DNA of 64,000 nt from Microbacterium sp. GCS4 (GTDB lineage Bacteria; Actinomycetota; Actinomycetes; Actinomycetales; Microbacteriaceae), in assembly GCF_001262495.1 (NCBI RefSeq), contig NZ_LGYE01000006.1, forward strand, positions 124,001 to 188,000. The letters run 5' to 3'. The translations under genes and the position numbers were made by a program. Positions 1-64,000 of the stretch are shown here, piece after piece. The notes below the pieces were generated by a model, which ran no database searches, was not told where the DNA came from, and saw only the letters and a list, made by a program, of their open reading frames with translations. Position 1 is the first letter of the stretch. Every line of letters starts with the position of its first letter.

Positions 1-407
1 ACGAGGATCGCGGGCAGGGCGAGCACCGCGTCGACCACGCGCATGATGACCGCGTCGACCCACCCTCCGACGTAACCCGCGACGAGACCGAACACCGTGC
101 CGATCACAGCGCCGAGCAGAGCGGCCGCGCCCGAGATCACGAGGCTCGTGCGCGCGGCGAGCGCGAGACGCGTGAAGGTGTCGCGACCGAGGTTGTCGGT
201 GCCGAGCGGGTGATCGAGGTCGGGCGGTGCCAGCGCGGGACCGGAGGCGACGAACGGGTCGTGCAGCGGCCACAGGGTCATCCAGCCGGCGACGGCGAGG
301 ATGACGACCAGGATCCCGGCACCGCTCCAGAACGACGGACCGAAGCGGCGGCGACGCGGACGCCGTCCGGCGACCTCGGCGAGGGCGAGTTCTCTCGTGA
401 CGGTCAT
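1..407 (-). CDS. Peptide-type ABC transporter permease (DppC-like), 3' part outside window
   Basis: The first 135 residues of an inner-membrane permease of the dipeptide/oligopeptide/nickel ABC importer class are present; the rest lies beyond position 1. The ATG at 407 overlaps the TGA of the upstream permease gene (ATGA), the usual coupling of the two permease subunits. The visible part has a short basic N-terminus, one strong membrane span (about residues 25-45), then HPLGTDNLGRD, a signature of DppC/OppC permeases, and the start of the transmembrane permease domain. The substrate cannot be read from the sequence. A flavin amine oxidase gene just upstream hints at N-methylated or peptide-derived amines, which is inference only. 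Confidence 0.9.
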   Translation of the reverse strand, partial: MTVTRELALAEVAGRRPRRRRFGPSFWSGAGILVVILAVAGWMTLWPLHDPFVASGPALAPPDLDHPLGTDNLGRDTFTRLALAARTSLVISGAAALLGAVIGTVFGLVAGYVGGWVDAVIMRVVDAVLALPAIL

Positions 408-1354
408 CGCGTGTGCACTCTCACTCGGGGATCGATCAGCGGATAGAGCAGGTCGACGGCGAAGTTGATCACCACGTAGACGACCCCGATCAGCAGCACC
501 GTGGCCTGGATGATCGGATAGTCGGAGGAGCGGATGCCGGTGAGCAGCAGCGACCCCATGCCCGGAAGCGAGAACACGGCCTCGATCACGACGGTGCCGC
601 CGACGAGCGCCGCGAGCTCGATGCCGATCACGGTCGTGACGGGGATCAGGGCGTTGCGCAGCGCGTGCCGCCCGACCAGGCGCGCCGGCGAGGCGCCCTT
701 CGCCCGCGCCGTGCGCACGAAGTCCTGACCGAGGGTGTCCAGCAGCGTGCCCCGCGTGTACCGGGCGACGATCGCCGCGAGCACGATCCCGATGAGCAGG
801 GCGGGCAGGATGAGCACGCCGATCGCGCGCAGCGGGTCGTTCGCCGCGCCCGCATAGCCCACGAGTGGCAGGCGCAGCGTGAGCGAGTTGACGAGGATCA
901 GCACGGTGCCGAGCACGAACGGCGGCGTGGCGAGCAGCACGAACGAGAAGCCGCGCACGAGGTGGTCGGGCGCTGTCCGCCAGCGGGTGGCGGCGAGCAC
1001 CCCGGCGGGGATGCCGATCACGGTGCCGAACACGGTCGCCATGACCGCGAGCGTGAGGCTCAGGGGCAGCCGCGTCGCGATCAGACCCGACACCTCCCCC
1101 GGGATCGTGATGGCCCGACCGAAGTCGCCCTGCACGACGCCCATCAGCCACGAGAAGTACTGGGTGATCCACGGCCGGTCGAGGCCCAGCTCGGCGCGCA
1201 GCGCCGCGAGCTTCGCGGGGTCGGGGTTCGCGGGGTCGACGAACGCGGCGAGAGGATCTCCCGGGATGACCCGGACCATCGAGAACACGAGCACCGACAG
1301 GATGAACAGCACGAGGAGCGACGACAGCACGCGCTGCAGGATGTATCGGGTCAC
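404..1354 (-). CDS. Peptide-type ABC transporter permease (DppB-like)
   Basis: A 316-residue integral membrane protein, normal length for DppB/OppB. It starts with the family-typical MTRYILQR and a membrane span, followed by RVIPGDP and the conserved extracytoplasmic segment LGLDRPWITQYFSWL. The C-terminal half holds the EAA-type loop that contacts the ATPase (RTARAKGASPARLVGRHALRNA). It would form the heterodimeric channel with the DppC-like protein encoded immediately downstream, with which it shares a 4-nt ATGA overlap. Only 18 nt separate it from the oxidase gene upstream, so oxidase-dppB-dppC is probably one transcript. No binding protein or ATPase is visible here; they may lie further downstream, outside the window. 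Confidence 0.92.
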   Translation of the reverse strand: MTRYILQRVLSSLLVLFILSVLVFSMVRVIPGDPLAAFVDPANPDPAKLAALRAELGLDRPWITQYFSWLMGVVQGDFGRAITIPGEVSGLIATRLPLSLTLAVMATVFGTVIGIPAGVLAATRWRTAPDHLVRGFSFVLLATPPFVLGTVLILVNSLTLRLPLVGYAGAANDPLRAIGVLILPALLIGIVLAAIVARYTRGTLLDTLGQDFVRTARAKGASPARLVGRHALRNALIPVTTVIGIELAALVGGTVVIEAVFSLPGMGSLLLTGIRSSDYPIIQATVLLIGVVYVVINFAVDLLYPLIDPRVRVHTR

Positions 1355-1372
1355 GATCGCGTCATCCGTCCG

Positions 1373-2503
1373 TCAGGCGGGAGCCATGGCGTCCGCGGCG
1401 GCGAACTCGCTGAGATCGTCGGTCGATTCCCCGTCGAGCGCGAGCTCGGCGAGAACACGACCGAGCGCGGGAGTGAACTTGAAGCCGTGACCGGCGGCCA
1501 GTCCGACGATGATGTCGGGATGCTGGGGCAACGCGCTCAGCACGAACCGGCGGTCCTTCGTGAGCGCGTACTGGCAGGTGACGGTGCGCAGCTCCGGGCC
1601 GGATCCCGGGATCACGTCGTGCATGAACCCCGTGAGCTGCTCGATGAGTTCGGGCGAGGGGACGAACGAGCGCGTCGCCGGCGTCATCCGGTTCTCCGAT
1701 ACGTCCCGCGCGGCCTTGATGGTCGGCTCGCCGAAGGTCGGGAAGCCGTAGTAGCACTCCTCGTCCTCCCAGATCCAGACGGGGAACGACGAGCGATCGT
1801 ACTGCCCGTCGTCTTCGGGCCGGAAGTAGCTGACCTGCTCCTGCATGATGTCGAGCGGGATCGTCGCGCCCAGCGGATCGAGCAGCTCGTTCGTCCACGC
1901 ATCCGCGGTCACGATGACCTTGCCCGCGCGGATGTCGCCGTGCGCGGTGCGGACGATCACCCCGTCGCCGTCCGGCTCCAGCGCGAGCACCGGGGTGCGG
2001 TCGCGGATGTCGGCGCCGTGCACGCGAGCGCGCATCTGGAGCGTGGCGACCGTGCGAGAGGCGTGCGCGATTCCCGTGTCGGCCGTGTACACGGTCTCGA
2101 CGTTCTCGGGAACGCGGAACTGCGGCCAGCGGCGCTGCACCTCGTCGGGCGCGAGCAGCTCGTGCTCCACCTCGCACTCGGTGAGAGCCGCGGTGAAGTC
2201 GGATGCCGAGTACGGGCCGTCGACGGGCAGCATGATGATGCCGCCGGTGATGGTGAGCAGGCGCTCCCCCGACTCGGCTTCGAGGTCCGCCCAGTCGCGG
2301 TATGCGGACTGCGCGAGGCGCACGTAGGCGCTCGCTCCGTACGAGGTGCGCACGATCCGAGAGGTGTCGTGCGAGGCTCCGCGCACGTGCCCCAGCTCGA
2401 ACTGCTCGAGAGCCACGACCCGGGCTCCGCGACGGGCCAGGTGGTAGGTGGCGGCACTGCCGAGCGCTCCCATCCCGACGACTGCGACCTCGAACGACTC
2501 CAT
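1373..2503 (-). CDS. FAD-dependent oxidoreductase, sarcosine oxidase / N-methyl-tryptophan oxidase type
   Basis: A DAO-superfamily flavoenzyme of 376 residues, close to the monomeric sarcosine oxidase / SolA length. The N-terminus has the dinucleotide-binding GxGxxG (VVGMGALGSAA), followed by an acidic residue ending the second strand (ALEQFELGH). HDTSRIVR near residue 45 is typical of the monomeric sarcosine oxidase group. The C-terminus GLAAGHGFKFTPALG is the conserved flavin-contact segment in which covalent-FAD members carry a Cys; here no Cys is seen at that place, so attachment may differ. The ATG at 2503 was chosen because GGAGGA lies about 10 nt upstream; the longer open frame to 2632 lacks this. 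The likely role is oxidative demethylation or deamination of an N-methyl amino acid; the substrate is unknown. Confidence 0.85.
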   Translation of the reverse strand: MESFEVAVVGMGALGSAATYHLARRGARVVALEQFELGHVRGASHDTSRIVRTSYGASAYVRLAQSAYRDWADLEAESGERLLTITGGIIMLPVDGPYSASDFTAALTECEVEHELLAPDEVQRRWPQFRVPENVETVYTADTGIAHASRTVATLQMRARVHGADIRDRTPVLALEPDGDGVIVRTAHGDIRAGKVIVTADAWTNELLDPLGATIPLDIMQEQVSYFRPEDDGQYDRSSFPVWIWEDEECYYGFPTFGEPTIKAARDVSENRMTPATRSFVPSPELIEQLTGFMHDVIPGSGPELRTVTCQYALTKDRRFVLSALPQHPDIIVGLAAGHGFKFTPALGRVLAELALDGESTDDLSEFAAADAMAPA

Positions 2504-2582
2504 GACTCCCCGTCTCCTCCGTGTCGCTCCGCGCGACGACGACTGTGTGTGACGTTCAGTGTGGAGGGGCTGGGCGAGGGCG

Positions 2583-2605
2583 ACCATGGACGGTCCACCC
2601 ATGGT
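2583..2605. promoter_or_regulatory. Inverted repeat upstream of the oxidase gene
   Basis: ACCATGG and CCATGGT face each other across 9 nt, about 80-100 nt upstream of the oxidase start. It is a plausible operator for the oxidase/ABC operon. No regulator gene is adjacent, so its role is a guess. Confidence 0.25.
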
Positions 2606-2810
2606 GGGCGGCGTGCAGTGTGCGGTCGTCACCGGATGCGGGCGGATGTGACGCCGCTGATGCCGCTGTGTTTCGGCGCGGTTTCGGTCACGGTTCGCGA
2701 GTGTCTCTCCTCACCGCACCGCGGTCAAGCCCCTGAGTGTTCGCGACACGGCGGGCGTAGCGTCGCCGGTCAACCGCAGAAGGCAACCGCACGAGACAGA
2801 GGAGAGGACC

Positions 2811-2993
2811 ATGAGCGATCCGTCCAACACCCAGGGGACGCCGGGAGTCGACGAGGAGGCCGACACGGCCTCCGGTGGCGCTCCCGACCAGCCGGACGAG
2901 TCATCCGACCAGGACGACGACGTGCAGCAGACACTCGACGACCAGACGACCGACGACGACGGCGCGCCGCTCGAGAACCCGTCGGGCGGCTGA
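2811..2993 (+). CDS. Small acidic hydrophilic protein, unknown function
   Basis: Encodes 60 residues, very rich in Asp, Glu, Gln and Ser and almost free of hydrophobic residues, so it is probably disordered. AGAGGAGAGG just before the ATG is a strong ribosome-binding site and supports translation. It shares no recognisable domain. It is the first of two tiny reading frames (the next starts 2 nt after its stop) and lies between two minus-strand genes. Comparable short acidic proteins are common in Microbacteriaceae; no function can be assigned. Confidence 0.6.
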   Translation: MSDPSNTQGTPGVDEEADTASGGAPDQPDESSDQDDDVQQTLDDQTTDDDGAPLENPSGG

Positions 2994-2995
2994 CC

Positions 2996-3082
2996 GTGCC
3001 CCGCTGGCTCGCGTGGGTGCTCGTCGGCAGCGCCGCCACCGCGGGGCTGATCGCGGGCGCGCGCCTCGCACGCCGCACCTGA
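2996..3082 (+). CDS. Possible 28-residue membrane peptide
   Basis: A GTG-started frame lies 2 nt behind the preceding small gene. The product reads as one hydrophobic helix (WLAWVLVGSAATAGLIAGA) ending in a basic tail (RLARRT), the layout of a single-span micropeptide with its C-terminus in the cytoplasm. It ends 1 nt before the end of the converging DUF1684 gene. Support is only its location, composition and possible coupling to the upstream gene; it may be a chance frame. Confidence 0.3.
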   Translation: MPRWLAWVLVGSAATAGLIAGARLARRT

Positions 3083-3083
3083 C

Positions 3084-3710
3084 TCAGCCCGCGTACATCT
3101 CCCCCACCGGCACCGGCACGTCGAGGACGTTGCCCGGCTGCGCGAGGGGGCACGCCCATGCCGGGTCGTACGCGCACGAGGGGTTGTAGGCGAAGTTGAA
3201 GTCGAGCACGAGCGTGCCCTTCTCGGCATCCGCTCCGAGGTCTGCGCCCTTGATCGTGTCGATCAGGTAGCGTCCGCCGCCGTAGGTGCCGCCCGCCCGA
3301 CCGGCGAGCGCATCGCGGATGGGGATGAACAGTCCGCCTCCGTAGGACATCAGGCGCCACACGTCGAGCGACCCGGCATCCGGCACCTCGACGCGGCCGA
3401 TCCTCTCGAACGGCACGACTCCGTCCGTACCCGTCGCGAACTCGAACCCTCCGGGCTCGGCGTCGAGGATCGGCAGCTCGAACCGCCAGGCGGGATCGTA
3501 GGACACGATCGGCAGCCCCTCGAACAGGACGCGGTCCTCGGGGAGCAGGGCGGTCGCCGGATGCCGGAGCATGAGCTCGTCGCGTTCGATGCGCCACAGC
3601 TCATGCGCCTCCTCCGGGCTGTCGGCCCGACGGATCTCGGCGTACAGGGCGAAGATCCTCCGCCGCCAGTCGACGACCTCGACGGCGGTGCGTGCACTCG
3701 TGCCAGTCAT
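3084..3710 (-). CDS. DUF1684 family protein
   Basis: A 208-residue soluble protein of the DUF1684 family. The hallmark C-terminal block is complete: YGGGRYLIDTIKGAD, then LDFNFAYNPSCAYDPAWACP with its conserved Asn, Tyr and two Cys. The N-terminal half begins with a helical WRRRIFALYAEIR segment seen in the family. The ATG at 3710 gives the family-typical length; the longer frame upstream runs antisense into the dehydrogenase gene. The biochemical function is not established. It is divergent from the short-chain dehydrogenase gene with 43 nt between starts, so the two share a promoter region. Confidence 0.85.
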   Translation of the reverse strand: MTGTSARTAVEVVDWRRRIFALYAEIRRADSPEEAHELWRIERDELMLRHPATALLPEDRVLFEGLPIVSYDPAWRFELPILDAEPGGFEFATGTDGVVPFERIGRVEVPDAGSLDVWRLMSYGGGLFIPIRDALAGRAGGTYGGGRYLIDTIKGADLGADAEKGTLVLDFNFAYNPSCAYDPAWACPLAQPGNVLDVPVPVGEMYAG

Positions 3711-3753
3711 GCTCCTCAGGCTACGCGAGCCCCGACGACGTAGGTTGGGAGAC

Positions 3754-4638
3754 ATGACCTCCCCCGTCGCGCGCACCGTGCTCGTCACCGGAGCGAACGC
3801 GGGCATCGGATACTGGTGCGCCGAGCGGCTCGCGGCGAGGGGCGCCCGAGTGCTGCTCGGATGCCGCTCCCCCGAACGGGCCGCCGTCGCGGCGTCGTCG
3901 ATCCGCGCGCACGCGCCGGAGGCGGAGATCGACGTGCTCCCGCTGGACCTCGGAGACCTCGGCGCCATCGCCCGGGCTGCCGCCGCCGTGGACGAGCGGA
4001 TCGACGCCGTGATCTGCAACGCCGGGGTCAAGGCGGCGACCCGCGAGGCGCGCACCGCCGACGGACTCGACCTCATGATCGGGACCAACGCACTGGGTCA
4101 CTTCGCACTGCTCGCGGGGCTCACCCCCGTGCTCTCGAAAGACGCCCGGGTGGTCGCGGTCGGGTCGATCGCGCACCGCTTCGCGCACCTCGACCCTGCC
4201 GCCCTCGACGCCCCCTGGGCGGGCTCGTCGCTGCGCCAGTACGGGCGCTCCAAGGCCGCGCTCATGGCCCTCACGTTCGAGCTCGACCGCCGGTGGCGCG
4301 GCACGGCACGGTCCGCGCTGTGCGCGCATCCGGGGTACGCGGTCGATCCCCTGACCCCGCAGCGCGACGGGCTCGCCGAGGTCTCTCCGATCTCGCGGGC
4401 GCTCGCGGCGCCGACGCGCGTGCTCGTTCAGGGCAAGGATGCCGGGGCGCTGCCCGTCGTGCACGCCGCGATATCCGCCGACGCCACGGGCGGCGACTAC
4501 TGGGGTCCGGGCGGGCTGCTCGAGTTCCGCGGTGCTCCTGCGCGCGTGCGGGCCTCCGACCCGGTGCGCTCGCCCCAGCTCGGTGCTGCGCTGTGGACGG
4601 CCGCCGAGCGCCTCACCGGAGTGCGCTTCGACGCCTGA
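3754..4638 (+). CDS. Short-chain dehydrogenase/reductase
   Basis: A 294-residue classical-type SDR. The cofactor-binding TGANAGIGYWCA (TGxxxGIG) is near residue 12, CNAGV near 90, and the catalytic YGRSK (YxxxK) near 165; a serine in VGSIAHRF precedes it. An Arg after the second strand (GCRSPERA) suggests NADP(H) preference. Overall layout resembles the retinol dehydrogenase/WW-oxidoreductase-like group of about 300 residues. The substrate is unknown. The GTG/ATG choice is settled by the conserved N-terminus starting at 3754. Confidence 0.85.
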   Translation: MTSPVARTVLVTGANAGIGYWCAERLAARGARVLLGCRSPERAAVAASSIRAHAPEAEIDVLPLDLGDLGAIARAAAAVDERIDAVICNAGVKAATREARTADGLDLMIGTNALGHFALLAGLTPVLSKDARVVAVGSIAHRFAHLDPAALDAPWAGSSLRQYGRSKAALMALTFELDRRWRGTARSALCAHPGYAVDPLTPQRDGLAEVSPISRALAAPTRVLVQGKDAGALPVVHAAISADATGGDYWGPGGLLEFRGAPARVRASDPVRSPQLGAALWTAAERLTGVRFDA

Positions 4639-4647
4639 GCTGGGCCG

Positions 4648-5013
4648 TCACCTGTCGGCCAGCGTCGGGATCTCGTCGATGGTCCGGTAGACGGGGAGCC
4701 CCCGCTCGAGGGCGATCTCGACGTCCTTGTCGGCTCCGGTCGAGTCGCCCGGAAGTCGGAGGACCGCGTCGCAGTGCTGGAGGAGCCGGTGCGCCGTCTC
4801 GTACATGACGTCGCCCTCCGCGGTCTCCTCAGGTCCCATCCCTCGCAGGATCGGCAGCGCGACCCACTCGCCGATCATCGGGACGTGTCCCAGGCGGTGG
4901 ATGGGGGCGGCGGCCTGCTCGAGACGTGCGAGATTCGCGGCGATGAGGTCGGGATCGCCGCCGGTTCCAGAACGGTAGGGGCCGGCGATCAGGATCAGGA
5001 GTGGTGTGTTCAT
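4648..5013 (-). CDS. DUF4406-type nucleoside 2-deoxyribosyltransferase-like protein
   Basis: A 121-residue protein that starts directly with a Rossmann-like strand and loop, LILIAGPYRSG, the substrate loop of the 2-deoxyribosyltransferase/DUF4406 fold. The C-terminal half carries CDAVLRLPGDSTGADKDVEIA, matching the family pattern in which an Asp and a Glu lie at the presumed active site, followed by GLPVYRTIDEIP. Family members act on nucleosides or sugar-nucleotide-like ligands, but this one cannot be given a substrate. It is convergent with the dehydrogenase (9 nt apart) and divergent from the DeoR-type regulator gene. Confidence 0.75.
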   Translation of the reverse strand: MNTPLLILIAGPYRSGTGGDPDLIAANLARLEQAAAPIHRLGHVPMIGEWVALPILRGMGPEETAEGDVMYETAHRLLQHCDAVLRLPGDSTGADKDVEIALERGLPVYRTIDEIPTLADR

Positions 5014-5043
5014 GCCGGAGACTGTAGCGTTAACCGTGCACAA

Positions 5044-5060
5044 ACGTGAAACTTCGTGAA
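5044..5060 (+). promoter_or_regulatory. Direct repeat upstream of deoR-type gene
   Basis: ACGTGAAACTTCGTGAA contains the half-site CGTGAA twice, 9 nt apart in phase, just before the regulator's start codon at 5069. DeoR proteins often bind short direct repeats near their own start, so this could be an autoregulatory site shared with the divergent DUF4406-type gene. This is inference only. Confidence 0.3.
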
Positions 5061-5068
5061 GGAACAAG

Positions 5069-5821
5069 ATGCTCGGTGCGCAGCGCAAGGCCCATCTGCA
5101 GGAGATCCTGAGGCGTGACGGTCGCGTCGTCGCGAAAGACGTCGCCCGCGCGCTCGGAGTCTCGGAAGACTCCATCCGCCGGGACCTGCGCGAACTGGCG
5201 GATGCCGGCGAACTGGTGCGCGTCTACGGCGGAGCGCTGCCCGTGGCACCCGCCGACCGGCCCGTCGACGCCAGGGCCTCGCTCGCCACGGAATCGAAGG
5301 CGCGCGTCGCACAGCGGGCCGTCGAGCTCATCCCCCCGGGATCGACCGTGATCCTCGACGCCGGCACCACCACGCTCGCGATGGCCGCCCTGCTGCCTCG
5401 TCGCTCGGACCTGACCGTGATCACGCCGAGCCCCGCCGTGGCGATCGCCGTCGCTCAGCAGTCCGAGGCGCGCATCGTGATGATCGGAGGGGAACTCTCC
5501 CGCCACTCGATGGTCGCCGGCGGATCGCTCGCGATGGAGGCCGTGCAGCACCTGGCCGCCGATCTGTTCTTCCTCGGCGTCACGGGGATCGACCCGCGCG
5601 CGGGCCTCACGACCGGTGAGCTCGACGACGCCGTGACGAAGCGCGCGCTCGCAGCCCGCAGCTCCCGCGTCCTGGTGCTGGGCAGCGAAGAGAAGATCGG
5701 GGTCGCCTCGCGCTTCCCCGTGCTCGACCTGGACGCCGTGCACGGAGTCGTCGCCGATCCGCTCGACCGCAATCCCGTCCTCGCCGAGCTCCCGGGGACC
5801 TCGGGAGCGACGTTCAGCTGA
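5069..5821 (+). CDS. DeoR family transcriptional regulator
   Basis: A 250-residue DeoR-type regulator. The winged helix-turn-helix is at residues 5-58 (QEILRRDGRVVAKDVARALGVSEDSIRRDLREL), including the family signature SEDSIRRDL. The C-terminal DeoRC sensor domain shows DAGTTTLAMAALL, the phosphosugar-binding loop homologous to sugar isomerases, then GGELSRHS and FLGVTGIDPRAGLT. Such proteins usually repress sugar or nucleoside catabolism genes and release DNA on binding a phosphorylated metabolite. No obvious target operon follows; the gene is convergent with GPP34, overlapping by 8 nt. The divergent DUF4406 nucleoside-type gene could be a target. Confidence 0.88.
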   Translation: MLGAQRKAHLQEILRRDGRVVAKDVARALGVSEDSIRRDLRELADAGELVRVYGGALPVAPADRPVDARASLATESKARVAQRAVELIPPGSTVILDAGTTTLAMAALLPRRSDLTVITPSPAVAIAVAQQSEARIVMIGGELSRHSMVAGGSLAMEAVQHLAADLFFLGVTGIDPRAGLTTGELDDAVTKRALAARSSRVLVLGSEEKIGVASRFPVLDLDAVHGVVADPLDRNPVLAELPGTSGATFS

Positions 5822-6503
5822 CCGTGGCCGCGACGACCGCCGGGGTCATGGCCGCCATCATCGCCGCGGCCATCGCCGTGTTGAGCGCGGCCGCCACGGC
5901 ATCCCCCACGACCGCACCGGACGCGTCGGTCGAGCCGGAGACGAGCTCCTCGATGCGCGCCTTCAGGTCCTTCGCCGATGCGCCCGCGCACTCCTCGCGG
6001 AGGATCGCGTGCGCGGCTCCCAGGTTCTGCAGGATGCTCAGCAGCGACAGGTCCGCACGGGTCGCCTCCCGCGTGCCGGCGATCACCTCGGCAAGGCGCG
6101 CGCGGAGCACGAGTTCCGGCGCGGGATCGGACTCCGGGGTGCGTGCCGATCCCCAGCCGAAAAAGCCGCGCTCCCCGCGGATCAGCACTCCCTGCACCAC
6201 GAGCGACTCCACGACGACGTCGAGCGGGTCGAGCTTAGGTCGCATGATGAGCGACTGCAGACGCTTGCCGCGCATGTGCACGATGCGATCGAGCGTCGAG
6301 TCCAGCACGGGATGACCGGTGGGTTCGGTCGACGCGATCTCGACGATCGGATGCCGTTCCTCCGTGAGGCGGATGCGTCCGCGCAGGGCGAGGTCGGTGA
6401 GGACGGCGGCGACCTCGCCGTACAGGCGGTTGACGCTCACCGAGGTCTCGACGCGGCCGTCCGGGCGGAGGAGGAGCATGTGGAGCTCTTCGACGATCAG
6501 CAT
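5814..6503 (-). CDS. GPP34 family (GOLPH3-like) phosphoprotein
   Basis: A 229-residue protein of the GPP34/GOLPH3 family, whose eukaryotic members bind phosphatidylinositol-4-phosphate and shape the Golgi. Actinobacteria carry several bacterial members of unknown role. Family features visible are the N-terminal LIVEELHMLLL, ALRGRIRLTEERHP around residue 45, and VVESLVVQGVLIRGERGFFGWG, the beta-hairpin and Arg-rich stretch that binds anionic lipid in eukaryotes. The C-terminal 30 residues are Ala/Met-rich (AAAMMAAMTPAVVAA), possibly an amphipathic or membrane-seeking helix. Convergent with the deoR-type gene. Confidence 0.82.
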   Translation of the reverse strand: MLIVEELHMLLLRPDGRVETSVSVNRLYGEVAAVLTDLALRGRIRLTEERHPIVEIASTEPTGHPVLDSTLDRIVHMRGKRLQSLIMRPKLDPLDVVVESLVVQGVLIRGERGFFGWGSARTPESDPAPELVLRARLAEVIAGTREATRADLSLLSILQNLGAAHAILREECAGASAKDLKARIEELVSGSTDASGAVVGDAVAAALNTAMAAAMMAAMTPAVVAATVS

Positions 6504-6556
6504 GCTTTCACGTTACGTCGACCGGCCGACGCCCGGCATCCACCGTGGGGATGACT

Positions 6557-7957
6557 TCACTCCCCCAGGGTGCCGATCAGCGTACGCACGGTGTCGATGT
6601 CGCGGGTCCTGCGAGACGTCTCCTGGTCGACGCCCGATTTAGCCGCATTCGCCACCGCGTTCCCGCCTGCACGCGCGAGCCCCTCGGTGACCGGATCCGG
6701 CCCTACGGCGAGGAGGAGGGCGTTCATGGAGAACGAGACGAACGCGCTCGTGATCCATCCAGCGATCGTCCCCTTCCGCTTCGTTCGCGTCGCCGCCGCC
6801 TCCAGCCTCTCCAGGCGGTCTCGGAGGTGATGCGACGAGAGTTCCGCGAATCCCGCCGAGAAGCTCGCGTAACTGGAGTCGTGGCCGCCCGCCGCGACCG
6901 CACCCGCGAGAGCGGTCAACCCCTGGCGCATCTCGTGATGTACGTCGTCGTTCAGTCTGAGCCGGACGACATCGTCCAGAGTGACGTTGCTGACGCCAGG
7001 GAGCTGGTAGTGCACGGCCGCCTCAATACCTCGACGCTCTTCGGTTCGCTGACGAGGCTTCTCACCGAAGAGCACACGGGAGCTCTGGACGAGATGATCG
7101 CGCACGACAGCGCTGTTCGTGAACGGGATGACCGGAAGACCCTCGGACAACCGCTGCATCGACAGCGCGTCGGTGATCTCCTGATCGTTCACTGCGCCGA
7201 AAACGTCCGCCAGCACCGCATCCGGCACCAGACGCAGACTCGAGTCGTACGCCGCCTCGTTGGCCACGTTATGAGCGGCTTCGAAGAACTCCGTCAGAGG
7301 GTCGAGCCCCCAGGTCTCTCGGTACACCCACGCGTCCACCGGGGAGAACTTGTTCACGAGGGTCCACGCGAGCAGGGGATCCTCGCGGTGCGCGAGCCGA
7401 TACCGCCCCGATCCGGCACCGCGATCGTGCGCGAAGTCATCGAGAGTCTGCATCGAGAACGGGTCGAGCCGCAGATGCGCGGGCGAAGGGAGGAGAGTGA
7501 CGGCACCACCGTCGATCAGAGGGAGGAGCGGCTCGAGCCGTCGGATCGCGTTCTTCAGCGAGAGCGCCTCGCGCGGCGCGTCGGACGCGTTGACGCCCAG
7601 AATGCTGCCCCGCCCCGCGAGATCCTCCGCCCAATCGAGACACGGGTCCGGGAGCACGAGCTTCTCGGAGTACAGGATCGCGGTCTTCAGCGTGGAACTC
7701 GTGAACGCGTCCCCGCTCCGCTGATCGTGCAGGTAGAGCTCGTCGAAGAGGTGCGCGGATCGTGGAGCTCTCAGTCCCGCACCGGGGAGTTCCGGCACGA
7801 TCGCGACCATCCCCGCGTGGATCCGCTCGGCCAGCTCCACGAGGTGTTCGATCGGGGATCCGAGTATCCGGGCATACAGTTCGACGCCGATCGGCTCGTC
7901 GAAGTACTCCTCGACGAGCCGCACCGCTGGGCGATGGATGTTCTCTGAGGTGTGCAT
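6557..7957 (-). CDS. Unrecognised 466-residue protein
   Basis: I do not recognise a family. The protein is mostly helical and hydrophilic. Near residues 405-450 a KRKG basic patch precedes a hydrophobic stretch (GWITSAFVSFSMNALLLAVG) that could be a single membrane anchor or buried helix. Codon use is like the neighbours, so it is not an obvious recent arrival. The ATG at 7957 is preferred because AGAAGGGA lies 7 nt upstream; an ATG 11 codons earlier (7990) has no ribosome-binding site. It stands alone between GPP34 and the aquaporin gene, all on the minus strand. Confidence 0.7.
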   Translation of the reverse strand: MHTSENIHRPAVRLVEEYFDEPIGVELYARILGSPIEHLVELAERIHAGMVAIVPELPGAGLRAPRSAHLFDELYLHDQRSGDAFTSSTLKTAILYSEKLVLPDPCLDWAEDLAGRGSILGVNASDAPREALSLKNAIRRLEPLLPLIDGGAVTLLPSPAHLRLDPFSMQTLDDFAHDRGAGSGRYRLAHREDPLLAWTLVNKFSPVDAWVYRETWGLDPLTEFFEAAHNVANEAAYDSSLRLVPDAVLADVFGAVNDQEITDALSMQRLSEGLPVIPFTNSAVVRDHLVQSSRVLFGEKPRQRTEERRGIEAAVHYQLPGVSNVTLDDVVRLRLNDDVHHEMRQGLTALAGAVAAGGHDSSYASFSAGFAELSSHHLRDRLERLEAAATRTKRKGTIAGWITSAFVSFSMNALLLAVGPDPVTEGLARAGGNAVANAAKSGVDQETSRRTRDIDTVRTLIGTLGE

Positions 7958-8047
7958 GTCGAGTCCCTTCTGAGCCTTCGACGTTGACATGACAGCGGAC
8001 GCCGTGCCCTCCGAAGAGGACTCGGCGCCCGGTGTCGGATGCAGGGC

Positions 8048-8692
8048 TCAGGCGCCGATCTTCTTGGCGTCGTCGGAGTTCAGCACGCGGAACAGTAGCG
8101 CGGCGATGACCGCGCCCGTCACGGGGGCGACGATGTAGAGCCAGAGCGAGGCCCAATCGAAGTAGCCGCCGACCGAGAGACCGAGCGCGACGGCCGGGTT
8201 GAAGCCTCCGCCGGAGATCGAGCCGACCGTCGCCGCGCCGACGAACACGGTGCCGCCGATCGCGAGACCGTAGAACGAGTTGCCGTCGGTGTCCTTCGAG
8301 GTCGCGGTGTTGAGCACGACCCAGACGAGGATGAGCGTGAACAGCGCCTCGACGAAGAAGGCCGGTCCGATCTCGACGACCTTGGCCTCGGCGCCGGCCG
8401 GCCAGACGGCGAAGCTCGTGAGGGCCGCGAGCGCCCCGCCGACGAACTGGGCGACGAGGTAGGCGATGAAGTCGGTGACGGTGAGGCCGCCGCGCAGGAA
8501 GACGCCGACCGAGACCGCCGGGTTGAGGTGCGCACCCGAGATGTGCCCGGTCGAGAAGACGAGCACGGCGAGAGTGAAGCCGATCGCGAGGGGCGTCAGC
8601 GGGCTCTCGCTGTTCACCGCGGCGATGATGGCGAGGACGAAGAGGAAGGTCGCGATCGCTTCGGCGAGCGCCTTGCGTGCAGTTCCGGTCAT
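8048..8692 (-). CDS. Aquaporin (MIP family channel)
   Basis: A 214-residue MIP-family channel with six predicted spans and both half-helix NPA motifs intact: HLNPAVSV near residue 57 and GFNPAVAL near 170. ALAEAIATFLFVLAI is the conserved first helix with the glutamate typical of the family. It lacks the long loops of glycerol facilitators and is short, so a water channel is more likely than a glycerol facilitator; the selectivity filter was not modelled. The start at 8692 has AAAAGGG upstream and gives the standard N-terminus; the frame open to 8824 is not needed. Confidence 0.9.
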   Translation of the reverse strand: MTGTARKALAEAIATFLFVLAIIAAVNSESPLTPLAIGFTLAVLVFSTGHISGAHLNPAVSVGVFLRGGLTVTDFIAYLVAQFVGGALAALTSFAVWPAGAEAKVVEIGPAFFVEALFTLILVWVVLNTATSKDTDGNSFYGLAIGGTVFVGAATVGSISGGGFNPAVALGLSVGGYFDWASLWLYIVAPVTGAVIAALLFRVLNSDDAKKIGA

Positions 8693-8935
8693 GTGCGTGC
8701 CCTTTTCTGGAGTCGGTAGGGCGAGTCGCATCGTCGGCCTCTGTATGCCGGCGACGCACCCCCCCCCTGTGCGAGACCGAATATATCGATGTGCCGGGCA
8801 GACGCCCGACACGAATCGCAACAATCCTGTGAAAATCCTGAATACACGGTCGGAGCGCTCCCATCGCCCTCGACGGCGGCCTCCGTCACTGTCAACCCCG
8901 TCGAGCCGATCGCTGCGTCTGCCTACCGTGGTGGG

Positions 8936-10336
8936 ATGACCGGTCCTGTCCGCCCCGCTCCGTCCTCGGAGGCTGCTCCGGAGCGCCTGCGCCGCGCGAT
9001 CACCGGGCCCCTCCTCTTCGCGTTCATTCTCGGCGACGTCCTGGGCGCCGGCATCTACGCACTCATGGGGGTGCTCTCCCAGGAGGTCGGCGGGATGCTG
9101 TGGGCTCCGCTCCTGCTCGCTCTGCTGCTCGCGCTGCTCACCGCCGGCTCATACGCCGAGCTCGTCACGAAGTATCCCCGCGCCGGGGGAGCATCCGTCT
9201 TCGCGGAGCGCGCGTTCCGCAGCCCCATCGTGTCGTTCCTCGTCGGCTTCAGCATGCTCGCCGCCGGCGTCACGAGCGCGGCAGGTCTTGCTCTCGCCTT
9301 CGCCGGCGACTACTTCGCCACGTTGGTCGACCTGCCGGCCGCGCCCGTGGCGATCGCGTTCCTCGCTGTCGTCGCCGCGCTGAACGCACGCGGGATCCGC
9401 GAGTCGATGGGGGCGAACCTGGTCATGACCGCGATCGAACTCAGCGGTCTCGTGATCGTGGTCGTCGTGGCGGCGATGCTCGTCACCGGCGGAGGCGGCG
9501 ACGTCACCCGCCTCACCGATGCCCCGGAAGGCACCCCGGTCGCGCTGGCGGTGCTGGGCGGTGCCGTGATCGCCTACTACTCGTTCGTCGGCTTCGAGAC
9601 ATCGGCGAACATGATCGAGGAGGTGAAGGAACCCAGCCGCACCTATCCGCGTGCGCTGTTCGGCGCGTTGTTCACCGCCGGCGCGGTGTACATCCTCGTC
9701 GGGATCGCGAGCTCGGTCGCGCTGCCCGCATCCGAGCTGCAGGATTCCAGCGGTCCGCTGCTCGCCGTGGTCGAGGCCAGCGGCGTCAGCATCCCGTCCT
9801 GGCTCTTCAGCCTCATCGCGCTCATCGCCGTCGCCAACGGTGCGCTGCTGACGATGATCATGGTCAGCCGCCTCGCCTACGGCATGGCGGAGCAGCGATT
9901 GCTGCCAGCCGCGCTGGGTCGCGTGCTCCCGAACCGCAAGACGCCGTGGGTCGCGATCCTCACCACAACGCTCGTCGCCATGGGGCTCACGCTCATCGGC
10001 GACCTCGCCACCCTGGCGGAGACCGTCGTGCTGCTGCTCCTGGTCGTCTTCCTCAGCGTCAACATCTCCGTGCTCGCGCTGCGGCGCGAACGCGTGGACC
10101 ATGACCACTTCCGCATCTGGACGGTCGTCCCCGTGCTGGGCATCGCCTCCTGCATCCTGCTCCTCACTCAGCAGCGAGGCCAGGTGTGGCTGTTCGGGGG
10201 AATCCTGCTCGCGGTCGGCGTGGTCCTCTACCTCGTGGCGCGCTGGGCGCGCCGCGCCCGCCCGACCGGCCCGAGATCCGCAGACCACCGCACGACGACC
10301 ATCGACAACAGGGAGGAACCCCATGAGCACGCCTGA
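8936..10336 (+). CDS. APC-superfamily amino acid permease
   Basis: A 466-residue secondary transporter with about 12 predicted membrane spans. The first helix carries GDVLGAGIYALMG, the unwound GxG substrate-binding segment of APC transporters. The YSFVGFETSANMIEEVKEPSRTYPRAL block after span 6 is the classic APC motif. This places it with amino acid or cationic amino acid permeases; substrate unknown. The start at 8936 follows GTGG spacing and matches the family N-terminus. It is divergent from the aquaporin gene (243 nt) and its stop overlaps the next small gene by 14 nt. Confidence 0.88.
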   Translation: MTGPVRPAPSSEAAPERLRRAITGPLLFAFILGDVLGAGIYALMGVLSQEVGGMLWAPLLLALLLALLTAGSYAELVTKYPRAGGASVFAERAFRSPIVSFLVGFSMLAAGVTSAAGLALAFAGDYFATLVDLPAAPVAIAFLAVVAALNARGIRESMGANLVMTAIELSGLVIVVVVAAMLVTGGGGDVTRLTDAPEGTPVALAVLGGAVIAYYSFVGFETSANMIEEVKEPSRTYPRALFGALFTAGAVYILVGIASSVALPASELQDSSGPLLAVVEASGVSIPSWLFSLIALIAVANGALLTMIMVSRLAYGMAEQRLLPAALGRVLPNRKTPWVAILTTTLVAMGLTLIGDLATLAETVVLLLLVVFLSVNISVLALRRERVDHDHFRIWTVVPVLGIASCILLLTQQRGQVWLFGGILLAVGVVLYLVARWARRARPTGPRSADHRTTTIDNREEPHEHA

Positions 10337-10565
10337 AGACACCAGCACCGACGCGAACGGCACGAGCAAGGACGCCATGACGTTCGACGAGAAGCGGCAC
10401 GACCAGCTGACCACCGCCCCGAAGTCCACGGAAGCCGACGCCGCGCCGCGCATCGAGGTCACCGAGCACGACGGGAACACGCGGATCGACATACTGCCCG
10501 ACGCCGCGGTGCGCCCCGGCCCGGGTCCCGGCGTCGAACTCGACGACGACGGCCAGCCCGTCTGA
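10323..10565 (+). CDS. Small hydrophilic protein overlapping the permease gene
   Basis: Encodes 80 residues with no signal peptide or membrane span: an acidic N-terminal third, a basic FDEKRHDQL stretch, then HDGNTRIDILPDAAVRPGPGPG. A good ribosome-binding site (GGAGG) lies inside the end of the permease gene, so the pair is translationally coupled. No domain is recognised. Homologues in related genomes are sometimes called multidrug transporter, which the sequence does not support, as it has no hydrophobic segment. Confidence 0.6.
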   Translation: MSTPEDTSTDANGTSKDAMTFDEKRHDQLTTAPKSTEADAAPRIEVTEHDGNTRIDILPDAAVRPGPGPGVELDDDGQPV

Positions 10566-10577
10566 GCGCGGCCCGGA

Positions 10578-11861
10578 TCAGCCCTCTACCGGGGCTACGC
10601 AGGGCAGGGCGTTGTCGATGATCGCCTGGTGCCACTGCTCCGCCGTGAACGGCAGCCCGAACTCCGGAGCCGTCTGACCAGAGGCCGCAGGCGCCTTCGA
10701 GGCGATCGCCGCGAGCTCCCACGCGAGGTAGGCGGCGAACGTGCCGCCGGCGGTCGAGTCGTTCAACGACACCGCGACGGTGAAGCCGGTGGTCGGATCG
10801 GAGTACGCCGCGGTGGCGTACCCGGGCGTCCAGCCGTACTGGCCCACGAGCGAGCCGACGAGGCTGGCCCCGCCGGTCGCCTGCTGCCAGGACGGCGCCC
10901 CGTCGTAGGCGGGGAGAGGCGCACCGAAGCGGTTCGGCTCCTCCTTCGTGCGCAGCGCCTGAGCGGCCTCCGCCTGCACGTAGCGTCCGAGATCCTCGAT
11001 CGTGGAGACCACGCCCGAGTCGGTGAACCCGCTGCTCGACGACAGCGTCGTGATGTCTATCGGGGCCGCACACGTGTACCCGCCCTCGACCGCCGGCAGG
11101 TAGTGGCCCTCCATGACCGGACCGGTCGACGGCGCAGCGGCCGCGGCCCGGGGAAGCGAGGTCGACGGCAGCCCGAGCGGCTGCGTGACGTACTGCGAGA
11201 TCAGCTCGGATGCCGTGAGGCCGGAGGCGCGCTCCAGAGCGAGCCCGAGCAGCAGGTAACCGGCGTCGGAGTCGCGGTACTGAGTGTGCGCGGGGGTGCG
11301 CGCCGTGCCGAGTCCGAACGAGGCGAGTTCGAGCGGGGCCCACACGCGCTCCGGCGTGTTCAGCCACGCGGACTTCGCGATCGCTTCGGAGGATCCGACG
11401 CCGCTCGTGCCGTTGCACAGGTCGAGGAGCGTGATGTCCTGGAGATCCGGGACGCCCGACACGTAGTCGGGCACCGGGGCATCGAGCTCGAGGATGCCGT
11501 CGTCGGCGAGGCCGTACAGCACATCGCAGGTCATGAGGCGCGTGACATCCCCGACGCGGAACGCCATGTCGGTCGTGATCTCGTCCTCCGACCCCGGCGT
11601 CTGCGTCCCGACGCCCGAGACCCAGCTGCCGCTCCACGGCACCCAGACACCCACGACCGCACCGGAGGCACCCGAGGCGGCGAGCGCATTCGTCACGGCA
11701 TCCTGCATCGCGGCGACTGTGTCGTCGGGCAGAGCGCCGTCCGCCTGGGCGGGCGGTTCGTAGCTGAACGACGGCTCCGAGGTGCACCCGGTGAGGGCGA
11801 GTCCGAGCACGGCGACGCCGGCCGCTGCTGCGCGGAACCTGCGTGACGAGAGAAGCTGCAT
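10578..11861 (-). CDS. Beta-lactamase/DD-peptidase-fold lipoprotein, catalytic residues lost
   Basis: A 427-residue lipoprotein: signal peptide with lipobox LALTGC (Cys about residue 26). The rest follows the class C beta-lactamase / serine hydrolase (Pfam Beta-lactamase) fold, as seen in MAFRVGDVTRLMTCDVLYGLADDGILELDAPVPDY and in DSDAGYLLLGLALE. Active members have SxxK at the first site; here it reads DVTR, so both the nucleophile Ser and the Lys are replaced. The YSN-type second motif reads DSD, and the C-terminal HxG/KTG-type motif is not recognisable. It is therefore probably a pseudo-enzyme, perhaps a cell-wall-binding lipoprotein. Convergent with the preceding small gene (12 nt). Confidence 0.8.
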   Translation of the reverse strand: MQLLSSRRFRAAAAGVAVLGLALTGCTSEPSFSYEPPAQADGALPDDTVAAMQDAVTNALAASGASGAVVGVWVPWSGSWVSGVGTQTPGSEDEITTDMAFRVGDVTRLMTCDVLYGLADDGILELDAPVPDYVSGVPDLQDITLLDLCNGTSGVGSSEAIAKSAWLNTPERVWAPLELASFGLGTARTPAHTQYRDSDAGYLLLGLALERASGLTASELISQYVTQPLGLPSTSLPRAAAAAPSTGPVMEGHYLPAVEGGYTCAAPIDITTLSSSSGFTDSGVVSTIEDLGRYVQAEAAQALRTKEEPNRFGAPLPAYDGAPSWQQATGGASLVGSLVGQYGWTPGYATAAYSDPTTGFTVAVSLNDSTAGGTFAAYLAWELAAIASKAPAASGQTAPEFGLPFTAEQWHQAIIDNALPCVAPVEG

Positions 11862-11941
11862 GGAAGGGACCCCCGGAAGACGTGTCTCCCGAGTCTAGAA
11901 CGCCCTTCCTGAAAGCGCGCATCCGGCGGCACCGTAGGGTG

Positions 11942-12265
11942 ATGTTCATGCCCCACTCCTTCGATGCCGACGTCGTCTCCGCGGTCCTGCGCCACATGAA
12001 CGGCGACCACACCGACGACAACCTCCTGATCGCGCGCGCCTTCTCCTCCGACGACGACGCAGCCGACATCACCGGGGCGACCATGACCGGCTTCGACGGC
12101 GACGGGGGCACCTGGAGCGTGACGCGCGGCGGGACGGCATCCGAGCTGCGGGTGTCGTGGCCCGGTGGCCCGATCGATGACCGCCCCTCCGTGCGTCGTC
12201 AGGTGGTCGCGCTCTACGACCTCGCCTGCGAGCGCCTCGGCATCGAGCCGCGCCCGCACGACTGA
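11942..12265 (+). CDS. DUF2470 domain protein
   Basis: A 107-residue protein, or 105 if the ATG at 11948 is used; both ATGs are in frame. It consists of one DUF2470 domain, with HMNGDHTDDNLLIARAF near residue 20 as its hallmark, whose His residues are conserved. This domain forms the C-terminal part of HugZ-type heme-utilisation proteins. Standing alone 88 nt upstream of a heme oxygenase gene and on the same strand, it probably takes part in heme handling; that is context-based inference. Confidence 0.75.
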   Translation: MFMPHSFDADVVSAVLRHMNGDHTDDNLLIARAFSSDDDAADITGATMTGFDGDGGTWSVTRGGTASELRVSWPGGPIDDRPSVRRQVVALYDLACERLGIEPRPHD

Positions 12266-12329
12266 GCAGCGCCGCGCGGCAGTCGACCCGCGACCGCGAG
12301 ACGGATCGTCACGAGGGTTTCGCGGGAAC

Positions 12330-12348
12330 TTAGGCAACCCTTACACTG
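12330..12348 (+). promoter_or_regulatory. DtxR/IdeR-like iron box before heme oxygenase
   Basis: TTAGGCAACCCTTACACTG agrees with the 19-bp actinobacterial iron box TWAGGTWAGSCTWACCTWA at 14 of 19 positions, all strong in the first 15 bases. It ends 5 nt before the heme oxygenase ATG, so a bound repressor would block initiation. In corynebacteria the hmuO gene is controlled by DtxR, which makes iron-repressed expression plausible. Confidence 0.5.
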
Positions 12349-12353
12349 GGGTC

Positions 12354-13001
12354 ATGTCCGAGATCCTCTCCTTCTCCGCCGCCCTCCGCGAGCGTTCCTC
12401 CGGTTCGCACTCGCGCAGCGAGGGCGCGGGCTTCATGTCCGATCTGCTCAAGGGTGAGGGTTCGCGAGAGGACTACATCGCGCTGGTCGCCCAGCACTAC
12501 TTCATCTACGAGGCCCTCGAGGGCGCCGGCGACCGGATGCGCAACGACCCCGTCGCCTCGGTCTTCCTCAGCGACAAGCTCACGCGGCTGCCCGCGCTCG
12601 AGGCCGACCTCGAGTTCCTGCTCGGGGCGGACTGGCGGGAGCAGATCGTCCCACTGCCGACCACCCGCGCCTACGTCTCGCGCATCCGTCACGTCGGGGC
12701 GACCTGGGCGGGTGGGTTCGTCGCGCACCACTACACGCGCTACCTCGGCGACCTCTCCGGCGGGATCTTCATCGGGCGCGTCATGGCACGCCGCTTCGGC
12801 TTCGAGACCAACGGCATCGGCTTCTACCTGTTCGACGACATCGCCGACCCGAACGCGTTCAAGGACGTGTACCGCGAGCAGCTCGACGCCGCCCCCTGGG
12901 ACGACGCCGAGCGCGAGCGCGTGATCGACGAGGTGCTCCTCGCCTACCGCTTCAACACCGAGCTGTTCGAGGACCTCGACCGGGCGCGCGCCGCGGCCTG
13001 A
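12354..13001 (+). CDS. hmuO: Biliverdin-producing heme oxygenase
   Basis: A 215-residue heme oxygenase of the HO-1/HmuO fold, normal length. The proximal heme-ligand His is seen in SGSHSRSEGAGFM near residue 19, and the distal-helix glycine motif GDLSGG near residue 138, which allows heme and oxygen to bind. YTRYLGDLSGG and RFGF further match the family. It opens the heme ring to biliverdin, CO and ferrous iron, giving iron from heme. A DUF2470 gene precedes it, and an iron-box-like sequence overlaps its promoter. A tandem-repeat element begins 16 nt after its stop. The ATG at 12354 gives the family N-terminus. Confidence 0.92.
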   Translation: MSEILSFSAALRERSSGSHSRSEGAGFMSDLLKGEGSREDYIALVAQHYFIYEALEGAGDRMRNDPVASVFLSDKLTRLPALEADLEFLLGADWREQIVPLPTTRAYVSRIRHVGATWAGGFVAHHYTRYLGDLSGGIFIGRVMARRFGFETNGIGFYLFDDIADPNAFKDVYREQLDAAPWDDAERERVIDEVLLAYRFNTELFEDLDRARAAA

Positions 13002-13016
13002 CACGAGCGCCTCACC

Positions 13017-13228
13017 GCGTTTCGTCTCGCTCCGCTCGCTCAACGACCAAGGGCGACTCCGGTCGTCGAGCGAGGAGCGCAGCGCCCCCACCGGTCGTTG
13101 AGCGAGGAGCGCAGCGCCCCCCACCGGTCGTCGAGCGAGGAGCGCAGCGCCCCCACCGGTCGTCGAGCGAGGAGCGCAGCGCCCCCACCGGTCGTTGAGC
13201 GAGGAGCGCAGCGACGAGACGAAACGCG
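13017..13228. repeat. Composite palindromic element with five tandem 32-bp units
   Basis: The left arm (13017-13048) begins GCGTTTCGTCTCGC and ends CTCAACGACC; the right arm ends GAGACGAAACGC and is its inverse. Between them the right-arm sequence CCGGTCGTTGAGCGAGGAGC is repeated five times, with unit starts at 13059, 13091, 13124, 13156 and 13188 (32-33 bp). It fills the gap between the convergent heme oxygenase and helicase genes, stopping at the helicase stop codon. Three other copies of the same arms occur in the window. Confidence 0.85.
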
Positions 13229-13231
13229 CTC

Positions 13232-14626
13232 TCAGACCGTCCCGACCTCGGGGGCCGTGCGCGCGAGCCATGCCTCGCGCATGAAGCGCCTCACATCCTC
13301 GTCGACGCGGATGTCGCTGGGGCGCAGCGCGCGCGAGAGGTAGAGCCCGTCGAGCGATGTGAGCCGCGACAGCGCGACGTAGGTCTGTCCGGGCGCGAAT
13401 GCCCCGGAGCCGAGGTCGATGACCGCACGGTCATAGGTCTTGCCCTGGGACTTGTGGATCGTCACGGCCCAGGCGAGACGCAGCGGGAACTGCGTGAACT
13501 CGGCGATCACATCGCGGGAGAGCTTCTTGGTCGACGGCTCGTACGAGTAGCGGAACCTCTCCCACACGGCCGGCTCGACGTCGACCTCCTCACCGTCGAT
13601 CTCGACCCGGACCGTCTCGCCGAGGATCCGCACGACCGTGCCGATCGTGCCGTTGACCCACCGTGGCGGCTCCCCCGACATCGCCGTGTCGTTGCGCAGG
13701 AACATGACCTGCGCGCCGATCTTGAGCTTCAGCTCGGTCTCGGCGGGCAGTGACGCCTCGCCGCGACCGAACTCCCCGTTGATCTCGGCCCTCGCGGTCT
13801 GCTCCTTGCCGGGCAGCGCCGCGAGGTGGCGGCTGTTGATGCCGTTCACGATGTCGTTGCGCGTCGCGAGAGTGATCATCGGCACCTCCCCCGGCTCCGG
13901 ATCCGGCGGCGTGCGAGCGCCCTGCGCGTTCAACACCCCGGCGATCTCTGCGGTGACCCGTCCGTAGCGCACCGCGTTCAGCATGGCCTTGAAGCCGTCG
14001 TCGGACTGCCGGTGGATCTGCACGAGCTCACGCACGTGCAGTTCGGCCTTCGTGTCGACCGCGAACAGCCCGCCGTCGTCGTCCGGGTTCTCTCCCCCGG
14101 ACGATCCGGCCCACACCTGGGCGTCGAAGAACCAGAACGAGCGGTAGTGGTCCTTGACGTAGCGCAGCTCGTCCCCGCGCGGCGGCACGGGAGCGAGCTG
14201 ATACGGGTCGCCGAACATCACGACCTGCACGCCCCCGAACGGGATGCCGCGCTTGCCGCGCGCCTGACGGAGAGACCGGTCGATCGCATCCATGAGGTCC
14301 GCGTTCACCATCGAGATCTCATCGATCACGAGGGTCTCGATCGCGTTGAGGATGCGGCGGGTGTTGTCGTTCTGGTCGATGTCGGAGTCGCCGATCAGAC
14401 CGATCGGCAGCCGGAACAGCGAGTGGATGGTCTGGCCCTCGACGTTGAGCGCCGCGACGCCCGTCGGTGCGCAGATCGCGATCTGCTTCTTGGTGTTCCA
14501 GGAGAAGTGCTGCAGCAGCGTGGACTTGCCCGTGCCGGCGCGGCCCGTGATGAAGACGTGCTCGCTGGTGTCCTCGATCAGACGGAACAGCTCCTGCTGC
14601 TCCTCGGACAGGGCGGGAAGGGACAC
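13232..14626 (-). CDS. Pif1/RecD2-like ATP-dependent DNA helicase
   Basis: A 464-residue superfamily 1B helicase. The Walker A is GRAGTGKSTLL near residue 29, Walker B is VIDEISMV near 98, motif III is MFGDPYQLAPVPP, and motif VI is VTIHKSQGKTYDRAVIDLG...YVALSR. This is the Pif1 layout, where 5'-to-3' unwinding of DNA or DNA/RNA forks is typical. The domain between, with LKIGAQVMFLRND, is the Pif1 SH3-like region. GTG start at 14626. It is monocistronic; its 3' end touches the composite repeat element. Confidence 0.9.
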   Translation of the reverse strand: MSLPALSEEQQELFRLIEDTSEHVFITGRAGTGKSTLLQHFSWNTKKQIAICAPTGVAALNVEGQTIHSLFRLPIGLIGDSDIDQNDNTRRILNAIETLVIDEISMVNADLMDAIDRSLRQARGKRGIPFGGVQVVMFGDPYQLAPVPPRGDELRYVKDHYRSFWFFDAQVWAGSSGGENPDDDGGLFAVDTKAELHVRELVQIHRQSDDGFKAMLNAVRYGRVTAEIAGVLNAQGARTPPDPEPGEVPMITLATRNDIVNGINSRHLAALPGKEQTARAEINGEFGRGEASLPAETELKLKIGAQVMFLRNDTAMSGEPPRWVNGTIGTVVRILGETVRVEIDGEEVDVEPAVWERFRYSYEPSTKKLSRDVIAEFTQFPLRLAWAVTIHKSQGKTYDRAVIDLGSGAFAPGQTYVALSRLTSLDGLYLSRALRPSDIRVDEDVRRFMREAWLARTAPEVGTV

Positions 14627-14804
14627 GACGCTCTCAGACGGGACGAAGACGGACGGTCACGGCAGGCGTGACGGGCGCGTGACGACGCAGTTCGCGCGCC
14701 CTCCCATGCTACGGGTCGACGGCGGCACGGCATCCGGTGGACACGGTCGTCGCACGTCGTCACGCGCACGGCGTCGTCCCAGGCCGTCCTCCTAGACTGA
14801 CCGC

Positions 14805-15875
14805 ATGCAGCAGGTCGAGACGAGTGCGCCCCGACGCAGGCGACTCGTCGGTGACCTCGCCATGCTCGCTGTGATCGGGCTGCTCCTCGTCGCCGCCCTC
14901 GCCGCCGGAGGGGCGACACTGTACCGGGAGTTCTACGGGCCGTCGGCCTTCGTGACCCGCTACCTCGACCTGCTGGCCGAGGGACGCGCCGCCGATGCGC
15001 TGCGCGTGCCGGGCGTCGCGATCGACCGCGAGACGCTGCAGGATGCGGGACTGGGTGCGACGGCATCCGAGGCGATGCTGCGCCGCGCCGCCCTCGGATC
15101 GCTCGCCGACGTCGAGGTGGTGTCGGAGGTGCACGACGGCGACCACTACGCCGTCACCGTGTCGTACAGCGCGGGCGGTCACGCCGGCACGACAACGTTC
15201 TCCGTCGCCCAGGACGGCTGGGCGGGCGTCACCCCCAACTGGCGCTTCACGACGAGTCCGCTCGCCGTGGTGGACCTGACCCTGCTCGGCGCCGATCGGT
15301 TCTCGCTCAACGGCTTCGAGGTCGACCGTCGGCAGATCTCCGTCGCGGGCGCGGACGCGTCGCCCACCGATCCCCTGCCGCTGCTCGTCTTCACGCCGGG
15401 GCTGTACTCGGTGACCGTCGACACCGCGATCTCGAAGTCCACGGGCACCGGGGTGCTCGCCGACACCCCGCTCGCGACCACGCCCGTCGAGGTCCAGACC
15501 GAGCCCACCGAGGAGTTCGTCGCGGTCGTGCAGGAGCGCGTCGAGGAGTTCCTCACCGCGTGCACGACGCAGGAGGTCCTGCAGCCCACGGCGTGCCCCT
15601 TCGGGATCGAGGTGTCGAACCGCATCGACTCTCTGCCGCAGTGGTCGATCGCGACGCAGCCGCAGGTCACGGTCGTGCCGGACGACGGCCAGTGGCGCAT
15701 CCCGCCGACGGATGCCGTGGCGCACGTCGAGGTCGACATCCGGTCGCTGTTCGACGGCAAGGTCCAGGAGATCTCCGAGGATGTCCCGTTCACCGTGGAC
15801 GGCACGATCCTGCTGCTGCCGGACGGGTCCGTGTCGATCCGCGTCGGTTCGCCGGGCGAGACGCCGCAGGACTGA
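14805..15875 (+). CDS. Membrane-anchored extracytoplasmic protein, unknown
   Basis: A 356-residue protein with a basic N-terminus (PRRRRL), one membrane span at about residues 17-40 and the rest predicted outside the cell. The first extracytoplasmic part (FVTRYLDLLAEGRAADALRVPG) resembles the NTF2-like DUF4878 type of domain in actinobacterial anchored proteins. Later beta-rich repeats follow (residues 150-220), and residues 230-356 form another domain starting with two Cys in TACTTQEVLQPTACPFG, which may form a disulfide. No enzyme motif is seen. It is convergent with the copD-ctaG gene. Confidence 0.7.
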   Translation: MQQVETSAPRRRRLVGDLAMLAVIGLLLVAALAAGGATLYREFYGPSAFVTRYLDLLAEGRAADALRVPGVAIDRETLQDAGLGATASEAMLRRAALGSLADVEVVSEVHDGDHYAVTVSYSAGGHAGTTTFSVAQDGWAGVTPNWRFTTSPLAVVDLTLLGADRFSLNGFEVDRRQISVAGADASPTDPLPLLVFTPGLYSVTVDTAISKSTGTGVLADTPLATTPVEVQTEPTEEFVAVVQERVEEFLTACTTQEVLQPTACPFGIEVSNRIDSLPQWSIATQPQVTVVPDDGQWRIPPTDAVAHVEVDIRSLFDGKVQEISEDVPFTVDGTILLLPDGSVSIRVGSPGETPQD

Positions 15876-15884
15876 CCGGCGGGC

Positions 15885-17894
15885 TCAGCGCGCCGCGCGC
15901 TCGGCCTCGCGCCGGTCGCGCTCGGCGAGGGCGGCGAGCCGGGCGTTGTACTCCTCCAGCTCGGCGTCCCCTGTGCGATCGGCATGCCGGTCCCGGCGCT
16001 TCTGCAGGCGGGTGTCGCTGCGGCTCCACTGGATCGCGACCGTGATCGCCAGGATGAGGGTCGGGATCTCGCCGATCGACCACGCGACGCCACCGCCGAT
16101 GTACTGGTCCTCCATGGGCGTGGGGCCCCACTCGCGCCCCATCGAGCCGAACCAGTCGGCGACCATGAGCCCCTCCTGCATCATCATCGCCACCCCGAAG
16201 AACGCGTGCATCGCCATCACGGCGATCAACGTGATGAGACGGCCCGGATACGGCAGGCGGTACGGCACGGGGTCGGCGCCGACGAGGCTCATGACGAACA
16301 GGTAGCCCGAGATCAGGAAGTGCGCGACCATCCACTCGTGGCCGAGGTGCTCGTACATCGACCAGCGCACGAGGTCGGTGAAGTAGAACGCCCACAGCGA
16401 CACGATGAAGATCGCCGCCGCCACGAACGGGTGCGTCACGACCTTGGCGAATGGCGAGTGCACAGCCCACATGATCCATTCGCGACCGCCGCGCGTGCCG
16501 TCGTCGCGCTTGTGGATCGCGCGGAGCGCGAGCGTGACCGGGGCACCCGACACCAGCAGCAGCGGGATCGCCATCGACAGCATCATGTGCCCGAGCATGT
16601 GCACGCTGAAGAGGTACTCCTGGTACGCGTTGATCGGGCCGCAGGTGACCCACACGAGCATGAGCAGGCCCAGCACCCAGAACACGGTGCGGTGGATCGG
16701 CCAGCGGTCCCCGCGCCGCGCGAGGCGCACGACGCCCGCGATGTAGAGGAACAATCCGAACCCGGCGGCCACGAGCCACAGGATGTCGATGTCCCAGGCC
16801 GTGAACCAGCGGTCGATCGTGAACTCGGGAGGCAGCGGCGACCGGGTGAGGTTCTCCGCCGGCGTCTGCACGAACGCGGCCTCCTCGCCGGTCGGCGGAG
16901 GCGTGCGGGCCAGGGCGGCGGCCGCGCCGGACGCGAGGCCCATCAGCGCGATCTCGCCGAGCACGAGCATCCAGAACCATCGTGCGGCAGCGGGACCGTC
17001 CAGCCTGGGGATCAGCCGGAGGCGGTACCAGGCACCGAACAGGCCCATGCCGACGAGCAGCACGACCTTGGCGATGAGGATGCCGCCGTACGGCGTCATG
17101 AGCTGCGAGATGTCGCCGAGCGCCACCACCGAGCGCGCCACACCGGAGACCGCCACGACGGCGAACGCGGCGATCGCGAGGCTCGAGTAGCGGGAGACGA
17201 GAGCCGCCGTGCCGATGCCCGAGCGGTCGCGGAGGATCACGACGAGCAGCAGGCCGCCCAGCCACACCGCGGCGCCGATCGTGTGCAGCAGGATCGAGTT
17301 CACGGCGACGTTGTGGCCCGAGAGCTCGCCGGAGTGCCCCTGCGTGGCGAGCGGGAGGAAGGATGCCGCCGCGAGGATCGCCGTGATGAGCGTCGGGGTC
17401 CACGTGCGCCACGCGAACACGAGCACCGTGATGACCGAACCCATGATCGTGGTGATGAGCCAGGACTGGCCGAGGGCGGTCTCCAGCAGGAACCGCCCGA
17501 GCTGCGTGCCGAACTCCCGCTCGGCGCTGAGCTGCGGGTTGAACGCGGCCATGAACGTGAAGAACGCGCTGGCGCCCGCGGACACCGTGAAGACCGCCGC
17601 GCCGACCGAGGCCGTGTTCAGCGCGACCTCGAAGGGCTTCTCCTCGGCCTTGAGGGCGAACAGAGCCAGCACGAGCGATCCGAGCATGGCCGCGGCGGCG
17701 ATGTTCATCACCAGCTTGACCACGGGGATCGCCCAGCGCACGAACGGTCCGGGGTCCTGCAGCAGCAAAGGCGCTGCGCCACCGCCGAGGGCGAGTGCGA
17801 CGATCACGGCGACGAGGCCGGCTCCGAGCAGGATGCCGATCCCGACCGCGCGATAGGCAGGGCTCGTCGGGGTCGACACGGCACGGGAGGTCAC
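15885..17894 (-). CDS. CopD-CtaG fusion: copper resistance / cytochrome oxidase assembly protein
   Basis: A 669-residue integral membrane protein with two parts. Residues about 20-330 resemble CopD (copper uptake/resistance), including HNVAVNSILLHTIGAAVWLGGL with His residues in the membrane. Residues about 360-640 form the CtaG (caa3_CtaG) domain that helps metallate cytochrome c oxidase, with HMLGHMMLSMAIPLLLVSG, HEWMVAHFLISGYLF and MHAFFGVAMMM, rich in His and Met ligands. Such fusions are known in Actinobacteria. The C-terminal tail is basic and charged. GTG start at 17894. It should work at the cell membrane in copper delivery to Cu-B. No other copper gene is adjacent. Confidence 0.88.
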   Translation of the reverse strand: MTSRAVSTPTSPAYRAVGIGILLGAGLVAVIVALALGGGAAPLLLQDPGPFVRWAIPVVKLVMNIAAAAMLGSLVLALFALKAEEKPFEVALNTASVGAAVFTVSAGASAFFTFMAAFNPQLSAEREFGTQLGRFLLETALGQSWLITTIMGSVITVLVFAWRTWTPTLITAILAAASFLPLATQGHSGELSGHNVAVNSILLHTIGAAVWLGGLLLVVILRDRSGIGTAALVSRYSSLAIAAFAVVAVSGVARSVVALGDISQLMTPYGGILIAKVVLLVGMGLFGAWYRLRLIPRLDGPAAARWFWMLVLGEIALMGLASGAAAALARTPPPTGEEAAFVQTPAENLTRSPLPPEFTIDRWFTAWDIDILWLVAAGFGLFLYIAGVVRLARRGDRWPIHRTVFWVLGLLMLVWVTCGPINAYQEYLFSVHMLGHMMLSMAIPLLLVSGAPVTLALRAIHKRDDGTRGGREWIMWAVHSPFAKVVTHPFVAAAIFIVSLWAFYFTDLVRWSMYEHLGHEWMVAHFLISGYLFVMSLVGADPVPYRLPYPGRLITLIAVMAMHAFFGVAMMMQEGLMVADWFGSMGREWGPTPMEDQYIGGGVAWSIGEIPTLILAITVAIQWSRSDTRLQKRRDRHADRTGDAELEEYNARLAALAERDRREAERAAR

Positions 17895-17931
17895 CCCTCA
17901 AGCCTAAGCCGCGCGTGCCGGGAGAACGCAC

Positions 17932-17965
17932 GAAGGCCGCCCCCGACGGATCGAGGGCGGCCTTC
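17932..17965 (-). terminator. Hairpin terminator after HU gene
   Basis: GAAGGCCGCCC and GGGCGGCCTTC form an 11-bp perfect stem with a 12-nt loop, 15 nt downstream of the HU stop codon. It should end HU transcription before the copD-ctaG gene, whose start lies about 40 nt further on. The T-run is weak, as usual in high-GC actinobacteria. Confidence 0.7.
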
Positions 17966-17979
17966 GGTGAGGTGCGGTC

Positions 17980-18267
17980 TTACTTGACGGCAGCCTTGAG
18001 CTTGGAACCAGCGGTCACCTTGACGCGCTTGCCGGCCGGGATCTTGATCTCGGCGCCGGTCTGCGGGTTGCGGCCCGTGCGGGCGGCCGTGGCGACCTGC
18101 TCGAACGAGATCCAGCCCGGGATCGAGACCTTGCTGCCCTTGGCAACGGCGTCGGAGACCGAGGAGAACAGCGCGTCGAGAACGCCCGAGACGGTGGCCT
18201 GGCTCTGGCCCGTGGCGGAAGCGATGCTCGCGACGAGCTCGGTCTTGGTGATGGACTTGTCAGCCAT
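17980..18267 (-). CDS. hup: HU family DNA-binding protein
   Basis: A 95-residue HU/IHF-type nucleoid protein of the classical short form, without the long Lys/Ala-rich tail of mycobacterial HU. SITKTELVASIASATGQSQATVSGVLDAL is the dimer helix pair; GWISFEQVATAARTGRNPQTGAEIKIPA is the beta-arm with the conserved RxGRNPQTG that inserts its proline in DNA. It compacts the chromosome. The ATG at 18267 is preceded by GAGGATGA; an open frame to 18369 would add an atypical extension. A hairpin terminator follows. Confidence 0.95.
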   Translation of the reverse strand: MADKSITKTELVASIASATGQSQATVSGVLDALFSSVSDAVAKGSKVSIPGWISFEQVATAARTGRNPQTGAEIKIPAGKRVKVTAGSKLKAAVK

Positions 18268-18520
18268 GTCATCCTCCAGCGACGGATTCGTCGCATCGTT
18301 GTCGTTCGGGAGGCGGATGCCGCCCGTTGGTCGAGTGACCGCCTCGAATGTACCAACCACGACCCACATTTCCGCGTCATTTCGCGGGTTTTGGGCTTTT
18401 CCGTGGCGTGTCGTGGTGCAGATGTGACGAAAGTGACGTGTGAGAGGGGGTCTTGACGGGGCCGCGCGGAGGCTTCCGGGGTCGTGACGCAGACTTCCGG
18501 GGGTGAGCCCGGGGATGCAG

Positions 18521-18552
18521 AAGGGGCGAGGATCCGAAGATCCTCGCCCCTT
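18521..18552. terminator. Terminator after ribosomal protein genes
   Basis: AAGGGGCGAGGATC, a CGAA loop and GATCCTCGCCCCTT form a perfect 14-bp stem with a tetraloop, 18 nt beyond the S14 stop. A and T runs flank the stem, so it can work on both strands. It ends the L28-L33-S14 operon. Confidence 0.85.
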
Positions 18553-18569
18553 CCGGCTGTTGCTGTGGC

Positions 18570-18875
18570 TTACCAGCTCGACTTGGTCACGCCGGGCAGC
18601 TCGCCGCGGTGCGCCATGTCACGGAAGCGGACACGCGAGATGCCGAACTTCGTGAGGACACCGCGGGGGCGGCCGTCGATGACGTCGCGCGAACGCACGC
18701 GCGCCGGCGACGCGTTGCGCGGCAGCTTCTGCAGGCCGACGCGAGCGGCCTCGCGGGCCTCGTCGGTGGCGTTCGGGTCGACCAGGGTCTTCTTCAGCTC
18801 GGCGCGACGCTCGGCGTAACGCTCGACGATGACCTTGCGCTGCTCGTTGCGAGCGATCTTGCTCTTCTTAGCCAT
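18570..18875 (-). CDS. rpsN: 30S ribosomal protein S14, zinc-independent form
   Basis: A 101-residue S14 of the long, zinc-free class: the C-terminal region [21 protein letters not shown] is standard, and there is no CxxC pair, unlike the 61-residue zinc form. [14 protein letters not shown] matches actinobacterial rpsN2. It binds the head of the 30S subunit near S10 and S19. It lies 3 nt after the L33 gene, ending the L28-L33-S14 operon. In other actinobacteria such zinc-free sets are repressed by Zur; no Zur-type palindrome was seen upstream here, so the set may be the housekeeping one. Confidence 0.95.
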
Positions 18876-18878
18876 TGA

Positions 18879-19049
18879 TCAACGCTCCTCTCGGAATTCG
18901 ACGTGCTGACGGATGACCGGGTCGTACTTCTTCAGCACGAGGCGGTCGGGGGTGTTGCGGCGGTTCTTCTTCGTCACGTACGTGTAACCCGTACCTGCCG
19001 TCGAACGCAGCTTGATGATCGGACGGACGTCCTGTGCCTTCTTGGCCAT
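18879..19049 (-). CDS. rpmG: 50S ribosomal protein L33, zinc-independent form
   Basis: A 56-residue protein, translated directly: [20 protein letters not shown], then [20 protein letters not shown], ending in VEFREER. This is L33 with the Cys pairs absent, so the zinc-free form. Its ATG shares one base with the TAA stop of the L28 gene (TAATG). S14 starts 3 nt after its stop. It sits near the E site of the 50S subunit. Confidence 0.95.
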
Positions 19050-19285
19050 TAGAGCTTCACACCCTTCGCCTGGAGGTCCTTGACCACGTTCTCGATGCCG
19101 CGGGCGTCGATCACCTTGATGCCCTTGGCGGACACGTTGAGCGTGATCTTACGACCGAGCGACGGAACGAAATAGGTCTTCTTCTGCACGTTCGGGTCGA
19201 AGCGGCGCTTCGTCCGGCGGTGCGAGTGCGAGACGTTGTGACCGAAGCCGGGAACTGCTCCGGTCACCTGGCACACTGCTGCCAT
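19049..19285 (-). CDS. rpmB: 50S ribosomal protein L28
   Basis: A 78-residue L28: [26 protein letters not shown] is the conserved N-terminal RNA-binding part, followed by [23 protein letters not shown]. It has only a single Cys in the first 10 residues, so it is the zinc-independent type. It is the first gene of the L28-L33-S14 operon; AGAAGGAG before the ATG is a strong ribosome-binding site. A 10-bp GC hairpin lies directly upstream in the leader. Confidence 0.95.
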
Positions 19286-19305
19286 GATGTGACTCCTTCT
19301 CTACC

Positions 19306-19325
19306 GTGGGGCCGGACGGCCCCAC
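19306..19325 (-). promoter_or_regulatory. GC hairpin in the rpmB leader
   Basis: GTGGGGCC and GGCCCCAC form a stem with a 4-nt loop, ending about 20 nt before the rpmB ATG and just ahead of its ribosome-binding site. No T-run follows. It may stabilise the message or serve in ribosomal-protein feedback control; this is inference. Confidence 0.4.
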
Positions 19326-19395
19326 CCAAGATCCCTTGTCTGCGCGCAACCCCGATCCGCCGATTCCTCGGCGAGAGAGAAGGGAAGCACACGAA

Positions 19396-19417
19396 CTGCG
19401 CACAGGAGTGTGCGCAG
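19396..19417 (-). terminator. Possible terminator of the DNA glycosylase gene
   Basis: CTGCGCACA and TGTGCGCAG form a 9-bp perfect stem with a 4-nt loop, 21 nt beyond the glycosylase stop and ahead of the rpmB leader. A short TTCGTGT follows on the minus strand. Terminator is the likely role, but an operator for the ribosomal operon cannot be excluded. Confidence 0.5.
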
Positions 19418-19438
19418 ACGGAGACGAGTCTAGCACGG

Positions 19439-20134
19439 TCAGCGCGGCACGACCGACGCCGCCTGAGCGCCCCTGCCCCAGCGGAACGGCGAGACCGTCG
19501 GGTCGTCGGCGATCCAGAAGCGCCAGGGGAAGGCATCCGTCCCGGCGACGCCGGCCACGCCGACCCGCGGACCCGACGCGACCTCGGGAACCGGCTCATC
19601 GCGCAGCCACAGCTCGGCCGTCGCACCTTCGAGCTCGACGCCCGTGATCGCGTCGATGCCGTCGTGGATCGGATGCCGGAGACCTGCGGCCTGCCCCAGT
19701 CGGCCCGGCCCGCGTGCGAGATCGCGCACGACCCGCCCCGTGAGCGGTGCGGTCACGCCGCGACGCACGGCCGCGGCATCCGCTCCGTGCACGACCTCCC
19801 CGGCGCGCAGGAGTATCCCGCCCGCCTGGCCCGCGGGGCCGCTCACGACATTCACGCACGAGTGGATGCCGTGGCTGAGGTACACGTAGAGGTGCCCCGG
19901 TTCGCCCCACATGGTGGCGTTCCGGGCCGTGCGGCCCATGCGCGCATGCGAACCCGGATCCGCCTCCGGTCCCGTCCCCTGACCGTGGTACGCCTCGACC
20001 TCGGTGAGCCGCAGCCGCACCGACGACCCGGCCACGCGCGTGCGCAGCTCAGCGCCGAGCAGCAGAGGCGCGACCTCGACCGGGAGCCCCACGAGCTCGG
20101 CGCGGGTCGCGCGGTGCAGCCCCTCGGATCCCAT
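19439..20134 (-). CDS. DNA-3-methyladenine glycosylase (AAG/MPG family)
   Basis: A 231-residue protein of the alkyladenine DNA glycosylase family, typical length. LLGAELRTR leads to LTEVEAYHGQGTGPEADPGSHA, which contains the catalytic Glu; TARNATMWGEPGHLYVYLSHGIHSCVNVV is the highly conserved core block; RAGEVVHG and LARGPGRLGQAAGL follow. It removes alkylated purines such as 3-methyladenine and hypoxanthine in base-excision repair. The ATG at 20134 lies 5 nt after the stop of the upstream propeller-protein gene, so the two may be co-transcribed. Confidence 0.92.
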   Translation of the reverse strand: MGSEGLHRATRAELVGLPVEVAPLLLGAELRTRVAGSSVRLRLTEVEAYHGQGTGPEADPGSHARMGRTARNATMWGEPGHLYVYLSHGIHSCVNVVSGPAGQAGGILLRAGEVVHGADAAAVRRGVTAPLTGRVVRDLARGPGRLGQAAGLRHPIHDGIDAITGVELEGATAELWLRDEPVPEVASGPRVGVAGVAGTDAFPWRFWIADDPTVSPFRWGRGAQAASVVPR

Positions 20135-20139
20135 GCCGC

Positions 20140-22023
20140 TCAGAACTGCGGTGCCGTCTGGCACCACGACGCGTCGAACCCGGTGAGAGCGACCATCTCG
20201 TCCCCCGTGCGGAGATCGATCAGATGCGTCTCCATGTTCTCGGGCAGCGGCAGGAGCATCCGGTCGTAGGGGTTGTTCGTCATGTCGGGCGAGATCACGA
20301 CCGCCGCGTACTGGCCGCTGGGCGAGGCGCACGCCTGCAGGATCGAATCCGCGGGGCCGACCTCGACGAGCGGCGTCGCGGTGCCCTCGTCGTCGACCGT
20401 GATGATGGCCTGACCCTGCGGCAACCCGGTCGCATCGCGTGCGACCACGTGCCGCAGCGTCCCGCCCGGGTACGGGGTGATCGTCATGGCGGAGCCGTAG
20501 TCGGGGGTCGAGGCTGCGAGCGGCTGCTCCGACCCGTCCGCGAGGTTCAGCTCGACGACCGAACCGTCGAGTCGCTCGACGATCGCCGTGTAGGTGCCGC
20601 GCGAGATGCCCTGGATGGTCGTCGCGAGCCCGAGGGACTGCACGCCGGCATCCGTCGAGCGGTCGACGAGCGACAGCGCCCCGTCGAAGTCGATGAAGAG
20701 CACGGCGGCGCTGTCGGGCACGAACTGCCAGACGAAGATGTTCGCCTCCTTGCCGCCCACCTCGGTCACGACGGGTTCGTCGTCGCCGCTGAGCGACTGC
20801 GTGACGAGCACGCTCGCGCGGCCCTCGGTGTCGCTGAGCTCCTTGTCGGAGTAGCTGTAGCCGACGAAGCCGCCGCGTTCGGAGACCTGGATCGCACCGA
20901 CATACCCGTCTCCGGGGAGCGGCAGGTCGCGCTGGTCGGTGCCGTCGCGCTTCATGACGATCAGCCGCGAGCTGTCGTCCTCCTCGACGGACACCACGAG
21001 CTGCGTGGAGGTCGAACGGAAGTCGTTGATCTTGTCGGCCGAGAACACCGGCACGGCCTTCTCGCCGGTGAGGTCCGTGCGGAAGATCTTGTCGTCACCG
21101 TCGGCGTCGCGGCGGAGCAGGAAGATGCTCGACTGCGGGGTCGTGAAGCTCGTCTCGAGGGTCGTCGAGGGCCCGCCGCCCGCGCCGGTCGCGTCGGCGA
21201 CCTTGACCGTGTACTCCGTGTCGTCGTCGAGGGGCACCGTGAAGCGGATGCCGACGCCGCGGCCCGCCGCGTCGAGCGTGAACGGCACCGCGGGCTCGAC
21301 CGACACCTGCGACTCGTCGATCGCGGCGAGCGACTGGTTCGCCGTGAGGATCACCCGGCTGCCCGACGACTCGATCGCGTGCGCCGGATCGACCTGCACC
21401 TCGGTGATGCGCGGGCCCTGCGTGAGGCTGACGACCCCGAGTCCCGCCCCGACCAGGACGAGGATGCCGAGCACGGCGCCGATCGCGAGGAGGAAGCGCC
21501 GGTCGCGCGGGGGCTTCGGTAGTGCGGAGGCCGTCCCTTCGGTCGCCTCGCGAGCGGCAGGCTCCTCGCTGGTCGCCTCGCGAGCGGCAGACTCCTCGCC
21601 AGTCGCCTCGCGAGCGGCAGGCTCCTCGCTGGTCGCCTCGCGAGCGGCAGGCTCCTCCCCGGTCGCGTCGCGAGCCGGACGCTCCTCCCCGGTCGTTGAG
21701 CGAGCCGGAGGCGAGACGAAACGCGCTTCATCCCGCGGAACATCGGCCTCCGGCATCCGCGATCCGGGCTCGAACGGCACCTGACGCGTTTCGTCTCGGT
21801 CGGCTCCGCCGTCCTCGCTCAACGACCGCGAGGGAACCCCGGCTCCGCCGTCCTCGCTCAACGACCGCGAGGGAACCCCGGCTCCGCCGTCCTCGCTCAA
21901 CGACCGCGATGCGGCCTCGGCGGCAGCGGCCTCGGCAGCGGCGGCGGCCTCGCGGGCGGCGCGCATCTCGGCCCGCGTGCGGGGGACGGCAGGCGCCTCG
22001 GGGCGCTCGTCGTCAGTACTCAT
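20140..22023 (-). CDS. Membrane-anchored beta-propeller protein with repeat-rich cytoplasmic N-terminus
   Basis: A 627-residue protein. Residues 1-30 are helical and Ala-rich. Residues about 40-170 are low-complexity: 13-residue repeats (SRSLSEDGGAGVP, three copies, last one cut) and five to six 10-residue repeats (TSEEPAAREA type). A membrane span follows near 175-200 (LLAIGAVLGILVLVGAGLGV). The extracytoplasmic part begins with a bacterial Ig-like domain (about 205-290), then WD/PD40-like blades (for example FLLRRDADGDDKIFRTDLTGE) to the end. Function unknown; possibly envelope assembly or sensing. The N-terminal repeats are coded by a dispersed palindromic element. Overlaps the following TIGR03943-type gene's stop by 11 nt, so it belongs to that operon. 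Confidence 0.75.
   Translation of the reverse strand: MSTDDERPEAPAVPRTRAEMRAAREAAAAAEAAAAEAASRSLSEDGGAGVPSRSLSEDGGAGVPSRSLSEDGGADRDETRQVPFEPGSRMPEADVPRDEARFVSPPARSTTGEERPARDATGEEPAAREATSEEPAAREATGEESAAREATSEEPAAREATEGTASALPKPPRDRRFLLAIGAVLGILVLVGAGLGVVSLTQGPRITEVQVDPAHAIESSGSRVILTANQSLAAIDESQVSVEPAVPFTLDAAGRGVGIRFTVPLDDDTEYTVKVADATGAGGGPSTTLETSFTTPQSSIFLLRRDADGDDKIFRTDLTGEKAVPVFSADKINDFRSTSTQLVVSVEEDDSSRLIVMKRDGTDQRDLPLPGDGYVGAIQVSERGGFVGYSYSDKELSDTEGRASVLVTQSLSGDDEPVVTEVGGKEANIFVWQFVPDSAAVLFIDFDGALSLVDRSTDAGVQSLGLATTIQGISRGTYTAIVERLDGSVVELNLADGSEQPLAASTPDYGSAMTITPYPGGTLRHVVARDATGLPQGQAIITVDDEGTATPLVEVGPADSILQACASPSGQYAAVVISPDMTNNPYDRMLLPLPENMETHLIDLRTGDEMVALTGFDASWCQTAPQF
21541..21909. repeat. 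Dispersed palindromic element and tandem repeats inside a coding sequence
   Basis: Three parts: (1) five exact 30-bp units at 21541, 21571, 21601, 21631 and 21661; (2) a right arm at 21691-21725 beginning GGTCGTTGAGCGAGC and ending GAGACGAAACGCG; (3) from 21785 the inverse arm GCGTTTCGTCTCGG, then a 39-bp unit at 21802, 21841 and 21880 (last cut) containing CTCGCTCAACGACCG. Units of 30 and 39 bp keep the reading frame. The arms match the composite element at 13017-13228. Confidence 0.85.
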
Positions 22024-22825
22024 ACGGGTCCCCGGGTTCGTCGATCTCCTTCACGCTGGTCGGCTCGACGTGCAACCTTCCGTCGGCATCCGCCTTCACC
22101 GTGCCCTCGACCTGCACCCACTGCCCGGTCGAGAACTCGCCCGCGTCGATCGTCACCGGAAGCGTGGCGGTCTGCGCATCGATCACGCAGTGCGTGATGA
22201 CGAGGCGTGTGAGGTTGACGCCGTCGGCATCCGCGGGCGTCACGAATCCGGTGAGCGACACGGTCTTGCCGTCGTAGGCGGCCGTGTTGGTCGCGGTCGC
22301 GAACACGCTCGCCCAGTCGCCCACGCCGAACGTCGCGGTGTCGGCGACGCCGAGCGTGACGTCGTCGGCCCCCACGAACAGCGCGGTCTGCTCGCCCGCA
22401 CGCGACATCGCGAGCTCGACCGAGAGCGAGGCGGGCGGCAGCACGAGCGCCGCGATCACGACACCCGACGCCACGACGCCGCCGGTCACGGTGCCGGCGA
22501 CGGCCAGCACGCGCCGCGGGGACGCGGGAGCGGCATCCGCTTCCTCGTTCCCGGGGTCGTGAGCGTCGCCGTGCCCGTGGTCGTGCCCGTGGTCCTCCTC
22601 GTCACCGAGCGGGAGCGCGAACGACCAGATCGCGCCGGCCAGCGTCACCACGGCCGCGGCGCACGCGAACCACACGGATTCGGGGCTGATGTAGAGCGTG
22701 AGGCGACCGGTCAGGCCGAGGCCGAGCGTGACGACCGAGACGACCGAGGCGAGGCCGACGCCGAGCCAGCGGGTCACGAGGGCGCGACGACGTGTGGCGC
22801 GCGCAACGGAGACGGGATCAGACAA
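22013..22825 (-). CDS. TIGR03943 family membrane protein (YcgQ-like)
   Basis: A 270-residue membrane protein with two N-terminal spans (about 20-40 and 48-70), a His-rich cytoplasmic or loop segment (DHGHDHGHGDAHD, near 80), another span near 108-130, then an extracytoplasmic domain ending in LVITHCVIDAQ and QWVQVEGTV. This order is that of TIGR03943/YcgQ, which is nearly always found beside a permease of the SO_0444/YcgR group, as here. The pair is thought to move a metal; the His-rich loop fits zinc or another transition metal. The start is TTG at 22825, overlapping the permease stop by 8 nt. Confidence 0.8.
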   Translation of the reverse strand: MSDPVSVARATRRRALVTRWLGVGLASVVSVVTLGLGLTGRLTLYISPESVWFACAAAVVTLAGAIWSFALPLGDEEDHGHDHGHGDAHDPGNEEADAAPASPRRVLAVAGTVTGGVVASGVVIAALVLPPASLSVELAMSRAGEQTALFVGADDVTLGVADTATFGVGDWASVFATATNTAAYDGKTVSLTGFVTPADADGVNLTRLVITHCVIDAQTATLPVTIDAGEFSTGQWVQVEGTVKADADGRLHVEPTSVKEIDEPGDPYEY

Positions 22826-23852
22826 GGACGTTCACCCCGATCCCGATCACGAAGGCGGCGGCGACGACCACCCCGACGATGCCGATGAGCGTGCGGGTCG
22901 TGAAGGTCGTGCGCATGAGCGCGAGCATCTTGACGTCGACGAGCGGACCGACGAGCAGGAACGCCACGATCGCCCCCGACGAGAACGTCGACGCGAAGGA
23001 CAGCGCGAAGAACGCGTCGACGTTCGAGCAGATCGCGACGGTCATCGCGAGCGCCATCATCGCGACGATCGACAGCACCGGGTTCGAGCCGATCTCGAGC
23101 AGGACGTCACGCGGGATCAGCACCTGCACGGCGCCAGCGAGCGCCGAGCCGATCACGAGCGCCGGCATGACCGCGCGGAGCTCGACGAGGAACTGCGTGA
23201 GACTGCGACGCACCGGGGTTCCGGGCTCGTGGGTCACGCGATCGCACGTGTCGATGAACTTTCTCGTCAGCAGCGCGTCGGGGTTCGGGTGCAGGCTGTA
23301 GATCCAGCCGATCACGTTGGCGATCAGGTAGCCGCCGATGAGACGGGCGACGAGGATGCCGTCGTCGAAGCCGAACGCGGCATGCGTCGTGAGGATCACG
23401 ATCGGGTTCACGATCGGCGCCGCGATGAGGAAGGTCAGCGCCTCGGCGGGCGCGAGGCCGCGCATCATGAGGCCGCGCGCGAAGGGCACGTTGCCGCACT
23501 CGCACACCGGGATCAGCATCCCGAGCAGCGACAGCACGGCCCGCCGGGCCCACGCGCGCTTCGGCAGCCAGCGGTGGATCACGTCGGACGGCAGCCACAC
23601 CTGCACCACGATCGACAGCAGCACCCCGAGGATCACGAAGGGCAGCGCCTCGATCAGCACGCTCATCGCGAGCGTCAACCCGTCCTGCGCCCGATCGGGC
23701 AGCGCGGCCTGGTACAGCGACGGCAGGAACCCGTCGACGAGGAACAGCGCCGCGACGATCGCCGCCCCGAGACCGACCCCGATCCACGGCGATCGCGGCG
23801 GTCGAACGGGCCTGTGCGAGTGGGCCGGCCGGGTCGCGGTCTGCGAGGTCAC
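22818..23852 (-). CDS. Permease of SO_0444/DUF318 (YcgR) family, putative metal efflux
   Basis: A 344-residue membrane protein with eight or more spans. GMLIPVCECGNVPFARGLMMRG carries the CxC motif that defines the family; FLIAAPIVNPIVILTT and AICSNVDAFFALSFA repeat the substrate-path motif with a second Cys. SO_0444-type members have been linked to export of copper, zinc or similar ions. GTG start at 23852 overlaps the TGA of the Fur/Zur gene (GTGA), and the YcgQ-like gene overlaps its end, so zur-permease-ycgQ-propeller gene form an operon. Control by the co-transcribed regulator is likely. Confidence 0.82.
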   Translation of the reverse strand: MTSQTATRPAHSHRPVRPPRSPWIGVGLGAAIVAALFLVDGFLPSLYQAALPDRAQDGLTLAMSVLIEALPFVILGVLLSIVVQVWLPSDVIHRWLPKRAWARRAVLSLLGMLIPVCECGNVPFARGLMMRGLAPAEALTFLIAAPIVNPIVILTTHAAFGFDDGILVARLIGGYLIANVIGWIYSLHPNPDALLTRKFIDTCDRVTHEPGTPVRRSLTQFLVELRAVMPALVIGSALAGAVQVLIPRDVLLEIGSNPVLSIVAMMALAMTVAICSNVDAFFALSFASTFSSGAIVAFLLVGPLVDVKMLALMRTTFTTRTLIGIVGVVVAAAFVIGIGVNVLV

Positions 23853-24265
23853 GCCGTCGCAGCCCGTTCCGCGTCGCGCTTGTTGGTGCACGGGGCGCAG
23901 AGCCCGAAGATGTCGACGACGTGCGCGGCGTCCGTGAACCCGTGCAGCGCGGCGGTGCGGTGGGCCCACTGCTCGACGTCGGTCGCCTCGATCTCGACCG
24001 TGAGACCGCAGTTGCGGCAGATCAGGTGATGATGGTGGCCCTGGGTGGTGCAGGCGCGATAGAGCGCCTCGCCCTCGGGACTCTGCAGCGAGTCGGCGTC
24101 ACCGGAGGCTGCGAGACCGGCGAGCGCGCGATACACGGTCGCGAGGCCGATGCCCGTATTGTCGTCGCGCAGCGAAGCGTGCAGGCTCTGGGCGCTGACG
24201 AATCCGCGCGCGTCGGCGAGCGCTTCGCGCACGCGTTCGCGCTGCCAGGTGTTCCGCTGAGCCAT
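23849..24265 (-). CDS. zur: Fur-family regulator, probably Zur
   Basis: A 138-residue Fur-superfamily repressor. An N-terminal winged helix covers residues 5-80 with LATVYRALAGLAASGD as recognition region. HHHHLICRNCGLTVEIE is the metal-sensing hinge, with CRNC and later CAPC forming the structural zinc site. It is called Zur because a Fur-type palindrome lies before znuA 3 kb away and because its operon holds metal transport genes; this is inference from context. The ATG at 24265 gives the family N-terminus (TWQRERVREAL). Confidence 0.85.
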   Translation of the reverse strand: MAQRNTWQRERVREALADARGFVSAQSLHASLRDDNTGIGLATVYRALAGLAASGDADSLQSPEGEALYRACTTQGHHHHLICRNCGLTVEIEATDVEQWAHRTAALHGFTDAAHVVDIFGLCAPCTNKRDAERAATA

Positions 24266-24316
24266 ACCCACGATTCTAGGCGCGTCGGGCTTGCCGGGGG
24301 CTGGGAGTCCCGCCGG

Positions 24317-24377
24317 TTTCGAATCGCTCGATGTGCGACTTTCGGGTTCGGATCGTTGCACATCAAGCGATTCGAAA
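24317..24377. repeat. Long inverted repeat between znuB and zur
   Basis: 23-bp arms (starting TTTCGAATCGCT and ending AGCGATTCGAAA) differ at only two positions and enclose a 15-nt loop. It begins 12 nt after the znuB stop, so it could end the znu transcript. Its length is greater than a normal terminator, so a small dispersed palindrome is another possibility. Confidence 0.75.
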
Positions 24378-24388
24378 GCGGAGTGGGA

Positions 24389-25267
24389 CTACGCCCGTAC
24401 CCGCCGCACCCCGCCGCGCACGCGCTGCACGATCCAGCACACGACGTAGATCGTGAACGACAGGGTCGTGATGTACGGGCTGACCGGGAGGGTTCCGGCG
24501 AGCGCGAGCAGGATGCCGCCCACCGCCGACACGAATCCGAACAGAGCCGCGAGCAGCGGCACGGCGACGGGTCCGGCGGTCACGCGCATCGCGGCGGCGG
24601 CGGGCGTCACGAGCAGCGCCATGACGAGCAGCGCTCCGATGATGTGCACGCTGACCGCCACGATGAGGCCCAGCAGCACCATGAACAGCAGGCTCACGGC
24701 GCGCGTCGGCACGCCGCGGGCAGCCGCGGACTCCGGATCGAGCGAGTCGAAGCGCAGCGGGTTCCACATGAGCAGCAGGCCCAGCAGGACGACGATGCTG
24801 ATGCCGAGCAGCCAGCCGAGGTCGGGGCTCGACACCGAGACGATCTGTCCCGTGAGCAGGCTGAACCGGTTGGCGCTGCGCCCCTCGTAGAGCGACAGGA
24901 ACAGGATGCCGAGGCCGAGACCGAACGGCATGAGCACGCCCACGATGGAGTTGCGATCGCGCGCCTTCGACCCGAGTATGCCGATGAGCATCGCCGCGAC
25001 CAGTGCTCCGCCGAGCGAGCCCGCGACGACGCTGCCGCCGAACAGCAGGGCGGCCGCCGCGCCGGCGAACGACAGCTCGCTCACGCCGTGCACCGCGAAG
25101 GCGAGGTCGCGCTGCATCACGAAGACGCCGATGAGGCCGCCGACGATGCCGAGCACGGCGCCCGCGATGATCGAGTTCGACAGCAGCGCGACGAGGTCGC
25201 CGTAGTCCTGGAACGAGAAGACGTCGCTCCAGTCCACGGCCGACACGATGCCGGTCACGGCGGTCAC
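24389..25267 (-). CDS. znuB: Zinc ABC transporter permease
   Basis: A 292-residue ABC-3 family (ZnuB/TroC) permease with about eight to nine spans. Family landmarks are FVMQRDLAFAVHGVSELSFAGAAAALLFG near residue 52, SLYEGRSANRFSLLTGQI and VHIIGALLVMALLVTPAAAA near 210. It forms the membrane channel for ZnuA-delivered metal. GTG start at 25267 overlaps the TGA of znuC (GTGA). It is last in znuA-znuC-znuB. Confidence 0.9.
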   Translation of the reverse strand: MTAVTGIVSAVDWSDVFSFQDYGDLVALLSNSIIAGAVLGIVGGLIGVFVMQRDLAFAVHGVSELSFAGAAAALLFGGSVVAGSLGGALVAAMLIGILGSKARDRNSIVGVLMPFGLGLGILFLSLYEGRSANRFSLLTGQIVSVSSPDLGWLLGISIVVLLGLLLMWNPLRFDSLDPESAAARGVPTRAVSLLFMVLLGLIVAVSVHIIGALLVMALLVTPAAAAMRVTAGPVAVPLLAALFGFVSAVGGILLALAGTLPVSPYITTLSFTIYVVCWIVQRVRGGVRRVRA

Positions 25268-26106
25268 GCGGCGCCCTCGTGGTCGTGATCGTGATGCGGC
25301 TCGGCGTCGGGCACGCCGACGACCACGAGCCGGTCGCCGGCGCGGAGCACGAACACGGGCGTGCCGTACAGCTCGGTCAGCACGCGCGTCTGCAGCACCT
25401 CCTCCGGGGTGCCGAGCGCGAAGCGGCCACCGGCGATGTAGAGGATGCGGTCGACACGACCGAGGATCGGGTTGATGTCGTGCGTGACGAACAGCACCGC
25501 GGCGTCGCGCTCGCGCCTCTGGCGGTCGATGATGTCGGTCACGGCGACCTGGTTCGCGAGGTCGAGATTCGACAGGGGTTCGTCGCACAGCAGCAGCACG
25601 GGCTCGTCGGCGAGAGCCTGCCCCACCCGCAGTCGCTGCTGCTCCCCGCCCGACAGCAGTCCGACCCGGCGGTCGGCGAAGTGCGCGGCGCCGACGGACT
25701 CGAGAAGTCGATCCACCTTGGCGCGGTCGCCGCGGTGCGGCACCGGGAACCCGAAGCGACTGCCCTGCACGCCCAGGGCGACGAGGTCGCGTGCCCGCAT
25801 GCTCGTGTCGGGGGCGAGGGAGCGCTGCTGCGGCACGTAGCCGATGCGACGGTTGCCCTTGCGGACCGCTCCACCGGCGACCCGGATCTCACCCGAGGAC
25901 AGGGGCTGCAGACCCAGGATGCTGCGCAGCAGCGTGGTCTTGCCCGAGCCAGAAGGGCCGAGCACGGCGAGGAACTCCCCCGGCTCGACGGTCAGGTCGA
26001 GACCGGACCATAGTTCGCGGTCACCGCGCTGCAAGGCGGCGCCGCGCACCTCCAGAACGGGGGTGCGCGGCGCGGTGCCTGCGTTCGTGTCGGCGGCGCC
26101 GCTCAC
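25264..26106 (-). CDS. znuC: Zinc ABC transporter ATP-binding protein
   Basis: A 280-residue ABC ATPase. Walker A GPSGSGKTTLL (about 48-58), Q-loop YVPQQRSL, signature LSGGEQQRLRVGQAL, Walker B VLLLCDEPLSNLD and switch His in VLFVTHDINP. The C-terminal tail ends in HHDHDHEG, His-rich, common in zinc ATPases. GTG start at 26106 overlaps the stop of znuA. It energises zinc import at the cytoplasmic face. Confidence 0.92.
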   Translation of the reverse strand: MSGAADTNAGTAPRTPVLEVRGAALQRGDRELWSGLDLTVEPGEFLAVLGPSGSGKTTLLRSILGLQPLSSGEIRVAGGAVRKGNRRIGYVPQQRSLAPDTSMRARDLVALGVQGSRFGFPVPHRGDRAKVDRLLESVGAAHFADRRVGLLSGGEQQRLRVGQALADEPVLLLCDEPLSNLDLANQVAVTDIIDRQRRERDAAVLFVTHDINPILGRVDRILYIAGGRFALGTPEEVLQTRVLTELYGTPVFVLRAGDRLVVVGVPDAEPHHDHDHEGAA

Positions 26107-27137
26107 GACTCGAGCGCGTCGGCGAGGCTCTGGATCGCGTCACTCATCCATTCAGAGTACGACGATCCGTCGGGGAGCAGCTCCGTGAAGGCGACGACCG
26201 GGATGCCGGCGTCCTTCGCGGCATCCTCCACGCGCTGCGTCTCCGGTCCGCCGGTCTGCGCGTTCGTGAGCACGGCCCTGACGTCGCCGGCCGAGATCAC
26301 GTCGAGCGTGGCGAGCAGAGTTACGGGCGCGACGTCCGTCCCCTCCTCGACCGACTCGGCGAAACCCTCGGGGGTCACGTCGGTGAGACCGGCGGCCTCC
26401 GCCAGGTAGCCGGGCACGGGCTCGGTGATGATGACGTTCGCGCCGCCTGCGCCGGTCTTGATGTTCTCGAGGTCGGACTCGAAGCCCTCCAGGTCGGCGA
26501 CGATCGCCTCAGCGTTCGCGGTGAAGTCGGCCTCGCCCTCGGGGTCGAGCTCGCTCAGCTCGTCGGCGATCGCCTCGGCGACGTGGATCATGGTGTGCGG
26601 GTCGAACCACACGTGCTCGTTGAAGCCCTCGATGTGGTCATGGCCCTCGTGACCGTCCTCGCCCTCGGCGTGGTCGTGGTCGTGGTCCTCCTCGGTGGCC
26701 TCGGCATCCGGCGCAGCGGTCTCCTCCGCGTGGTCGCCCTCATCGTCTGAGTGCTCGTGACCCTCGTTGCCCGGGTAGTCGTGCGAGTACTCGACGGCCG
26801 TGACGACGTGCGGGTCGTCGGCATCCTGCAGCAGGGTGTCGATGAACGCGTCGTAGCCGCCGCCGTTCTCGATCACGAGGTCGGCCTTCTGCACCGTGAG
26901 GCGGTCGCGGGCGGTGGCTTCGTAGGAGTGCGGGTCCTGCGTGACAGAGGTGATGATCGACTGGACGTCGATGCGGTCGCCGCCGATCTGCTGTGCGAGA
27001 GAGCCGTAGACGTTGGTGCTCGCGACGACCGTGATGCCGTCGTCGCCGCCCTCCCCCGCCGCGGGGGTGGAGGAGCATCCGGCCAGCGTCAGGGCGGCGA
27101 CGGATGCGAGGGCGAGGGCGAGCACGGGCTTCTTCAT
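26103..27137 (-). CDS. znuA: Zinc ABC transporter substrate-binding lipoprotein
   Basis: A 344-residue cluster A-I binding protein. Lipobox LTLAGC places Cys near residue 21. VVASTNVYGSLAQQIGGD and TSVTQDPHSYEATARDR supply the first metal ligand His; a long His/Asp/Glu-rich loop spans residues about 118-170 (DHDHDHAEGEDGHEGHDH), typical for zinc-specific ZnuA; HVWFDPHT gives the second His and LTNAQTGG the C-lobe part. It captures zinc outside the membrane. A perfect 15-bp Zur-type palindrome lies 20 nt before the ATG, so zinc should repress the operon. Confidence 0.93.
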   Translation of the reverse strand: MKKPVLALALASVAALTLAGCSSTPAAGEGGDDGITVVASTNVYGSLAQQIGGDRIDVQSIITSVTQDPHSYEATARDRLTVQKADLVIENGGGYDAFIDTLLQDADDPHVVTAVEYSHDYPGNEGHEHSDDEGDHAEETAAPDAEATEEDHDHDHAEGEDGHEGHDHIEGFNEHVWFDPHTMIHVAEAIADELSELDPEGEADFTANAEAIVADLEGFESDLENIKTGAGGANVIITEPVPGYLAEAAGLTDVTPEGFAESVEEGTDVAPVTLLATLDVISAGDVRAVLTNAQTGGPETQRVEDAAKDAGIPVVAFTELLPDGSSYSEWMSDAIQSLADALES

Positions 27138-27157
27138 GCCCTCACTCTACGCGCTAA

Positions 27158-27172
27158 TGATAACCGTTATCA
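27158..27172 (-). promoter_or_regulatory. Zur-type operator before znuA
   Basis: TGATAACCGTTATCA is a perfect 7-1-7 palindrome of the Fur/Zur box type. It lies 20 nt upstream of the znuA start codon, where binding by Zur would block transcription. The zur gene is 3 kb away. Confidence 0.8.
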
Positions 27173-27202
27173 AACTCGCAACTAGACCTGCTCACCCACC
27201 CC

Positions 27203-27269
27203 GGGGGCCGACACGCCAGATCGCGGCCGGATCCGTCGAAACGGTCCGACATCTGGCGTGTCGGCCCCC
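27203..27269. repeat. Long inverted repeat downstream of alpha-glucosidase gene
   Basis: GGGGGCCGACACGCCAGAT and ATCTGGCGTGTCGGCCCCC form perfect 19-bp arms around a 29-nt spacer. It begins 23 nt after the glucosidase stop and 31 nt before the Zur box. It may act as a terminator between the sugar and zinc operons; the large loop is unusual. Confidence 0.75.
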
Positions 27270-27292
27270 GAAGTGGAACGCGACGAAACGCG

Positions 27293-28984
27293 TCAGGCCA
27301 CGAGCCCCGCGGGAGCGATCCACACCGTCGAATCCGCAGGCACGGCGCCGTCGACGACTGCGCCGAGCACCACATCGCCCGCGGCCTCCCCGAGGTCGAA
27401 CGGCTCCGACCCGAAGTTCGTCACGATCTGCCAGCCGTTCGGTCGAGCGAAGCGCAGCACGTCGGCGCGGCCGGTCTCGATCCACTCGAGGCTCTCCTCG
27501 GTCTGCAGCAGGTGCCGCAGACGCAGCGCCTCCCGGTACAGCGTCAGCGTCGACGAGGGGTCGCCGTCCTCGGCATCCACCGCGTACTCGGCGAACCACG
27601 CCGGCTGCGGCAGGTGGGCCTCACTCGCGCCGAAGCCGAACGAGGGGCCGGATGCGGTCCACGGCAGCGGCACGCGGCATCCGTCCCGTCCGAGCCCGTC
27701 GAAGTCGGCTCCGCGGAAGAACGACGGGTCCTGTCGCTGTTCCGGTGCGATCTCGGCGACCTCCTGCAGGCCGAGCTCCTCGCCCTGGTACAGGTAGGTG
27801 CTGCCGGGAAGGCCGAGCAGCAGCAGCGTCGCGGCGTGGGCCCGGCGCAGACCGAGCTCGCGGTCGAGCTGGTCGGCGGGACCGCCGTCGCGCACCCATT
27901 CGACGCCCTGCTTCACGCCCTCGCGTCCGGCGAGCGGCGCGAGGCCGTACCGCGTGGCGTGGCGGGTCACGTCGTGGTTCGACAGCACCCAGGTCGTCGA
28001 CGACCCCGTGGCGCGCGCCTGGGCGAGATTGTCGGTGATGATCGTCCGGAAGGAGGGAGCGTCGAAGTCCGCCACGAGCAGGTCGAAGTTGAACGCCTGC
28101 CCCAGCCCCTCGGCCGAGGCGTAGCGGGCACGGCGCTCGGGCGTCGACACCCAGGCCTCTGCGACGGCCGTGCGAGGCGGGTCGTACTCGTTGAAGACCC
28201 GTCGCCACTCGGCGTACACCTCGTGCACGTCGTCGCGGTCGTGCAGCGGGTGGTTCCCGTCGTGCGGCAGCGCGTCGAGCGCGGCGCGGTCGGGCAGCGG
28301 CTCGCTGAGGTCCTTCGTGAGCATGTGCGCCACATCGATGCGGAATCCGTCGACACCGCGATCCGACCAGAAGCGCAGGGTCTTCAGGAAGTCCTCGCGC
28401 ACCTCGGGGTGGTCCCAGTTGAGGTCGGGCTGCTCGGGCGCGAAGCTGTGCAGGTACCACTGGCCGTCCTCGACGCGCTCCCACGCCGATCCGCCGAACG
28501 CGGCACCCCAGTCGGTCGGCGGCTCCGCGCCATCCGGCCCCGCGCCCTCACGGAAGATGTACCGCTCGCGCGCCGCCGAGCCGCGGCCCGCGGCGAGCGC
28601 CTCCCGGAACCACTCGTGCAGGTCGGACGAGTGGTTGGGAACGATGTCGACCACGACGCGGATGCCGCGGGCGTGCAGCGCCGCGACCATGTCGTCGAAG
28701 TCGTCGAGGGTCCCGAGCCGCGGGTCGACGTTCCGGTAGTCGGCGACGTCGTACCCGCCGTCGGCGAGCGCCGAGGGGTAGAACGGGCTCAGCCACACCG
28801 CATCGATGCCGAGCTCGGCGAGGTAGTCGGCGCGCGAGACGATGCCGGGGATGTCACCCAGGCCGTCGCCGTTCGCATCCGCGAAGCTGCGGGGGTAGAT
28901 CTGGTAGACGGCCGCCTGACGCCACCAGGCGGCGGCATCCGACGTGTGGTCGTTGCGGGTCTCGGTGAGAGTCGCATCGGTCAT
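27293..28984 (-). CDS. GH13 alpha-glucosidase / oligo-1,6-glucosidase type
   Basis: A 563-residue glycoside hydrolase of family 13. AAVYQIYPRSFADANGDGLGDIPGI is the start of the GH13 alpha-glucosidase subfamilies; DIVPNHSS is region I, GFRIDVAHML has the catalytic Asp, AVAEAWVS the acid/base Glu, and WVLSNHDVTRH the transition-state Asp. No signal peptide, so it acts in the cytoplasm on imported alpha-glucosides. It follows the ABC importer genes on the same strand with a 188-nt gap that holds a palindromic element, so it belongs to that catabolic set. The exact linkage preference cannot be read. Confidence 0.92.
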   Translation of the reverse strand: MTDATLTETRNDHTSDAAAWWRQAAVYQIYPRSFADANGDGLGDIPGIVSRADYLAELGIDAVWLSPFYPSALADGGYDVADYRNVDPRLGTLDDFDDMVAALHARGIRVVVDIVPNHSSDLHEWFREALAAGRGSAARERYIFREGAGPDGAEPPTDWGAAFGGSAWERVEDGQWYLHSFAPEQPDLNWDHPEVREDFLKTLRFWSDRGVDGFRIDVAHMLTKDLSEPLPDRAALDALPHDGNHPLHDRDDVHEVYAEWRRVFNEYDPPRTAVAEAWVSTPERRARYASAEGLGQAFNFDLLVADFDAPSFRTIITDNLAQARATGSSTTWVLSNHDVTRHATRYGLAPLAGREGVKQGVEWVRDGGPADQLDRELGLRRAHAATLLLLGLPGSTYLYQGEELGLQEVAEIAPEQRQDPSFFRGADFDGLGRDGCRVPLPWTASGPSFGFGASEAHLPQPAWFAEYAVDAEDGDPSSTLTLYREALRLRHLLQTEESLEWIETGRADVLRFARPNGWQIVTNFGSEPFDLGEAAGDVVLGAVVDGAVPADSTVWIAPAGLVA

Positions 28985-29046
28985 AGCGGGGTGGTGCTCC
29001 TTCTTCTTGTTGCGGTGGTTCGGGGAGTGGTCGTGCGGTTCTCGGC

Positions 29047-29159
29047 GCGTTTCGTCACTTCGTCTCGCTGCGCTCGCTCAGTACGGCGCTCGTCGCTGCG
29101 CTCCTCGCTCAACGACCGGGACTCAGAGGTCGTTGAGCGAGCGGGGCGAGACGAAACGC
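29047..29159. repeat. Palindromic repeat element between sugar permease and glucosidase genes
   Basis: Left part starts GCGTTTCGTC and runs to CTCAACGACC (29117); right part starts GGTCGTTGAGCGAGC (29128) and ends GAGACGAAACGC. The arms are inverse copies and can fold into a long stem. It is the same family as 13017-13228 and lies between co-oriented genes, so it could attenuate expression of the glucosidase relative to the transporter. Confidence 0.8.
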
Positions 29160-29172
29160 GCCGCATCCTCGA

Positions 29173-30051
29173 TCAGCCCTTGACGGCACCCTGCGTGACG
29201 CCCTCCATCACGAAGCGCTGCGTGAACAGGTACGCGAGGATCGCCGGCGCCATCGCCATGAGGTACGACGCGAAGGCGACGTTGTAGTTGTTGCTGAACT
29301 GGTTCTGGAAGAGGTTCTGCCGCACCGGGAGCGTCTGCAGCGCCGGGTCGGAGATGATGAGCGACGGCATCATGAAGTCGTTCCACGCGTACAGGAACGC
29401 GAAGATGCCGACCGTGGCGCTCATGGGCGCGAGCAGCGGGAAGATGAGCTGCCAGAACGTCTGCCACGTGGTCGCGCCGTCGATGCGGGCGCTCTCCTCG
29501 AGCTCCAGCGGGATCGACCGCAGGAACGCGGTGAACAGCAGCACGCTGAAGCTCAGCTGGAACATCGTGGCGAGGATGATCACGCCGAACGGGTTGTCGA
29601 GGCCGACGCGTCCGGTGAGCTGGATCTGCGGCAGCGCCACCACCGGGAACGGGATGAACATGGCCGCGAGCAGGTAGAAGAACGACCAGCGGAACAGCTT
29701 GCGGTCCCAGTTGCGCACGATCGCGTAGGAGGCGAACGCCGCGAGGACGATCGTCGCGCACACCGTGCCCGCGGTCACGAGCAGCGAGATGCCGGCGCCG
29801 ACGGGGAACTTCGTGAGGTTCCACGCCTCCACGAAGCCGTCGAGGCTGAACGGTGCGGGGAACGAGAAGGCGTTGCCGTCGACCGCCTGGCCCGTGGTCT
29901 TGAACGCCATCGAAATCGTCACGTACAGCGGTAGCAGCACCGTGACGGCGCACAGGATGAGGATGATCGTGCCCGACCAGTTGACGCGCTCCATGCGGAT
30001 GCGCGGCTTCTTGCCGGAGGAGGTGACGGTGGTGAGTGTCTGCGTCGACAT
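29173..30051 (-). CDS. Carbohydrate ABC transporter permease (MalG-type)
   Basis: A 292-residue CUT1-family permease with six predicted spans. The EAA loop is LPLELEESARIDGATTWQTFWQLIFPLLAP near residue 190, contacting the ATPase. It pairs with the MalF-like subunit encoded upstream (ATGA overlap at 30048-30051 region). The transporter operon has no ATPase gene; in actinobacteria a shared MsiK-type ATPase usually serves. The alpha-glucosidase downstream suggests import of an alpha-glucoside. Confidence 0.92.
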   Translation of the reverse strand: MSTQTLTTVTSSGKKPRIRMERVNWSGTIILILCAVTVLLPLYVTISMAFKTTGQAVDGNAFSFPAPFSLDGFVEAWNLTKFPVGAGISLLVTAGTVCATIVLAAFASYAIVRNWDRKLFRWSFFYLLAAMFIPFPVVALPQIQLTGRVGLDNPFGVIILATMFQLSFSVLLFTAFLRSIPLELEESARIDGATTWQTFWQLIFPLLAPMSATVGIFAFLYAWNDFMMPSLIISDPALQTLPVRQNLFQNQFSNNYNVAFASYLMAMAPAILAYLFTQRFVMEGVTQGAVKG

Positions 30052-31016
30052 CAGAGGGCGTTCCTTCCGCGGGTCAGCGAGAGCTGCAGCAGGGAGATGA
30101 GCACCGCGACGATGAAGAAGATCGTGGCGTTGGCCATCTGGTAGGCGTAGTCGCCGCCGTTGAAGCCGGCGATGATCGTCATGGCGACGCTGCGGGTCGC
30201 GGTGCCCGGTCCGCCGTTGGTCAGACCGACGATGATGTCGTAGGCGTTGAGGAAGCCCTTGAACCCGAGGATGACGTTGATCACGACGTAGCCCGCGACG
30301 AGCGGCACCGTGATGCGCATGAGCTGCTGCGTCTCGCTCGCGCCGTCGATGCTCGCGGCCTCGTACACATCGCCGGGCACCGACAGGAGACCGGCGATGT
30401 AGATGAGGAGCGTTCCGGGCGTCGCCTGCCAGGCCGTCACGATCACGATCGCGACCCAGGCGAGGTCGGGGTTCGCGAGCAGGCTCGTCTCGAGCCACGG
30501 GATGCCGGTAGCGGCGCCCGCGGCGGGGAGGGAGTTCGAGAACAGGAAGTTGAAGACGTAGGCGATGATGATGCCCGAGATCACCATCGGGATCACGAAG
30601 ATCGTGCGCAGCCCGGTCTTGAAGCGGATGCGGGAGGTCAGGCCCACCGCGAGCATGAACGCGATCACGTTGACGACGATCACGGTCGCGATCGAGAAGC
30701 CGAACGTGAAGAGGTAGCTCTGCAGGATCGACGGATCGCTGAACATCGCGATGTAGTTCGTGAGGCCGTTGAAGCTCCACTCGCCGATGCCGATCGAGTC
30801 GGTGAAGCTGAAGAAGATGCCCATGACGCCCGGCACCGTGATCGCGAGCGTGAACAGGATCAGCGTCGGCACGAGGAAGAAGTAGTAGATCGGCTCGACG
30901 CGTCGGCGCTTGTGCAGCGTGCGCGGTGCGCCGGTCACGATCGCGGTCGTGTCAGTCGTCGGGGTGTTCGGCTTCGTGAGGTTCGACACCGCGGGTGCCG
31001 GGGTGGCGTTCGTCAT
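30051..31016 (-). CDS. Carbohydrate ABC transporter permease (MalF-type)
   Basis: A 321-residue CUT1 permease subunit. The hydrophilic N-terminus of about 38 residues is followed by six to seven spans; VPGDVYEAASIDGASETQQLMRITVPLV is the EAA loop, and GFLNAYDIIVGLTNGGPGTATRSVAM is the conserved periplasm-side/TM5 segment of MalF-like proteins. ATG at 31016 overlaps the stop of the binding-protein gene, and its own stop overlaps the MalG-type start, so all three are coupled. Confidence 0.92.
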   Translation of the reverse strand: MTNATPAPAVSNLTKPNTPTTDTTAIVTGAPRTLHKRRRVEPIYYFFLVPTLILFTLAITVPGVMGIFFSFTDSIGIGEWSFNGLTNYIAMFSDPSILQSYLFTFGFSIATVIVVNVIAFMLAVGLTSRIRFKTGLRTIFVIPMVISGIIIAYVFNFLFSNSLPAAGAATGIPWLETSLLANPDLAWVAIVIVTAWQATPGTLLIYIAGLLSVPGDVYEAASIDGASETQQLMRITVPLVAGYVVINVILGFKGFLNAYDIIVGLTNGGPGTATRSVAMTIIAGFNGGDYAYQMANATIFFIVAVLISLLQLSLTRGRNAL

Positions 31017-32338
31017 GGCGTCGGCTCCTCTGCCTCGGCGGATGCGTTGTCCTGCGTGGTGGGGATCGGCGCGCGGAACGCGATGCGCGCCCAGTCGGCG
31101 TCCATGGTGCGCAGCGTCGACGCGGGCGAGGCGCCGAGCACCATCGCCTGCACGTAGTTGTTGAGCGGCAACGTCTTGGGGACGAGCACGGAGGGGCCCT
31201 GATAGATCTGCCCGTTGTCGTAGTACTCGATCATCCCCTCGATGCGCGGGTCGTCGGGGGCGGGAGCATCCGTCGTGGGCGTGAACCCGAGCTGCGAGGC
31301 GTTGTAGGCCTCGATGTTCTCGGGGAGGTAGAGGTACTCGAGGAAGTCGCGGGCGGCCTCCTGGTGGCGCGAGCCCTCGGGGATCATCGCCGCGAGGTCC
31401 ATGTTGACGCGCACGCCGAGGTCGGCGGGGTCGTCGGTCATCGGGAGCGGGAAGGTGCCGAGTGCGAGGTCGGGCGCGGTCTTGGCGATCTCGCTGAACG
31501 CCCACGGACCCTGCAGGTACATCGCGGCCTCGCCCTTCGAGAACGCGAGGTTGCCGTCGCCGTAGCCGCGGCTCGCGGCATCCGAGTTCGTGTAGTCGTT
31601 CGCGAGCTGCATCATGCGGTCCATGGGCTCGGCGAAGTCCTTCTCGAAGGAGACGGGCGAGTCGGCGCCGACGTCGGCGCCCTCTTCCGCCATCGAGTCG
31701 AAGAAGTCGATCACGTCGACCGAGCCGCCGGCGGTGTAGTCGTACCAGCCCTGCGCGACGGTCCAGTCGTCCTTGAAGGTCGCGTAGAACGGGTCGATCC
31801 CCGCGGCCTTCAATTGGTCGCAGACGGCGATCAGCTCGTCCCAGGTGGTGGGGACCTCGAGGCCCTGCTGGGCGAAGATGTCTTTGTTGTAGATGACGGA
31901 TGCCGCCATCACGGAGTACGGCAGAGCACTGGTGCGCCCCTCGCAGGATCCGTACTGGTCCATGAGCGGACCGAGGTCGTCGCGGATGCCGCTCGCGGCC
32001 TCGGTGCCGGAGAGGTCGGTGAGCGCGCAGCGCTGCACGAACCGGGCGATCTCGTAGTTGTAGTTGGCGAGCATGATGTCGGGCGGGTTGCCGCGGACGA
32101 AGCTCGCCGACACGACGTCGACGCCCGAGGTGTCGATCTCGACCTTCACGTCGTTCTGCGAGGCGTTGTAGTCCGCGACCAGCTGGGTCATGAACTCGAT
32201 CGCCTCGCGTTTGCTGAAGGTGAACCGGATGGTCTCGGCGCCGCCCGCCGAGGAGCAGGCCGTCAGCGCCGCGCCGACGAGCGCAAGCGTGGCGATTCCG
32301 GCTGCGACACGAGCCGGGCGTGGGGATCTCTCAGACAC
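31013..32338 (-). CDS. Sugar ABC transporter substrate-binding lipoprotein
   Basis: A 441-residue cluster B/D-type (SBP_bac_1) protein. Signal peptide with lipobox VGAALTAC (Cys about residue 28). Features of the CUT1 binding proteins are VPTTWDELIAVCDQLKAAGIDPF and GDGNLAFSKGEAAMYLQGPWAF, where the aromatic residue helps stack the sugar. It is the first gene of the transport operon, 101 nt from the divergently transcribed ROK regulator gene with a palindromic operator between them. Ligand most likely an alpha-glucoside, inferred from the linked GH13 gene. Confidence 0.92.
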   Translation of the reverse strand: MSERSPRPARVAAGIATLALVGAALTACSSAGGAETIRFTFSKREAIEFMTQLVADYNASQNDVKVEIDTSGVDVVSASFVRGNPPDIMLANYNYEIARFVQRCALTDLSGTEAASGIRDDLGPLMDQYGSCEGRTSALPYSVMAASVIYNKDIFAQQGLEVPTTWDELIAVCDQLKAAGIDPFYATFKDDWTVAQGWYDYTAGGSVDVIDFFDSMAEEGADVGADSPVSFEKDFAEPMDRMMQLANDYTNSDAASRGYGDGNLAFSKGEAAMYLQGPWAFSEIAKTAPDLALGTFPLPMTDDPADLGVRVNMDLAAMIPEGSRHQEAARDFLEYLYLPENIEAYNASQLGFTPTTDAPAPDDPRIEGMIEYYDNGQIYQGPSVLVPKTLPLNNYVQAMVLGASPASTLRTMDADWARIAFRAPIPTTQDNASAEAEEPTP

Positions 32339-32355
32339 CGTCGTCCTTTCGTCCT

Positions 32356-32391
32356 GTAAATCGCAAGACTAAATCTAGTGAGCGAATTTAC
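32356..32391. promoter_or_regulatory. Palindromic operator between sugar operon and ROK gene
   Basis: Outer arms GTAAAT/ATTTAC and inner arms ACTA/TAGT share one centre (between 32373 and 32374), giving a nested 36-bp symmetric site. It lies 18 nt upstream of the binding-protein ATG and 48 nt before the ROK start, a position suited to repress both. It is also the most AT-rich spot around. Confidence 0.6.
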
Positions 32392-32439
32392 TTCGATGAG
32401 GGGTACTCTCTCATCTGAACGAGAGTGAGGTCAAGACCC

Positions 32440-33660
32440 GTGGCAGAATCCAGCGCCGGACTCGGCACCGGACGCGCGAGCGTCAGCGCGGTGCTCGACT
32501 TCGCCTGGACCGCGGGCGAGTTCACCGCGACCGAGGTCATGGCCGGCACCTCCCTCACGCGCTCGACCGCGATCGATGCGATCGACACCCTCGTGAGCGC
32601 GACCGTGCTGCGCGAGCTGCCGAACGCCCGCGCCGCCGGCAGCTATCGTGCGGGCCGACCCGCGCGACGCTTCATGCTCGCCGACGACCTCGGCGTCGTG
32701 ATCGGAGTGGATGCCGGCGACAGCCACCTCGCCGTCACGGTCGCCGACCCGATCGATCGCACGCTCGTGCACCACCGCACCGACCTCGACACGACGCAGA
32801 CCGGACGCGCCCGCCGCGCGACGATCCTGCGACAGATGGAGCACGCGCTGGATGAGGCCGGGTCGACGCGCGACGACGTGCTCGCGATCTGCGTGGGCGT
32901 CGCGGCGCCCGTGAATCGCGACGGCGTCTCTCCCCCGCATCCCGAAGGATTCTGGGAGCGCACGAACCCCGGACTCGCCGCGGCCCTCTCGGACTGGGCG
33001 CCCATCATCGAGGTCAAGAACGACGCCCAGCTCGCGGCGATCGCGGAGGGCTCGACAGGAGCCGCCATCGGATGCCGCGACTACGTCGCACTGCTCGCGA
33101 GCGACCGTTTCGGCGGCGGGGTCGTGGTCGACGGGCATGTGCTGCACGGTGCCCATGGCGGTGTCGGCGAGGGGGTCGTCTTCGACCACATCGTCGGCGT
33201 GGGCTCGGCCTTCGGCCTCAGCCTCACCCTGCAGTCGCAGGTCCGTGCGGCCGTCGACGCGGGAGAGATCGGTCCCGACACCGCGATCGGCCGCCTCGCT
33301 GCGGCTGACCGCATCGACCCGCGTCTCGTGCTCACCGCCGCCGCCTCCGGGGACGCGGATGCCCTGCTCGCGACCACCCGCGTCGGCACGACCCTCGCCC
33401 GCGTGGTCGGCGTTCTCGGCAGCATGTACGACCCCGCGCGGGTGATCGTGTGCGGGGCCGTGGCCGAGAGGATCGAACCCGTGCTCGCCGCGGCCCGCGA
33501 GGTGCTCCCCACGCAGCTGCATCTCCCCGCTCCCGAGATCCTCGCCTCGACGCTCGGCGCCGAGGTCGTCTCGATCGGTGCCGTCACGACCGCGCGTCGC
33601 GCGGCGCGTGAGGTCGCCGTGCCGCGGCTGGCGGAGCGTCGGCTCGCCGCACGGGCGTAG
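32440..33660 (+). CDS. ROK family transcriptional regulator
   Basis: A 406-residue ROK repressor-type protein. Residues about 10-75 form a winged helix (FTATEVMAGTSLTRSTAIDAIDTL); residues 85-380 the ROK sugar-kinase-like domain, with GVDAGDSH as phosphate-1-like loop. The zinc site CxCGxxGC found in many ROK kinases is absent, and the matching region reads GAHGGVGEG, so kinase activity is unlikely. It most likely senses a sugar and represses the divergent ABC/glucosidase operon. GTG start at 32440; an ATG five codons earlier is possible. A broken copy of its last 99 bp occurs at 35963-36061. Confidence 0.88.
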   Translation: MAESSAGLGTGRASVSAVLDFAWTAGEFTATEVMAGTSLTRSTAIDAIDTLVSATVLRELPNARAAGSYRAGRPARRFMLADDLGVVIGVDAGDSHLAVTVADPIDRTLVHHRTDLDTTQTGRARRATILRQMEHALDEAGSTRDDVLAICVGVAAPVNRDGVSPPHPEGFWERTNPGLAAALSDWAPIIEVKNDAQLAAIAEGSTGAAIGCRDYVALLASDRFGGGVVVDGHVLHGAHGGVGEGVVFDHIVGVGSAFGLSLTLQSQVRAAVDAGEIGPDTAIGRLAAADRIDPRLVLTAAASGDADALLATTRVGTTLARVVGVLGSMYDPARVIVCGAVAERIEPVLAAAREVLPTQLHLPAPEILASTLGAEVVSIGAVTTARRAAREVAVPRLAERRLAARA

Positions 33661-33689
33661 CGCCGCGGCTTCCATCGCGGCCCCGTCCG

Positions 33690-34730
33690 CTAGTCCGGCA
33701 GCTGCGCCGTGAAGCGTTCGTCGGTGGCACGGAGCACGCGCAGGATGTTGCCCGACCAGACCTTGTCGATATCGGCATCCGACCACGCCGATGCGGCGAG
33801 CGCCTCGCGGAGTCGCGGGAAGCCTGTGACGTCGCCGAGCCCCTCGGGGAAGTGGTCGAATCCGTCGAAGTCGCTGCCGATGCCCACGTGATCGACGCCG
33901 GCGACCTCGCGGGCGTGCTCGAGGTGCGCGACGACGTGGTCGATCGTCACGGGCGGGGCGTCGCCCTCCTGCCCCGCGGCGAACCAGTCGGCCCACTCCC
34001 GCGAGACGAAGACGGGCACGAACGAGACCATGATCACGCCGCCGTTGCCCTCCAGCCGCTGCAGGATGCCGTCGGGCACGTTGCGCGGATGGTCGGTCAC
34101 CGCCCGGCACGACGAATGACTGAAGACGACGGGCGAATCGGTGATGCTCAGGGCGTGCTCCATCGTCGCCTCCGACACGTGCGACAGGTCGACGAGCATG
34201 CCGAGCGCGTTCATCTCGCGCACCACCGACTCGCCGAAGCCGCTCAGCCCGTCGTGCTGCGGCTCATCGGTCGCCGAGTCCGCCCAGGGCGTGTTGTTGT
34301 TGTGCGTGAGCGTCATGTACCGCACGCCGAGCCGCGCGAGCATCCGCAGTGCGGCGAGGGAGCCGCCGATGCTGTGGCCCCCCTCGGCACCGAGCAGGCT
34401 GGCGATCCGGCCCTCCTGTCCTGAGCGCACGACATCGTCGGCGGTGTGCGCGAGGGCCAGCCGCTCCGGATACCGCCGCACGAAGCGGTGCACGAAGTCG
34501 ATCTGCTCGAGCGTGTACTGCACGGCATCCACGCCCGGCTCGTCCTCGGCGTAGACCGACCAGAACTGCCCGAGCACGCCGCCCTGCTGCATGCGGGGGA
34601 GGTCCGTCTGGAACGGGGAAGGTGCGGCGGCGTCGTCGAGTCCCTCCGCGGAGTAGTCGGCACGATTGCGTACCGCCCAGGGGAGGTCGTTGTGGCCGTC
34701 GATGAGTCCGGTCACCGGTGAGTCGGTCAT
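33690..34730 (-). CDS. Membrane dipeptidase family (M19) metallopeptidase
   Basis: A 346-residue M19 (renal dipeptidase-like) enzyme. All metal ligands can be seen: IDGHNDLPW (HxD), LLGAEGGHSIGG (bridging Glu), LVDLSHVSE, FSHSSCRAV and GIGSDFDG. It hydrolyses dipeptides, including some with D-residues, in a binuclear zinc site. No signal peptide, so it is cytoplasmic. It is convergent with the ROK gene (29 nt) and divergent from the 2H phosphoesterase gene (45 nt). The decayed duplicate nearby joins ROK and 2H sequence without this gene, so it may have entered after the duplication or been lost from the copy. Confidence 0.92.
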   Translation of the reverse strand: MTDSPVTGLIDGHNDLPWAVRNRADYSAEGLDDAAAPSPFQTDLPRMQQGGVLGQFWSVYAEDEPGVDAVQYTLEQIDFVHRFVRRYPERLALAHTADDVVRSGQEGRIASLLGAEGGHSIGGSLAALRMLARLGVRYMTLTHNNNTPWADSATDEPQHDGLSGFGESVVREMNALGMLVDLSHVSEATMEHALSITDSPVVFSHSSCRAVTDHPRNVPDGILQRLEGNGGVIMVSFVPVFVSREWADWFAAGQEGDAPPVTIDHVVAHLEHAREVAGVDHVGIGSDFDGFDHFPEGLGDVTGFPRLREALAASAWSDADIDKVWSGNILRVLRATDERFTAQLPD

Positions 34731-34775
34731 AGGTCGAGGCTAGAGGCATCCTCGCCGTCACGGGATAATCGACCC

Positions 34776-35309
34776 GTGCGAGATCTCGAACTCCGACACT
34801 CCCCTTCGGCGATCGAGCTGCTGCTCGATCCGGAGACCGAGTCCGCAGTGCGCGCCGAGTGGGAGGCGCTCGCCGCCCTCGGGGTGTCGAGTCTCGCGGC
34901 GCACCTGTCGCCGACCAACCGTCCGCACATCACGCTCGTCGCGCGCGTGGGTCTCGCGACCGTGGATCCGGAGGTCTTCGCCGCGATGACGGGTTTCCCG
35001 ATCACGCTCGGCGCACCGCTGCTGTTCGGGAGCGGCGAGCGCCGCGTTCTCGCCCGCAGCGTCGTCCCGACGGCGGAGCTGCTGGCGCTGCGGGATGCGG
35101 TGCTGTCGGCAGCCGGTCCCGGCGACGACGCCCCGCACACCGGCCCCGGGGAATGGATGCCGCACGTGGCCCTCGCGCGCCGGATCCGCGTCGCGGACCT
35201 CCCCGCAGCGCTGGGCTGCATCGGGGCAGATCTCCACGGACGTGCTGGCGTCGCGCGGCACTGGGATGCGGATGCCGGGGTCACATCCGTGCTGGCGGTG
35301 GACCGATGA
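34776..35309 (+). CDS. 2'-5' RNA ligase / 2H phosphoesterase superfamily protein
   Basis: A 177-residue 2H-type protein. The two HxTx-like motifs are PHITLVAR near residue 58 and PHVALARR near 130; the second has Ala in place of Thr, which may lower activity. Family members cleave or form 2',5'-phosphodiester or cyclic phosphate bonds in RNA or small nucleotides. GTG start at 34776. Its stop overlaps the next gene's ATG (ATGA). A second, N-terminally damaged copy is at 36166-36597 and a short piece at 35712-35768. Confidence 0.78.
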   Translation: MRDLELRHSPSAIELLLDPETESAVRAEWEALAALGVSSLAAHLSPTNRPHITLVARVGLATVDPEVFAAMTGFPITLGAPLLFGSGERRVLARSVVPTAELLALRDAVLSAAGPGDDAPHTGPGEWMPHVALARRIRVADLPAALGCIGADLHGRAGVARHWDADAGVTSVLAVDR

Positions 35310-35674
35310 CTCCGGCTCGCTCAGTCCCTCTGTACGACGATGATGAGGGCCACGTCATTCTCAGCGTCACGGTGTTCGGGCAGGACGAGGTGCCCGGTCT
35401 GGACGCCCTCACGGAGCATCGAGAGGCGGACGGGGTTCGCTACGACATCGAGTCGTCCTCTTTCGATGAGACGGATGCGGGCGCCCGCGCGGACAAGCTC
35501 AACGACGCGATCCTCGAACGCGTGGCGTTGCTCGGCCCTGCCGCCGAAGCGCTGCACCGTGCTGACGTCTGGGTCAGGTTCTTCGTGACCCTGCCACGCG
35601 GTGCGGAGACCCTGCGCGCCGATACGGTGCGCGCGCTCGCTGACGTCAACGCGACTCTGTGGATCGACGCGTAG
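35306..35674 (+). CDS. Unrecognised 122-residue protein coupled to the 2H gene
   Basis: Acidic protein, mixed alpha/beta by eye, without signal peptide or membrane span. It begins with VPLYDDDEGHVILSVTVFG and ends with ADVNATLWIDA. No catalytic motif was seen. The layout (short strand-rich, acidic, coupled) recalls DUF4279-like or immunity-type proteins, but I cannot assign it. The ATG at 35306 overlaps the TGA of the 2H gene by the ATGA arrangement. Confidence 0.6.
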   Translation: MTPARSVPLYDDDEGHVILSVTVFGQDEVPGLDALTEHREADGVRYDIESSSFDETDAGARADKLNDAILERVALLGPAAEALHRADVWVRFFVTLPRGAETLRADTVRALADVNATLWIDA

Positions 35675-36165
35675 GCGGGGTCGATCGGCCGGATTCGGCG
35701 GTCAGTAGTTGCGCTCGGCGCGCCGCTGCTGTTCGGTGCCGGCGAGCGCCGCGTGCTCGCGCAGCGTCGTGCCGGCGCAGGTGCGCCTCCGCTCAGCCGC
35801 CCCGTCGGCTGCGCAGAACCTGCTCACCCGCCTCGACGTAGGACGAGAACAGGTCCGTGACGTCGCGGAGCCTTTCCGTCGCGCGCCGGTCATCAGTCAG
35901 CCCTTCGGCACCGCGGAGAGTTCTGATGTAAGCGCGCGATCGCTCGTGGCTCGCCGCGAGGAGAGGTCGTCTCGATCGGCGCCGTCACGACCGCGCGGCG
36001 CGCGGCGCGGTCGGTCGCCGTGTCACGGCTGGCGGAGCGTCGGCTCGCCGCGCGGGCGTAGCCCTCGCCGAGTCGCGGCGCTCCCCGTCGTCTCTCGAAC
36101 TGCTCATCGATCGCGCGACCGAGGCGGCGGTCCGTGCCGAGTGGGAGGCGCTCGCCGCGCTCGGG
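35675..36165 (+). pseudogene. Debris from duplicated ROK 3' end and 2H gene
   Basis: No intact gene. 35712-35768 copies the middle of the 2H gene (35010-35066 region), starting CGCTCGGCGCGCCGCTGCTG. 35963-36061 copies the last 99 bp of the ROK gene (33562-33660) with about 8 differences, ending in the same stop codon. 36062-36165 copies the 5' part of the 2H gene (ELLIDRATEAAVRAEWEALA in translation) but without the start codon. The rest, 35770-35960, is unassigned. It looks like a tandem duplication followed by deletions. Confidence 0.75.
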
Positions 36166-36597
36166 ATGTCGAGCCTCGCTCGTCACATCGCGGACAGCAA
36201 CCGCCCGCACCTCACCCTCGTCGTGCGCGTCGATCTGCCGCTGCCGGATACCGGTGACTTCGCCGACCTTCGCGCGATACCGATCACGCTGGGCGCGCCC
36301 GTGCTCTTCGGCGCCGGCGACCGACGCGTGCTGGCGCGCAGTGTCGTGACCAGCGCAGAACTGCTCGACCTCCACCGGGCGGTGCACGCCGCGGTCGGGG
36401 CGGGAGAGGATGCGTTGCACACCGCACCGGGAGAATGGACCCCGCACGTGACCCTGGCGCGCAGAGTCCGCGTCGCGCACCTTGCGGAGGCGCTCGACGC
36501 CGTCGGCGGCGAGGTCCGTGGGCATGCCCGGCCCCTCCGGCACTGGGATCCCGAGACGGCGACCGTCACCCCGGTGGCGGAGCTGCGGAGCGCTTGA
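36166..36597 (+). CDS. Second 2H phosphoesterase copy, N-terminus damaged
   Basis: From the first ATG the product has 143 residues: MSSLARHIADSNRPHLTLVV, later PHVTLARRVRVAHL. Both motifs are full HxTx (HLTL, HVTL), better than in the first copy. Compared with that copy it lacks about 35 N-terminal residues; these are still present in frame upstream (open from 35932) but fused to ROK debris and with no ATG, GTG or TTG. It may be a functional short form started at 36166, or a pseudogene. Identity to the first copy is high in the centre (EWEALAALG-SSLA, ITLGAP-LFG). Confidence 0.55.
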   Translation: MSSLARHIADSNRPHLTLVVRVDLPLPDTGDFADLRAIPITLGAPVLFGAGDRRVLARSVVTSAELLDLHRAVHAAVGAGEDALHTAPGEWTPHVTLARRVRVAHLAEALDAVGGEVRGHARPLRHWDPETATVTPVAELRSA

Positions 36598-36697
36598 CGA
36601 GCCCTCCGCGCGCAGATTGTGCAATGGGCCGTTGCACATGGCCCGAGCTGCCTCAGATCGCGCAGAGTAGCGGCATCGTCGTCGGGCTCGAGGTCAC

Positions 36698-36943
36698 TCA
36701 TGGCCAGAGTCGGGCCCCACCGCTTCTGCCCCGCCAACCGGGCACCAGGGCAAGGAGGAGCGCAATCAGGAGGCATGCGGCACTACCGGCGACGAGAAGA
36801 ATGTCGCTCACCCGCACCTTAGCCGCTTCCCCTGCCGCGTCCACCTCGAAGCCGTACGCGACCACACTGAAGAACCACGCGATGAGCAGCGCGACACCGA
36901 GCACGACGAAAATCCAGATGAGGAACCTTCTCTTGTTCTTCAC
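36698..36943 (-). CDS. Small two-span membrane protein
   Basis: An 81-residue protein with a basic start (MKNKRR), a span at about residues 8-30, a short outside loop with acidic residues, a second span about 46-68 and a basic C-terminus. Function unknown. It follows the DUF2599-type gene by 12 nt and is probably co-transcribed. Base composition is lower in GC than the neighbours, consistent with an accessory origin. Confidence 0.6.
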   Translation of the reverse strand: MKNKRRFLIWIFVVLGVALLIAWFFSVVAYGFEVDAAGEAAKVRVSDILLVAGSAACLLIALLLALVPGWRGRSGGARLWP

Positions 36944-36955
36944 TCAGATCTCAGA

Positions 36956-37483
36956 TCACCAGTTGCAGAGCTGCGGGTTGACGCCCCACCAGTCGTTCGT
37001 GCCTCGCCACCGCTCGAGGTTCCAGGGGTTCTTTGCTGCAGCGTAGACGGTGTGGCAATCGTACTGCTGTCGAATTGTCGTCGCGGTACCCAGACCCTTC
37101 GACACTGCTTCTTTCCAACCTTGGTCACGCATGATCTGGGCACCGAGGAGCGGGTCGTCTCCGCCACCCAGCCCGTACCCGAGGGAGACACTGTGGCCGA
37201 ACGTGCTCTTGGTCACTGAGTATCTCGGCTGGCCCTTCTCCGACGCGGAGGTAACAGAACTGATCAAGGACTTTCCTACGTAGGGGTCAGCAACGACCGG
37301 GTACTCGAAGCCGGTGTGTTCGACGATCTGACTGAGAGTGCTCCCCTTCACCTCGAAGTGGGTCGGAACCGCTGCTCCACTCGCGTCGAGTGCCCATGGC
37401 GCCGCAACCGCTCTGCGGGTTCGGCTCGGTGGCCTCACGTTAACCGCTACCGGCGACTTGGTGGGTGCTGCCGACTGCGCCAT
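36956..37483 (-). CDS. DUF2599 domain protein, probably 5'-truncated
   Basis: A 175-residue frame. The C-terminal 55 residues form DUF2599: GWKEAVSKG, then QQYDCHTVYAAAKNPWNLER and a final CNW; two Cys could pair. Before it, THFEVKGSTLSQIVEH and YPVVADPYV are typical of secreted actinobacterial proteins of about 250-350 residues that begin with a signal peptide. None is present, and an in-frame stop lies about 40 nt upstream of the ATG, so the 5' part seems lost. GC is lower than nearby. Family role unknown. Confidence 0.6.
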   Translation of the reverse strand: MAQSAAPTKSPVAVNVRPPSRTRRAVAAPWALDASGAAVPTHFEVKGSTLSQIVEHTGFEYPVVADPYVGKSLISSVTSASEKGQPRYSVTKSTFGHSVSLGYGLGGGDDPLLGAQIMRDQGWKEAVSKGLGTATTIRQQYDCHTVYAAAKNPWNLERWRGTNDWWGVNPQLCNW

Positions 37484-37597
37484 ACCGTCATTTCGATACG
37501 CCGCAGTCGAGAGAGATTACGCCCATCGATGCTTGGGCTTCCGAGGTACGCCGATACGCCGGGAGCAATCGCGAACAAGTGAGCCGGCGGGCGCGTT

Positions 37598-37750
37598 CTA
37601 CGCGGACTGACCTGCCTCATGCGATGACGCCGCCGGCGCCTGCGCCCAGGAGGCGAGCAGGCGCAGCCGCTCGGCGGAGGGCGAGCCGGGTTCGGCGCTG
37701 TAGATCAGCATGACCTGGCCGGGCTCGGCCGTGATCGCGAGCTCGCCATC
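37598..37750 (-). pseudogene. Remnant of MmyB-type XRE regulator (C-terminal end)
   Basis: The minus strand encodes DGELAITAEPGQVMLIYSAE followed by PGSPSAERLRLLASWAQ and a stop at 37598. This is the end of the MmyB-like ligand-binding domain of XRE regulators. The helix-turn-helix and most of the ligand domain are missing; upstream the sequence changes abruptly into a plus-strand cupin fragment. Confidence 0.6.
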
Positions 37751-37872
37751 GTCCGCTACGCGCCCGGCGCCCGCACCGCGTGGCACTCCCATGCGCGCGG
37801 TCAGTATCGGACGAGGACTACGAAGGGAAGGTGGGGTCGTTCGAGAAGGAGGCGATGCCGCCGACGTAGGAC
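37745..37872 (+). pseudogene. Remnant of a cupin gene
   Basis: Plus-strand translation from 37748 gives IVRYAPGARTAWHSHARGQ, the first metal-binding motif of a small cupin. Directly after it, in another frame, VSDEDYEGKVGSFEKEAMPP and a stop (about 37867) look like a cupin C-terminus. The central part is gone and the frame is shifted. It abuts the MmyB-type regulator remnant, as if the two were once divergent neighbours. Confidence 0.5.
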
Positions 37873-37943
37873 TATTCCGGCGAGATACGCCTACCTCGGC
37901 GTCATCTCCTACCTCGGCGTCGGAGCCGCGCCAGCTGACCGAC

Positions 37944-39302
37944 TCACTCGACGAGCAGTGCGGGCTCCTCCAGCACGCTCGCGACGTCGGCGATGAAGCG
38001 GCTCATCCCGTCGCCGTCGACGACACGATGGTCGAACGAGCCGGCGACCGTGGTCACCCAGCGCGGGCGCACCTCGCCGTCGACGACCCACGGCTTCTGA
38101 CTGATCGTCCCCATGGCCACGATCCCGGCCTCACCCGGGTTGATGATCGGCGTCCCGGCATCCATCCCGAACACGCCGATGTTGGTGATGGTGATGGTGC
38201 CGTGCTGCTGGTCGGCCGGCGAGGTCTTGCCGTCGCGCGCCGTCAGGGTCAGGCGGTTCAGGGCGCGGGCGAGGTCCCTCATGCTGAGGTCCTGCGCATC
38301 CTTGATGTTCGGCACGAGCAGACCGCGCGGGGTCGCCGCGGCGATTCCGAGGTTCACATAGTGGCGCACCGCGATCTCGGCGCCGTTCTCGGTCTCGATC
38401 CAGGCGGCGTTGACCATCGGCGTGCGGCGAGCAGCCCAGATCACAGCGCGCGCCACGATGAGCAGCGGCGAGACGCGGATGTCGGCGTAGTCGGGCGAGG
38501 CCTTGAGCCGCTTGACGAGCTCCATCGTGCGGGTCGCGTCGACGTCCTTCCACACCGTGACGTGCGGGGCCGAGTACGCGCTCTGCACCATCGCCGAGGA
38601 CGTCGCCTTGCGCACGCCCTTGACCGGGATCGACTCGGTGCGGTCGTCGGATGCCGGGGCGCCGGATGTCGGGGACGGTGCCAGGCCGCGGGCGAGCCCG
38701 GCCGGCGCGGACTGCGGCGCGGGCACGGTCTCCTCGCGCACATCGCCCCACTCGGGCGTCTGGATGTTGCGGAACACGCTCGCCTGCTCGGCGTGCTTCA
38801 TGACGTCGTCACGCGTGACCTCGCCGTCGGCGCCGCTCGGCGTGACGGCCGTGAGGTCGACGCCGAGGTCGCGGGCGAGCTTGCGGATCGGCGGCTTCGC
38901 GATCACGCCGACCGAGGAGCGCACGGGCCGCTCGGCCGGACGCTTGCGGCGCGAGGTCGCCCCGCCGCCGCTGCCGTAGCCGACGAGCACCGAGCCGCCG
39001 CCCTCCTCAGGCGCCGGTGCCTCGGCGGTCGCGATCACTCCCGGACCGGCATCGTCACGAGCATCGGTCACGAAGGTGATGATCGGCGAGCCGACCTCGA
39101 CCGTCGCGCCCTCGGCGACGAGCAGCTCGCCGACCACCCCCGCGTGCGGAGAGGGCAGCTCGACGAGCGACTTGGCCGTCTCGATCTCGCAGATGACGTC
39201 GTTGATCGCGACGGTGTCGCCCGGGGCGACCTTCCAGGCCACGATCTCGGCCTCGGTCAGGCCCTCGCCCACGTCGGGGAGGGTGAAGTTCTGCGTGCTC
39301 AT
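37944..39302 (-). CDS. Dihydrolipoamide acyltransferase, E2 of 2-oxoacid dehydrogenase
   Basis: A 452-residue E2. A single lipoyl domain spans residues 4-78 with the modified Lys in [11 protein letters not shown]; then an acidic/Gly-rich linker; an E1/E3-binding domain near 145-185 ([19 protein letters not shown]); and the catalytic acyltransferase domain to the end, with [11 protein letters not shown] holding the active-site His and Asp. Together with E1alpha and E1beta just upstream it forms a branched-chain-type 2-oxoacid dehydrogenase. E3 is not in the window. A palindromic repeat separates it from E1beta. Confidence 0.93.
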
Positions 39303-39323
39303 GATTGATCCTTACTCATTCGC

Positions 39324-39397
39324 GGTCATTGAGCGACAAGAGCGAGACGAAACGTGGAGGCATTTCGTCTCGTCGCTGCGCTCCTCGCTCAATGACC
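39324..39397. repeat. Palindromic repeat between E1beta and E2 genes
   Basis: GGTCATTGAGCG...GAGACGAAACG is followed after 8 nt by the inverse TTTCGTCTCG...CGCTCAATGACC. It is a near-complete hairpin of about 30-bp arms and belongs to the family seen at 13017, 21691 and 29047, with a C-to-T change (GTCATTGAG) in both arms. It lies inside the operon, 21 nt before the E2 start. Confidence 0.8.
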
Positions 39398-39421
39398 GGG
39401 GGAAGGCGATCCCGGCGGCCA

Positions 39422-40402
39422 TCAGTAGGCCAGGGAACGGTCGACGGCCTCGAGGATGCGGTCGGCATCCGGGAGGTAGGTGCCCTCGAGCTTCGCGGGC
39501 GGGAACGGGGTGTCGTACCCCGAGACGCGCAGCACCGGCGCCTCGAGAGCGTAGAAGGCGCGCTCCATGACGGTCGCCGCCACCTCGCTGCCGATGCTCG
39601 TGTGCCCCTGCGCCTCCTGCGCGTAGACCATGCGTCCGGTCTTGCGCACCGAGTTCAGGATCGGCTCGTAGTCGATAGGCGACAGCGAGCGCACATCGAC
39701 GACTTCGCAGCTGGTGCCCTCGGCCTCGGCGAGCGCCGCCGCCTGCAGCAGCGTTGTGACCATGGCACCGTGCCCGACGAGGGTCACATCGGATCCGGTG
39801 CGCACGACCCGCGAGGCGTGCAGCGGCAACGCCGAGGCCTCGAGCTCGACCTCGCCCTTGGGCCAGTAGCGGCTCTTCGGCTCCATGAAGATCACGGGGT
39901 CGTTCGAGGCGATGGCCTCCTGGATCATCCAGTACGCGTCGTTCGGCGTCGACGGCGAGACCACGCGCAGACCCGGAGTGTGCGCGAAGTACGCCTCGGG
40001 GCTCTCCTGGTGGTGCTCGACCGCGCCGATGTGCCCGCCGTACGGGATGCGGATCACGATCGGAAGGCTCAGCGCGCCCTCGTGACGGTTCGTGAGCTTC
40101 GCGAGCTGCGTGGTGATCTGGTCGAACGCGGGGAACACGAAGCCGTCGAACTGGATCTCGATCACCGGGCGGAATCCGGCCATCGCCAGACCGATCGCCG
40201 TGCCCACGATCCCGGACTCCGCGAGCGGGGTGTCGAGAACGCGCTTCTCGCCGAAGTCGCGCTGCAGGTGCTCGGTCACGCGGAACACGCCGCCGAGCTT
40301 GCCGATGTCCTCGCCCATGAGCAGGACCTTCTCGTCGTCCTCCATGGCCTTGCGGAGCCCGGCGTTGAGGGCCTTGCTGAACGGCATCGTCTCGAGAGTC
40401 AT
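39422..40402 (-). CDS. 2-oxoacid dehydrogenase E1 component, beta subunit
   Basis: A 326-residue E1beta (transketolase pyrimidine-binding plus C-terminal domains). LLMGEDIGKLGGVFRVTEHL carries the Glu that activates thiamine; FDTPLAESGIVGTAIGLAMAG-like segment LDTPLAESGIVGTAIGLAM follows; HHQESPEAYFAHTPGLRVV is the conserved phosphate-loop region of branched-chain E1beta. ATG at 40402 shares one base with the E1alpha stop (TGATG). Confidence 0.93.
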   Translation of the reverse strand: MTLETMPFSKALNAGLRKAMEDDEKVLLMGEDIGKLGGVFRVTEHLQRDFGEKRVLDTPLAESGIVGTAIGLAMAGFRPVIEIQFDGFVFPAFDQITTQLAKLTNRHEGALSLPIVIRIPYGGHIGAVEHHQESPEAYFAHTPGLRVVSPSTPNDAYWMIQEAIASNDPVIFMEPKSRYWPKGEVELEASALPLHASRVVRTGSDVTLVGHGAMVTTLLQAAALAEAEGTSCEVVDVRSLSPIDYEPILNSVRKTGRMVYAQEAQGHTSIGSEVAATVMERAFYALEAPVLRVSGYDTPFPPAKLEGTYLPDADRILEAVDRSLAY

Positions 40403-41553
40403 CAGTTCCTCCCTGCGCTGTGTCCGGCCGCTTCGCTGGAGGCCTCGAACGACGCCTCGTAGCGGGCGCGCCATGCCTTCTGCTCGTCGATCAGCGGATG
40501 CGGGTCGCTGTAGACGAAGTCGAACATCTTGTCGGGGCTGGGCGGGCCGAGCTCGACCGTGCGCGCGCGCAGGTCTTCGGCGGCGTCCGCCGCCTCGGCA
40601 TCCGCATCCGCGAAGAACTGTCCCGACGCACCGCGGTTCTCGAGGAACGCCCGCAGCCGCACGATCGGGTCGCGCAGCGCCCAGGACTCCTCTTCGTCGG
40701 AGCCGCGGTACTTCGTGGGGTCGTCGCTCGTGGTGTGCGCGCCGAGCCGGTAGGTCACGGCTTCGATCGCGCGCGGGCCGAGTCCGCTGCGCGCTTCGTC
40801 GAGGGCGACGCGGGAGACCGCGTAGCTCGCGAGCACGTCGTTGCCGTCGACGCGGACGCTGGGGATGCCGTAGCCGGCGCTGCGCTCGACGAGCGGGACG
40901 CGCGACTGGGTCTCGACCGGCACGGAGATCGCCCAGTGGTTGTTCTGCAGGAAGAACACGGTGGGCGCCTGGTAGCTCGCGGCGAAGACCATGGCCTCGT
41001 GCACGTCGCCCTGGCTGGAGGCGCCGTCGCCGTAGTAGACGATCACGGCCTCGTCGCGCTCGGGGTCGCCGGTGCCGCTGCGCCCGTCGAAGTTCAGTCC
41101 CATCGCGTAACCGGCGGCGTGCAGGGTCTGAGATCCGAGCACGAGCGTGTACAGGCGGGTGTTGCCGTTCTTCGGGTCGGTCGGGTCCCAGCCGCCGTGC
41201 GAGACGCCCCGCATCAGCTTGATGATGTCGAGCGGGTCGACGCCGCGGATGCGGGTGACCACATGCTCTCGGTAGGAGGGGAAGATCGTGTCCTGCGCGC
41301 GGGCGGCCCGGGCGGAGCCGACCTGCGCGGCCTCCTGACCGCGGCTCGGCGGCCAGAGGGCCAGCTGCCCCTGCCGCTGGAGGTTGGTGGCCTGGACGTC
41401 GATCGCGCGGATGCTGACCATGTCGCGGTAGAACTGCTCGAGCTCCGCATCGCTGATCGCCTCGATCAGGGGCAGGTACTGCTCGGCGGCCGCGCTCGGC
41501 GCGAAGCGGCCGTCGGCGTCCAGAACACGAACGAGGGGGGTCTCGGAGGTACT
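40402..41553 (-). CDS. 2-oxoacid dehydrogenase E1 component, alpha subunit
   Basis: A 383-residue E1alpha with the thiamine diphosphate fold. Key parts are YREHVVTRIRG near residue 95, the ThDP/Mg motif GDGASSQGDVHEAMVFAA (GDG...N-type, near 170), and YRLGAHTTSDDPTKYR with phosphorylation-loop-like sequence. The N-terminal 40-residue extension and RGVSHGGWDP favour the branched-chain 2-oxoacid class over pyruvate; substrate is uncertain. GTG at 41553 has GGAG 5 nt upstream and is preferred over the ATG at 41592. First gene of E1alpha-E1beta-E2. Confidence 0.9.
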   Translation of the reverse strand, partial: STSETPLVRVLDADGRFAPSAAAEQYLPLIEAISDAELEQFYRDMVSIRAIDVQATNLQRQGQLALWPPSRGQEAAQVGSARAARAQDTIFPSYREHVVTRIRGVDPLDIIKLMRGVSHGGWDPTDPKNGNTRLYTLVLGSQTLHAAGYAMGLNFDGRSGTGDPERDEAVIVYYGDGASSQGDVHEAMVFAASYQAPTVFFLQNNHWAISVPVETQSRVPLVERSAGYGIPSVRVDGNDVLASYAVSRVALDEARSGLGPRAIEAVTYRLGAHTTSDDPTKYRGSDEEESWALRDPIVRLRAFLENRGASGQFFADADAEAADAAEDLRARTVELGPPSPDKMFDFVYSDPHPLIDEQKAWRARYEASFEASSEAAGHSAGRN

Positions 41554-41673
41554 CACGCGCTCCACGCTACCGGCGCCCGCATGCCAGGTCACGTATACCT
41601 AGGACGTCCTCGCATCTGCCGGGAATCCGAAGAAAAGGCCGGTCAGCGGCGATCGCCGCAGCGCGTCAGGCGG

Positions 41674-42741
41674 TCAGCGCAGCGTCGCCGCGACCTGCAG
41701 CACGCGATCGACCGACTGCTCCTCACCCACGGAGATGCGGATGCCGTCGCCGGGGAACGGCCGCACGACGAGGTCGTTCTCGACGAACACTGATGCGGCG
41801 ACCTCGGTCTGCGCGCCGGTCGGCAGCCAGACGAAGTTGGCCTGCGAGTCAGGAACGTCCCACCCCTGGGCGCGCAGTCCCTCGACCAGGCGGGTGCGGC
41901 GCTCGACGATGACCGAGACGCGTTCGAGAAGCTCGGCTTCGGCGTCGAGACTGGCGATCGCGGCGTTCTCGGCGGCCGAGGTGACCGACAGCGGGATGCC
42001 GGTGGTGCGCGCCGCGTCGAGGACCTTCTCGTTGCCGATCGCATAGCCCACGCGCAGTCCGGCGAGGCCGTAGGCCTTCGAGAACGTGCGGAGCACGACC
42101 ACGTTCGGGTGCGTCTCGAACACGCGCTCGGCGAGACCGTCGATCGCGTCGGGGGCGGTGACGAACTCGGCGTAGGCCTCGTCGAGGATCACGAGCACGT
42201 CGGAGGGGACCCGTGCGATGAACTCCGCGAACTCGGCGGAGGTGATGATCGGACCCGTGGGGTTGTTGGGCGTGCAGAGGATGACGGCCCGGGTGCGCTC
42301 GGTCACGGCATCCGCCATCGCGGGGAGGTCGTGACGGGACTCGGCCGTGAGGGGGACCTGCACGCCGGTGGCGCCGGCGACGAGCGGGAGGCTCGGGTAG
42401 GCCTCGAACGAACGCCAGGCGTACACGACCTCGTCGCCGACGGACGCGGTCGCGAGGATCAGCTGGTGGAGGATCGACACGCTGCCCGCGGCGACGTGGA
42501 CCTCGTCGGGCGACACCCCGTAGCGCTCGCCCAACCGGGCGCGCAGACGTCCGGCCGTCGCGTCCGGGTACCGGTTGATCGGCGTCGTGTGCTGCAGGGC
42601 CTCGACGACCGACGGCAGCGGTTCGAACGGGTTCTCGTTGCTCGACAGCTTGAACGCCTCGGGTCCTGCTTGCTTGCCCTGACGGTAGGGCGGGAGCGAA
42701 GCGATGGCAGGACGGATGCGCGGGAGGATCGGGTCGGTCAC
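41674..42741 (-). CDS. Aminotransferase, histidinol-phosphate / aromatic type
   Basis: A 355-residue fold-type I aminotransferase close to His[14 protein letters not shown] at the N-terminus is the HisC-type NEN motif; [11 protein letters not shown] holds the Asn/Pro pair; [10 protein letters not shown] the PLP-binding Asp/Tyr; [19 protein letters not shown] has the Schiff-base Lys. In actinobacteria, single HisC-like genes outside the his operon often act as aromatic aminotransferases (Pat), which fits the N-terminal [19 protein letters not shown] start at 42741. It stands alone. Confidence 0.87.
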
Positions 42742-42807
42742 AGGACCACTCTAGGATCCGCCGGGCTCCGGCAGCCAGGATGCTGGTGGAAGGCGCGTGC
42801 CCGGTAG

Positions 42808-42820
42808 TACCATTCTGGTA
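42808..42820 (+). promoter_or_regulatory. Palindrome at the antitoxin start
   Basis: TACCATTCTGGTA is a perfect 5-3-5 palindrome whose last base is the first base of the antitoxin ATG at 42820. Ribbon-helix-helix antitoxins bind short palindromes over their own promoter, so this is the likely autoregulatory operator. Confidence 0.55.
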
Positions 42821-43026
42821 TGGCCATGAATCTGCGACTTCCAGAGGAACTCGACGCGCAGCTCGAGGAGATCGCGCGCGCCCGACACACATCGAAGCAT
42901 GCCGTGATCATCGAGGCTGCCGCACGTTTCGCACAGAGCGAGTCGAAGACGGAGAGAGTGCTGTCCTTCGCCGACGAGATCGCGGAGCGGTACGCCGACA
43001 CGATCCAGCGACTCGAAGACGCCTGA
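42820..43026 (+). CDS. Ribbon-helix-helix (CopG-type) antitoxin
   Basis: A 68-residue protein. MAMNLRLPEELDAQLEEIAR is the ribbon strand (NLRLP) and first helix; HTSKHAVIIEAAARFAQ the second helix of the RHH fold. The remaining acidic helix (FADEIAERYADTIQRLEDA) would cover the toxin. Two ATGs, at 42820 and 42826, are possible; the second leaves the operator outside the coding part. It lies 3 nt ahead of the Doc-type gene, the usual order for such modules. Confidence 0.82.
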   Translation: MAMNLRLPEELDAQLEEIARARHTSKHAVIIEAAARFAQSESKTERVLSFADEIAERYADTIQRLEDA

Positions 43027-43029
43027 GCG

Positions 43030-43392
43030 GTGACGGAGTACATCGAGCCAGAGCAGGCGCTCGCGGTCATCGCGAAGCTGGGTCTGCACGTGCGTGACGA
43101 GGGCCTGCTCTTCTCTGCCTTGGCGCGACCGTCAGCGGGCATGTTCGGGGTCGATGCGTATCCGACGTTCGAAGGCAAGGCCGCTGCGCTCATCAGCTCG
43201 CTCGCACAGAATGATTCCTTGTTCGACGGAAACAAGAGGATCTCGCTCATCCTGACGTTCATCTTCATCCGGATGAACGGCTTCGAGCTGACCTTCACGA
43301 ACGACGAGGCATTCGACTTCGTCCTCGACGTCGCCCAGAGTCGGATCGATCTCGACCGGATCGCGGAGACGATCGCAGCGCACATCCGCTGA
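43030..43392 (+). CDS. doc: Doc-type Fic toxin with altered catalytic motif
   Basis: A 120-residue death-on-curing protein. LARPSAGMFGVDAYPTFEGKAAALISSLAQ is standard for actinobacterial Doc. The Fic motif should read HxxxDGNKR; here it reads NDSLFDGNKR, so the catalytic/motif His is Asp (GAT instead of CAT, one base). Doc kinases inactivate EF-Tu and need this His; P1 Doc with a His change is non-toxic. The protein may thus be inactive or bind without modifying. GTG start at 43030. RHH antitoxin just upstream. Confidence 0.85.
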   Translation: MTEYIEPEQALAVIAKLGLHVRDEGLLFSALARPSAGMFGVDAYPTFEGKAAALISSLAQNDSLFDGNKRISLILTFIFIRMNGFELTFTNDEAFDFVLDVAQSRIDLDRIAETIAAHIR

Positions 43393-43456
43393 ACAGCGAC
43401 CTGTCCGAGGACGACCTCCTGACTTCCGCGCACCCGCGTGGGAGACTGGCCTGATC

Positions 43457-43861
43457 ATGCGCTTCATCATCCGTGTCGTCGTCAACGCGTTCGCCCTCTG
43501 GGTCGTCACGCTGATCCCCGTCCTGCAGGTCACGATCACGGCGTTCCCGCCGGGCGAGACCCTGCAGCTCGTGCTGACGCTGCTCGCGGTGGCCGCGATC
43601 TTCGCGCTCGTGAACACGATCATCGGCACGATCGTGAAGATCGTCGCGTTCCCGCTGTACATCATCACCTTCGGTCTGATCGGCTTCGTCATCAACGGCT
43701 TCCTGCTGTGGCTGACGGCCTGGATCACGAGCGGCTTCGGCTGGGGCCTCTCGGTCGGACACTTCTGGTGGGGTGTCGTCGCCGCGCTGATCATCTCGAT
43801 CATCAACGGCCTCTTCGGCTTCATCCTGCGCCCGCAGAGCAAGCGCTCGCGCCGCGACTGA
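43457..43861 (+). CDS. Phage-holin-4 superfamily (DUF/Pfam Phage_holin_4_2) membrane protein
   Basis: A 134-residue protein with four predicted spans and short loops, ending in a basic tail (RPQSKRSRRD). FALVNTIIGTIVKIVAFPLYIITFGLIGFVINGFLLW is the conserved core of this widespread family, whose members are chromosomal and not clearly phage holins. The function is unknown. No other phage gene is near, so the name is only a family label. Confidence 0.8.
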   Translation: MRFIIRVVVNAFALWVVTLIPVLQVTITAFPPGETLQLVLTLLAVAAIFALVNTIIGTIVKIVAFPLYIITFGLIGFVINGFLLWLTAWITSGFGWGLSVGHFWWGVVAALIISIINGLFGFILRPQSKRSRRD

Positions 43862-43892
43862 GTCGGCCCACGCGTCCGGCGACCCGCACGCA

Positions 43893-45179
43893 CTAGTCCT
43901 CCTTCGCGACGCGCTCCGCTCGGAACTCGGTGCGTTCGATGACCTCCGCCTCGTCGAGGCGCTGCCAGAACGCGTCGAGCTCCTCGATCCGCGGGTCCCC
44001 TGACGCATCGGCCTGCGCCGCCAGCTCGCCGTACGACGCGAGGTGGTGCGGAATCCCGACATCGTTCGTGGTGAAGCCCGGATCCTGCTCCCGCGTGATC
44101 GTGATGCTGTCTGCGGTCCCGGTGCCACCGGGCGACCCCCCGCCCGACAGCGCCCGCACCCCGTCGTCGGTGTGCCCCAGCGTCACCAGGGTCTGATCGT
44201 CGCGGAGCGTCGGGTCGATGGGGCTGCCCGCCGTGATGACCACGGGCACGTCGTACTCGCTCTGCATCGCGACGTAGGTCGCGACCGCACCGCCCTGTGA
44301 GTGCGCCACGACCGCGACCTGGTCGCCGGGCCGCGCACCGGCCGCCTCGAGCGCGGCGATCGTCGCGTCGTACGACGCCGATCTCCGTCCGCTGTAGAGC
44401 TCGGAGTTCGACTTCATGTCCCAGGGGTCGCGTCCGCCCCAGTCGCCCGGCGCGAAGGTCTGCGTGCCCTTGATGTACACGACGTATGTGGAGGTTCCGC
44501 CGGCGAAGGAGTACTTCTCCACGGCGACCTGCGCTCCGCGCTTCTCGGGGATGCGCAGCACCGCCCCCTCGAGACCGGCCGGAGCGCCCGCCGGGGTCGA
44601 CGCCTTCACCGGAGCGACCGACACCGGCTCAGCTTTGCCGTGCAACTTCGCCCCGCGGGGTACGACGCCGAGCGATGTCCCGCCCCCGATGAAGGCGAGC
44701 GGCAGGAACACGGGCCCGAGAAAGCCGCCCCACGGCATCTGCGTGATCAGCCCTTCGAATCGCTCGACCCGCCACTGATCGAGCAGGTCCGCCGCCATCC
44801 CCGGAATCCGCGCATCGGCATCCTCGAGACGTCGCATGCCCTCCCGCGCCTCCCTCCCGGCCGCGCTGCGCTCATCCATGAGCCATTGCACCCGCAGCTC
44901 GACGTATTCGTACACGTCGGCCATGAGCAGCGTGCTCTCGATCGTGTCCTCGCACTCGTCACGGAGCTCCTCCACCCGTTCCCCGACCACGTGGAACCCC
45001 ACGAGATCCATCCGGGCGCTCAGCCCCGGGGTGTCCACCACGAACTCGTAGGCGCGTGCGAGCAGTCGCCGCGCGTCGCGGTACGCCTCGGCGACGGCAT
45101 CCAGCCTCCTCGCGGTCCGTCGAAGATCGTCGGGGTCGACCGAGATGGCTCCGCCGTGGTCGATGCTCAGCCCGCTCAT
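43893..45179 (-). CDS. Alpha/beta hydrolase with helical WXG100-like N-terminal part
   Basis: A 428-residue protein. Residues 1-150 are almost all helical (DDLRRTARRLDAVAEAYRDA..., ERVEELRDECEDTI), like ESX/LXG-type N-terminal segments. Residues 155-180 hold a hydrophobic stretch. Residues 225-400 are an alpha/beta hydrolase: YIKGTQTFAP oxyanion strand, VAVVAHSQGGAVATYVAMQS with nucleophile Ser in HSQGG, VVITAGSP, and a late His in GIPHHLASY. It looks like a lipase or esterase fused to a secretion or partner domain. Overlaps the stop of a small helical-protein gene by ATGA. No secretion genes are near. Confidence 0.72.
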   Translation of the reverse strand: MSGLSIDHGGAISVDPDDLRRTARRLDAVAEAYRDARRLLARAYEFVVDTPGLSARMDLVGFHVVGERVEELRDECEDTIESTLLMADVYEYVELRVQWLMDERSAAGREAREGMRRLEDADARIPGMAADLLDQWRVERFEGLITQMPWGGFLGPVFLPLAFIGGGTSLGVVPRGAKLHGKAEPVSVAPVKASTPAGAPAGLEGAVLRIPEKRGAQVAVEKYSFAGGTSTYVVYIKGTQTFAPGDWGGRDPWDMKSNSELYSGRRSASYDATIAALEAAGARPGDQVAVVAHSQGGAVATYVAMQSEYDVPVVITAGSPIDPTLRDDQTLVTLGHTDDGVRALSGGGSPGGTGTADSITITREQDPGFTTNDVGIPHHLASYGELAAQADASGDPRIEELDAFWQRLDEAEVIERTEFRAERVAKED

Positions 45180-45436
45180 ACCTCGATCCTCTCCAGCGCC
45201 CGCTCGTGGTCCGTCACGTCCGCCCTCGCGAGCCGAGTGCTCGCCAGCAGGTCGTGAAGCGCATCCTGCAGGGCCTGGACCCCGTCCGATCGCCACTCGG
45301 TGTCGCCCCGGAGCGTGACGAGTGGCGGGATGGCGTCCTGGAGCGCCGCGCCGGCCGCGCGGATGAGGGACAGAGCATGGAGCACGGCCCAGTCGGGCGG
45401 GGCGGCAGCGGGATCGGTCGGAGCGAGGAGCAGCAT
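45176..45436 (-). CDS. Small helical protein coupled to the hydrolase gene
   Basis: An 86-residue protein, apparently all helical: LIRAAGAALQDAIPPLVTL, a central EWRSDGVQALQDALHDLLAS and a charged C-terminus. A Trp followed by 2 residues and a Gly-type turn (EWRSDGVQAL) resembles WXG100 proteins. The stop shares 4 nt with the hydrolase start, so the two are translated together and may form a complex. No strong ribosome-binding site is seen. Confidence 0.6.
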   Translation of the reverse strand: MLLLAPTDPAAAPPDWAVLHALSLIRAAGAALQDAIPPLVTLRGDTEWRSDGVQALQDALHDLLASTRLARADVTDHERALERIEV

Positions 45437-45584
45437 GCGCCCAGCATCCTCGATCGACTCGTGTCCGCGCGGGCCGCGGGGCAGGGTCCTCCAGCAGCCG
45501 TGGATGCCTCACGGATCACCGCGACTGTGCAGAGGAGGACGACCCGGCATCGCGCGAACAGCCGTCGACCGGCAGAATGGTCAG

Positions 45585-46124
45585 GTGACATCCCCGGATC
45601 CTTTCCGCGTGATCTTCGTGTGCACGGGGAACATCTGCCGCTCTCCGATGGCGGAGGTCGTCTTCCGCGATCTCGCCGAGCGGCAGGGACTCGGCGCGCG
45701 CATCGTCTCGCGCAGCGCCGGCACCGGCGACTGGCACCTCGGCGAGCGCGCCGACCACCGCACGCTCGACGCCCTCTCCCGCCGCGGCTACGACGGATCC
45801 CAGCACCGCGCCAAGCAGTTCACGTTCGCCTCCTTCGCGGACAACGACCTCGTGGTCGCCCTCGACCGCACGCACGAGCGCAACCTGCGCGAGTGGGCAC
45901 GCGACGAGGACGAGGAGGGCAAGGTGGCGCTGCTGCTCGCCTTCGACCCCGGCGCGCCCACGCAGGACGTGCCCGACCCCTACTACGCCGGGCCCGAGAT
46001 GTTCGATTCGGTGCTCGGTATGATTGAAGCGGCGACCCGCGGGCTGTTCCGCCAGCTCGAGCCGGCTCTTCGCCAGCCCCGCTCGCCCCGAGGGATCGGG
46101 GCCCGATCAGGAGGACTCCCCTGA
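45585..46124 (+). CDS. Low-molecular-weight protein tyrosine phosphatase
   Basis: A 179-residue LMW-PTP. The P-loop CTGNICRS (C-x5-R-S) is near residues 12-19 and the general-acid Asp in VPDPYYAG near 130. IVSRSAGTGDWHLGERADHRTLDAL matches the family. It dephosphorylates tyrosines on kinase or polysaccharide-synthesis proteins. The GTG at 45585 fits the family N-terminus. The C-terminal 20 residues (RSPRGIGARSGGLP) extend past the domain and include the purB ribosome-binding site; its stop overlaps the purB start. Confidence 0.9.
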   Translation: MTSPDPFRVIFVCTGNICRSPMAEVVFRDLAERQGLGARIVSRSAGTGDWHLGERADHRTLDALSRRGYDGSQHRAKQFTFASFADNDLVVALDRTHERNLREWARDEDEEGKVALLLAFDPGAPTQDVPDPYYAGPEMFDSVLGMIEAATRGLFRQLEPALRQPRSPRGIGARSGGLP

Positions 46125-47503
46125 CTTTCACGCCCTCGCTCCCGCCGCAGCCCCTGAGCCCTCTCGACGGCCGCTACCGCAGCGCCGTCACCGGGCTCGC
46201 CGACTTCCTCTCCGAGGCCGGACTCAACCGGGCACGGGTCGAGGTCGAGGTCGAGTGGCTGATCGCCCTGACCGACCGGTCGCTGTTCGAGACCACGCCG
46301 CTCACGGATGCCGACAAGGAGCGCCTCCGCGCCCTCTACCGCGACTTCGGGCAGGACGAGATCGACTGGCTCGCCGAGAAGGAAGCCGTCACGCAGCACG
46401 ACGTGAAGGCCATCGAGTACCTCGTCCGCGACCGGCTCAGCACGCTGGGCCTGGACCGCATCGCGGAGCTCACGCACTTCGCCTGCACGAGCGAGGACAT
46501 CAACTCCGCCTCCTACGCTCTCACCGTCAAGCGCGCGGTCGAGGAGGTCTGGCTTCCCGCGCTCGACACCGTGATCGCGAAGCTCCGTGAGCTCGCCTCC
46601 GAGCACGCCGACGCCGCCATGCTGTCGCGCACGCACGGACAGCCCGCGACGCCGTCGACCATGGGCAAGGAGCTCGCGGTGTTCGCGTGGCGCCTCGAGC
46701 GCGTGCGCGCCCAGATCGCGGCGAACGACTACCTCGCGAAGTTCTCGGGCGCGACCGGCACGTGGTCGGCCCACCTCTCGGCCGATCCGGACGCCGATTG
46801 GCCGACCATCGCGCGCGAGTACATCGAGGGCCTGGGACTGGGGTTCAACCTCCTCACGACGCAGATCGAGTCGCACGACTGGCAGGTCGAGCTGTACGAC
46901 CGGGTGCGTCACGCCGGCGGCATCCTGCACAACCTCGCGACCGACATCTGGACGTACATCTCGCTCGGCTACTTCGCGCAGATCCCCGTCGCCGGCGCGA
47001 CGGGATCGTCGACCATGCCGCACAAGATCAACCCGATCCGCTTCGAGAACGCCGAAGCGAACCTCGAGATCTCAGGTGCCCTGCTCGCCTCGCTCGGCCA
47101 GACACTGGTCACGAGCCGCCTGCAGCGCGACCTCACCGATTCGACCACGCAGCGCAACATCGGCGTCGCGTTCGGGCACTCGCTGCTCGCGCTCGACAAC
47201 CTGCGCCGCGGACTGAACGCGATCTCGCTGCGTCGGGACGTGCTGCTCGCCGACCTCGACGTGAACTGGGAGGTGCTCGCCGAGGCCATCCAGACCGTCA
47301 TCCGCGCCGAGGTCACCGCCGGCCGCTCCACCATCCAGGACCCGTACGCGCTGCTCAAGGAGCTGACGCGCGGACACCGGGTGGGCGCCGCGGATCTCGC
47401 CGCGTTCGTCGAGGGCCTCGAGATCGGGGATGCCGCCAAGCAGCGTCTCCTCGCCCTCACCCCCGCCACCTACACGGGCATCGCCGAGCAGCTCGCGAAG
47501 TAG
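46121..47503 (+). CDS. purB: Adenylosuccinate lyase, apparent CTG start
   Basis: A 460-residue member of the fumarase/aspartase superfamily. SPLDGRYRSAV at the N-terminus, THFACTSEDINSASYAL, SRTHGQPATPSTMGKEL and the signature GSSTMPHKINPIRFENAE are those of the PurB class close to E. coli PurB (about 456 residues). It works twice in purine synthesis (SAICAR and adenylosuccinate cleavage). The frame has no ATG, GTG or TTG before the conserved N-terminus; CTG at 46121, six nt behind AGGAGG, gives LTFTPSLPPQPLSPLDGRY and is the likely start. It overlaps the phosphatase TGA (CTGA). Confidence 0.93.
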   Translation: MTFTPSLPPQPLSPLDGRYRSAVTGLADFLSEAGLNRARVEVEVEWLIALTDRSLFETTPLTDADKERLRALYRDFGQDEIDWLAEKEAVTQHDVKAIEYLVRDRLSTLGLDRIAELTHFACTSEDINSASYALTVKRAVEEVWLPALDTVIAKLRELASEHADAAMLSRTHGQPATPSTMGKELAVFAWRLERVRAQIAANDYLAKFSGATGTWSAHLSADPDADWPTIAREYIEGLGLGFNLLTTQIESHDWQVELYDRVRHAGGILHNLATDIWTYISLGYFAQIPVAGATGSSTMPHKINPIRFENAEANLEISGALLASLGQTLVTSRLQRDLTDSTTQRNIGVAFGHSLLALDNLRRGLNAISLRRDVLLADLDVNWEVLAEAIQTVIRAEVTAGRSTIQDPYALLKELTRGHRVGAADLAAFVEGLEIGDAAKQRLLALTPATYTGIAEQLAK

Positions 47504-47506
47504 CGG

Positions 47507-48940
47507 TCAGTCCCCGGCCTCGCCGGAGCGCGCAACGGCGTCGTCGCGGGGCATGAAGACCGCCGCGAGCAGCGTGAGCAGAGCGACGATCGCGGCGGCG
47601 ACGAACACCCAGAACGAGGCGTCGACGATGGTCGCGGGGTCCTGCGGTCCCGCGCCTCGGGCGATCACGGCGTTCGAGATCGCCCCGAAGACCGCGACGC
47701 CGAGGGCGCTGCCGGCCGATCGCGCGAAGGCGTTCATCCCGGTGGCGGCCCCACGTTCACCCCATCCGACCGCGGCCTGAGCGGCGATCAGCGTCGGTGC
47801 GGCGCTCCACCCGAGTCCGAAGCCGAGCACGAACGCGACGGCGGCGATCACGACCGGGTTCGGCCACGGAGACACGGCCGCGAGTGCGATCGCCGCGACG
47901 GTCGCGATCGCGAGGCCGGTGAGCGCGGTGCGTCGGAAGCCGATGCGCAGGTAGAGGCGCCCGGCGTTCGCGGCGGCGAGCGGCCAGCCGAGTGTGAGCG
48001 CCGCGACCGCCAGGCCCGACAGCAGCGGCGCGATCCCGATCGACCCCTCGAGGTACGCGGGGGCGAAGCTCGTGACGCCGGTGAGCAGTGCCCCGATCCC
48101 CAACGACACGATCGTGGTGGTGAGGATCAGCGGGCGCGCGACCAGGCGCAGATCGACGATGGGCTCCGCGGCCCGGCGCTCCACGACCGCGAACCCCGCC
48201 AGCGCGGCGGCGCCGAGCCCGAAGCAGACGATGCTGGGCGCCGAGAGCCACTCCCAGGCGTTGCCGCCCTCCAGCATCCCGAGGATGAGCCCCGTGAGGC
48301 CGATCGTGAGCAGCACGGCTCCGAGGTAGTCGACGCGGTGCCGCTGCGGCTCGAGCTTCTCGTGATATCTGCGCAGCAGCATCCACGCCGCGATCAGGCA
48401 GAGCGGGATGTTGACCCAGAAGATCCACCGCCAGGCGTCCAGCTGCGCGAACACTCCGCCGAGCGCGGGGCCGACGACCGACGAGATCGCCCAGACCGAG
48501 GCGATGTAGCCCTGCACCTTGGCGCGTTCGGCGACCGTGTAGATGTCGCCGACGATCGTCATCGACATGGGGGCGACGGCGCCCGCGCCGAGTCCTTGAA
48601 CGACCCGGAAGACGATGAGTGCCGTCATGCTCCACGCGAATCCCGACAGCAGGGAGCCGAGCAGGAACAGACCGATGCCGAGGAGGATGATGGGCTTGCG
48701 TCCGACCGTATCGGCGAAGCGCGAGTAGATCGGCACGCTCACGGCCTGCGCCAGCAGGTACACCGAGAACAGCCACGGGAACTGCTGATAGCTGCCGAGG
48801 TCGCGCACGATGCTCGGCACCGCGGTCGCGAGGATCGTCGCATCGATCGCGATCAGCCCGGTCGAGAGCATGAGAGCTCCGAGCACCGGTCCGCGTTCCG
48901 AACGGAGGCCGACGGAAGCGCGATCGATGGATGCTGTCAC
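47507..48940 (-). CDS. MFS transporter, DHA2 (EmrB/QacA-like) type
   Basis: A 477-residue MFS exporter with 14 likely spans. Motif A is RFADTVGRKPII near residue 70; motif C region AISSVVGPALGGVFAQL near 155 is the antiporter signature; LDAWRWIFWVNIPLCLIAA is typical DHA2. It is likely a proton-driven drug or metabolite exporter; substrate unknown. GTG start at 48940. It is convergent with purB with only 3 nt between stop codons. Confidence 0.9.
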   Translation of the reverse strand: MTASIDRASVGLRSERGPVLGALMLSTGLIAIDATILATAVPSIVRDLGSYQQFPWLFSVYLLAQAVSVPIYSRFADTVGRKPIILLGIGLFLLGSLLSGFAWSMTALIVFRVVQGLGAGAVAPMSMTIVGDIYTVAERAKVQGYIASVWAISSVVGPALGGVFAQLDAWRWIFWVNIPLCLIAAWMLLRRYHEKLEPQRHRVDYLGAVLLTIGLTGLILGMLEGGNAWEWLSAPSIVCFGLGAAALAGFAVVERRAAEPIVDLRLVARPLILTTTIVSLGIGALLTGVTSFAPAYLEGSIGIAPLLSGLAVAALTLGWPLAAANAGRLYLRIGFRRTALTGLAIATVAAIALAAVSPWPNPVVIAAVAFVLGFGLGWSAAPTLIAAQAAVGWGERGAATGMNAFARSAGSALGVAVFGAISNAVIARGAGPQDPATIVDASFWVFVAAAIVALLTLLAAVFMPRDDAVARSGEAGD

Positions 48941-48991
48941 CCTGAAGACAAGCCGGACGGCGCCGCGACTATTCCGCGGAACCCGAGGGGA

Positions 48992-49345
48992 TCAAGGCGT
49001 GGCAGAGCTGCTCGGCGCCTCGGGGTCGGCATCGTCGGGCGTCTCCGGGTCATAGAGGACCGGACGATCGACGGTCTTGGTGACGTCGGCCGGGTCGACC
49101 ACGAGGATCAGCATCGCGAGGATCAGCAGTGTCACGATGAACGCGCCGCCGCCCACCACCAGGCCCAGCGCGATCGGCGTGAGCCCGTCGTAGGTGCCCC
49201 TCGCGATCGCGTCGTTCACGCGGGAGGTGAAGGCACCGGTCGACACCAGGGTCACGATCGCGGCGAACACGCCGCATCCCAGTGCGATGCCGAGCAGGTG
49301 CAGGGGGCGCAGGATGTCGCGCCGCGTGGGCTTCTCGTCGCTCAT
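48992..49345 (-). CDS. Small membrane protein with two spans
   Basis: A 117-residue protein: short charged N-terminus (MSDEKPTRRDILRPLH), span about 17-38, loop, span about 56-82, then an acidic tail (DPETPDDADPEAPSSS). Unknown family; similar proteins are common in Microbacteriaceae. Its ATG overlaps the stop of the larger membrane-protein gene upstream, forming a two-gene operon. Confidence 0.65.
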   Translation of the reverse strand: MSDEKPTRRDILRPLHLLGIALGCGVFAAIVTLVSTGAFTSRVNDAIARGTYDGLTPIALGLVVGGGAFIVTLLILAMLILVVDPADVTKTVDRPVLYDPETPDDADPEAPSSSATP

Positions 49346-49989
49346 CGGTCGCCTCCTTGCTCGACGGGTGCGGCCTCAGATGCGGCGGCCGCGGTGGCCG
49401 CGGCGTCCGCGCGCTTCGGGGTGAGGCCGGCGATCCCGAGGAACACCGCGATGATGGCCGCGTAGCCGCCGAACATGCCGACGCCGAGGATGATGCCGGT
49501 GAGCTCGAACTCGCCGGCACCCTTGATGGCGTACGGCTGCACGAAGCCGGCGGGGATCGCGATCAGCAGCACGGCGAGCAGCAGACCGAAGGCGCCGACC
49601 GTGATGGCGTCGCGGGCGGCGGGATCGCCGGCGCGGCGCGCACGGAGTCCGACGATGAGCTCGACGAGGCCGGTCGCCAGCGCCCACGCGATCACGACGA
49701 TGAAGAAGAGGTCCTCGGTGCGCCAGGCGGGGATGCCCGCGGCCATGCCGGCCGCGATGCCGAGGAGCGCGAGCACGAGCCACGACCAGCGCTCACCGGC
49801 CGGGAACACGAGCCAGACGGCGAGGAGGAGGACGAGCGACGTCGCCAGCACGAACCCGCTGAACACCGACAGACCGACGGCGGCCGAGTGGTCCGGTGAG
49901 AAGGTGATCATCACGGCTGCGGCGGCGGCGAAGAGCGCGCGCATCAGTTGGACGTGTCGCGCGGTGAACGCGCGGGCAGGGGCAGACAT
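49342..49989 (-). CDS. Multi-span membrane protein (HdeD/DUF308-like)
   Basis: A 215-residue protein with six predicted spans in hairpin pairs and an Ala-rich C-terminal tail. The paired-helix layout and the DLFFIVVIAWALATGLVELIVGLRAR segment recall HdeD/DUF308 acid-resistance membrane proteins. The assignment is tentative. The 3' end overlaps the small membrane-protein gene (ATGA). Confidence 0.6.
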   Translation of the reverse strand: MSAPARAFTARHVQLMRALFAAAAAVMITFSPDHSAAVGLSVFSGFVLATSLVLLLAVWLVFPAGERWSWLVLALLGIAAGMAAGIPAWRTEDLFFIVVIAWALATGLVELIVGLRARRAGDPAARDAITVGAFGLLLAVLLIAIPAGFVQPYAIKGAGEFELTGIILGVGMFGGYAAIIAVFLGIAGLTPKRADAAATAAAASEAAPVEQGGDR

Positions 49990-50082
49990 GACGATCCAGA
50001 GTCCTCCGGGGTTTCACCCCAGTCTACGCGGGGGCGCGCGATGCTCGGACGCAGGAGCGATGCCCTCGGAACATGTCCGTGA

Positions 50083-50117
50083 GGCCTGACGGATCTCCCC
50101 AGATCGATCGTCAGGCC
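50083..50117. promoter_or_regulatory. Inverted repeat in the 50.0-50.3 kb intergenic region
   Basis: GGCCTGACG and CGTCAGGCC face each other over 17 nt. The 313-nt gap between the divergent genes at 49989 and 50303 otherwise holds only promoters by inference, and a second smaller repeat, CCGGT/ACCGG at 50271-50289, directly before the regulator's ribosome-binding site. Confidence 0.4.
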
Positions 50118-50302
50118 CCACGAGAACACGCAGCGACGGGGGCGACACTGCGTCGAGCTGCTCGAGCACAAGGTCGGGCACCCTGCTTGCCTCTCACAAC
50201 TCTGTCGACCCCAGAAATAGCATCCCGTCCCCTACGCGATGCCGGTGTGGTCGTATGCTCACTTTAGGGGCCGGTTCTTCACATACCGGAGGGGGACGTG
50301 TG

Positions 50303-51211
50303 ATGAGTTTGGAAAAAAGTCGTAGGACGGCATCAGACCTCTTTCCAGCTGCCTTCCGCGACGCGATAAACGCCCGGGATCTGTCGCTCGCGCGCCTGCA
50401 CGAGATGCTGCGCGCGCGGGGCAACGGCGTGTCCATGACGACGCTGAGCTACTGGCGTTCCGGCCGCCGCCGCCCCGAGGGCGTGCAGTCCCTGGCGGCT
50501 CTCGCCGACATCGAGGTCATCCTGGACCTGCGCGCCGGCGCTCTCACCGGACTGCTGGGAGCGACCAACCGCACCGGCCCCGTCGGACCGAACAGGTTCC
50601 CGCTCGACGAGCTCGAGGTCGAGCGCGCCGTGATGGATGCCTTCACCGCCATGGGCGCCGAGTACCCCGACACGTCGCGGGAGCTCACGACCCACTCCAT
50701 CACCGACGTCGACGAGCACGGCAACGTGGCGCGCTCCGAGACGCGCAGCATCGTCCAGTCCACGGTGGGCACGGTCACCGCGATCCCGTTCCTTCAACTG
50801 ACTCCGGGCGAGAGCACGCCCGCGCCGCTCATCAACGCGATCTCCGGCGGACGCATCGCGCAGCGCTACTCGCATCCGAGCGGCGAGGTGCACGGCGTCC
50901 TCTTCGAACTAGAGTCCCCGCTCGCCGCCCCCGACACCACGATCGTCGAGTGGTCGGTCGAGCTGCCGCCCGGCTACCCGCCGCAGCGCGACTCCGGTCA
51001 CGCCGTCGCCATGAAGTGCCGCGAGCTGCTGGTGTGGACGCGGTTCCATCCGGATGCCGTGCCCGACACGGTCGAGGAGCGCGTCGACACCCCGGCCGGC
51101 GTCGTGTCCTCGCCCCTCGACCTTGGCGGCCGCACCTCGGTGCATCAGGTGCGGCGCGCGTTCGGCCCCGGAGCCCTCGGCATCGCCTGGAGCTACGCGG
51201 ACGGACGCTGA
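50303..51211 (+). CDS. Helix-turn-helix protein with C-terminal unknown domain
   Basis: A 302-residue protein. Residues 12-75 look like an XRE-type helix-turn-helix (ARLHEMLRARGNGVSMTTLSYWRSGRRRPEG), where STTLSYWRSG is the recognition part. The rest (about 100-302) is a beta-rich domain of unknown kind with repeated TxEE and VxW motifs; no enzyme residues were recognised. It is likely a regulator or a DNA-linked sensor. The ATG at 50303 follows GGAGGGGG. Its stop lies in an inverted repeat shared with the convergent sulfurtransferase gene. Confidence 0.68.
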   Translation: MSLEKSRRTASDLFPAAFRDAINARDLSLARLHEMLRARGNGVSMTTLSYWRSGRRRPEGVQSLAALADIEVILDLRAGALTGLLGATNRTGPVGPNRFPLDELEVERAVMDAFTAMGAEYPDTSRELTTHSITDVDEHGNVARSETRSIVQSTVGTVTAIPFLQLTPGESTPAPLINAISGGRIAQRYSHPSGEVHGVLFELESPLAAPDTTIVEWSVELPPGYPPQRDSGHAVAMKCRELLVWTRFHPDAVPDTVEERVDTPAGVVSSPLDLGGRTSVHQVRRAFGPGALGIAWSYADGR

Positions 51212-51243
51212 GCGTCCGGCATCCGCCCGCTCCCGACGCTCAG
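51208..51243. terminator. Bidirectional terminator between convergent genes
   Basis: CTGAGCGTC and GACGCTCAG form perfect 9-bp arms around 18 nt. Each arm holds the stop codon of one of the two facing genes (51209-51211 and 51240-51242), so the terminator stem is built from the last codons of both. Confidence 0.55.
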
Positions 51244-52073
51244 GGCTGGTCGCCGACGGCCACCGGACGCCCGGGAGTGTTCGACCACTGGCTCCACGAG
51301 CCGGGGAACACCTTCGCGGCGATCCCGATCTCGTCGAGCACGAGCGCGGTGTGCGCTGCGGTCACGCCGGATCCGCAGTACGCGGCGACCGCCGCGCCCT
51401 CGGTCACGCCCGCCTGCGCGAAGGTGGCGCGCACGGTGTCGTGGTCGAGGATCCGGCCCGCGGAATCGAAGTGCAGCACCGTGGGGAGGTTGACAGCGCC
51501 AGGGATGTGACCGGCCTGCGGGTCGAGCGGTTCGACCTCACCGCGGTAGCGCTCGGGCGCACGGACGTCGAGCAGCACACCGGATGCCGGGAACGCGGCC
51601 GCCTCGTCGATCGTCAGCGCGTCCGCGCCGATCCCGTCGAGCACGACATCGCCCTCCACCGGCGTCACGTCGTCGGTCGCGACCTCGAGGCCCGCATCCC
51701 GCCAGGCGCGGATGCCGCCTTCGAGCACCCGCACGTCGACGCCCGCCTGCCGGAGCAGCCACCAGGCGCGCGCGGCGGCCGCGCCCTTCGCATCGTCGTA
51801 GGCCACCACGGAATCCCCCTGACGGAGCCCCCAGCGTCGTGCGGACGCCTGCAGCTCGGCTGTCGTCGGGAGCGGATGCCGCCCCTCGGACGGCTCGCCG
51901 TGGGTCGAGAGCTCCGTGTCGAGAGGCACGAACACGGCACCCGGCACGTGACCTGCGAGGTAGTCGGGGCGGCCGTCAGGGCGGTCGAGCCGCCAGCGCA
52001 CGTCGATCACGCGGACGGGAGCTCCGGTCGACAGCAGTTCACTCAGCTCGGCGACGGTCACGAAGTTGCTCAT
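51240..52073 (-). CDS. sseA: Sulfurtransferase (3-mercaptopyruvate/thiosulfate type)
   Basis: A 277-residue two-domain rhodanese. The N-terminal inactive domain covers residues 5-130 (VRVIDVRWRLDRPDGRPDYLAGHVPGAVFV), the C-terminal domain 150-270 with the catalytic Cys in AAYCGSGVTAAH. The CGSGVT loop is that of mercaptopyruvate sulfurtransferases, unlike CRxGx[R/T] of thiosulfate types. It moves sulfane sulfur to thiols or cyanide in the cytoplasm. Confidence 0.9.
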   Translation of the reverse strand: MSNFVTVAELSELLSTGAPVRVIDVRWRLDRPDGRPDYLAGHVPGAVFVPLDTELSTHGEPSEGRHPLPTTAELQASARRWGLRQGDSVVAYDDAKGAAAARAWWLLRQAGVDVRVLEGGIRAWRDAGLEVATDDVTPVEGDVVLDGIGADALTIDEAAAFPASGVLLDVRAPERYRGEVEPLDPQAGHIPGAVNLPTVLHFDSAGRILDHDTVRATFAQAGVTEGAAVAAYCGSGVTAAHTALVLDEIGIAAKVFPGSWSQWSNTPGRPVAVGDQP

Positions 52074-52185
52074 GCTGCGAGGCTATCCGCTCCCGTGAAG
52101 TGCCGGGTCCGTGATGCCACACGCCGTCACGGCCGCCGCTCCACCCGGCGATAGGCTCTATCCGGCCGCGTCGAGAAGGGACAGC

Positions 52186-53115
52186 ATGCCCACTCGATTC
52201 CGCTGGATGCGCCTGCAACCACAGGAGACCGCCCTCATCGCCATCACGGCCGCGTGGGGCAGCACGTTCCTGCTCGTGCACTGGGCCATGCAGCACTCCG
52301 GTCCGTGGTTCTTCGTGGGCCTCCGCTTCCTCATCGCCGGTGCCATCAGCGTCGTCATCTTCCGCAAGGCTCTGCGCGGCATCCGCTGGCGCGACATCGG
52401 CGCGGGCGTCTCGATCGGGGTCATGATCCACCTCGGCTATGGGCTTCAGACGGTCGGGCTGCAGACCATCGATTCGAGCACATCGGCGTTCATCACGGCG
52501 ATGTACGTGCCGCTCGTCCCGCTGGCGCAGTGGGCCGTGTTCCGCCGCCGCCCACCCGCCATGGCCTTCGTCGGCGCCGGACTCGCGTTCCTCGGTCTGC
52601 TGCTCATCGCAGGACCCGACGCCTTCGCGCTCACGCTCGGCACGGGCGAGATCGTCACGATGCTCAGCACGCTCCCGATCGCGGCGGAGATCATCCTCAT
52701 CAGCGTGTTCGCGGGGAGGATCGACCTCGGCCGCATCACGATCGTGCAGCTGCTGACGGCCGGCGTGCTCGGGCTGCTCACGATGCCGGTCGTCGGCGAG
52801 GGCTTCCCGGAGTTCTCCTGGGTGTGGGTGGCCTGCGCGGTCGGGCTCGGGGTCTCGAGCTGTCTGATCCAGCTCACGATGAACTGGGCGCAGAAGTCGG
52901 TGTCGCCCACGCGAGCGACGGTCATCTATGCGGGCGAACCCGTCTGGGCCGCGGTGATCGGCCGGGCGGCCGGCGAGCGCCTCCCCGCGACGGCGCTGAT
53001 CGGCGGGGCGCTCGTCGTGCTCGGCATCCTCGCGAGCGAGCTCAAGCTCGTGCGTCGACGGCGCACGAATCGGCGACGGGATCCGGCCACGCCGGTCGTG
53101 TCGAACCGGGAATAG
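52186..53115 (+). CDS. DMT superfamily (EamA) transporter
   Basis: A 309-residue transporter with ten predicted spans in two EamA repeats (about 15-145 and 160-295). ITAAWGSTFLLVHWAMQHSGPWFFVGLRFLIAG and TSAFITAMYVPLVPL are typical of the first repeat; SPTRATVIYAGEPVWAAVIG of the second. It probably exports metabolites. The ATG at 52186 has GAGAAGGG upstream. Confidence 0.88.
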   Translation: MPTRFRWMRLQPQETALIAITAAWGSTFLLVHWAMQHSGPWFFVGLRFLIAGAISVVIFRKALRGIRWRDIGAGVSIGVMIHLGYGLQTVGLQTIDSSTSAFITAMYVPLVPLAQWAVFRRRPPAMAFVGAGLAFLGLLLIAGPDAFALTLGTGEIVTMLSTLPIAAEIILISVFAGRIDLGRITIVQLLTAGVLGLLTMPVVGEGFPEFSWVWVACAVGLGVSSCLIQLTMNWAQKSVSPTRATVIYAGEPVWAAVIGRAAGERLPATALIGGALVVLGILASELKLVRRRRTNRRRDPATPVVSNRE

Positions 53116-53142
53116 AACCCGGGGCGCGGCGTTTCACCCCAC

Positions 53143-53802
53143 ATGATTGAAACTTCAACGGTCGTGCCGGTGGCCACCGAGCGGACCCGGGTGCGCGTTC
53201 CCCTGCGGTTCGCCGACGGCTACTCGACCACAGCGGACGTCGTGACGTTCGACGGGCTCGTCGACGGACGCGAGCATCTGCTGCTCGGCCTCGGCGACTG
53301 GCGTGCCGCGCTCGACCGCGCAGTCGACGGCGGCCCCGCCCCGCTCGTGCGCCCGCACAGCGAATGCCTGACCGGCGACGTGTTCGGTTCGGAACGGTGC
53401 GATTGCGGTCCGCAGCTGCGCGAGGCCGTGGAGCGGATCGCCGACGAGGGCGGCTTCCTCCTCTACCTGCGCCAGGAGGGCCGGGGCATCGGCCTCTACG
53501 CCAAGCTCGATGCGTACGCGCTGCAGGACTCCGGTCTCGACACGTACGAGGCGAACGTGGCGCTCGGTCGCGGCGAGGACGAGCGCGACTACACCGTGGC
53601 GGCGCAGATGCTGCGCGCCGTCGGCGCCGACCGCATCCGCCTCCTGAGCAACAACCCCGACAAGGCCAGGCAGCTCGAGGCGCTCGGCGTGGCCGTCGCC
53701 GAGCAGGTACGAACGGGTGTGCACGTCTCGGCTGCCAACCACCGGTACCTCGAGGCGAAGCGCGACCACACGGCGCACACGATCGACCTGTCGGCGGCGT
53801 GA
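53143..53802 (+). CDS. ribA: GTP cyclohydrolase II
   Basis: A 219-residue RibA of the stand-alone class. VRPHSECLTGDVFGSERCDCGPQL holds the three zinc Cys; LLYLRQEGRGIGLYAKLDAYALQD the catalytic Arg/GTP-binding loop; RLLSNNPDKARQLEALG the family's third motif. It opens GTP to start riboflavin synthesis. Other rib genes are not adjacent, so it may be a second copy. The marR-type gene overlaps its stop by TGATG, so the two are coupled. Confidence 0.92.
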   Translation: MIETSTVVPVATERTRVRVPLRFADGYSTTADVVTFDGLVDGREHLLLGLGDWRAALDRAVDGGPAPLVRPHSECLTGDVFGSERCDCGPQLREAVERIADEGGFLLYLRQEGRGIGLYAKLDAYALQDSGLDTYEANVALGRGEDERDYTVAAQMLRAVGADRIRLLSNNPDKARQLEALGVAVAEQVRTGVHVSAANHRYLEAKRDHTAHTIDLSAA

Positions 53803-54260
53803 TGTCGGAGCGGCAGCTGACCCCCGAGGAGATGGCTGTCTGGCTGCCGACGATCCGCTTCGTGCAGCTGCTGCCCCAGGTGCTCGATCGCACGCTCAAG
53901 GCCGAGACGGGGCTGAAACACGCGTATTACGCGATCCTCGTATCGCTCGCGGGGCAGGACGACTTCGCGCCGACCATGACGGATCTCGCCCGGATCGCCG
54001 GTCTGAGCCGCTCACGCCTGAGCCACGCGCTGGACGTGCTGGAGGAGCGCGGATGGGTGGCCCGCACGACCTGCGGGGGCGACAAGCGCACCCAGTCGGC
54101 CGTGCTCACGGACGAGGGTCGCGAACTCCTGAGGTCAGCCGCTCCCGTGCACGTCGCGCAGATCCGGGAGCTGATCCTCGACCCGCTCGACGATGACGAG
54201 CGCGAGCAGCTCGCGAGCATCCTCACGAAGCTGATCCCCGGGGTGACGGCCGCCCTCTGA
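53802..54260 (+). CDS. MarR family transcriptional regulator
   Basis: A 152-residue winged-helix regulator. Helical dimer part at residues 15-45, DNA-binding part at 55-105: MTDLARIAGLSRSRLSHALDVLEERGWVART, followed by the wing GDKRTQSAVLTDEG. It responds to a small ligand and represses transport or stress genes. Being coupled to ribA is unusual and could mean a flavin-linked role; that is inference. Confidence 0.88.
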   Translation: MSERQLTPEEMAVWLPTIRFVQLLPQVLDRTLKAETGLKHAYYAILVSLAGQDDFAPTMTDLARIAGLSRSRLSHALDVLEERGWVARTTCGGDKRTQSAVLTDEGRELLRSAAPVHVAQIRELILDPLDDDEREQLASILTKLIPGVTAAL

Positions 54261-54296
54261 GGCGCTCACGAGAGCTGTGGTCTGCATCCGCTGAGC

Positions 54297-54362
54297 TCCG
54301 AGGGTGCCGTTCCCGAGGGTGCCGTTCCGGAGCGTCCCGCGCAGAGCGTCCCGCGCAGAGAT
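54297..54362. repeat. Short direct repeats after marR
   Basis: GAGGGTGCCGTTCC occurs twice in a row (near 54300 and 54315), followed by GAGCGTCCCGCGCA twice. This fills most of the gap between the marR stop and the terminator; nothing codes here. Confidence 0.6.
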
Positions 54363-54394
54363 GCGGGGACGGGGTGTCAAGACCCCGTCCCCGC
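54363..54394. terminator. Hairpin terminator between marR and adhesin genes
   Basis: GCGGGGACGGGG and CCCCGTCCCCGC form a perfect 12-bp stem with 8-nt loop. On the plus strand TCTTTT follows 8 nt later. It lies about 100 nt from each of the convergent stops and may serve both. Confidence 0.7.
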
Positions 54395-54496
54395 TGCGCA
54401 CGTCTTTTCGGGGGCCTTCTGGATGGCCGCCGCCCGGGGAGGATGGGAACGTGCGCGGACCCGGCGTCGAGCATGAACCGACGCCGGGAGTCTTCA

Positions 54497-57400
54497 TCAG
54501 TCGGTCGCCCTCCTCCGTGGCCGGACGATCAGGAGACCACCCGCTGCGAGGAGGACGGCGGCCCCGCCGATTCCGATCCACGGCACCTCGCCTCCCGTGG
54601 CCGGGAGCGAGCCGCCTGCCGTCGCCCGTGCGACGGTGACCGTCACGCGGGCGGTGACCCTCGTCCCGTTGACGTCCGCGACCGAGTAGGTGATCGAGGC
54701 GCGGCCGGAGAAGTCCGGGTCCGGCGTGAAGACGATCCTGCCGGACACGACTCGCCACTCGCCCTCTCCAGGGACGTCGAGTGTCAGCACGAGCGCACCG
54801 TCCGGACCCACGATCCGCAGGGAGGCGGGATCCAGGGCCGCGCCGCCGGTTCCCGGGGTGTCGTCGCCGAGCACGTCGATCACGACCGGCACGCCCGACG
54901 ACGTCCGGGCGACGTTGTCGCGCGCGATCGGGTCGTCGCCGACCACCGTGACGGTCAGAGTGGACGCGGCCGCGTTGCCCAGGGAATCCGTCGCGGCGTA
55001 CCGCACGGGTGACGCGGAGCCCGTGAACGTCGGCAGCGGGGTGAAGGTCACCCGGCCATCGGCGTCGATCGCGTACGCCCCTTGGCCGGAGACCTCGATC
55101 GTCTTGCCGTCGGCCCCGAGCACGGCGCCGTCCGGCTGCCCGTCCGGCGGGAACACGACCGAAGCCGGATCGAACTCCGCAGCCGAGCCGTCGGCGCGCT
55201 GACCGGGGGTGTCGTTGCGGAGCACGTCGACCGTGACGGGGACGTTGCGCGACGTGCGTTCGGCGTCGGCCACCCCGATGGGTCCAGGTCGCACGGTGAC
55301 GCCGATGGCCGCGGTCCCGGCGGTGCCGTTCGCGTCGCGGATCGTGTAGCGCACGGGCGTGGTCGGACCGCTGAATCCGGCGGCGGGCGTGAACAGGACG
55401 GTGCCGTCGGCACCGAGCGAGTAGACGCCCTCGCCCGCGATCTCGACGGTCTTGCCGTCGTCGCGGATCTCGGCGGTGACGCCGGCGGGGAGGTCGGCGG
55501 CCTCGAAGGTCGCGGAGGTCGGATCGAGCGGAACGGACGGGTCGCCCGCGGTGTCGTTACCGATGATGTCGATCGTCACGGCGGTCGCGAACGCCGTGGT
55601 CGCATCGTCGTCGGCGGCGGTCGGCGTCACGGGGTCGACGGTCACGCGGATCGTCGAGGTCACCGCGTTGCCGACCGCGTCGGATGCCGAGTAGCTCACG
55701 GTGCTCGCGCGGCCCCGGAACTCGGGGAGCGGCGTGAATGTGACCGTGCCGTCGGCCGCGGCGACGTAGAAGCCCTCGTTCGGAACGACCAGGCGGCGCC
55801 CGTCGTCAAGGAGCACGGAACCCGGCGGCTGCCCCTCGGAGGGGAACCGGAGGGTCGCGGGATTCCAGGCTCCCTCCGACCCGTCGGCGTTGCGCGACGG
55901 CACGTCGTTGGCGAGCGGGCTCAGGGCGACGGCGACGCCCTGCGGCGTCGTGATCGTGTCGCGCTCGGCGGTCGGTCCCGGGCGGACGGTGACCATCAGC
56001 CGGGCGTCGGCCGTCGTGCCGTTCGCGTCGACGACGCGGTAGGTGACGGGCGTCGTGGTGCCGCTGTAGCCGGCCTCGGGGGTGAAGACGGCTGCACCGG
56101 TGGCGTCGAGAACGTACGTGCCCTGGCCTGGGACCGTGAGCGTCTTCCCGTCTGCGGAGACCGTGGCTCCCTCCGGCTGCCCCGTCGTGGGGAACGTCGT
56201 CTGCGCGGGGACCAGCGGCGCCGAATCGGCTCCGGCGCGATCGTTGGCGAGCAGATCCACCGTCACCGGGGTGCCGAAGGTCGTGGCGGCCCGATCGTCT
56301 GCGGCGACCGGGGTGATCGCGTCGACGACCACCATGATGGTCGACGACACCGGAGCGCCATGGCTGTCGAGGGCCGAGTAGACCACGGGTGTGCTCACGC
56401 CCGTGAACGCGGGCTCCGGGACGAAGGTCACGGCCCCGGTCGTCGGGTTCACCGTGTAGACGCCTTCGCCGGGCATGGTGATCGTGCGCCCGTCGGCGGA
56501 GACGACGGCGCCCGCCGGCTGTCCCTCTGTCGGGAAGGTCACGCTGGTGGGGACCATGGTCCCCGTGTCGCATCCCTGCGGAACATCGGTCTGCCCCGGG
56601 TCGCAGGGCGCGCCCAGGTCGCTCGCGTGATCGTTGCCCAGGACGTCGATCTCCACGGGGGTGTTCTGCGGCACGCCGGCAGAGTCGGGCGCGGCGATGG
56701 CGCGACTCCCGACCATGACCTCGATCGTGGCGGTCGTCGGCGTGCCGTTGGTGTCGGAGACCCGATACTCGACGGGGGTCGCCCGACCGGTGAAGTCCTC
56801 GTCGGGCACGAAGCGCACCGAGCCGTCGCGGATCGTGTACGTGCCCTCGCCCTCGACCACGAGCGTCTTCCCGCCGTCGGTCGCATCCGGCGAGGTGAAC
56901 ACCATGGTCGATGCGACGAGCGGCGCGTCCGGCGCACCCGGGATGTCGTTGGCGAGCGCATCGATGACGACCGGCACATCGCCGGGGGTCTTCGCGGCAT
57001 CGCCGGTCGCGACGGGGACCACCGCGGTGACGGACACGGAGATCGTCGACGACGCGGGGTTGCCGAACGCGTCGGTCACCGAGTAGGTCACCGGCGTCGC
57101 CGCGCCCGTGAACTGCGGCTCGGGGTCGAACGTCACGCGCCCCGTGGCCGGGTCGAACGTGTACACGCCCTCGCCGGGCACCGTCAGCACGCGACCGTCG
57201 GCGGTCGCCGCGCTGCCGGCGGGAAGCGCGGGCGTCACGACGAAGCGCACGGAGTCGCGGTCGAATCCTTCGCCGGGCCCGTTCGGCCCCTCGCCCGGGA
57301 CGTCGTTGTCGAGGATCGGGATGACGACGTCGACGTTCTGGTCGGTCGTGGCGGCGTCGGTGTTGGCCACCGGCCCCGGGAGCACGGTGACCGAGACGGT

Positions 57401-59593
57401 GGCCGTCGCCTGCTGGCCGCTCGGGTCGGTGGCGCTGTACGGCGCCGTCGCCGTCCCCGCGAAACCCGGCGCGGGCCGGAACTCGACCTCGCCGCCGTCG
57501 GTCACGAGCCATTCGCCCTGCGCGGTGACGAGCCGTCGGCCGCCGTCGGTGGCGGCCGGGTCCGTGAAGACCACGGATGCCGGGTCGAGCGCCCCGCCGG
57601 GACCGGGCTCGTCGTTCGCGAGCACGCCCACTGTGACCGGCGTCGCCTGCGCGGTGCGCGCGGCGTCGTCGACCCCGACCGGGGGCTGCCCGGCCACCGT
57701 CACCTGGATCTGCGCGGTCGCCGCGTTGCCGGTGCTGTCGGTGAAGCCGTAGGCGACGGGAGTCGTCGTCCCGGTGAAGGTCGCGGCGGGAGCGAAGGTC
57801 ACCGCTCCGGTGGCGGGATCGATCGTGTACACGCCCTCGCCGGGCACCGTGAGCCGTCGCCCATCGGCGCTAACGGTCGCTCCCGCCGGCTGCCCCGCGG
57901 TCGGGAAGACCACGGATCCCGGCGGGATCGTGCCCGCCGTCCCGTCGGCGTTCTGCCCGGCGGCGTCGTTGTCGAGCACGGGGATCCGCACCTGCTGGCC
58001 CTGCGTGGTCGCAGCGGTGTCGGCCGCGGCCGCGGGCCCGGGTCGGATCGTCGCGGTGAGCGTGGCGGTCGATTCCAATCCGTTGGCGTCGACCACGCGG
58101 TACTCGGTCACGGCATCGCCGGTGAAGCCCGGCGCGGGGGTGAAGGTCGCGCGCCCCTCGGCATCCAGGGTCCAGACGCCCTGCGGCGTCTCGAGGCGGC
58201 GGCCGCCGTCGGTCGCGTCGGGCGAGGTGAAGACGGTCAGCTCGGGCGCGAGGGGCGCGCCACCCGCCTGGTCGTCGGTCGCGCCGTCCAGTACGACGGG
58301 GGCGCCGAACACGCCGGACGCCGTATCCGGGGTGGCGGTCGGCCCGCGGACCACGTTCGTGAAGGCGCAGACGATGTTGATGCCGTCCGTGCCGGTCGGA
58401 GCCGTGAACGTCGCCGTGTTGCCCGTACCGCTCGAGATGGTCGCGCCGTCGCCGTCCGTGCACACCCAGGTCGTGTCGTACATTCCGAGATCGGTCGTGC
58501 CGAGGCCCTGCTGGGTCGCCGTGTAGGTCTCGCCGGGGATGATCAGGCCCGCATCGCTGTCGGCGCCGCCGTTGTCGGTCGGCCTGGTCGCCGGGAAGTC
58601 GGGGCTGGTGCCGTTCGCGCCGTAGGAGCCGCCCTCGAGGATGATGCGCACCGCGTCGGTCGGCCGGGCGCGCGGTCCGTCGAACTCGGCCATGACCTCG
58701 GCCGACGAGGGGTTCGCGCAGCTGCCCAGGTCGTTGCTCGTGACCGTGCCGAACGAGCGCGGTGCGCCGACGGGAGCGCCGGTGATCGGATTGGCCTTCT
58801 GCAGAGTCGAGACGCCGCCGATGTAGAGGAACCCGTCGGATCCGAAGGCGACGCCGTTGGGGGCTGCGGTGACCGGGCTCCGGGAGATCTCCTGCGAGGT
58901 GAGGACCGTTCCGGTCCCCGAGGTCGGCACGACGCCGTTCGCGACGAAGAGCGCGGAGGTGGTGGGGTTGCCGTTGAGCAGGAAGAGTCGGCCGAGCTTG
59001 TCGAACGCGATGTCGCCGTTGGTCCCCGGCGGGTTGGTGAGCGTCACGGACACCACGGGACCTGCTGGCGATGCCCCCGTGACGGGATCGTGCACGTACA
59101 GGCTCAGCGTCGCTCCGCTGTAGGCGCCGTAGTAGTGCAGGCCCGTGAGGGGGTTGATCGCGCCGACGGTTCCGGTCGGAATGGGGCCGGCCTTGCGCGA
59201 GGTGGTGAGGGTTCCCGCCTCGCTCGCAGCGGGCGTGAACTTGCCGATGCCGGCGGTGCCCACGACGATCGCGTACGAGCCGTCCGCGCCGATGCCGAGC
59301 TGGTTGATCGCCGAGCCGACCCCGCTGTTCGTCGTGAAGACCGGCGTGGGGTCGATCGCTCCCGTGGTGAGGTTCATCCGTCGGACGTTGCTGGCCGCAG
59401 AGCTGGCGATGTACACCGTGTTGTTGCAGGAGAGCGGGGCGGCGGCGCTGGCGGGAGTCGGAGCGGAACCGATCACCAGGCCGGCGGCCAGCATGACCCC
59501 GGCAGCCATCATCGAGACGGCGCGGGCGACCAGCGGACGACCGCGCTCCAGCGCGGTGACCCGCTCGGTCGACAGCGATGCTCCGCCGTTCAT
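54497..59593 (-). CDS. LPXTG-anchored fibrillar surface protein with eleven CshA-type repeats
   Basis: A 1698-residue secreted protein. Signal peptide ending ASAAAP near residue 52; a propeller-like region to about 310 (YIASSAASNVRRMNLTTGAI, PITGAPVG blades); a SpaA/DUF11-like domain to about 415 with paired Cys; then eleven modules of about 105-120 residues of the CshA fibril type (VLANDxPG..., VPGEGVYTxDPATGxVTFxP, FTGxxTPVxYxVxD); then LPATG (1663-1667, at 54593-54607), membrane span and RPRRRATD tail for sortase. Modules alternate between a DANGT type and a DxxGN type. Likely a stalk or adhesin. GGGGAGAG precedes the ATG. No sortase gene is in the window. Confidence 0.88.
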   Translation of the reverse strand: MNGGASLSTERVTALERGRPLVARAVSMMAAGVMLAAGLVIGSAPTPASAAAPLSCNNTVYIASSAASNVRRMNLTTGAIDPTPVFTTNSGVGSAINQLGIGADGSYAIVVGTAGIGKFTPAASEAGTLTTSRKAGPIPTGTVGAINPLTGLHYYGAYSGATLSLYVHDPVTGASPAGPVVSVTLTNPPGTNGDIAFDKLGRLFLLNGNPTTSALFVANGVVPTSGTGTVLTSQEISRSPVTAAPNGVAFGSDGFLYIGGVSTLQKANPITGAPVGAPRSFGTVTSNDLGSCANPSSAEVMAEFDGPRARPTDAVRIILEGGSYGANGTSPDFPATRPTDNGGADSDAGLIIPGETYTATQQGLGTTDLGMYDTTWVCTDGDGATISSGTGNTATFTAPTGTDGINIVCAFTNVVRGPTATPDTASGVFGAPVVLDGATDDQAGGAPLAPELTVFTSPDATDGGRRLETPQGVWTLDAEGRATFTPAPGFTGDAVTEYRVVDANGLESTATLTATIRPGPAAAADTAATTQGQQVRIPVLDNDAAGQNADGTAGTIPPGSVVFPTAGQPAGATVSADGRRLTVPGEGVYTIDPATGAVTFAPAATFTGTTTPVAYGFTDSTGNAATAQIQVTVAGQPPVGVDDAARTAQATPVTVGVLANDEPGPGGALDPASVVFTDPAATDGGRRLVTAQGEWLVTDGGEVEFRPAPGFAGTATAPYSATDPSGQQATATVSVTVLPGPVANTDAATTDQNVDVVIPILDNDVPGEGPNGPGEGFDRDSVRFVVTPALPAGSAATADGRVLTVPGEGVYTFDPATGRVTFDPEPQFTGAATPVTYSVTDAFGNPASSTISVSVTAVVPVATGDAAKTPGDVPVVIDALANDIPGAPDAPLVASTMVFTSPDATDGGKTLVVEGEGTYTIRDGSVRFVPDEDFTGRATPVEYRVSDTNGTPTTATIEVMVGSRAIAAPDSAGVPQNTPVEIDVLGNDHASDLGAPCDPGQTDVPQGCDTGTMVPTSVTFPTEGQPAGAVVSADGRTITMPGEGVYTVNPTTGAVTFVPEPAFTGVSTPVVYSALDSHGAPVSSTIMVVVDAITPVAADDRAATTFGTPVTVDLLANDRAGADSAPLVPAQTTFPTTGQPEGATVSADGKTLTVPGQGTYVLDATGAAVFTPEAGYSGTTTPVTYRVVDANGTTADARLMVTVRPGPTAERDTITTPQGVAVALSPLANDVPSRNADGSEGAWNPATLRFPSEGQPPGSVLLDDGRRLVVPNEGFYVAAADGTVTFTPLPEFRGRASTVSYSASDAVGNAVTSTIRVTVDPVTPTAADDDATTAFATAVTIDIIGNDTAGDPSVPLDPTSATFEAADLPAGVTAEIRDDGKTVEIAGEGVYSLGADGTVLFTPAAGFSGPTTPVRYTIRDANGTAGTAAIGVTVRPGPIGVADAERTSRNVPVTVDVLRNDTPGQRADGSAAEFDPASVVFPPDGQPDGAVLGADGKTIEVSGQGAYAIDADGRVTFTPLPTFTGSASPVRYAATDSLGNAAASTLTVTVVGDDPIARDNVARTSSGVPVVIDVLGDDTPGTGGAALDPASLRIVGPDGALVLTLDVPGEGEWRVVSGRIVFTPDPDFSGRASITYSVADVNGTRVTARVTVTVARATAGGSLPATGGEVPWIGIGGAAVLLAAGGLLIVRPRRRATD
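54625..58345 (-). repeat. Array of eleven CshA-type module-coding repeats, A/B alternating
   Basis: Each module spans 310-360 bp. Modules 1, 3, 5, 7, 9 and 11 (A) have LDPAS-type starts and DANG/DTNG/DVNG before the last strand; modules 2, 4, 6, 8 and 10 (B) have longer starts (NADGSEG, PNGPGEG) and DSTGN, DAFGN, DAVGN or DSLGN. The unit of duplication is therefore an A-B pair of about 225 residues, repeated five and a half times. Confidence 0.75.
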
Positions 59594-60101
59594 GCTCTCC
59601 CCTTCCCTGCTGGATCCGCCCGTCGGCCTCGGCGGGGGTGAGGTGACGACGCCTCACCCCCGCCTTTCCGAGCCACCGATCCGCCGATCCTTCGCGTCGA
59701 GGCCGTTGATCCTCGTGCGACGCCGTCGGCCGGTGATCGCCTGGGATCCAGTCGACCCGGAAGACCGTAGCAATCCGGTGTTCACCGACTGGGGTGGCAG
59801 AAGTGAACACGGAGGGGCGGAGCGTTCTCTCCGCCCCTCCGCCGCACGAGGACCCGTCACCGGGTGCGACCAGGTGACGCTGAGGGGGTGGTCCCGCACG
59901 GCCCCGGCCGCCGACATGGGACGACAGCCGGGGAGCATATGCCGATCGACTGATCGCGTCTCCCGCCGACCACTGTCGGCCCGCGAAAAGTAGCAGTCGG
60001 CTGTTCACTCAGGCTGGGCGATCAAGTGAACCCGTCGGCCGCCCGTTCTGCTCAGAGCAGAAACGCTCGCCGCGGAGGCCCGCTGCGTCATACCGTGAGG
60101 C
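59594..60101. promoter_or_regulatory. 508-bp divergent regulatory region with hairpins and twin operators
   Basis: No gene seen. It holds: a 13-bp stem GGCGGGGGTGAGG/CCTCACCCCCGCC (59631-59664) in the adhesin leader; GTTCAC-N17-GTGAAC at 59780-59808; a 12-bp stem GGAGGGGCGGAG/CTCCGCCCCTCC (59811-59840); GTCACC/GGTGAC (59855-59877); and a second GTTCAC-N17-GTGAAC at 60003-60031. The two GTTCAC/GTGAAC sites have the same spacing and flank the region, one toward each gene. Confidence 0.6.
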
Positions 60102-60449
60102 ATGGCCGACCTCGTCCCGTTCCCCCGCAGCCCCCGGACGCGCCCGAGCGATCCCGAGCCCCTGTGGCGCCACCTCCTCGGCGATCAGCTGCGCCGACGT
60201 CGGCACGAACGCGACGAGACGCTCAGCGAGACTGCGGCGAGCGCCGGCGTCTCGCCGCAGTACCTCTCCGAGGTCGAACGCGGCCTCAAGGAGCCGTCGA
60301 GCGAGATGATCGCCGCGATCGCCGGCGCGCTCGACACCTCGCTGATCGAGCTCACGAGCGCGGTCGCCGACGACCTGCGGGCGGCCGCGGCACCGGCATC
60401 CGCCTCCGCCTCCGCCTCGGCGACCGGCGCGTTCGCCCTCGCCGCCTGA
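60102..60449 (+). CDS. XRE family regulator, ClgR-like
   Basis: A 115-residue protein: 25 leading residues, then a helix-turn-helix at about 28-85 (LRRRRHERDETLSETAASAGVSPQYLSEVERGLKEPSSEMIAAIAGALD). SPQYLSEVERGLKEPSSE is the hallmark of ClgR-type activators of clp protease genes. The tail is Ala/Ser-rich (ASASASASATGAFALAA), ending in AA as ClpP substrates do; ClgR itself is degraded by ClpP in other actinobacteria. The gene faces the clpP pair end-to-end (7 nt between stops), supporting a link. Confidence 0.82.
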   Translation: MADLVPFPRSPRTRPSDPEPLWRHLLGDQLRRRRHERDETLSETAASAGVSPQYLSEVERGLKEPSSEMIAAIAGALDTSLIELTSAVADDLRAAAAPASASASASATGAFALAA

Positions 60450-60456
60450 GCCGGCC

Positions 60457-61050
60457 TCAGAGCATCCGCTCCCCCAGCACCGTGTCGACGAGTCCGTAGT
60501 CGAGAGCCGCGGATGCCGTGAACACGCGATCCCGGTCGGTGTCGGCGCGCAGCTCCTCGACCGTGCGCCCGCTGTGCCTCGCGAGGATCGACTCCATGTC
60601 GGAACGCACCCGCACGACCTCGTCGGCCGCGAGGATCAGGTCGGGGATCGCCCCGCGCGACTGGCCGGCCGGCTGATGCAGCACGATCCGTGCATGCGTC
60701 AGAGCCGAGCGCTGACCGGACGCCCCGGCCGCGACCAGCAGAGCCGCGGGGCCGATCGCCTGCCCCACGCACGTCGTCGCGATCTCCGGACGCACGTGCT
60801 GCATGGTGTCGTAGATCGCGAGAGCCGCACCCGGATCGCCGCCCTCGCTGTTGACGTACAGCTGCACGGGCGACTCAGGGGCATCGGCGTCGAGGTGCAG
60901 CAGCTGTGCGATCAGCGCGTTCGCGACCCCGGCGTCGATGCCGGTGCCGAGGTATATCACGCGCTCCGCGAGCAGGTGCGAGTACACGTCCATGACCCGC
61001 TCCCCGCGCGGATGCTGCGCGATCACGTTCGGGATCGTGTAGCTGCTCAT
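60457..61050 (-). CDS. ClpP-like protein without catalytic serine
   Basis: A 197-residue ClpP homologue. The frame follows ClpP throughout: RVIYLGTGIDAGVANALIAQLLHLD, LYVNSEGGDPGAALAIYDTM, IVLHQPAGQ (catalytic His kept) and DRDRVFTASAALDYGLVD (Asp region kept). At the nucleophile elbow, active ClpP has GQAASMG; here it reads GQAIGPA, so Ser is Gly. It should be an inactive subunit, perhaps structural in a mixed ring with the active ClpP encoded directly upstream. Its start overlaps that gene's stop (ATGA). Confidence 0.88.
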   Translation of the reverse strand: MSSYTIPNVIAQHPRGERVMDVYSHLLAERVIYLGTGIDAGVANALIAQLLHLDADAPESPVQLYVNSEGGDPGAALAIYDTMQHVRPEIATTCVGQAIGPAALLVAAGASGQRSALTHARIVLHQPAGQSRGAIPDLILAADEVVRVRSDMESILARHSGRTVEELRADTDRDRVFTASAALDYGLVDTVLGERML

Positions 61051-61661
61051 GACCCGACCCCCAGTCCGACCCGCGACCGTCGCTTGGGCATGAGGTCGAC
61101 GACCCCGTCGACGATGTCGTCGATGAATCCGTACTCCTGAGCCTGAACCGCGGTGTACCAGCGGTCGTGCAGCGAGTCCTCGAAGATGCGCTCGCGCGGT
61201 TGGCCGGTGTCGTGGGCGATGAGTCCGAGCACGGTGTCGCGCATGTGCCGGAGGTCGTCGGCCTGCGTCTCGATCTCGACCGCGGAGCCCCCGATGCCCG
61301 CGGACCCCTGATGCATGAGGATGCGCGCGTGCGGGAGCGCCCTCCGCTTGCCCCGCGCGCCGGCCGACAGCAGGAACTGCCCGGCGCTGCATGCGAGTCC
61401 GAGCGCGAGGGTCGACACGTCGTTGGGCACGAGGGTCATGAGGTCGCGGATCGCGAGCATGGCGGGCACCGAGCCGCCCGGCGAGTGGATCCACAGCGAG
61501 ATGTCGGTGGTCGGGTCCTCGGCCGACAGTGTCAGCAGCTGCGTCATGAGCAGCGTGCCGTTGTCGTCGTCGAGGGCGCCGTCGAGCACGAGCACGCGCT
61601 CGTGGAACAGCGCGCGCCGGGCCTCGGGCCCGAACTGCGGAATGGGGTTGTCTTCGCTCAT
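61047..61661 (-). CDS. clpP: ATP-dependent Clp protease proteolytic subunit
   Basis: A 204-residue ClpP with a full triad: Ser in GLACSAGQFLLSAG (GxxCS variant of GQAAS), His in ILMHQGSAG, and Asp in the DSLHDRWYTAVQAQEYGFID block. The N-terminus QFGPEARRALFHERVLVLDGALDDDN is shorter than the processed classical ClpP propeptide forms. ClpP rings degrade proteins handed over by ClpX or ClpC. It is coupled to the serine-less paralogue downstream. This pair is separate from the usual clpP1P2-clpX locus, which is not in the window. Confidence 0.9.
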   Translation of the reverse strand: MSEDNPIPQFGPEARRALFHERVLVLDGALDDDNGTLLMTQLLTLSAEDPTTDISLWIHSPGGSVPAMLAIRDLMTLVPNDVSTLALGLACSAGQFLLSAGARGKRRALPHARILMHQGSAGIGGSAVEIETQADDLRHMRDTVLGLIAHDTGQPRERIFEDSLHDRWYTAVQAQEYGFIDDIVDGVVDLMPKRRSRVGLGVGS

Positions 61662-61931
61662 GGCCCCAGCATCCGCCGCCGTCGCGGAATGCGGGCGGGA
61701 ATCCGCCGGGGGCGGATCCGCCCAGGGCAGAGCCGTCTCATTCCGCACCCGCACCGCACGCGCGTCGCGGGGGTCGCACGTTCCGCAGGAGATCTCTCGA
61801 CCCGCAGGATCGGTCGCCGCATCCGCTCCTGCAGATCGTGCGATCTCCTGCAGTATGAGGACCGGAGGGATGCCGCGATCCTTCTCGTGCGCGTAACATC
61901 GCCGACTCACGGCGGACGTAGCCTCGACCGC

Positions 61932-62405
61932 ATGACGCATCAGCAGGTACCCGAATGGCAGTGGTCGGAGGACGGCATCAACTTCCGGACTCGCAAGTGG
62001 GTGCGCCCCGAGGACCTCAACGCGAACGGCTCACTGTTCGGTGGCAGCCTCCTGAAGTGGATCGACGAGGAGGCGGCGATCTACGCGATCGTGCAGCTCG
62101 GCAACTACCGTGCGGTGACCAAGCACATCTCCGAGATCACCTTCGAGGCCTCGGCTGTGCAGGGCGACCTCGTCGAGCTGGGACTCCAGGCCACCCACTT
62201 CGGCGTCACCTCGCTCACGATGCGGGCTGTGGCGCGGAACATGATCACGCGCAAGCGCATCCTCACGATCGAGAAGATCGTGTTCGTGAGCCTCGGCGAG
62301 GACGGCCGCCCCACGCCCCACGGCTACCGCGACATCACCTACAACCGCGACCGCATGCCCACCGAGCGGCTCGTCACGGGGACCGTCGCGCTGCCGAAGC
62401 TCTGA
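61932..62405 (+). CDS. Acyl-CoA thioesterase (hotdog fold, YciA-like)
   Basis: A 157-residue hotdog thioesterase. NANGSLFGGSLLKWIDEEAAIYA is the YciA/BACH-type active-site helix with the catalytic Asp; AVTKHISEITFEASAVQGDLVEL the second strand region. It hydrolyses acyl-CoA in the cytoplasm. Its last 67 bp overlap the 3' end of the convergent PLP lyase gene. ATG at 61932 gives the family start. Confidence 0.87.
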   Translation: MTHQQVPEWQWSEDGINFRTRKWVRPEDLNANGSLFGGSLLKWIDEEAAIYAIVQLGNYRAVTKHISEITFEASAVQGDLVELGLQATHFGVTSLTMRAVARNMITRKRILTIEKIVFVSLGEDGRPTPHGYRDITYNRDRMPTERLVTGTVALPKL

Positions 62406-63598
62406 TCCTCCCCCTGCACGCCGCGAGCGATCGCCGCGAATCCCTCCGCGAGGTCGGCGATGAGGTCGTCGACGTGCTCGAGGCCGATCGAGAGCCGCAG
62501 CACGTCGGCATCCGGCCGCGCCTCCGCCGGCACCGGCCGATGCGTGAGGGCGGCAGGATGCTGGATGAGGGAGTCCACCCCGCCGAGCGAGACGGCGTGC
62601 GTGAAGAGCGTCGTCGCCGACGTCACCGCGGATGCCGCGGCGTAGCCGCCCCGCATCCGGAGGGCGATCATCGCGCCCGTGCCGCGCATCTGCCGCCGAA
62701 GGATGCCCTCGGGGTCTCCGTCCAGGCCCGGGTAGAACACCTCGGCGACCTCGGGGCGGTCGATGAGCCACTGCACGATGGCCCGCGCACTCTCCTGCTG
62801 CGCGCGCATCCGCACCGGCAGGGTGGTGAGGCCGCGGTGCAGCAGGTACGCCCCGAGCGGGTGCAGGAGCCCTCCGGTCACCGCCCGCCCCCGCCGCAGC
62901 GCCTCGGCCGTGCGCTCGTCGCACGCCACCGCACCCGCGATCACGTCGCCGTGACCGCCGAGGTACTTCGTGGCGCTGTGCAGCGACATCGCGGCACCGA
63001 GGTCGATGGGGTTCTGCAGCACCGGCGTCGCGAAGGTGTTGTCGACCACGACCGGCACCTCCCCCGCCTGAGCGACGATCGCCGCGATGTCGGCGATCTC
63101 GAGTGTGGGGTTCGCGGGCGTCTCGACGACGATCAGGCCCGTGTCGGCGCGGAGCGCGGAGGCGACCTCGTGCGGCGCGCAGTAGGTGGTGTCGACGCCG
63201 AGCAGGCCTGAGCCGAGCAGGTGGTCGGTGCCGCCGTACAGCGGGCGCACCGCGACGACGTGGTGTTTTCCGGCCGCGGGGCCGTGCGCGAGGATCACGG
63301 CCGTCATGGCCGCCATGCCGGACGAGAACGCGACGGTGGCCTCGGTGTGCTCGAGTTCGGCGAGCGCCTCCTCGAATCGCGCGACCGTGGGGTTCCAGAG
63401 CCTCGCGTAGACCATGCTGCCGTCGGCGGGCGGGCGACCGCCGGTGGCCATCGCCTCGTAGGAATCGCCACCCCGTTCGATGTCGGGCAGCGGATTCGTG
63501 GTCGACAGGTCGATCGGCAGGGCATGCACGCCGAGCGCGCTCAGCTCGGATCGTCCGCCGTGCACGGCCAGGGTGTCGGGATGCAGCGCTGCAGTCAT
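62339..63598 (-). CDS. Cys/Met-metabolism PLP enzyme (methionine gamma-lyase-like)
   Basis: A 419-residue trans-sulfuration family enzyme. LWNPTVARFEEALAELEHTEATVAFSSGMAAM, RPLYGGTDHLL (Tyr stacking on PLP), VVVDNTFATPVLQNPIDLGA and SLHSATKYLGGHGD (Schiff-base Lys) are all present. It could be a methionine or cystathionine gamma-lyase; the substrate was not resolved. The gene is divergent from an Lrp regulator, the usual control for amino-acid lyases. The 3' end overlaps the thioesterase gene. Confidence 0.88.
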   Translation of the reverse strand: MTAALHPDTLAVHGGRSELSALGVHALPIDLSTTNPLPDIERGGDSYEAMATGGRPPADGSMVYARLWNPTVARFEEALAELEHTEATVAFSSGMAAMTAVILAHGPAAGKHHVVAVRPLYGGTDHLLGSGLLGVDTTYCAPHEVASALRADTGLIVVETPANPTLEIADIAAIVAQAGEVPVVVDNTFATPVLQNPIDLGAAMSLHSATKYLGGHGDVIAGAVACDERTAEALRRGRAVTGGLLHPLGAYLLHRGLTTLPVRMRAQQESARAIVQWLIDRPEVAEVFYPGLDGDPEGILRRQMRGTGAMIALRMRGGYAAASAVTSATTLFTHAVSLGGVDSLIQHPAALTHRPVPAEARPDADVLRLSIGLEHVDDLIADLAEGFAAIARGVQGEDQSFGSATVPVTSRSVGMRSRL

Positions 63599-63663
63599 CC
63601 CTCCACCTTGCCGAGAATGCGGTGTTCGCGTTGGTTTTCGACAGCATCTGCTCTTTCAGGGCA

Positions 63664-63689
63664 TGATCTCGCTATTCTGAACGAGATCA
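63664..63689. promoter_or_regulatory. Palindrome between the lyase and Lrp genes
   Basis: TGATCTCG and CGAGATCA are perfect 8-bp arms around 10 nt. The site lies 66 nt before the lyase ATG and just ahead of the Lrp ribosome-binding site, so it is the likely Lrp operator for both genes. Confidence 0.6.
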
Positions 63690-63710
63690 CGGTTCCCGGA
63701 GGTGTCGGAC

Positions 63711-64000
63711 TTGGCCAAAGCGCAACTTGATGAGCTCGACCTCGAGATCCTCGCTGCCCTCACGCGCGACGCGACCGTCACGAACAAGGCGCTCGCGCGC
63801 CGGTTGGGGCTCGCGGAGTCCACCTGCGCGCATCGCGTGCGTGCGCTGCGCGATCGCGGGGTGATCCGCGACACCCGCATCCGCATCGACGGCGCCGCCC
63901 TGGGCCTGCCGCTGCAGGCGATCATCAAGGTGCGACTGGCGAATCACACCGGACCGAAGGTCACGGCGCTGTTCGACGCTCTCGCCGGCATCCCCCGCGT
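63711..64000 (+). CDS. Lrp/AsnC family regulator, 3' end outside window
   Basis: The first 96 or so residues are visible. LDELDLEILAALTRDATVTNKALARRLGLAESTCAHRVRALRDRGVI is the Lrp/AsnC helix-turn-helix; the following IRIDGAALGLPLQAIIKVRL begins the RAM ligand domain. The TTG at 63711 lies 8 nt after GGAGG and is preferred; an in-frame GTG at 63702 overlaps that ribosome-binding site. It probably controls the divergent PLP lyase gene in response to an amino acid. Confidence 0.87.
   Translation, partial: MAKAQLDELDLEILAALTRDATVTNKALARRLGLAESTCAHRVRALRDRGVIRDTRIRIDGAALGLPLQAIIKVRLANHTGPKVTALFDALAGIPR

Follow-up and report, generated by a model that had tools for sequence, protein, structure and literature searches.

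A clpP3-clpP4-popR module in Microbacterium sp. GCS4 whose ClpP4 lacks the catalytic serine, and its probable role as a backup Clp core

Main finding

The stretch of Microbacterium sp. GCS4 DNA analysed here (64,000 nucleotides, referred to as the window) carries two adjoining clpP genes and a convergent regulator gene which, judging from sequence, constitute a clpP3-clpP4-popR module of the kind known from Streptomyces. In one of the two subunits, ClpP4, the catalytic serine is replaced by glycine. The pair probably serves as a backup Clp core built of both subunits, in which ClpP3 cuts, ClpP4 docks, and PopR acts as a switch governed by the housekeeping ClpP1P2. The module as such is already known; the more surprising point is how widely the ClpP4 active site has been lost.

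Organization of the locus

The features of the locus, in window positions, are as follows.

60102..60449, + strand: popR-like gene P0003, 115 aa, with a helix-turn-helix, a variable Ala/Ser-rich linker and a C-terminal LAA
60438..60446, + strand: Leu-Ala-Ala codons ending P0003, a putative ClpXP degron
60457..61050, - strand: clpP4-like gene P0001, 197 aa, whose product has a ClpP fold but lacks the catalytic Ser
60529..60531, - strand: catalytic Asp174 of P0001, kept
60676..60678, - strand: catalytic His125 of P0001, kept
60751..60753, - strand: Gly100 codon GGC at the nucleophile position of P0001
61047..61661, - strand: clpP3-like gene P0002, 204 aa, with intact Ser92-His117-Asp166
61702..61731, - strand: predicted PopR operator, TCTGCC-CTG-GGCGGATCCGCC-CCC-GGCGGA

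The clpP genes share 4 bp at their junction (61047-61050), and 7 bp lie between the end of the convergent popR-like gene and the clpP4 stop codon. Both clpP products belong to PF00574 (ClpP), with scores of 202.6 and 178.2 bits for a cut-off of 20.2. The nucleophile region reads GQAIGPA in P0001 and GLACSAG in P0002, and at the triad positions, which we take to be the equivalents of E. coli Ser97, His122 and Asp171, the former has Gly100-His125-Asp174 and the latter Ser92-His117-Asp166, in agreement with the initial annotation, which had described a clpP pair with one Ser-less subunit at this place. Comparison with ClpP structures, a check that the same annotation had proposed, bears out the fold: the model of P0001 (pLDDT 89.6, pTM 0.84) matched the first five solved ClpP chains in Foldseek with TMq of 0.92-0.95, and among the best PDB matches of P0002 are many chains labelled as ClpP subunit 1. 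The pair was also said to sit apart from the standard clpP1P2-clpX locus, with the proviso that the genome might hold no other clpP genes. It holds four in all, the other two being on contig C5, with clpX about 4.7 kb beyond them, which constitutes a separate clpP1P2-clpX locus.

On the other side of popR, at 54497-59593 of the window (- strand), there is a protein of 1698 residues that has a signal-like N-terminus, a C-terminal membrane anchor and many repeats that look Ig/cadherin-like by eye. A PHROGs scan returned phage head proteases, generic regulators and other families, and nothing useful for the locus.

The regulator and its operator

The regulator had been described as ClgR-like. A ClgR paralogue does stand beside the pair, but by sequence it is of PopR type and distinct from ClgR. 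P0003 scored 66.3 bits against the ClgR family NF041677 (NCBIfam), short of the curated cut-off of 170, and because of this score together with the presence of the published PopR operator the locus was assigned to the clpP3-clpP4-popR module. P0003 and the regulator found in the Streptomyces fungicidicus module share 59% identity across 49 aa; the nearest homologue of P0003 elsewhere in its own genome reaches 43% identity (E 1.7e-11), and the ClgR-like homologue elsewhere in that genome does not end in Ala-Ala. Strong homologues of P0003 (E 5e-35 or better) were found in all ten tested members of the genus that have the pair, and in neither of the two tested members without it (best E 7e-12).

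A review gives the PopR operator of S. lividans as TCTGCC-3N-GGCGAATCTGCC-3N-GGCAGA (PMC9775585). The site in the window departs from it at 3 of the 24 specified bases, is self-complementary at 24 of 30 positions and lies 40 bp upstream of the clpP3 start codon; it is the only site with three or fewer mismatches in the 3.65 Mb genome, and shuffles of the window give none. The best upstream match has at most 7 mismatches out of 24 in 144 of 204 genomes (own included), compared with 0/204 for single mononucleotide shuffles of the same regions and 2/41 for the regions upstream of the main clpP1, which reach 7 mismatches. The remaining 60/204 regions, with 8 or more mismatches, are no better than shuffles. 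For Streptomyces we used the best 80 of 544 confirmed relatives of S. fungicidicus ClpP4, a sample hence close to S. fungicidicus, and 72 of these 80 loci have an operator with three or fewer mismatches.

Of the neighbouring regulators, 162/173 end in Ala-Ala and 146/173 in LAA, and the residues before the tail are variable; among the best 80 of 544 Streptomyces relatives the regulator ends in Ala-Ala in 75. Such a tail is plausibly a degron, as the initial annotation had supposed. The self-limiting circuit that it built on this tail fits less well than a backup switch under the control of ClpP1P2, because in Streptomyces it is the housekeeping ClpP1P2 that is reported to degrade PopR, while PopR activates clpP3P4 and ClpP3P4 acts as a backup (PMC9765437, PMC12607617). 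In S. lividans lacking clpP1P2, viability is reported to depend on clpP3 clpP4 (PMC9765437).

Distribution and gene order of the module

A ClpP4-type protein was found in 111/394 genomes sampled from the class, counting rows of at least 294 bits and taking the rows that follow, which start at 280 bits, as housekeeping ClpP2. In the order it was found in 89/297 sampled genomes (E no higher than 1e-54). Within the genus the pair is patchy (24/59 genomes, own included). The collected set comprises 207 genomes with a ClpP4-type subunit, covering 23 family codes and 62 genus codes. Related genomes were searched for the same three genes, as suggested at the outset: clpP3, clpP4 and then popR downstream on the opposite strand occur in this order in 171/207 genomes, own included, as well as in 80/80 Streptomyces loci (best 80 of 544 relatives). 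Among the rest, popR was not found on the examined stretch in 34, is otherwise placed in one, and one lacks clpP3 there. For nine of these 34 genomes, all from the genus, popR lies 1.4 to 7.7 kb past clpP4, again on the other strand, and eight of the nine distant products end in LAA. In two members of the genus (L023 and L356) a gene resembling a LigD polymerase domain by eye lies between clpP4 and popR. The coupling of the two clpP genes is nearly invariant, clpP4 following a clpP3 in 206/207 genomes.

Four of the collected loci (L195, L213, L217 and L219) have no popR on the stretch, 9 or 10 operator mismatches and intact triads, and may not be true ClpP4. On four further records filed as plasmids (L220-L223, from Streptomyces fungicidicus, Tsukamurella, Prescottella and Embleya) the clpP3-clpP4-popR module is present, and the module may therefore be mobile.

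Loss of the active site in ClpP4

The catalytic triad of ClpP4-type proteins is intact in 79/207 and not intact in 128/207, or in 128/203 when the four doubtful loci are left aside. Serine is kept in 103 of the 207 (missing in 104), histidine in 175 and aspartate in 168. Its partner is nearly always complete: the ClpP3 triad is intact in 205/206, the remaining one having a gap at Asp, and the housekeeping proteins have intact triads in 41/41 (main ClpP2) and 40/41 (main ClpP1). The odd main ClpP1 (L330, genome G073) has Leu at the catalytic His, unlike the other 40; the ClpP4 of that genome (f16/g16) reads Ala-Thr-Glu at the triad positions.

The residue that is lost differs among lineages. 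In Streptomyces ClpP4 (best 80 of 544 relatives) the histidine is replaced in 80/80, by Gly in 79 and Ala in 1, with Ser kept and Asp present in 80/80; the accompanying ClpP3 (best 80 of 544 loci) reads Ser-His-Asp in 78, with one unaligned position in each of the other two. The 16 genomes of code f37 have a ClpP4 with the same Streptomyces-like Ser-Gly pattern. On the tree, triad integrity requires at least 9 or 10 changes, the latter estimate going with 7 independent pairs on branches marked by a star, and a losses-only count gives 16; the corresponding numbers for Ser are 6 or 7, and 13 when only losses are counted. Parsimony cannot separate gain from loss here, and several branches of the tree are weak, that of the window's own genus having a support of 0.447. 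Nevertheless, well-supported clades carry distinct changes, namely Glu (0.994), Trp (0.968), Ala in f14/g24 (1.0) and His to Gly in f37 (0.999). Thus, as far as these alignments and trees indicate, the losses are lineage-clustered and several are independent, and we do not claim a number. Since 79/207 ClpP4 proteins keep the full triad, its loss appears to be permitted rather than required, and inactivity is no rule of the family.

In the raw table, ClpP3 proteins with Ser-Ala-Gly and His-Gln-Gly accompany a broken ClpP4 triad in 93 cases and an intact one in 8. Of the 7 independent pairs that the tree offers, only 0 to 2 are informative, and no claim of co-change is made.

Docking residues and division of labour

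In a tree of 76 proteins a single branch with a support of 100 splits ClpP3 and the main ClpP1 from ClpP4 and the main ClpP2, although ClpP4 alone is not one clade. Three pocket positions were compared, which we take to be E. coli Tyr60, Tyr62 and Phe82. They were matched by spacing to residues mutated in PMC9765437. ClpP4 has Tyr at the second position in 204/207 and Phe, Tyr or His at the third in 207/207, and in its N-terminal strand Pro7 is kept in 207/207 and Val9 in 206/207. The main ClpP1 has aromatics at the first position in 40/41 and at the second and third in 41/41. ClpP3, by comparison, has Phe, Tyr or Trp at the first position in only 6/206 and at the third in 24/206; because the second-position aromatic remains in 160/206, its pocket loss appears partial, with two of the three residues mostly lost. 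The ClpP4 of the window has His, not Phe or Tyr, at the third position, and this is a weak point of assigning it a predicted docking role.

What such a split might mean is suggested by Streptomyces ClpP1P2, in which the published Ser and pocket mutants were made (in that complex, not in ClpP3P4). There ClpP2 S131A is reported to be fully active and ClpP1 S113A to abolish activity, and all three unfoldases dock via the ClpP2 pocket (PMC9765437). By analogy, since ClpP4 is prone to lose its cutting residues and keeps its docking residues, and ClpP3 keeps its cutting residues and has mostly lost two of the three pocket residues, we infer that P0001 and P0002 would form an obligate mixed core. The ClpP1-like ClpP3 (P0002) would be the source of all proteolytic sites, and the ClpP2-like ClpP4 (P0001), without a nucleophile, would provide the face on which the unfoldase docks. 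The control of this core would likewise follow Streptomyces physiology, on which its backup role rests: with ClpP1P2 working, PopR would be fed in by its LAA tail and the operon would stay off, and with ClpP1P2 failing or blocked, PopR would accumulate, bind the palindromic operator and turn on clpP3 and clpP4.

A different use of an inactive subunit would be as a poison or brake, mixing into the housekeeping ClpP1P2 rings and lowering or redirecting their activity rather than serving ClpP3. Streptomyces offers a precedent in ClpP-ADEP, a ClpP paralogue reported to disrupt ClpP1 complexes (PMC12607617), and the position of ClpP4 on the ClpP2 side of the tree is in keeping with it. However, clpP4 almost always follows a clpP3 and overlaps it in the window, the two subunits show complementary residue losses and equal constraint, and the 79 intact ClpP4 triads would not be expected of a brake. 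We consider this reading unlikely.

Selection and remaining alternatives

It is very unlikely that ClpP4 still cuts via another residue or a nucleophile borrowed from its neighbour. The more frequent retention of His and Asp than of Ser could be read in this way, yet both may be structural, Streptomyces ClpP4 has lost the His instead (best 80 of 544 relatives), and the residues that replace Ser (Ala 53, Gly 34, Glu 11, Trp 4, Phe 1, Thr 1) are, but for the one Thr, non-nucleophilic.

In the 23 genus genomes that carry all four clpP genes, the median dN/dS is 0.210 for the Ser-less clpP4 and 0.212 for clpP3, compared with 0.111 for the main clpP1 and 0.130 for the main clpP2. Constraint on clpP4 equals that on its partner, and both evolve faster than the housekeeping pair. 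That clpP4 is drifting to a pseudogene and clpP3 working alone is hardly credible in this light, even though more than one lineage has lost the triad and many genomes of the genus have no module (it is present in 24/59). Moreover, the glycine at the nucleophile position has been retained in the genus through all four synonymous GGN codons, the predicted fold and docking residues of ClpP4 are retained, clpP3 itself is mostly without two of the three pocket residues, and the single TGA in two genus copies of clpP4 is the normal stop codon.

The initial annotation had allowed that the glycine might be a lone sequencing change, with close homologues keeping Ser. As 25/26 ClpP4-type proteins of the genus are without Ser and their Gly codons differ, with nothing found in favour of it, a sequencing error or lone mutation is practically negligible as an explanation. 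The sole member of the genus with Ser (L022, genome G026) encodes it by TCG, from which every GGN codon is two or more steps away.

Relation to known systems

The closest known system is the clpP3-clpP4-popR module of Streptomyces, studied in S. lividans, which has the same gene order, convergent regulator, operator and Ala-Ala end and a separate clpP1P2. The sequence compared was that of S. fungicidicus, with identities of 56% for ClpP4 and 50% for ClpP3. The difference lies in the residue lost, Ser to Gly in the window, whereas the Streptomyces ClpP4 keeps Ser and has lost His (best 80 of 544). As for solved structures, the best matches among PDB chains are at most 218.4 bits for S. fungicidicus ClpP4 and at most 234.3 bits for its ClpP3, and we take it from these scores that neither is likely to have a structure of its own sequence. 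In the main text of PMC9765437 and PMC12607617 the passages that name ClpP4 or the pair never mention a missing residue. A literature search, weak in that the founding S. lividans papers (2000, 2002, 2011) lay outside it, returned no statement of an incomplete ClpP4 triad or of an inactive actinomycete ClpP paralogue.

The housekeeping ClpP1P2 of Streptomyces and mycobacteria likewise combines two dissimilar ClpPs; it differs in that both triads are full (ClpP2 41/41, ClpP1 40/41) and the pocket aromatics of ClpP1 are kept. The ClpR proteins of cyanobacteria and plastids form, as far as is known, a separate lineage. In Streptomyces ClpP1P2 one subunit cuts and the other docks (PMC9765437), and in the ClpP3/R core an inactive ClpP-like subunit sits inside an active mixed core (PMC4673316). 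Going by this published description, cyanobacterial ClpR appears to be the nearest working analogue of ClpP4; in actinomycetes, by contrast, residues were lost separately on several occasions in a single operon-linked family. Listeria likewise has two ClpPs, and its ClpP1 carries Asn in place of the triad Asp, but this subunit is reported to become active once paired (PMC9765437), whereas the ClpP4 of the window is without the nucleophile itself.

Implications

ClpP3P4 is reported to be insensitive to acyldepsipeptides (PMC12607617), and a change of ClpP1 Tyr76 to Ser impairs drug binding (PMC9765437). At the position matched by spacing to this Tyr76, ClpP3 has Ala, Ser or Thr in 172/206 and an aromatic in 6/206, and the residue at this putative position may explain the insensitivity. 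A broader interpretation, which we offer only tentatively, is that ClpP3P4 could be a split, drug-hardened backup: ClpP3 would have shed the pocket residues through which acyldepsipeptides act on ClpP1, and ClpP4 would repeatedly have shed active-site residues on which covalent inhibitors depend, each subunit thereby missing one of the two targets of natural-product inhibitors in ClpP1P2. PopR would then sense the poisoning of ClpP, and ClpP4 would be the actinomycete equivalent of ClpR, with several origins. If ClpP4 is indeed docking-only, ClpP3P4 would be a natural experiment on the number of active sites that a Clp core requires, as separate genes would carry the two tasks of cutting and docking.
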